Below, in pieces: positions 1 to 20,221 of a DNA stretch of 20,221 nt. The position numbers were made by a program, and so were the translations under genes. Position 1 is the first letter of the stretch; each line of letters starts with the position of its first letter. The stretch spans positions 1 through 20,221 of the IMG/VR virus record IMGVR_UViG_3300044971_000813, one strand, 5' to 3'. The notes beneath the pieces were generated by a model. That model was not told the origin of the DNA, ran no database searches, and saw only the letters and a program-made list of their open reading frames with translations. Source of the stretch: a virus.

Positions 1-1118
1 TGAAGTGAAGAGTGTCCTGAATTACCTGTATCTAATTTTGCTATATATGGTATTCCTTCAATTTTCACATTCTCTACCACACCCGCTTCATTTACACTTA
101 TTTCCCAATTAGATTTATCTGATATGTATTCTACAACATTATCAATTAATTCTTGCCCACTTACAGTTGAACTATCTCCTGCTGAATTATAATAATTAGT
201 ATAGATATTTGATGAACCAGGAGAACCATTTAATTCTAACACATATGGTTGTTCATTAACTAAAAGGTGGTCAACAGCTACATAAAAAGCACCTGATGTT
301 TTTGCGGCTTTCAATACAATTTCTTTTTCAATATCTGTAAGTTCATGTGGTTCTCCACTATTACCTAGTGCCAGATTTGTTCTAAAATCAGAAGAACCTC
401 GTATTCTTTTTGCACTAGCTATAATTTTACCATCAAGAACTAATGTACGAACATCAAATTTTACCTCAAAGTATTCTTGAATAATAACTTCCGCATCGTA
501 TTTCCAAAGAGATTGTAAAACTGATTTTAGAGATTGATATGAATCTACAATTGAAACACCAATCCCTTCAGCACCTGTAATTGTTTTTATAACCACTGGA
601 AACTGTCCACCAATCTTATTTAGAGCAGTATCAATATTTCCAGTTGATGGAACATATGCAGTTTTTGGAATGGGAATTTTTCTTCGTTCCAATTCAATCA
701 TAGAAGCAAGTTTATTTGAGCAAAATTGCATAGACTTATAATCATTTACGGCAAATACACCATAATTTTCCATTATACGAATAAGTGCAGAACCCACTTC
801 CGTTTTAATTGCACTTCCCCTTACAAAACAAATAGTATTTCTTGGATTTATAAATAAAACATCACCTTTTCCATTATAATTTTCAATTGTTAAAGAGTTT
901 TTTTCATTTTGTGTTGTAGCGATAAATGCATTTTTGGAACGTATTGCATAGAAAGGTAATCCAAACTTTTCACAAGATTTTTTTAATTTACCAATTGTTC
1001 CTTTGGAATCGGAAATCATTGATGATAATACCAATACCGTTGGAATATGTTTATTCTTCATTTGTTCTTTCATAATAATTTCAGAAACTAATGGTTTTAT
1101 ACTTAATGATTTTTTCAT
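1..1118 (-). CDS. RimK-like ATP-grasp ligase with start of a retropepsin-like domain (3' end outside window)
   Basis: Translated by hand from the minus strand: 372 codons are open from the ATG at 1118 to the window edge, so the C-terminus is missing. Residues about 120-300 read as an ATP-grasp domain of the RimK/glutathione-synthetase type: VVIKT near residue 178, a glycine-rich loop GAEGIGV at 182-188, QEY at 214-216, DVR at 222-224, and the metal-binding ELNGSPG at 295-301. ATP-grasp enzymes join a carboxylate to an amine, and RimK adds glutamates to a protein C-terminus. After a linker, residues 358-372 read YIAKLDTGNSGHSSL, which resembles the DTG active-site motif of RimB/Zn_protease (retropepsin-like) domains. 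The start lies 13 bases after the preceding stop, as last visible gene of a tight operon; Met16 and Met20 are other possible starts. The substrate is unknown. The ATP-grasp call is firm; the protease call rests on a short motif. Confidence 0.85.
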   Translation of the reverse strand, partial: MKKSLSIKPLVSEIIMKEQMKNKHIPTVLVLSSMISDSKGTIGKLKKSCEKFGLPFYAIRSKNAFIATTQNEKNSLTIENYNGKGDVLFINPRNTICFVRGSAIKTEVGSALIRIMENYGVFAVNDYKSMQFCSNKLASMIELERRKIPIPKTAYVPSTGNIDTALNKIGGQFPVVIKTITGAEGIGVSIVDSYQSLKSVLQSLWKYDAEVIIQEYFEVKFDVRTLVLDGKIIASAKRIRGSSDFRTNLALGNSGEPHELTDIEKEIVLKAAKTSGAFYVAVDHLLVNEQPYVLELNGSPGSSNIYTNYYNSAGDSSTVSGQELIDNVVEYISDKSNWEISVNEAGVVENVKIEGIPYIAKLDTGNSGHSSL

Positions 1119-1131
1119 ATTATTCGATACG

Positions 1132-1761
1132 TTACTTTTCATCTTGTAGGAAATTAGAAATATATCCTGATAATCTATTTGCTTCTGCTGATAAATAAGC
1201 TAATTGGTCTTGTTTCAATTGTTTTGGTTTCTTTACCCAATCTACACCCAAAGTTCCCATAAACTCATTTGTTCCTAAATTAAACAAAGCAAATGTATAA
1301 GATGCTCTCGTACCTACTGCTTCTGCACCACCCTTCAATCCAAATGTTGCTATTGTTTCATCTTGAAAATCTGCTATAAATATGCTACCATTTTTTAGTA
1401 ATTCATCAAACGCTCTTGAATATAACGAAGCAGGTATGTTTCTAAATGTATGTGCTACCGGTGATACCCCACTTACATTTACTTCGTGGAATATAGAAAA
1501 CTTTTGTATTGATTTAGAGGAATGTAAAAACTTACCACCATTGTGGAATTGAGAAATCCAAACCCTATCAGCACCCAATGTATCCATTATTGTTTCTATT
1601 TCCCTATCTATTATACAACTCTTTACAAGCTCTGCTTTTACGGGGTCATTGATTGCTTCGGGTTTGGCAAGCTTTAACTTTGCCCACTCAACAACAGTAG
1701 GACCTATTGCGGATATTATAAATGCTGTAGCAATACTTGCAAACAATTCTAAATTAGTCAT
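1132..1761 (-). CDS. Membrane-anchored GAF-like domain protein
   Basis: A 209-residue protein. Residues about 5-26 form one hydrophobic segment followed by a basic stretch (KLKLAK), which suggests an N-terminal membrane anchor with the rest in the cytoplasm. Residues about 45-205 have the look of a GAF-type sensor domain: DRVWISQFHNGG near 65-76, an FSIFHEV strand, and the late GTLGVDW strand that GAF domains often show. GAF domains bind small molecules or serve as structural modules; no ligand residues can be named here. The gene begins 2 bases after the 703-residue ParB-like gene stops and ends 13 bases before the ATP-grasp gene, so it is probably co-transcribed with both. A TM-plus-GAF protein in a virion-type gene cluster is odd, and its role is not known. 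The GAF assignment is by eye and moderate. Confidence 0.6.
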   Translation of the reverse strand: MTNLELFASIATAFIISAIGPTVVEWAKLKLAKPEAINDPVKAELVKSCIIDREIETIMDTLGADRVWISQFHNGGKFLHSSKSIQKFSIFHEVNVSGVSPVAHTFRNIPASLYSRAFDELLKNGSIFIADFQDETIATFGLKGGAEAVGTRASYTFALFNLGTNEFMGTLGVDWVKKPKQLKQDQLAYLSAEANRLSGYISNFLQDEK

Positions 1762-1763
1762 TA

Positions 1764-3875
1764 TCAGTTTTCGTTATTTCCTTTGTAATATTCATTTATT
1801 GATTGTAGATAATCACTAGCTAATGCTAAATATGATTGAACCCACGCTGGAACATCGAAGTTGTCTCCTTTTGAATCTAATATTTGTTGTATGCTTGTTG
1901 CTGCTTCTATTGCTGTTTTAGTTTGACCTTTAGCCATTCCACTTTCATCTGCCTCTGTTCCTGTATCTTCCACCACTACATTTTCAGTCTTTATCTTTCT
2001 CTTCTGTTGAATTATGCTTTGTATCTGTGAAAATATACTTTGTATATCCTTATCTAATTGCTTTTCATCTGCACTCATTGGTGTTGTAATATCTACATTA
2101 GAATAAAGTTTCTTCTTTTTAGAAATTAGAACATCTACCTTTTTAATTAAATCGTGTCTTACTTTATCTAAATCCTTTATAATATCAACCGGGTTCGTTG
2201 ATGCTTCGTTTACCGATTCATATTTAATCATATCTGAATTAAATTTTTCAAAATTCTTTCTTGCCCATTTTACGGCTTCCTCGTATGAATTGAATTTAAT
2301 CCTATCTTGCTTAAATCCTTTTTGCTTATTTAGGTAATCAATATAAACTTTTTCTTCTTTGATTACACCTTCAATTCTCAATCTATCTGTAACATTGGTT
2401 ACTTCATCATATCCAAAATTTCTTAATTCATCCTCAATATCTCTTCTATTTGCTTTTGGGTCTTTACATATAAGAGTTCCTAACTTCTTACGGGTAAATG
2501 AACCACCTTTATCCCAAAGAGACATGATTGCTTTGTAGTGCCAATCGTTAGTAGTTACTTCGGTTACTTCTTTCTTTGGTGCTTCTGCATTTGCATCTGC
2601 TTTCTTTTGTTGAATACCAATTTGGTCTGCAAAATCATTTGATATTTTAACCAAATCTTTAATTGGCATATCAATTACTCTTACATTCATCATAGCAGGT
2701 TTACCACTTGCCACTGCCGCCGATGTAACTGCTGCCCATCTGTGATGTCCATCTAATACATACCCATCGTTGGATACATAGATTGGTGCAGTAATCTTTG
2801 GATGATTAGGTTCTGTTTCTAATGCCTTTGTCATACCTGCTACCTTTGCTCCAACCAATTCAGTTTGAGTTGCTTTCAATTGGTCTGCTGGTACTTCTTG
2901 TGGTTCTGATACTGCTACACCATTTCTCTTTAATAGAACTTTGAATTGTGCTTCCGTATCCACTTCACCATCACTATTTTTTGGTAATTTATCCGCGATT
3001 GAACCTGGCTTTGCGTATCCTTTGAATTGTGGCATTTCCTCACGAGGAATACCTTTGTTTCCTTTACAATATAAGTTAGTACCAGGAATAGTAATATCAC
3101 ATAGATTAAAGTTTGGTGCTTTCTCACCTTTTGCTTTAGCTTCATCTGCTGCTTTTGCTAATTGGTCTATCTTCATAGATACCATACTACGGAACTTTTG
3201 TGGAATATCTTTGATGTGTGATTGTTTATCTACATCTAATTCAGGTCCTTTGGTTGGTTCTGCTTTTTGAGAATACTTTGAGATTATATCCTTTGCATAT
3301 TTGTTACCAGGATTACCAACTACCGCAGTCATAAAATCCATAGGTTTTAACTTTTTGGATTTCAAATCATCTGCTACTTTTGATAGGTTTACACCATTCT
3401 CATCTGCCCAACCTGCTACTGCTTGTGCTCTTAAACCAGTTGTGGATGCAATACCGTTTACGGTTGCCATACCATCTACTTTGGGTTCTGCTTTTACATC
3501 TCCACCATTATCAGCTTTAGCTTGTGCTATATCACTTGCCGATGGTTTTGAATGGATTGTTGGATTAGCTTTTTTTACTGAATATACATTACCCGTCTTT
3601 TTATTCTTTACTATTGTATCTTCACCCAAATCAATTGGCTCACTTACTAATGCTCTTTCAAAGGCGTTTTCTGCTCTATCTACCAAATCTTGGTAATGTT
3701 GCATCTCTTTATGTATAGCTATTAGTTGTGGTTTTAATTTAGATTTTATAGTTACATCCCCAACTTTAAATTGATTGATAATAGCTAGTTGCTCTTTCTC
3801 TTTCGCTTGGTATTGTTGCAATGCCCTTTGGTATAGCTCGGATGCTTTCTTAAATGAAGAAGATATATTTGCCAT
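1764..3875 (-). CDS. Large phage protein with ParB/sulfiredoxin-like domain
   Basis: A 703-residue protein. Residues 1-80 are helical and charged, probably coiled coil. Residues 88-108 carry a VKNKKTGNVYSVKK...NP..H segment of a kind I associate with phage head or internal proteins. Residues about 255-420 hold the clearest domain: a CDITIPGTNLYCKGNKGIPR stretch, then APIYVSNDGYVLDGHHRWAA at 363-382, whose DGHHRWAA is the hallmark of ParB/Srx-like nucleotide-binding domains. Residues 445-520 resemble a winged-helix-like segment, and the C-terminus is again helical. ParB-like domains bind CTP or ATP, and some phage versions are nucleases or kinases; which applies here cannot be told. YESVNE at 552-557 is similar to motifs in the DUF3008 gene two places upstream. 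It starts 5 bases after the DUF5856-like gene stops and ends 2 bases before the GAF-like gene. Probably virion-associated or morphogenetic. Confidence 0.7.
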   Translation of the reverse strand: MANISSSFKKASELYQRALQQYQAKEKEQLAIINQFKVGDVTIKSKLKPQLIAIHKEMQHYQDLVDRAENAFERALVSEPIDLGEDTIVKNKKTGNVYSVKKANPTIHSKPSASDIAQAKADNGGDVKAEPKVDGMATVNGIASTTGLRAQAVAGWADENGVNLSKVADDLKSKKLKPMDFMTAVVGNPGNKYAKDIISKYSQKAEPTKGPELDVDKQSHIKDIPQKFRSMVSMKIDQLAKAADEAKAKGEKAPNFNLCDITIPGTNLYCKGNKGIPREEMPQFKGYAKPGSIADKLPKNSDGEVDTEAQFKVLLKRNGVAVSEPQEVPADQLKATQTELVGAKVAGMTKALETEPNHPKITAPIYVSNDGYVLDGHHRWAAVTSAAVASGKPAMMNVRVIDMPIKDLVKISNDFADQIGIQQKKADANAEAPKKEVTEVTTNDWHYKAIMSLWDKGGSFTRKKLGTLICKDPKANRRDIEDELRNFGYDEVTNVTDRLRIEGVIKEEKVYIDYLNKQKGFKQDRIKFNSYEEAVKWARKNFEKFNSDMIKYESVNEASTNPVDIIKDLDKVRHDLIKKVDVLISKKKKLYSNVDITTPMSADEKQLDKDIQSIFSQIQSIIQQKRKIKTENVVVEDTGTEADESGMAKGQTKTAIEAATSIQQILDSKGDNFDVPAWVQSYLALASDYLQSINEYYKGNNEN

Positions 3876-3880
3876 TTAGT

Positions 3881-4258
3881 TTATTTTAATGTTAGTAAGT
3901 ATTTTGTTTTATTACATTTGCCCATCAACTCCTCGCGTAAGTTTAATAAGTCTGTATCCTTTCTTGCATCTAATACATCTGTAAGATTGATTGCTTTTTC
4001 AATCATATCATCAATTGCAGTTATTACATTAGCATCGCTGATATTTACAAAATCATAAGATAAACCAGCTACATCAACTCTACCATACTTACCCATAGCC
4101 GTTTCAGTAAAGTCATCAACCAATTCCGTTATAGCATCAAATGCTTCACCTAATGCAACGTGCTTTGCATAGATTTTAGTTTGCCAATGAAAAAACTTCA
4201 ATGCATTTGAAAAGTGTTGTGTATCTGCTATATATTGTTGTAAATCTTTATTTTCCAT
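3881..4258 (-). CDS. DUF5856-like protein with a Dps/ferritin-like pattern
   Basis: A 125-residue, almost wholly helical protein. Residues 23-41 (FHWQTKIYAKHVALGEAFD) resemble the N-terminal part of Dps/ferritin-like proteins and the phage family I know as DUF5856, which shares HW...YA.H.ALG and KYG. Candidate metal ligands are His24, His33, Asp48 and Glu52, the last two forming a DxxxE like the Dps ferroxidase centre. The spacing between the two histidines is shorter than in true Dps proteins, so iron oxidation is not established. The start codon shares one base with the stop of the DUF3008 gene (TAATG), which implies translational coupling, and the next gene follows after 5 bases. It may be a virion or host-takeover component. 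Family call moderate to good; function unproven. Confidence 0.7.
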   Translation of the reverse strand: MENKDLQQYIADTQHFSNALKFFHWQTKIYAKHVALGEAFDAITELVDDFTETAMGKYGRVDVAGLSYDFVNISDANVITAIDDMIEKAINLTDVLDARKDTDLLNLREELMGKCNKTKYLLTLK

Positions 4259-5508
4259 TATCTAAAATTGTTTCTAGTTATCTTGCTTATTAAATCGTAA
4301 TCTTTTTTATCTAACTTTTGTTTTAAAACCTTTGCAAAATCTACTGTTCTTGGATGGGATACTGCGTGTTTAATATCCGCATCACTTTCTAACTCTTTTT
4401 CTAATTGATTTATTCTACTCATATTCTTTAATGAACTCCAAGCATTTTTAACACCCTGAATGATACTCTTTATACCATTCATTGTTGTATCCTTTGTTGA
4501 TTTTAAGAACTCACCAATCATATATCTAATTAAAAATCTTAAAAAGAAACCAGCACCTATCACACCAATCATTTGTAATCCATTCATTACAATATCCGAT
4601 ATACCTTCATTTAGTTTAGATTCGGTTTGAACTTTTTTTTTTAAAATAGCTCTAACACTTTCTTTGATTTCTTTAACCGATTGTCTTTCGTAGTATAATT
4701 CTTTAAGTGAATTGAATACTTGCTCATCACCCTTTACACCTTCTCTCCATCCACCACCTTTCTTCTCATACATTTTGATGCGTTCAACAACAGGTCTTCC
4801 TTCACATACCTTACCAGTTGCGTTCCAAAGGACTCTGTTAGTTGGTAGTGGGAAATTCTTTTGAGTTCTATTGTTTGGTAAATCTTCGATAGATGCCATT
4901 ACTGCATTTTGATTTACATCTGCTGATTCGTTTTGTAATTTATCCCAAAACTTATCTACATATGGTTTTAATTTTGCGTAGTGATTTGGATTTTTATCAT
5001 AATCTTTTTTAGGGACAATTATAAATTCTGGATTTAATTTGAATTTAGAACCAGCTGGTCTTCTTACTTTGAATTTATCCCAATATATATCACTTAAAGA
5101 ACTAGGATTCATTGCCCAATAAACTGCTTCAAATTGCCCTTTATAAAATGCATAAAATACATTATTAGGATTTCCGGTTTTAATTTGCTTTTCGTTATTA
5201 GTTAGTTCGTTTATTGATTCAGTTCTAAAACAACCACAACTTGCATCGTATGTTTTCATAGTATTTTCAACACTAACACCCGGTACTACTGCAGATGGTA
5301 AATCTTCATCTTCCAAATCTATTTTGTTTTCCTTCTTAACGTGTGCAGGTAATCCTTTGTGTTTTGTAGATGCGAAATCCTTCGCTGCTTTATCAGTCAT
5401 TGAATCAGCTGCTTTTTCTACTTCGTCTGATGGGTTTTCCATATCACCTTTTTGGGTAGCGTGGACCATTCCCATAAATCTTTGTTGTGCTTTTGACTGT
5501 GCAGGCAT
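4258..5508 (-). CDS. DUF3008-type N-terminus, long phage protein with internal membrane segment
   Basis: A 416-residue protein. Residues 1-58 match the DUF3008 pattern: MPAQSKAQQRFMGMVHA at the start and KDFASTKHKGLP at 43-54. DUF3008 normally makes up a very short protein; here it is the head of a much longer chain, which suggests fusion or domain accretion. Residues about 110-200 form an unrecognised aromatic-rich domain (VFYAFYKGQFEAVYWAMNP). Residues about 305-335 are strongly hydrophobic and probably span a membrane. Two short motifs, TESINE near 96-101 and TESKLNE near 295-301, contain the (I/L)-x-E pattern cut by T4-type prohead proteases; this is only suggestive. The start is the ATG 21 bases after the last glycosyltransferase gene. 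It is the first gene of the left cluster and is coupled by TAATG to the DUF5856-like gene. Confidence 0.75.
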   Translation of the reverse strand: MPAQSKAQQRFMGMVHATQKGDMENPSDEVEKAADSMTDKAAKDFASTKHKGLPAHVKKENKIDLEDEDLPSAVVPGVSVENTMKTYDASCGCFRTESINELTNNEKQIKTGNPNNVFYAFYKGQFEAVYWAMNPSSLSDIYWDKFKVRRPAGSKFKLNPEFIIVPKKDYDKNPNHYAKLKPYVDKFWDKLQNESADVNQNAVMASIEDLPNNRTQKNFPLPTNRVLWNATGKVCEGRPVVERIKMYEKKGGGWREGVKGDEQVFNSLKELYYERQSVKEIKESVRAILKKKVQTESKLNEGISDIVMNGLQMIGVIGAGFFLRFLIRYMIGEFLKSTKDTTMNGIKSIIQGVKNAWSSLKNMSRINQLEKELESDADIKHAVSHPRTVDFAKVLKQKLDKKDYDLISKITRNNFR

Positions 5509-5529
5509 ATCTTTTAATATATAGTTTTA

Positions 5530-6744
5530 CTAATATAAATATATAGTTTTAACATTAACCAATGAATTTTGATACTCTATTAGTTTATTTACCGATATAT
5601 CAAAGACATCGTATTTGAATTTCCCAACTGAATTATTATCTTGCATCACCATTGGCATCATTGTTATGAACTTAAACCTCTCTTGATTTGCCAATAAATC
5701 ATCACAATTACACTTAACCACTATATCATTATATGTGACACTATCCAATGGTTTAAACTTTTGGGTTATATCAATATCTGTAAGTTTTAATTCACTTGCT
5801 AAATAATCAACTGCTATTTCAGTATCACAATAGATATTTGAAAAATAAGGTTCTAAATAACCAACCACATCCTCTCTAGCATTTTCCAACACCAACGCAA
5901 TATCATATTTTGGTATTATTGTTGGGTACTGATATTCATCATATAGTGGTGTTGTTCCCCATTTACGGATAAACTCTCTTGTCTGTCTAAATGCTAAATT
6001 ATTCCAATCGTCACTCTTCTTTGCCAAATCATCCGTTTGAGTTGCGTGTTCAAATTGTCCACCTCTACAAGTTAAATGATAAACCAATGCATTCCAAGGT
6101 TGGATGAAATCATAACCATTTAGTAAAAAACGATTAAACAAATCTCTATCTTCACTATGTGATTTCATAATTGGGTCATGCCCACCTACGGATAAGAAAT
6201 CTTCTCTATGGATGAGCCAGGGTGCGAATACACCTTTGGTTGTTCTATCATTATCTAAATTGTGTTCTACAAAATCATTAAACCTTTCTTTCATAAACCC
6301 ATCCTTTACATCTTCCTCTGGCCACAATCCAAAGTTCTCAACTATCTTTGCTGGGTCTGATGGGTGTAATGGTGGTTCAATTCGGGTAGCTGATACTACA
6401 ATACCTTTCTGCCAATTCTTATATAGGTTTAAATCCATATCTTTACCAGCTAACATATCTGCGTGGTATATCACTACGAACTCCGTAGTTGCCTTCTCAA
6501 CCAATAAGTTGTATGCATTACCAATACCATACAATTCGGTGTGTGGGTTCTTATGGTACTCTATACCATTCTCCTTACACCAATCTTCCGTACCATCATT
6601 ATCGGCATCTATGAATACTAATATCTTATGGTCTTTGTTATAGCAGTTCTCTCTAATATATTGAACTGCGTGTTTTAAGTATCGTAAGTTATTCTTACTG
6701 GTGATACAAAATGTAAAATCTGGTATTATTTCTATTGTTTCCAT
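5530..6744 (-). CDS. GT-A fold (family 2-like) glycosyltransferase, long form
   Basis: A 404-residue protein. The N-terminal 230 residues have a GT-A layout: TFCITSKNNLRYLKHAVQ at 11-28, strand ILVFIDADNDGTEDW at 41-55, a nucleotide-sugar metal-binding position at HAD 94-96 (in VIYHADM), and a likely catalytic acid pair at SEDRD 197-201. Residues 230-404 form an extra region with no domain I recognise. Such enzymes transfer a sugar from an activated nucleotide donor. The start overlaps the stop of the preceding glycosyltransferase gene by one base (TAATG), so the two are translationally coupled. It closes the glycosyltransferase run, 21 bases before the DUF3008 gene. The acceptor could be a virion protein, phage DNA or host surface glycan; the sequence does not say which. 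Confidence 0.82.
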   Translation of the reverse strand: METIEIIPDFTFCITSKNNLRYLKHAVQYIRENCYNKDHKILVFIDADNDGTEDWCKENGIEYHKNPHTELYGIGNAYNLLVEKATTEFVVIYHADMLAGKDMDLNLYKNWQKGIVVSATRIEPPLHPSDPAKIVENFGLWPEEDVKDGFMKERFNDFVEHNLDNDRTTKGVFAPWLIHREDFLSVGGHDPIMKSHSEDRDLFNRFLLNGYDFIQPWNALVYHLTCRGGQFEHATQTDDLAKKSDDWNNLAFRQTREFIRKWGTTPLYDEYQYPTIIPKYDIALVLENAREDVVGYLEPYFSNIYCDTEIAVDYLASELKLTDIDITQKFKPLDSVTYNDIVVKCNCDDLLANQERFKFITMMPMVMQDNNSVGKFKYDVFDISVNKLIEYQNSLVNVKTIYLY

Positions 6745-7391
6745 TATTCTCCTACGTCTACCACGTGTCTATCCCAACCTATGTGCTTACAATATCCTTC
6801 TCTGAATATCATAGCAAAGTATTCTCTTTCGTAATAGTATTTACTTATTTCTAATTCTCTACCAATCGGTGCATATCCATCCTTTGGATAATCTATCATC
6901 TTTCGCATTGATGGGTTGAATGTAAATCCATGCCAATGACCATCAAATCCCCAAATCAATCTACGAACTCCCCTGCCATTTACAGCATAGGTTGGGTCTA
7001 TGGATGGGTGTGGTGTATCGTTGGGGTCTCTTGTCCATACACATATAATCTTTTCATCCAAATCAATTACATCCAAACAAGCCTCAATAAATCCTTCTTT
7101 GTAGAACTCCCAATCTTCTTCCATATGGAATACATATGGAGTTGTAATCATAGCGTATGCTTTATCTATACTACGAACTTGTCCTATGTTTTTGGGATTA
7201 TCTATAAACTTAATGAATGGATACTTTTTAATCAAGTCATTATTACAACCAACTACACCACTATCATCAATCACTATAAACTTTTTGATTGGATGTGTGT
7301 TAAAATCATTGAAACTATCCAAAGTTTTCTCTAATAAATCTGGTCTGTTACAAGATGTAACTACAACTGAAACCTCTTTATAGTTGCTCAT
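6744..7391 (-). CDS. Family 2-like glycosyltransferase (GT-A), short form
   Basis: A 215-residue protein, about the size of a single GT-A catalytic domain. It begins VSVVVTSCNRPDLLEKTLDS (residues 7-26), typical of GT2 enzymes. FIVIDDSG at 38-45 is the first nucleotide-binding acidic strand, NIGQVRSIDKAY at 68-79 follows, and MEEDWEF at 90-96 sits where the DXD metal motif is expected. WGFDGHWHGFTFNPS lies in the acceptor half. No membrane segment is present, so it is probably soluble and cytoplasmic. Its start lies 14 bases inside the end of the upstream glycosyltransferase gene and its stop overlaps the next start (TAATG). This chain of overlaps suggests coordinated production of several transferases acting in one pathway. 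Confidence 0.85.
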   Translation of the reverse strand: MSNYKEVSVVVTSCNRPDLLEKTLDSFNDFNTHPIKKFIVIDDSGVVGCNNDLIKKYPFIKFIDNPKNIGQVRSIDKAYAMITTPYVFHMEEDWEFYKEGFIEACLDVIDLDEKIICVWTRDPNDTPHPSIDPTYAVNGRGVRRLIWGFDGHWHGFTFNPSMRKMIDYPKDGYAPIGRELEISKYYYEREYFAMIFREGYCKHIGWDRHVVDVGE

Positions 7392-8004
7392 AGAAATCGT
7401 TTTGTTTTCTTTGTCTATCTATATCTTTGATGTGTTTGATTGAATATAATTCTTCTGGTGGGAATATGGAATAACTTTCGTATCCTTGTATCTTCTCATG
7501 TACTTTACCTGCCCAATAAATACCTTGTTTGTTTCGGTATAATCTACCTTGCACATCTGGATAATTTATCCAACCTTGCTCACTTATATTCCATCCCCAC
7601 TTTTGTATATCATCAGGCGTTACACCATTTACAATGTTGATACGTGGTAGCCAAAACATATCTATTTCTGGATTTTCCTCTAATATAGTATGTAAGTTTT
7701 GAATAAGTGTTGCCTCTAAATCTTCATCTGCATCTAATTGGAAAATCCAATCTCCACTACAATTTTGATTTAGGTGTTGTTTAAACTGCCCGAAATCTCC
7801 GTTTAATGGAAATGATACTAACTTTTGTATTTTAGCATTAATCACACATTCGTTTAGATATTCTACAACGGGAATTGTTGCGGTTGATGAGTCAAACTGA
7901 ATTACAATCTCATCCTCTACTCTTTTATTGGTAGATAATCGTTCTATAAGATTTTGTATCTCAACTATTTCGTTGGATACGGTCACACCATAACTAATTT
8001 GCAT
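7378..8004 (-). CDS. Family 2-like glycosyltransferase (GT-A)
   Basis: A 208-residue protein. It starts with the short GT2-like strand ISYGVTVSNE and has FQLDADEDL at 88-96, a clear DXD-type metal-binding motif. Residues 153-174 contain GRLYRNKQGIYWAGKVHEKI, which matches the R-x-y-R...W-G-x-V-H-E pattern I associate with SunS/WaaE-like GT2 enzymes, where the late His-Glu supports catalysis. It lacks the C-terminal helical repeats that often follow in bacterial homologues. The start lies 3 bases after the unknown 179-residue gene ends, and the stop lies 14 bases inside the next transferase gene. Sugar donor and acceptor are unknown. Confidence 0.85.
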   Translation of the reverse strand: MQISYGVTVSNEIVEIQNLIERLSTNKRVEDEIVIQFDSSTATIPVVEYLNECVINAKIQKLVSFPLNGDFGQFKQHLNQNCSGDWIFQLDADEDLEATLIQNLHTILEENPEIDMFWLPRINIVNGVTPDDIQKWGWNISEQGWINYPDVQGRLYRNKQGIYWAGKVHEKIQGYESYSIFPPEELYSIKHIKDIDRQRKQNDFYEQL

Positions 8005-8007
8005 AAT

Positions 8008-8547
8008 CTATTTTTTATTGTAACTTATTGGTACTAATTCTAACCCTATTTTTTTACCTAATTTTTCCACATTAAAATATACCTCCGTTACTCTTTTTAA
8101 TCCCGGTATTTTATATGTTCTATAACAATCATATGGTTTAAGTAGTGGATTGGTTTTAACTTGTTTTTGATAAAAAGATTTACCTGTTCTATCTATTATA
8201 ATTGGTTTTGCTCCCTGGTCATATTCCAAATTTTCACTAATAAGTGTATTGGTATTTTGTATATCCTTTAACAATGCCACCACATATAACGGGTCTTGTA
8301 TCTTCTTCATTAGTTGACTATACACTCTTAATGGCAAAGGGTTTAACTTAATACAATGTAATAATTTATCGCCTCTGTTAAATCCCAATGTCAATAAGAG
8401 TGGAGTCTGTGATGGACCATATGTTTTAGATGAACCATTTACATAATCATATCCATATAATCTATAAAAAGCACCATTCTTAATCTGTGATTTAGTTGTT
8501 GGTTTCTCTACATAGAAATATGGAATATAATAATATAGGTTATTCAT
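8008..8547 (-). CDS. Unknown phage protein inside the glycosyltransferase operon
   Basis: A 179-residue, basic, tyrosine-rich protein with no membrane segment. It has no glycosyltransferase motif. Two features stand out: TPLLLTLGFNRGDKLLHCIK at about 48-67 followed by a proline and a long amphipathic helix (SQLMKKIQD), and CYRTYKIPGLKRVTEVYFNV near 141-160. This order loosely recalls small proteins of T4-like cyanophages that combine a beta-rich start, a leucine- and asparagine-rich middle and a late YR.Y segment, but I recall no firm function for those and the likeness is weak. The start overlaps the end of the 421-residue glycosyltransferase by 8 bases. Its place between transferase genes suggests it is made with them; it might be an acceptor, chaperone or unrelated virion part. 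Confidence 0.6.
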   Translation of the reverse strand: MNNLYYYIPYFYVEKPTTKSQIKNGAFYRLYGYDYVNGSSKTYGPSQTPLLLTLGFNRGDKLLHCIKLNPLPLRVYSQLMKKIQDPLYVVALLKDIQNTNTLISENLEYDQGAKPIIIDRTGKSFYQKQVKTNPLLKPYDCYRTYKIPGLKRVTEVYFNVEKLGKKIGLELVPISYNKK

Positions 8548-9805
8548 CTACCTTTGTTAGCTTTGGTAAGTTTAATGGAATAAATTGCTTTATTGTTGGA
8601 ACATAATTTGTTAAAATAGTATCAAACAATTTAGTCATTTTTTCCAAACCAAAGTTTTGTTGATTTTGTTTTCCTAATTGTTGTGATGCAATTTTATACT
8701 TATCGTATCCCTTATAAATATCAGTTAATGTTTTAATTGCTCCAGTATAATTTACATAAAACCACTTTGTTCCTTCTAAAATGAATTGGTCTTGTGCAGA
8801 TGGGTGTATATCTTTTAACTCACCATCCAATAATACTGCACCACTTTTTAAGAAATCCAAATGCCCACTCCATCCAGATGCTATAACTGGCTTACCTGTT
8901 AAGCTGAACTCTAATAGAGGTCTACCAAATCCTTCCCCATGTGTAAACGAAACCATAGCTTTTACCTTTGGGTGGTGGTACATCGCATTCATTTCTTCAT
9001 CACTCAACTCACCATGCAGTAAATAGATTGGTGGAGTGTTTTTACCAAACTCTTCCGTAACCTCTTCTAATTTACCCATAGTTGCTTCCCTATCCATTAC
9101 AGAAAAACCTGCCGAAGATGTTTTTAAGATAAGTGCAGGTGGGTTCTTTTGCCCTCTAAACGCGTGACAGAATGATTTAATCATCATACCTACATCTTTT
9201 CTATCGTGCCCTAAATCACCTCTCAACCAATGTCCTACAAATAGATAAGCAAAATCTTCTTTAATCTTATCCAATTCTACAAATTTTGTTTCTGGCTTTT
9301 TTCCAAAGAACTCTTCATTGTATCCTTCAAATAAAACCTCAATTGGTTTATCTAATTTATGTTGTTTGATTACCTGCTTTGTATTCTTATCGGTTTCGCT
9401 GTATATAGTTTTAACTAACACCTCTTTTGAAAACTCCGATGGAACTATAATCATATCCATACGATTACATCCTTGTATAAAATCAACCGAACAAGCAGTT
9501 GTTTCAATCCCAGCAGTAATACCAATGTTGTAATTACCCATAGGTTGAAATTCATTTGGGACTGTAACTTGTATGTAAACATCTGGCTTTCTATCTACAC
9601 CAACAACAATTCGTTGTATAATATCTTCATCGTTTGCAGTTAATGCCGTCATAGGTGTTACTCCCCAACGAGTTGAAATGATACGAACATCGTATTTATC
9701 CAATTTAATTAGGGAACGAACCAAATCTCGTGCGTGGTCACCATAACCACTTCTTGTACTAACTGGTGCTTGAAATAATAATAAAGGTTTTTTAATATCT
9801 GCCAT
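8540..9805 (-). CDS. GT-B fold (GT4-like) glycosyltransferase
   Basis: A 421-residue protein of ordinary length for GT4 enzymes. The N-terminal half has a glycine-containing loop, TRSGYGDHARDL at 17-28, typical of the acceptor-binding Rossmann domain. The C-terminal half carries FVGHWLRGDLGHDRKD at 189-204 and the E-x7-E signature at Glu291-Glu299 in THGEGFGRPLLEF, followed by GKPVIASGWSGH. In GT4 enzymes that pair binds the donor sugar-nucleotide. No membrane segment is present. It follows the 463-residue GT-B gene by 3 bases and overlaps the next gene by 8 bases. The donor is probably a nucleotide sugar; the acceptor is unknown. Confidence 0.88.
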   Translation of the reverse strand: MADIKKPLLLFQAPVSTRSGYGDHARDLVRSLIKLDKYDVRIISTRWGVTPMTALTANDEDIIQRIVVGVDRKPDVYIQVTVPNEFQPMGNYNIGITAGIETTACSVDFIQGCNRMDMIIVPSEFSKEVLVKTIYSETDKNTKQVIKQHKLDKPIEVLFEGYNEEFFGKKPETKFVELDKIKEDFAYLFVGHWLRGDLGHDRKDVGMMIKSFCHAFRGQKNPPALILKTSSAGFSVMDREATMGKLEEVTEEFGKNTPPIYLLHGELSDEEMNAMYHHPKVKAMVSFTHGEGFGRPLLEFSLTGKPVIASGWSGHLDFLKSGAVLLDGELKDIHPSAQDQFILEGTKWFYVNYTGAIKTLTDIYKGYDKYKIASQQLGKQNQQNFGLEKMTKLFDTILTNYVPTIKQFIPLNLPKLTKVDE

Positions 9806-9808
9806 AAC

Positions 9809-11200
9809 TTATTTGTCTAATGTAAATAATTCGTACTTCTTGCGAGGTGTAAAGTTTTCTAATGCATCGTTGATACCATCTGTCATAGTTTTACACATAT
9901 TTTCTAATGATAACCCACCTTCACCTAAAGCCCACTCTCTACCTCTCAATCCCATTGCCTTTCTCTCTGCATGAGTCCTATTATATAACTCACGTAGTGC
10001 AGATGATACCTCATAATTATCCACGTGGTCTTCCATAATATATGGTGTTGGTGGTGAACCGGTGTAAGAACGAGAGCGACTCCATATTGGAATAACCCAA
10101 TCTCCCCAAGTTACCTTATCTTCAAACTTTCTCCAATCGTGCAAAGAACCAATCTCTACATAATCTTCTTCGTTTAATGCTACTCCACTATCTTTCCAAC
10201 GGAAACCACATTGGTCTTGTAATCCACCAGTTACATTTACAATAACAGGTGTTCCTGCTACAATACTTTCTGCACTAGCCAATCCAAATCCTTCTGCTGA
10301 TGAAATGTTTAAAGTAACATCTGCTATATTGTATAGTTGGTTTAGTTGTTGCTCATTCCACTTTCTATCATCGAATATCACATTTATCCCATCACACAAA
10401 TCTGCTACTACCTTTGGTAAATCTGTACCATTCTCATCTACTTTTTGTGTGTGCATCAATAGAGCACATTTATCACGCTCTTCTTCTGGTAGGTTATTTA
10501 CGAAATCTCTGAATGAAACAATCACATCAATTGCCTGCTTTCTACGAATATTTCGGTTATTCCAATATGCTATAAAATCATATTTCTTATCACCCAATAC
10601 CTCTTTGTAGAATGTGTCATCAATTTGTGTTGGTTTGTAATCAGTTCCGTTGATACCATGTGGTACATACTTTACTTGCCAATCCGCAGGTTGCTTCCAA
10701 CGTGATTTAGTATCCATACCCCATACTCTACGAGTAATACCATAGGTTTGTCTTGATATAGTACCAACCCAATCACAACTCTCTAAATAATCTCTGTTGT
10801 ATTGTGGGTCTGGTAAATCATCCCAAATGTGATAGAATAGGATTGGGATGTTTTGACGGATTTCGTGCTCAATTTGATATAACCAAATCCAATACCTCGG
10901 GTCTGTAAAGTGTAGGATTGCATCTGGGTTTTCCATATTGATGATTTGCCTTAATGAATCAGCAGTACCATAGCCTGATGATGGATAGATTTTTACATAT
11001 GCATCTTCGATACCCGTTCTCTTACGAACATCATCACATAAATCCATAATCTTACCTTCTTCTGGATGTTTTACCGCTGCACCAATTTGTACCCAATCGA
11101 AATCTTTTAATGTACCTAATACGAATTGCTTTGACATATTAGCAATACCACTTGCCATTCGTAGGTCATCTGATAGTAACAATATTTTCTTTTTTGCCAT
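9809..11200 (-). CDS. GT-B fold (GT4-like) glycosyltransferase
   Basis: A 463-residue protein. It opens with KKILLLSDDLRMASGIANMS (residues 4-23), a Rossmann strand and glycine loop. VPHGIN at 179-184 marks the inter-domain boundary, NRNIRRKQA at 215-223 contains basic residues where GT4 enzymes contact the donor phosphates, and SAEGFGLASAESIVAGTPVI at 301-320 holds the E-x7-E signature (Glu303, Glu311). HFTDPRYWIW near 97-106 is a distinctive aromatic patch in the N-terminal domain. It begins 6 bases after the ribbon-helix-helix gene and ends 3 bases before the second GT-B gene. The two GT-B proteins are clearly different from each other, so a recent duplication is unlikely; they probably perform successive steps. 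Confidence 0.88.
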   Translation of the reverse strand: MAKKKILLLSDDLRMASGIANMSKQFVLGTLKDFDWVQIGAAVKHPEEGKIMDLCDDVRKRTGIEDAYVKIYPSSGYGTADSLRQIINMENPDAILHFTDPRYWIWLYQIEHEIRQNIPILFYHIWDDLPDPQYNRDYLESCDWVGTISRQTYGITRRVWGMDTKSRWKQPADWQVKYVPHGINGTDYKPTQIDDTFYKEVLGDKKYDFIAYWNNRNIRRKQAIDVIVSFRDFVNNLPEEERDKCALLMHTQKVDENGTDLPKVVADLCDGINVIFDDRKWNEQQLNQLYNIADVTLNISSAEGFGLASAESIVAGTPVIVNVTGGLQDQCGFRWKDSGVALNEEDYVEIGSLHDWRKFEDKVTWGDWVIPIWSRSRSYTGSPPTPYIMEDHVDNYEVSSALRELYNRTHAERKAMGLRGREWALGEGGLSLENMCKTMTDGINDALENFTPRKKYELFTLDK

Positions 11201-11206
11201 AACTTA

Positions 11207-11410
11207 TTAAAATGCTGAACCGCTAATTTGTAGTTTATTATAATTGTTTAAATTGTTTTTGTAATTTTCATCATTCAGATAAAGATTTATACTACGATTT
11301 ACCAACTTTTGAAGAGTTATTCCGTGCTCACTTACCGATGCAACCCTAAATGTTTGATATAAATCAGAGATTATCTTTACCGAAGTCAGTTTAGTTTCTG
11401 GTTTTTTCAT
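11207..11410 (-). CDS. Ribbon-helix-helix (Arc/MetJ/CopG-like) regulator
   Basis: A 67-residue protein. KLTSVKII at 7-14 would form the DNA-contacting beta strand; SDLYQTFRVASVSEH is helix A, and ITLQKLVNRSINLYLND at 31-47 is helix B. The V-K-I strand, L..F....... turn and T-L-Q-x-L-V-N-R pattern fit the ribbon-helix-helix fold, which binds DNA as a dimer in palindromic sites. The C-terminal 20 residues are asparagine-rich and probably flexible. It is first in the operon with the glycosyltransferases, 6 bases before the first. Inverted repeats just upstream would suit autoregulation. The fold call is fairly secure; the target is inferred. Confidence 0.75.
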   Translation of the reverse strand: MKKPETKLTSVKIISDLYQTFRVASVSEHGITLQKLVNRSINLYLNDENYKNNLNNYNKLQISGSAF

Positions 11411-11482
11411 AATTATTTATTTTATATATATAAATATACGAAAAATAAATTTCCGTATATAAGTATATATACTTTTTTTTAA
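11411..11482 (-). promoter_or_regulatory. AT-rich leader with inverted repeats ahead of the RHH-glycosyltransferase operon
   Basis: This 72-base gap lies between the Cas4-like gene stop and the RHH start. It holds a perfect 14-base palindrome AAGTATATATACTT at 11461-11474 and an inverted repeat TATACG (11435-11440) / CGTATA (11454-11459) with a 13-base spacer. A weak -7-like TATATTTA lies at 11431-11438 (minus strand), overlapping one arm of the repeat. It is a plausible promoter-operator, but AT-rich DNA makes such matches common. Confidence 0.45.
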
Positions 11483-12352
11483 TTATTTTTGGCGAGCAGG
11501 GCATCTATCTACGAATGGGCAAAACCTGCAGTTCTTATTTCCATCACCAGGATTTGGTGTGTAATCCATATCTAAATTATCTGTACCATCTTCGTTGAAT
11601 ACTTCATCTACGAACTTCATAAAATCTTTGACTGCACGAGCCACCGATGGACCACCATTAGCAGGAATTAATTTAGAAATACGTGGAATGGTAAATTCTG
11701 TATTCTCACTAATCTTTCGTTTAATGATTTGGAACTCTACCTGTATTCTATCTATCGGATGATTATATTGCTCTGAATAATAATGTTTGTATAATAATAA
11801 TTGGTTTAGTTTTGTTTTATCTGCTTTCTGCTCTTTACTCCACCCACGAGTAGATGTTTTGAAGTCAATAATCTTTAATAGGTTGAACTCTTTGTGGCGT
11901 ATTACTATGTCTAAATACCCTAACATACTTACATTAGGTTTTAGCTGGATATTTAGGGGTAATTCAATACCTACTAATTCCCATCCTTTCTTTGTGAAGA
12001 AATCATCACTATGCTTTTTGAAATATTCGAGGCAAATAACCCCGTCATCAAAGAACTCCTCTAATTCTTTTTTGGTACATACAAACTTTCCGTCTTCAAA
12101 TCCTTCGTGCTCCTTCTTAAAAGTATCTACAAGTCTTTCTTTGAGAAGTTGTGGTAAGTTGATTTCGTTGGCCTCTTTCTTTGTTTTGTTATAGAAAATA
12201 TCCAAATAGTGTTGTAAGGTTTCGTGGAATGCAGTACCAAATATTGTGTGAATACTGCCGGAGTAAACACCCAACTTATCAATATAATTGAATTTATACT
12301 GCTGTTTGCAGGTGGTCCACATAGAATATCTTGAGTAACTTACACGCGCCAT
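11483..12352 (-). CDS. Cas4/RecB-type PD-(D/E)XK exonuclease with Fe-S cysteines
   Basis: A 289-residue protein counted from the ATG at 12352 (MARVSYSRYS). Motifs run in Cas4/AddB order: Cys15 (TTCKQQY), His43 (GTAFHE), Asp148 (LGYLDIV), the catalytic Asp163-Phe-Lys165 (IIDFKTS), Gln184...Tyr188 (QLLLYKHYY), then C-x2-C-x5-C at Cys275, Cys278 and Cys284 (CRFCPFVDRC). The four cysteines should hold a 4Fe-4S cluster, and the fold cuts DNA ends or flaps with metal. Phages use such enzymes in recombination or replication. I reject the longest reading, from a TTG at 12385, because that codon lies in the promoter; an ATG at 12358 would add only two residues. No CRISPR array or cas1/cas2 is in the window, so a phage recombination nuclease is the more likely role. 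Confidence 0.87.
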   Translation of the reverse strand: MARVSYSRYSMWTTCKQQYKFNYIDKLGVYSGSIHTIFGTAFHETLQHYLDIFYNKTKKEANEINLPQLLKERLVDTFKKEHEGFEDGKFVCTKKELEEFFDDGVICLEYFKKHSDDFFTKKGWELVGIELPLNIQLKPNVSMLGYLDIVIRHKEFNLLKIIDFKTSTRGWSKEQKADKTKLNQLLLYKHYYSEQYNHPIDRIQVEFQIIKRKISENTEFTIPRISKLIPANGGPSVARAVKDFMKFVDEVFNEDGTDNLDMDYTPNPGDGNKNCRFCPFVDRCPARQK

Positions 12353-12374
12353 AGTCATTTTCTTTAAGTACAAA

Positions 12375-12406
12375 CAAAGATACAAAAAAAGATTTGGTTT
12401 CCCAAA
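12375..12406 (-). promoter_or_regulatory. Bacteroidetes-type promoter for the Cas4-like gene
   Basis: On the minus strand TTTG (12406-12403), a 20-base spacer and TATCTTTG (12382-12375) match the Bacteroidetes -33 TTTG / -7 TAnnTTTG consensus. The expected start of transcription is about 12368, giving a leader of only 10-16 bases before the ATG at 12358 or 12352. The -33 box lies inside the right arm of the terminator hairpin. Confidence 0.75.
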
Positions 12407-12413
12407 TCTTTTT
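12386..12413 (-). terminator. Intrinsic terminator after the GHKL-nuclease gene
   Basis: A perfect 12-base-pair stem, AAAAAGATTTGG and CCAAATCTTTTT, closes a 4-base loop that reads GAAA on the minus strand. Minus-strand transcription ends in a run of seven T. It lies 25 bases beyond the stop of the GHKL-like gene. Since both flanks are A/T tracts it could act on both strands. It is the only strong terminator I found in the window. Confidence 0.85.
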
Positions 12414-12438
12414 CTGATTATTTTTAATAAAATTTATT

Positions 12439-14100
12439 TTAATTTACATTATGTAATTGGTGTTCCTCCAATGCTTTAGTTGTATATCTATCATACTGAA
12501 TATCAAAACCTTCATCGGCAACATCAATAAGTGCATCTTCCAAATTAAATGATAATTGACCACTCCCTTTAATATTTGTTATAAGTTTATTCCAACTATT
12601 TACGTTTTTAGTTTTAATACCGCGCGAAACACCAATGATTTTAAAGACGTTTTTGGTAGTAACTACATATCCAATTGATTGTAATCTAGCAGATTCATTG
12701 AAATCATCTCGCTTACATTCAATTATAATACATTTAGTATCGGAGGTTACTTTATCTCCCTTATTTACCATATATATTTTAAAATCATGTCTTTTATCAT
12801 CGGAGTTCCATTCCATATAAACAAGCTTTTTTCTTTCATCCTCTGACATATCATTAAGAAAATCTAAACCCCAACTTGTTCTTGTACGATTACAAGCAGC
12901 ACGCCCTCCAAAATCTTTAACAATTACATCATACATCCACAATTGAATTGCACGTTCTAATAATTTGTTATCTGGATACGTGTCCAAAAGATATGGTTTT
13001 AATATATCAGAAAGTGTTTTGGATAATATGGGATTAACTCCAGCAAACTTATCAACCGTAACAAAAAATGGTCTTAATTCAACTTTATCAATATCACATT
13101 CCAAAACAACATTATTCAAAGAAGTTGAACCAGAATGCCCTCTTAATGGAATCATAAATGCAATCTGATTAGAACCCTTATAATATACTGTTAAATACGG
13201 TCTATCTCCTTCCATTATACCAATATTCCCACTACGTTTACCTAATTTAATATTATCCAATGTAATTGATATTTCAGTATCATCTAATGGTACTTTAACA
13301 ACTAATTGTTTTATTGTTTTATGGTCATATGTTAAGCAATTAAATTCAGCAGTTTGTAGTGGTGTTCCTTTTTTACTTACCCAACTAACTCCTTTTGATT
13401 GGATTGGACTACTTAATTCTCTATCAATTGTTTCCGTAGGAAATCCAGATGCTTCTAGAATATAATTTCTACCATCACTTACATTTCTATTATCATATAT
13501 ACTTAATATATCCCTTAAACCATCAATAAACTTTCGATAATCACCCATTTGTTTGGTATATGGTATATTCATTTCAATAATAACACCACTTTTTGGTTCA
13601 TTAATTTCTTCAAAAGAAGTTTCGCCAGTTTTAACATTCCAAACTTCCCACTTTTCCATTTCGGAAGTTTTTACTTTATATACCAACGCTGATGTATAAA
13701 GTGATTGTGTGTAAATGCCAGTTCCATATATAGAACTAGAATCGTTTTCTTTCTTTGGTTTAAATGTTACACCCTTAACAATAGTTTCATCTAAACCATC
13801 ACCATATTGAATGACCTTTATATCAAACCCATTGGTGGTCTTTTTGATTTGAAACAATACCTTTTTAACATTTCTAGGAATATTTGTAAGAATTTCAAAC
13901 CATAGTTTTAATATGTTCTTACTTAATTCTTGATTTTGCTGCATTGCTGCAGAACCTACGGATTCCATAGATTTCATTTTAGCAATTTGCGGTTCAACCG
14001 CTCTAATAAGAGCACGTTTTACATTGCGTTTTAAGCCACTAATTTCTGATTCATTTGAAACTACTGCCTTTTTCGTTTCTTGCATGATTTTTGTAAACAT
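12439..14100 (-). CDS. GHKL-ATPase-like protein with C-terminal PD-(D/E)XK-like motif
   Basis: A 553-residue protein. Residues about 25-180 resemble a GHKL (gyrase/Hsp90/MutL/MORC) ATPase: an N-box with ExxxN at Glu69-Asn73 (LWFEILTN), strands FQIKKTTNGFDIKVIQ, YGDGLD at 99-104 where D-x-G-x-G is expected, and SIYGTGIY at 123-130 as the GxG lid motif. The usual aspartate of the second box is Gln98, so nucleotide binding may be altered or lost. Residues about 430-480 fit a nuclease core: Asp439 (RHDFKIYMV), E-C-K at 461-463 (IIIECK) and Gln474 (ARLQSIGYV). The middle is mainly beta strands. GHKL plus nuclease recalls MutL, MORC-type and some defence ATPases, but I recognise no named family. 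It has its own promoter and terminator, so it is a single-gene unit beside a restriction-like nuclease. A role in excluding rival phages or attacking host DNA is inference. Confidence 0.7.
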   Translation of the reverse strand: MFTKIMQETKKAVVSNESEISGLKRNVKRALIRAVEPQIAKMKSMESVGSAAMQQNQELSKNILKLWFEILTNIPRNVKKVLFQIKKTTNGFDIKVIQYGDGLDETIVKGVTFKPKKENDSSSIYGTGIYTQSLYTSALVYKVKTSEMEKWEVWNVKTGETSFEEINEPKSGVIIEMNIPYTKQMGDYRKFIDGLRDILSIYDNRNVSDGRNYILEASGFPTETIDRELSSPIQSKGVSWVSKKGTPLQTAEFNCLTYDHKTIKQLVVKVPLDDTEISITLDNIKLGKRSGNIGIMEGDRPYLTVYYKGSNQIAFMIPLRGHSGSTSLNNVVLECDIDKVELRPFFVTVDKFAGVNPILSKTLSDILKPYLLDTYPDNKLLERAIQLWMYDVIVKDFGGRAACNRTRTSWGLDFLNDMSEDERKKLVYMEWNSDDKRHDFKIYMVNKGDKVTSDTKCIIIECKRDDFNESARLQSIGYVVTTKNVFKIIGVSRGIKTKNVNSWNKLITNIKGSGQLSFNLEDALIDVADEGFDIQYDRYTTKALEEHQLHNVN

Positions 14101-14165
14101 TGTTTATTTTATTTATTTTTTGCCTACTCTATTCGGTTTTCGGCTTACCCGTTTTTTTAATTGTA

Positions 14166-14197
14166 TAAAGATACAAATAAAGTTTTAATTATCCTAA
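14166..14197 (-). promoter_or_regulatory. Promoter for the GHKL-nuclease gene
   Basis: On the minus strand TTAG (14197-14194), exactly 20 bases, then TATCTTTA (14173-14166). The spacing and boxes match the other three promoters called in this window. The TTAG includes the stop codon of the upstream nuclease gene. The expected leader before the ATG at 14100 is about 59 bases, longer than elsewhere, and holds CGG-rich short repeats (14124-14153) without a convincing hairpin. Confidence 0.65.
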
Positions 14198-14748
14198 TTA
14201 TTTTTAATAAAATTAACAAAATCTTGTAATTTGTTTTCGTTGATTGGTTTATAGTGTGGATTACGCCAGATTGGTTTTGTAGATGAACGCTTCCCATCAC
14301 ATAAATAAAACACTTTGTGGATGTTTCCTTCATCCATATAGTATTCATATGCCTTATCACTTACACTATTCTCTAATGCTAGGATAAAGGTAGTAGGTTT
14401 TGATTGAACACCATTTAGGATTCTACCAAAATCTGAACTAGCCCTTTCCATAAAACATCTATCTAAATATGCTTTACACTCACCAATCTTTGCCATAGTT
14501 CCATCGGTATGGTATAGGTGTCTATCTACCTGAAACTTTAAGGTATAACCACTTTTACTCACCGATTCAATAAAATCGTTCTTCTTTGATTCACCACCGA
14601 TTTCAGTTTTCCAAATCAAATCTAACAATCCCTCTACCACTTCTTTCATAGTGGAACGAACCATACCCATCTCGCCTTTGTTAGCGAATGATGCTGCTAA
14701 TTGGACATTATCTTCGTAATACTTTATGTAAGTTTGTAAGTTGCTCAT
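14194..14748 (-). CDS. Small restriction-endonuclease-like PD-(D/E)XK protein
   Basis: A 184-residue protein. Residues 70-107 hold a PD-(D/E)XK nuclease core: Asp75 (FQVDRHLY), a short hairpin, then Glu90-Cys91-Lys92 (IGECKAYLDRCF) followed by RASSDF at 102-107. The D-x14-E-x-K order and the ECKAYLDR continuation are like those of several type II restriction enzymes. The helical N-terminus (VVEGLLDLIWK, 37-47) holds Glu39, which could be the extra acidic residue of such folds. The small size fits a lone type II-like subunit acting as a dimer. No DNA methyltransferase is visible within the window. It is the last gene of the small-gene operon, 11 bases after a 54-residue gene, and precedes the GHKL-nuclease promoter. 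It might cut host DNA or rival phage DNA; the phage would need modified DNA or site avoidance to survive it. Confidence 0.72.
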   Translation of the reverse strand: MSNLQTYIKYYEDNVQLAASFANKGEMGMVRSTMKEVVEGLLDLIWKTEIGGESKKNDFIESVSKSGYTLKFQVDRHLYHTDGTMAKIGECKAYLDRCFMERASSDFGRILNGVQSKPTTFILALENSVSDKAYEYYMDEGNIHKVFYLCDGKRSSTKPIWRNPHYKPINENKLQDFVNFIKNN

Positions 14749-14759
14749 AGTTTATTGTT

Positions 14760-14924
14760 TTATTTAACCCATTCTTCAAATGCAATCTCATACGCTACCA
14801 CCGGTTCGTATCCATCTCTAATCAATCGTTCTGCCTCATCTACCACTTCCTCTCGTAATCCCCAAGCAGATGCTTCTACACAAATCAATTCAATTTGTTG
14901 TAAATCTCCTAATGTTAGTTCCAT
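14760..14924 (-). CDS. Small acidic protein, unknown
   Basis: A 54-residue reading frame from the ATG at 14924 (MELTLGDLQQIELICVEASA) to a TAA at 14760. It is acidic and helical, with pairs of Glu near the middle (LREEVVDEAERL) and an aromatic end (FEEWVK). It starts one base after the lipoprotein gene stops and ends 11 bases before the restriction-like gene, a spacing that strongly suggests a real gene in the operon. Its position directly before a nuclease and its acidic nature would suit a small regulator or inhibitor, but there is no motif to support that. Confidence 0.65.
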   Translation of the reverse strand: MELTLGDLQQIELICVEASAWGLREEVVDEAERLIRDGYEPVVAYEIAFEEWVK

Positions 14925-14925
14925 A

Positions 14926-15189
14926 TTAGTAAGATTTTATGTTTTCCGAATAAGTTGTTTTACCGGCAGTTTGTGTAGAAATGGTTTCACCTTTGGTTGT
15001 AAAATAATGATAGTGTCCGTTATCAAAAAAACGATAAACCTTTACACCATCTTTATCAAAAAGGTATTCTACTTCAAATCCATCATCCTTACCAATTCTT
15101 TCTTTTGATATTGGTTCGTTTATACAAGCTCCGAAAATCATAGCACCTAGTACTATGATAATCGTATAGAATGTTAGTATCCTTTTCAT
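14926..15189 (-). CDS. Probable small lipoprotein
   Basis: An 87-residue protein. Residues 1-21 form a signal peptide: KR, then a hydrophobic core ILTFYTIIIVLGAMIF, ending GAC at 20-22. Cys22 is in a lipobox-like place, though Phe at -3 is not ideal. The mature part contains VYRFFDNGHYHYFTTKG at 51-67, an aromatic pattern I have seen in small phage lipoproteins, and it ends without a membrane segment. If lipidated it would sit in the inner or outer membrane facing the periplasm. Phage lipoproteins sometimes act in superinfection exclusion, or, as spanin subunits, in lysis; neither can be chosen here. It begins 1 base after the 150-residue gene ends. Confidence 0.7.
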   Translation of the reverse strand: MKRILTFYTIIIVLGAMIFGACINEPISKERIGKDDGFEVEYLFDKDGVKVYRFFDNGHYHYFTTKGETISTQTAGKTTYSENIKSY

Positions 15190-15190
15190 A

Positions 15191-15643
15191 TTACCAAGAA
15201 GATGAATAATAATAATCAGCAGTAGTATCAGGTAATACTCCCTCTAAAATCTCAATAGTGTTTTGAATACCATCAAAGTACCATTCATCATATTCAGTTC
15301 CACCAAAGAAGAAACCACTTGCAGTTGGTAATAATTCCTCTGCGCGTGAATTATCATTTAGGATTTTCTTACATATTTCCAACAAATCTTCCAACTGACC
15401 TTTACTAACAGAATACTCACCACAATTATCTACACCATTCTGCACATTCTCAACGAACCATTGGTGGATTTGGTTTTGCTTTCGCCAATAACCAACTTCT
15501 TCAATAACATAAGTAACACGTTTCGGGTCAATCTTTACAGGTTCACCACCTTTGGTTACTTCTACATTGTACTGCTCTTCTGGTGTTTGATGCTCCCATT
15601 GTCTAACATAGGTACGCTTCTCTAAATACATGTCTAATCCCAT
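15191..15643 (-). CDS. Conserved phage protein of unknown function (MGLDMYL family)
   Basis: A 150-residue protein beginning MGLDMYLEKRTYV, with VIEEVGYWRKQNQIHQWFV near 45-63 and an N-Q-I-H-x-W-F pattern that I recognise from many phage and some prophage proteins of unknown role. The middle holds CGEYSVSKGQLEDLL, and the C-terminus is tyrosine- and serine-rich (YYYSSSW). It is acidic and soluble, with no signal peptide. The start has the AATAAAGATATG context shared with other genes of this block. It lies 12 bases after the 86-residue gene and 1 base before the lipoprotein gene. Confidence 0.8.
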   Translation of the reverse strand: MGLDMYLEKRTYVRQWEHQTPEEQYNVEVTKGGEPVKIDPKRVTYVIEEVGYWRKQNQIHQWFVENVQNGVDNCGEYSVSKGQLEDLLEICKKILNDNSRAEELLPTASGFFFGGTEYDEWYFDGIQNTIEILEGVLPDTTADYYYSSSW

Positions 15644-15655
15644 ATCTTTATTATT

Positions 15656-15916
15656 TTATAAGTAACATTGTTTATGTGTGAGTGCTAATAATTTAATAAC
15701 TCTAATGTTATCACTATCAGCACGAGTAACTGCTCCAACCAAATCGTTAGCACAAACTGCTTCTACGAAACCACCACCCGCATAAGATGATTTATCACGC
15801 GTTACCATAATCGAAACCATCATTTCAATATTATGGTCACTTACATTTGGAAATTCTGATTTCCATTCATTAGCGAATTGAATAGCTCGCTGTCTACATT
15901 GCTCTCTAATATGCAT
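15656..15916 (-). CDS. Small phage protein, unknown
   Basis: An 86-residue protein with a charged helical start (REQCRQRAIQFANEWK) and a glycine-containing middle (SSYAGGGFVEAVCANDLVGAV, part). It has Cys residues at positions 8 and 84 and an Asp-rich turn (RADSDN). I know no family for it, though the A-G-G-G-F-V-x-A-V-x-x-N-D-L sequence is distinctive and resembles small phage proteins seen next to MGLDMYL-type genes. The gene starts 4 bases after the 80-residue gene ends and has an A-rich leader. It is soluble and has no signal peptide. Confidence 0.7.
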   Translation of the reverse strand: MHIREQCRQRAIQFANEWKSEFPNVSDHNIEMMVSIMVTRDKSSYAGGGFVEAVCANDLVGAVTRADSDNIRVIKLLALTHKQCYL

Positions 15917-15920
15917 ACTT

Positions 15921-16163
15921 TTAAATTTTATAATTTTTAATAACCGAAACTACATTTTTTATTCTATTGTAAAGTGCCTTATCTACGTTTGCACCTCTAG
16001 CTACTTCAAGTAAATCATCGTAAAGGTAGCCATCAAATAATCCGTATAACATATTCATAAGGTCAAAACCAGTATTGAAATCAACCTCTTTTAAAATATC
16101 CATAATTTCACCTCGTGTTTCCGAAGTCATATTGGCGTGTCTGTTAAATCTAATAAAACTCAT
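15921..16163 (-). CDS. Small phage protein, unknown
   Basis: An 80-residue, mainly helical protein. It starts MSFIRFNRHANM and has an acidic, aromatic middle (YGLFDGYLYDDLLEVA). The C-terminus is basic (NRIKNVVSVIKNYKI). No motif I can name. The Met at residue 12 or 21 could also start translation, but the first ATG has the AATAAGATATG context used by its neighbours. It follows the 58-residue gene by 3 bases and precedes the 86-residue gene by 4. Confidence 0.68.
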   Translation of the reverse strand: MSFIRFNRHANMTSETRGEIMDILKEVDFNTGFDLMNMLYGLFDGYLYDDLLEVARGANVDKALYNRIKNVVSVIKNYKI

Positions 16164-16166
16164 ATC

Positions 16167-16343
16167 TTATTTGTTTAAAGTGTCTAACTCAATAATTTCT
16201 GGTCCGTATTTAATGAACCTTTTTATAGAATTGAAGATTTTAATTGCTTCCTCTTTTGAAGGAGCAGAGATGAAGATTTGCTCATCATCGAAATCATTGT
16301 AACCTGGCACCCAGCCGTAATAATTAAATTGGTAATTTTTCAT
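16167..16343 (-). CDS. Small aromatic protein, unknown
   Basis: A 58-residue frame from the ATG at 16343 (MKNYQFNYYGWVPGYNDFDD) to a TAA at 16167. It has an aromatic start, then IFISAPSKEEAIKIFNSIKR, which reads as a beta strand followed by an amphipathic helix. The pattern resembles very small host-takeover or accessory phage proteins with a beta-strand then a SKEEA.K helix, but no function is known to me. Twelve bases separate it from the 101-residue gene and 3 from the next gene, so it fills what would otherwise be a gap of nearly 200 bases. Confidence 0.72.
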   Translation of the reverse strand: MKNYQFNYYGWVPGYNDFDDEQIFISAPSKEEAIKIFNSIKRFIKYGPEIIELDTLNK

Positions 16344-16355
16344 AACTTTTATATT

Positions 16356-16661
16356 TTATTCTTCACAAACCGAAAACTCAATTGCTGGTCCTAATGTGAA
16401 TCCACCACTAACACCTGCGTAATTGTAATTGGGTTCTAATATCTCTCTAACTTTCTCTCTATCAAATGAGTCAAACTGAATTTCGTGCTCATGTGGTTCG
16501 GTCAGATACTCACCGATTGCTGCCTCAATATCCTCTGTGGATGCGATGCGATACTCACCATACTCTTCATTGTAGAAATCATTACAGTACTCAATAAATT
16601 CTTTAAGGTCTGATAGAAAACTCACTGCTTTCATCATCGGAATTGGGGCTTCATTCATCAT
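16356..16661 (-). CDS. Small acidic phage protein, unknown
   Basis: A 101-residue, strongly acidic protein. An N-terminal helix (VSFLSDLKEFIEYCNDFYNE) is followed by a second helix (STEDIEAAIGEYL), a His/Glu-rich turn (EPHEHEIQFDSFDREK) and a glycine-rich end (GVSGGFTLGPAIEF). I recognise no family. Two ATG codons stand side by side at 16661 and 16658; either could be used. It is the first gene after the promoter at 16698-16729 and heads the operon that ends with the restriction-like nuclease. Confidence 0.7.
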   Translation of the reverse strand: MMNEAPIPMMKAVSFLSDLKEFIEYCNDFYNEEYGEYRIASTEDIEAAIGEYLTEPHEHEIQFDSFDREKVREILEPNYNYAGVSGGFTLGPAIEFSVCEE

Positions 16662-16719
16662 ATCTTTATTGTTTTATGTTTAACTCTTATTACTCTATAA
16701 AGGTAAGCAAAATAATTCA
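16662..16719 (-). repeat. Promoter-leader repeat, copy 1
   Basis: These 58 bases match 17215-17271 with three substitutions and one single-base gap. The repeat reaches from the base before the ATG through the -7 box and into the promoter spacer. Beyond 16719 the two copies diverge. Confidence 0.9.
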
Positions 16720-16729
16720 ATTATGCAAC
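16698..16729 (-). promoter_or_regulatory. Promoter of the small-gene operon (16661 to 14194)
   Basis: On the minus strand GTTG (16729-16726), a 20-base spacer, then TACCTTTA (16705-16698). The -7 box is 37 bases before the ATG at 16661. The spacing is the same as in the three other promoters called here. The preceding gene ends at 16752, so this promoter fills the largest gap in the block. Confidence 0.7.
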
Positions 16730-16751
16730 GTCTTTGTAAAATATTTTTTAA

Positions 16752-16982
16752 TTATTTTAGGCGATACATAAATAAATATCCACAATCTTCATCGTAATCT
16801 GCATCTTCAACTACCTCATTCGAACCACCGATGATGGCCTGTAATTTAGCCAAATCAACGCTTCTCCAATAACCAAATCGGAAAAACACATTATAATCAC
16901 CACCCCAAACCTGTTTGATTTCAAAATCACCAAACTCTGCTTCAATCGTTTTTAATGTTGAAATACTCAATCCGTTTCTCAT
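16752..16982 (-). CDS. Small phage protein, unknown
   Basis: A 76-residue protein with a mixed alpha-beta look: helix ISTLKTIEAEFG, then VWGGDYNVFFRFGYWRS (25-41), a strand-rich aromatic core, then helix DLAKLQAIIGG and an acidic end (EDADYDEDCGYLFMY). No family recognised. The gene lies 31 bases after the 66-residue gene and carries the 3' half of the shared leader (GTTTAAC...TTTATTTG at 16983-17004 on the plus strand) but no -7 box, so it is likely read from the 17250 promoter. Confidence 0.68.
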   Translation of the reverse strand: MRNGLSISTLKTIEAEFGDFEIKQVWGGDYNVFFRFGYWRSVDLAKLQAIIGGSNEVVEDADYDEDCGYLFMYRLK

Positions 16983-17013
16983 ATATTTATTTGTTTATGT
17001 TTAACAATTCAAA

Positions 17014-17214
17014 TTAAGCCATCCAAGACTCATACCCACGTTCAACCAACGCAGGTATTACCTCTGCGTAACGCTCCTCACTCACCACCCCATGCCAAAA
17101 GGTGTAATCCCAATTGACCTTATGGGGGTCATTACTCCCAGCGAACTCCGCCATTGTGATTAACAAATCACAATACTCACTCACACTCATTGAAACAATC
17201 TCTTCGTTACTCAT
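17014..17214 (-). CDS. Small phage protein, unknown
   Basis: A 66-residue acidic protein, with a helical start (VSEYCDLLITMAEFAG) and NWDYTFWHGVVSEERYAEVI at 34-53, followed by a helix ending ESWMA. The aromatic FWHG segment is striking, but no family is known to me. It is first gene of its transcript, 36 bases after the -7 box of the promoter at 17250-17281, with the AATAAAGATATG start context. Next to it, divergently, lies the only plus-strand gene. Confidence 0.68.
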   Translation of the reverse strand: MSNEEIVSMSVSEYCDLLITMAEFAGSNDPHKVNWDYTFWHGVVSEERYAEVIPALVERGYESWMA

Positions 17215-17271
17215 ATCTTTATTTTTTATGTTTATCTCTTACTACTCTATAAAGGTAGGCAAAATAATTCA
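17215..17271 (-). repeat. Promoter-leader repeat, copy 2
   Basis: These 57 bases pair with 16662-16719 (54 identical positions and one gap). Both copies sit immediately in front of a small gene and include a -7 box and whole untranslated leader, which suggests duplication of a promoter cassette rather than chance. Confidence 0.9.
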
Positions 17272-17281
17272 CATTTCCTAA
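17250..17281 (-). promoter_or_regulatory. Promoter of the 66- and 76-residue gene pair
   Basis: On the minus strand TTAG (17281-17278), a 20-base spacer, then TACCTTTA (17257-17250), 36 bases before the ATG at 17214. The rest of the divergent gap, 17282-17342, is very AT-rich. On the plus strand it holds a weak TATATTTA at 17316-17323 that could serve the 52-residue gene, without a good -33 box. Confidence 0.68.
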
Positions 17282-17342
17282 TGTTTTCTTAATTATTTTC
17301 AAAATATTTTTTTAATATATTTATATATACATTGGAAGTTAT

Positions 17343-17501
17343 ATGAAAACATTTTTTACAAAAGCATTAGTTTATTCAATTGGAACAATTGTAGTTTCAG
17401 CTGCGGTATTTAGTATTACTATGGCGGGGTTAAACCTTGCTGGTCAAACTGATATTACCAACCAAGTTATTGAAGAAATGGATGAAGTTTTAGGAATCTA
17501 A
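17343..17501 (+). CDS. 52-residue single-pass membrane protein, only plus-strand gene
   Basis: An ATG at 17343 opens a 52-codon frame ending in TAA at 17499-17501. The start is MKTFFTKALVYSIG; residues about 9-31 are hydrophobic (TIVVSAAVFSITMAGLNLAG) with a lysine-containing N-terminus, so it is probably a single membrane span with an acidic tail (VIEEMDEVLGI). The size and layout resemble small phage membrane proteins, including some holins and inhibitors of superinfection, but no family is recognised. Its stop codon overlaps the stop of the oppositely directed secreted-protein gene by two bases. The coding sequence has clear codon structure and no competing minus-strand gene. The promoter is uncertain. 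Confidence 0.7.
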   Translation: MKTFFTKALVYSIGTIVVSAAVFSITMAGLNLAGQTDITNQVIEEMDEVLGI

Positions 17502-19096
17502 AGCATTAATCTAGAACCTATTAAGAAATTACTTAATATCGGTGCTCCAGAAGCAGTTGATGTGTTTATCTTATAGTTGAAACTCAAACCAAACTTTTTG
17601 GATAATTTATAATCTACGGATGTTCCTAATAAAAATCCAAAGTCTTTACCCATTTTTATATCCCCATTAGAACTATCCCAACTCCCACCCGGTAACATCG
17701 TAAATATCTGTGGTGATAGTGTTAGTTTTTTATTCATTTGATATGGTTTAGTCCAAAAGGCAACGGTTGAACTACTCATACCATACGAATACCCACCAGT
17801 TTCTTGCGGTGATAGTAAATTAACCAAACCCACATTATAACCATATACACCAAATTTAGGATGTGGTTTAATCCAAGTAAATCCAGCTAACCCCATTAAA
17901 GTTCCACTTAAATATGCAGTAGTAACTGAATAGGAGTTCATAGATACTAATGCTCCATCCTTTAAGTTCATTTTAGTAATACCACCACTCAAAGCAAATT
18001 GCTTTAAGCTAGACCATATCATAGATGTTCCTGAATAACTAACATTACCTGCTGCCGATGAACGAGATACACCCAATGTTATAATAGCATCCCAATTAGC
18101 AGTATCAGATTGAACTACACTTAAATCGGATGCAAATAGTAATGGGTTTATTATTGCAGCCTTTTTCTTTTCTTCCTTCTTCTCCTCTTTCTTTTCTTCT
18201 TTTTTAGATTCGGATTTAGATTCTTCTTTCTTTTCCTCACTCTTACTTTCTGATTTGGATTCTTCTTTTGATTCGGATTTAGATTCAGATTTGGATTCAC
18301 TCTTACTTTCCGATTTAGCTTCAGCCTTTGCCTCTGCTTTTGCTTCAGCTTTTGCTTCGGCTTTTGGAGCAGCTCCTCCTCCCCCACTTTGTGATGAACC
18401 ACCACTTGCTGGCGCAGGTGTATTATTGGCTGCTGGTGCAGGAGCGGATGGGGTTGGTGCTGATGGAGTTGGTGGTGGGGGTGGAACTGCGGAAGCTGCT
18501 GCCGATGAAGCTGCCCCACCAGCCGCCGAACCAGCTGCCGATGATGCGGCTCCACCCGCCGCCGAACCAGCTGCTTTTGAAGCCGCTGCCGATGCAGCTG
18601 CTGCCGCAGCTTTTGAGGCTGCTTCTGCCGCCGCTTTTGCTGCCGCCTCTTCTGCGGCTTTTGAGGCTGCCGCCTCCGCAGCTTTTGAAGCCGCTGCCGA
18701 TGCAGCTGCCGAAGCCGCCGCCTCCGCAGCTTTTGATGCAGCCGCCGCCGCTGCTTGCGTTGCTGCCGCCGCTGCCGCTTGCTGAACTGCCTGATTTACC
18801 GTTTGTTGAACTGTTTGTTGAACTACCGTTGCAGCACACCCTTTGTTAGCGTATGTGATATATACCGCTTGTAACCAAATTTTCATTGCACCACTTTGAA
18901 CTTCATCGGGTGTAAATACTTTCATTTGGTCATAAAATGATACAAAAGCATTTCCATTAACGTAAGTAGTAGTGGCAAGTTTTACTTCACCAGTACACTT
19001 ATCTATAAATGTTTGTGTAAATGTTGTTTGTCCGTTAGCTTTGAAAGCTAGACAGAATATGAATAATACACTTAATAGTATTCTTAACTTTTTCAA
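17498..19096 (-). CDS. Secreted protein with Ala-rich and charged repeats and a probable outer-membrane C-terminal domain
   Basis: A 532-residue protein. Residues 1-22 are a classic Sec signal peptide (MKKLRILLSVLFIFCLAF), likely cut between Gly22 and Gln23. Residues 24-90 form a small domain with Cys34 and Cys87. Residues 92-203 are Ala-rich with SKAAE-type units, then PPPPPTPSAPTPSAPAPA, a Gly/Ser patch, AEAK repeats (245-260), SESK repeats (261-285) and EEKK repeats to 312. Residues 313-532 alternate polar and apolar residues, rich in Gly, Ser and aromatic residues, ending FLIGSRLML, as in a small beta-barrel. The start must be the TTG at 19096: the in-frame codon just before it is TGA, and the next Met would lose the signal peptide. 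A phage-made outer-membrane protein could block a receptor or aid release. It follows the beta-helix gene by 34 bases. Confidence 0.75.
   Translation of the reverse strand: MKKLRILLSVLFIFCLAFKANGQTTFTQTFIDKCTGEVKLATTTYVNGNAFVSFYDQMKVFTPDEVQSGAMKIWLQAVYITYANKGCAATVVQQTVQQTVNQAVQQAAAAAATQAAAAAASKAAEAAASAAASAAASKAAEAAASKAAEEAAAKAAAEAASKAAAAAASAAASKAAGSAAGGAASSAAGSAAGGAASSAAASAVPPPPPTPSAPTPSAPAPAANNTPAPASGGSSQSGGGGAAPKAEAKAEAKAEAKAEAKSESKSESKSESKSESKEESKSESKSEEKKEESKSESKKEEKKEEKKEEKKKAAIINPLLFASDLSVVQSDTANWDAIITLGVSRSSAAGNVSYSGTSMIWSSLKQFALSGGITKMNLKDGALVSMNSYSVTTAYLSGTLMGLAGFTWIKPHPKFGVYGYNVGLVNLLSPQETGGYSYGMSSSTVAFWTKPYQMNKKLTLSPQIFTMLPGGSWDSSNGDIKMGKDFGFLLGTSVDYKLSKKFGLSFNYKINTSTASGAPILSNFLIGSRLML
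18155..18366 (-). repeat. Tandem codon repeats encoding EEKK, SESK and AEAK units
   Basis: Within the secreted-protein gene, 12-base units encode AEAK (four to five units, about 18318-18366), then SESK variants, then EEKK-type units to about 18155. Units differ in synonymous positions, for example TCA, TCT and TCG complements, so the array is not freshly expanded. Such arrays can change length by slippage. Confidence 0.8.
18487..18790 (-). repeat. Alanine-codon-rich imperfect repeat
   Basis: About 300 bases of mostly GCN codons encode Ala with interspersed Ser-Lys, Glu and Gly-Ser units; AGSAAGGAASSA occurs twice in tandem. It is far richer in G and C than the rest of the window. Long shadow reading frames on the other strand and in other frames arise from this composition. 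Confidence 0.8.
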
Positions 19097-19103
19097 TCAT
19101 TAT

Positions 19104-19128
19104 GATATTTTCTACTTATATAAATATC
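19104..19128. repeat. Short inverted repeat between the beta-helix and secreted-protein genes
   Basis: GATATTT (19104-19110) and AAATATC (19122-19128) form a 7-base inverted repeat with an 11-base spacer in the 34-base gap. The stem is A/T only and would be weak; it could be an operator or chance. Confidence 0.3.
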
Positions 19129-19130
19129 AC

Positions 19131-20221
19131 TTAATTTCCTTTTGTTGGGAATTTTGTCCAACCATTTGTCCAAGTTGGTTTAGATAAAGTTTCAATTTCA
19201 GTTGCAGTTAAAGTTATTTCAGTATTACCTTCACTTAATGCTTTTGTTTTAACTAAATCAGATGTGATAATAGTAGTTGCTCTACTGATAAAGTTCAATG
19301 AATTAAATGAACCGATTTTATTGTTTTGAAACTTACTTACACCATCTTTGTAGAATTGTGCCGTTTCGTTACTTTCCATTGAGAAACCACCTTTCATATA
19401 TCCAATGATTGTAGAGTTATATACTTCAAATTGAGTTGCTCTTCTCCATCTCATTGCTAAATTATGATTTGATAAAGATGTAGCATCGTTAGGTCCAATT
19501 AAAATTACACCATCTAATATAGGATGTGTAAATGGTTCTGCAGATGAACCCGTTCCATCGTTATCACACTCTACACCATTTCCTGCATCTCCGTTATCTA
19601 CAAATTGTGGGTCTCTTTTGGAAACTGAATTAGATACTTTACCTCTATATCCAAAATCAAAATCATAATCATCATCCGCAGTTCCGTATGCGTATAGATT
19701 TTTAGCATTTACAGTTCCACCAAAGAATTCAAATGCATCATCATTAGCGTAGATAGTTTGAACATTCTCAATGATTGTTCCACTACCAACTCCACCCAAT
19801 GTTAGTGCGTTGATTTCAGAGTTTGGCATTGCTGCAATACCAGCGTATTCAATACGAACATATTTTAAGATACCACTATTATCTAAATCGTTAGTACCAC
19901 CATACGGTCTACCAATACCACCTTCGATAGTTGGTTCGGATGTTCTATTGGTTTTTGCTCTACCCAATATTACAATACCACCCCAATCACCTGGAGTTCT
20001 TTCACCTACTGGTCTACCAGATGTAAATATGATTGGTTTTGTTGCAGTACCTTCTGCTACAATTTGTGCTCCTCTTTCAATACATAATGCACCTTTCTCA
20101 CTTATATCAGATTTGATTATTGTGCCAGGTTGAATGATAAGTTTAGCACCATCGGTTACATAAACATATCCTTTTAATACCCACTCTTTATCCGATGTAA
20201 GAGTTGTAGTTGATGTGATAT
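19131..20221 (-). CDS. Right-handed beta-helix protein of a Bacteroidetes family (5' end outside window)
   Basis: The frame is open from the right edge to the TAA at 19131, giving 362 residues of the C-terminal part. I translated the part upstream of 19967 by hand; it continues without a stop, so the TTG near 19967 is not a start. The sequence has the rung pattern of parallel beta-helices: KLIIQPGTIIKS, then AEGTATKPIIFTS, PGDWGGIVILGRA, LKYVRIEYAGIA, IENVQTIYANDDAFEFFGG, and YGTADDDYDFDFGYRGKV. These phrases match a family that I know from Bacteroidetes surface or secreted proteins. A signal peptide would lie outside the window. No sorting domain is present at the C-terminus (ends TNGWTKFPTKGN). 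It may be an acquired host gene used in adsorption or surface change, or it may be part of a virion fibre. It is upstream of, and probably co-transcribed with, the secreted protein. Confidence 0.8.
   Translation of the reverse strand, partial: ITSTTTLTSDKEWVLKGYVYVTDGAKLIIQPGTIIKSDISEKGALCIERGAQIVAEGTATKPIIFTSGRPVGERTPGDWGGIVILGRAKTNRTSEPTIEGGIGRPYGGTNDLDNSGILKYVRIEYAGIAAMPNSEINALTLGGVGSGTIIENVQTIYANDDAFEFFGGTVNAKNLYAYGTADDDYDFDFGYRGKVSNSVSKRDPQFVDNGDAGNGVECDNDGTGSSAEPFTHPILDGVILIGPNDATSLSNHNLAMRWRRATQFEVYNSTIIGYMKGGFSMESNETAQFYKDGVSKFQNNKIGSFNSLNFISRATTIITSDLVKTKALSEGNTEITLTATEIETLSKPTWTNGWTKFPTKGN

Follow-up and report, generated by a model that had tools for sequence, protein, structure and literature searches.

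Known GHKL–nuclease layouts and the phage gene

The paraMORC3 proteins, defined in 2008 by Iyer, Abhiman and Aravind, consist of an N-terminal GHKL domain, an S5 domain and a C-terminal nuclease of the restriction-endonuclease fold, and stand-alone paraMORC3 genes without restriction–modification neighbours occur in Bacteroidetes (PMC2292703). VcSduA, which is of the paraMORC3 type and represents Shedu type I-D, was shown in 2025 to be anti-phage, and its defence is abolished by E27A or K557A (PMC12137116). Among the Bacteroidota genomes that we sampled, we also found proteins with HATPase_c_3 plus SduA_C. Here we analysed a 20,221-base virus record (the window), which holds a gene for a GHKL-nuclease-like protein on the minus strand, with an ATG start and 553 codons for amino acids, exactly as first annotated. 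The first-pass annotation knew of no protein with this layout; this does not hold, as paraMORC3 (PMC2292703) and VcSduA (PMC12137116) already have it. The layout is known from bacterial anti-phage proteins, and it is Gln98, at the place of a residue that normally holds ATP, that makes the strongly diverged phage protein an unusual variant.

The likeness to paraMORC3 lies in the order of the probable GHKL and S5 parts and the candidate C-terminal nuclease, and in the E-D-ExK motifs. The paraMORC3 members that we aligned keep the Asp of the ATP box, and their glycine lid is fuller (GRKGIGK), whereas the window protein has Gln98 and YGTGI; it is also phage-borne and bears no significant sequence relation to them (best hhalign p 0.03, non-significant), while as a positive control hhalign joined paraMORC3 and RIIA with a probability of 98. 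VcSduA is likewise a single protein with N-terminal GHKL and C-terminal PD-(D/E)XK, the latter a candidate in the window protein, and counterparts of its essential residues E27 (N-box Glu) and K557 (ExK Lys) are kept. However, VcSduA comes from a bacterium and carries the DUF4263/SduA_C signature (PF14082), for which no match was found in the window protein or in the L002 and L004 records, and a local Shedu HMM scored the window protein no better than shuffles. T4 RIIA and its orthologues resemble it in being phage-encoded, with GHKL at the N-terminus and a C-terminal domain that varies, but they mostly lie beside RIIB, have the canonical Asp and show no detectable sequence relation to it. The N-terminal domain of MutL is the best structure match, over both GHKL and transducer, but MutL has a canonical ATP box and a different C-terminal domain. 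On present evidence, and by analogy, the window protein would work like paraMORC3 and Shedu I-D, with non-significant homology to their members.

Four contigs of the viral collection (L001–L004) carry the family; three are 98% identical and one, L004, is 65% identical. Scans of the viral contigs with different parts of the family returned only these four and re-fetched copies, and a query with a bacterial GHKL-Shedu protein retrieved no relative among the viruses. Scans against Pfam, NCBIfam, PADLOC and PHROGs gave no real match, and no relative was found by tblastn in the phage and plasmid collections, by a pattern scan of genomes or by a sequence search of the PDB. Weak matches in Bacteroidota genomes (E ~0.003–0.008) were regarded as chance. 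A 55-kb contig, G001, is 99.97% identical to the window where aligned and looks like the same phage; its gene content includes thymidylate synthase, a DNA methyltransferase and a head maturation protease-like gene. L004, a 19-kb record of a T4-like genome, has the family gene ~2 kb ahead of replication genes that encode a UvsX-like recombinase, an RNase H-like exonuclease and a DnaB-like replicative helicase, with ribonucleotide reductase also nearby, the helicase and the reductase being assigned by reading the sequence. The proposed location of the gene in a phage is supported.

Purifying selection acts on the gene (dN/dS ~0.24 over 549 codons), which argues that it encodes a real protein. 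Conservation is highest in a block of the transducer region (90% identity), and dN/dS falls to 0.08 in the late transducer block. The motif residues named in the first annotation (E69, N73, Q98-Y-G-D-G102, G126-T-G128, D439, E461-C-K463 and Q474) all occur where stated, and they are invariant in the 65%-identical relative P0005 except for Y99 and D101 of the box, which reads Q-I-G-E-G there.

Table 1. Features of the gene, its product and its flanks in the window.
Feature	Position	Strand	Basis or remark
GHKL-S5-nuclease-like protein	12439..14100	-	ORF, relatives L001–L004, dN/dS 0.24; 553 aa here, whereas near-identical relatives have 563 aa
GHKL (Bergerat) domain, residues ~45–220 (probable)	13441..13968	-	Foldseek PDB top 50 all GHKL; MAFFT motif register with paraMORC3
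N-box E69-x3-N73	13882..13896	-	E putative general base, N putative Mg ligand; MAFFT register
ATP box Q98-Y-G-D-G102, Gln for adenine-contacting Asp	13795..13809	-	Alignment with GHKL and RIIA proteins
Junction of 30-base in-frame deletion, private to window; TNLQTINSNL absent	13794..13795	-	Comparison with L001, L003, G001
Lid/G2 motif G126-T-G128	13717..13725	-	Sequence, relative P0005, MAFFT register
Transducer (S5-like), residues ~231–375 (probable)	12976..13410	-	Structure matches span GHKL and transducer of MutL; most conserved block
Candidate lysine finger K351 in VTVDKF	13048-13050	-	Putative role
PD-(D/E)XK nuclease-like domain, residues 376–553	12442..12975	-	Motif register with Shedu-type nucleases; PSSM z ~3–4
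E382, candidate first-helix Glu of nuclease	12955..12957	-	Conservation, MAFFT register
D439 (KRHDF), candidate metal ligand	12784..12786	-	Conservation, MAFFT register
E461-C-K463 (ExK)	12712..12720	-	Conservation, MAFFT register; K557 is equivalent Lys in VcSduA
Q474 (ARLQ)	12679..12681	-	Conservation, MAFFT register
Terminator-like hairpin downstream of gene	12383..12416	-	Overlaps promoter of next gene
Structured RNA in 5'-UTR, Rfam DUF805b (RF02914), cis-regulatory	14121..14153	-	44.5 bits, E 7e-10
Possible Bacteroidota-type -7 element GTATCTTTA	14166..14174	-	One mismatch to GTATCTTTG; weak
Restriction-endonuclease-like protein P0002, 184 aa, upstream neighbour	14194..14748	-	PADLOC REase_II 2.8e-7, PHROG 10849

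Probable GHKL fold and the altered ATP box

An AlphaFold model was built from the family's own sequences alone (mean pLDDT 37) and compared with known structures by Foldseek. Every one of the top 50 PDB matches is a GHKL ATPase (E 2e-6 to 6e-5; aligned columns ~200–480), led by the N-terminal domain of B. subtilis MutL (E 2e-6), with MutL-type matches spanning GHKL and transducer; Hsp90/HtpG, TRAP1, topoisomerase VI-B, SMCHD1 and PMS2 are among the others. In the viral structure library, the matches were topoisomerases, RIIA and HSP90-like proteins. Models of such low confidence can mislead a structure search; they do not give strong matches by default, since the equally poor model of the C-terminal domain gave none below E 0.2. 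Neither the Pfam HATPase_c families nor a local HMM made from 29 GHKL proteins gave a significant profile match; this HMM scored the window protein within the shuffle range, and a GHKL PSSM stood only z ~0.5–1 above shuffles. In all four of the MAFFT modes, the N-box, D-box, lid and nuclease ExK come into register with paraMORC3 proteins. The proposal of a GHKL-type N-terminal module draws its support from the predicted-structure search, without significant sequence profiles, and the model suggests that the window protein probably has a GHKL plus transducer fold.

The ExxxN of the N-box and the glycines of the ATP box are present, Asp is replaced by Gln98 and the lid is reduced to YGTGI. The site equivalent to Gln98 is Asp in each of the 39 other proteins aligned (29/29 GHKL and 10/10 RIIA). 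The changed residue, which had been singled out on first reading, is conserved: the homologue search recovered Gln98 in the 65% relative. The window copy has a further change next to it. All three near-identical copies (L001, L003 and G001) encode a 563-aa form that reads QYGDG-TNLQTINSNL-LDET, and the window lacks the middle 10 residues; at 13769, 26 bases from the deletion, it also has a substitution to A that is private to it. These two are the only window differences common against all three copies, and additional substitutions relative to G001 lie at 3932, 4553 and 7789. As the family form is 563 aa, the ATP box region is more altered in the window than in the family: Gln98 is a family property, and the missing 10 residues are a property of the window record. 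The deletion could reflect damage to the allele or a fault of assembly, both being possible, and the window allele without these residues beside the ATP box may be inactive.

Nuclease-like C-terminal end

The order of the C-terminal motifs, H-D439-x21-E461-C-K463 and Q474, together with E382, fits PD-(D/E)XK. D439, E461 and K463 align with those of paraMORC3 nucleases in 3/4 MAFFT modes, as in NKRHDFKIY of the window protein and NKRPDLLLN of paraMORC3, or CIIIECKRDDF and YLLIEFKRPSH, respectively. A PSSM of the nuclease part gave z ~3–4 above shuffles, and HMMs did no better than shuffles, or hardly so. The AlphaFold model of the C-terminal domain has a mean pLDDT of 36 and produced no structure match below E 0.2. 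Of the proposed PD-(D/E)XK-like end, the motifs and their conservation stand, but the structure model does not show the fold; a PD-(D/E)XK nuclease is plausible from the sequence, and less certain than the GHKL half.

Function, alternatives and genomic setting

We give about an even chance (roughly 0.5) to the reading that the protein is a phage two-part enzyme, a nuclease gated by a nucleotide that it handles in an altered way. The N-terminal GHKL plus S5 module would bind nucleotide, dimerise and close like a clamp, and closure would release the C-terminal PD-(D/E)XK nuclease for DNA cutting. Of this scheme, the GHKL-type fold, the order of the motifs and the conservation of Gln98 and the catalytic-type residues are supported; that the protein binds nucleotide, dimerises, cuts DNA and is gated is drawn by analogy with MutL and VcSduA. 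As the Gln in place of Asp is conserved and the N-box retains its Glu and Asn, nucleotide is probably still handled, with altered affinity or base specificity. Such an enzyme would likely serve to destroy host or competing-phage DNA, or to process phage DNA, and the earlier suggestion of an accessory gene for anti-phage action or host attack is reasonable as a guess.

The change of Asp to Gln could also mean loss of ATP binding. The protein would then be a pseudo-ATPase whose GHKL part only dimerises or holds DNA, as a scaffold for the nuclease, consistent with Gln98, the short and degenerate lid motif, the missing N-box Asp, the weak GHKL profile score and the 10 further residues gone from beside the box in the window allele. 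Against this, E69, N73 and the box glycines are kept under purifying selection in both lineages, and we regard such a loss as improbable. A strongly diverged RIIA-type phage protein with a counter-defence or membrane role, in which the nuclease-like motifs would be just one variable C-terminal end, also seems unlikely, if somewhat less so; the T4-like context and the RIIA proteins among the viral structure matches are in its favour, but neither a significant profile match to RIIA (hhalign probability 0.1) nor any PHROG match of weight was found, Asp is present in 10/10 RIIA, and by eye no adjacent RIIB was recognised in the window or L004, although RIIB stands beside RIIA in most of the phage loci fetched.

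An assignment to DNA metabolism, as a MutL-like phage protein whose nuclease end aids recombination or repair, is about as improbable as the pseudo-ATPase. It would suit the place of the gene before the recombinase, exonuclease and helicase genes in L004, and MutL is the best single PDB match. In the window, however, the neighbours are glycosyltransferase and small accessory genes, the gene is carried by only two lineages in the viral collection, unlike core genes, and the nuclease domain of MutL itself has another fold (PMC2292703). More speculative still, and quite improbable, is the idea of a phage-borne family of GHKL-gated nucleases that, through the conserved Gln, answer a non-ATP nucleotide (say, one of guanine, or a signal of infection) and cut competitor or host DNA, with loss-of-lid alleles such as that of the window segregating.

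Should the reading as a nucleotide-gated nuclease be true, the GHKL-plus-nuclease layout of bacterial anti-phage proteins would extend into T4-like phages, and the family would offer a natural test of GHKL switch function without the adenine-reading Asp. A protein still gated with Gln98 in place would be a functional exception to the rule by which this Asp defines the superfamily's ATP site.

The claim that the gene has its own promoter and terminator stands in part: a terminator-like hairpin follows the gene, but for the promoter there is a weak -7 element, and a sigma-70 scan gave fewer promoter-like sites than shuffles. A similar -7 element precedes the family gene in L198. The hairpin overlaps a Bacteroidota-type promoter of the following nuclease gene (TTTG-N20-TATCTTTG, 12375–12406, minus strand), and from this promoter type the phage host is likely a member of the Bacteroidota. 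The DUF805b RNA lies ~20 bases before the start codon, and the 55-kb relative yielded no further copy. No Rfam match occurs 5' of the gene in the 65% relative, which has a 6-bp hairpin in a similar place, and no paper on this RNA was found in the literature searched.

Upstream, 93 bases separate the gene from the restriction-endonuclease-like gene on the same strand. The product of the latter, P0002, has homologues at 26% identity in the Synechococcus phages S-CAM1 and S-CAM3; P0002 was rejected as an obligate partner, since its homologues in T4-like cyanophages have no GHKL-type gene annotated nearby and none of its own kind was seen in L004. Elsewhere in the window, a six-gene run at 5530–11200 (minus strand) includes five glycosyltransferase-like genes (family 2 and group 1, and one GT4-conflict, PF20706). 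A ~103-base repeat occurs twice, at 16658–16758 and 17211–17310, with 84% identity between the copies, and 17498–19096 (minus strand) encodes a low-complexity protein that starts like a signal peptide and has long stretches rich in Ala, in Pro and in Lys/Glu/Ser.
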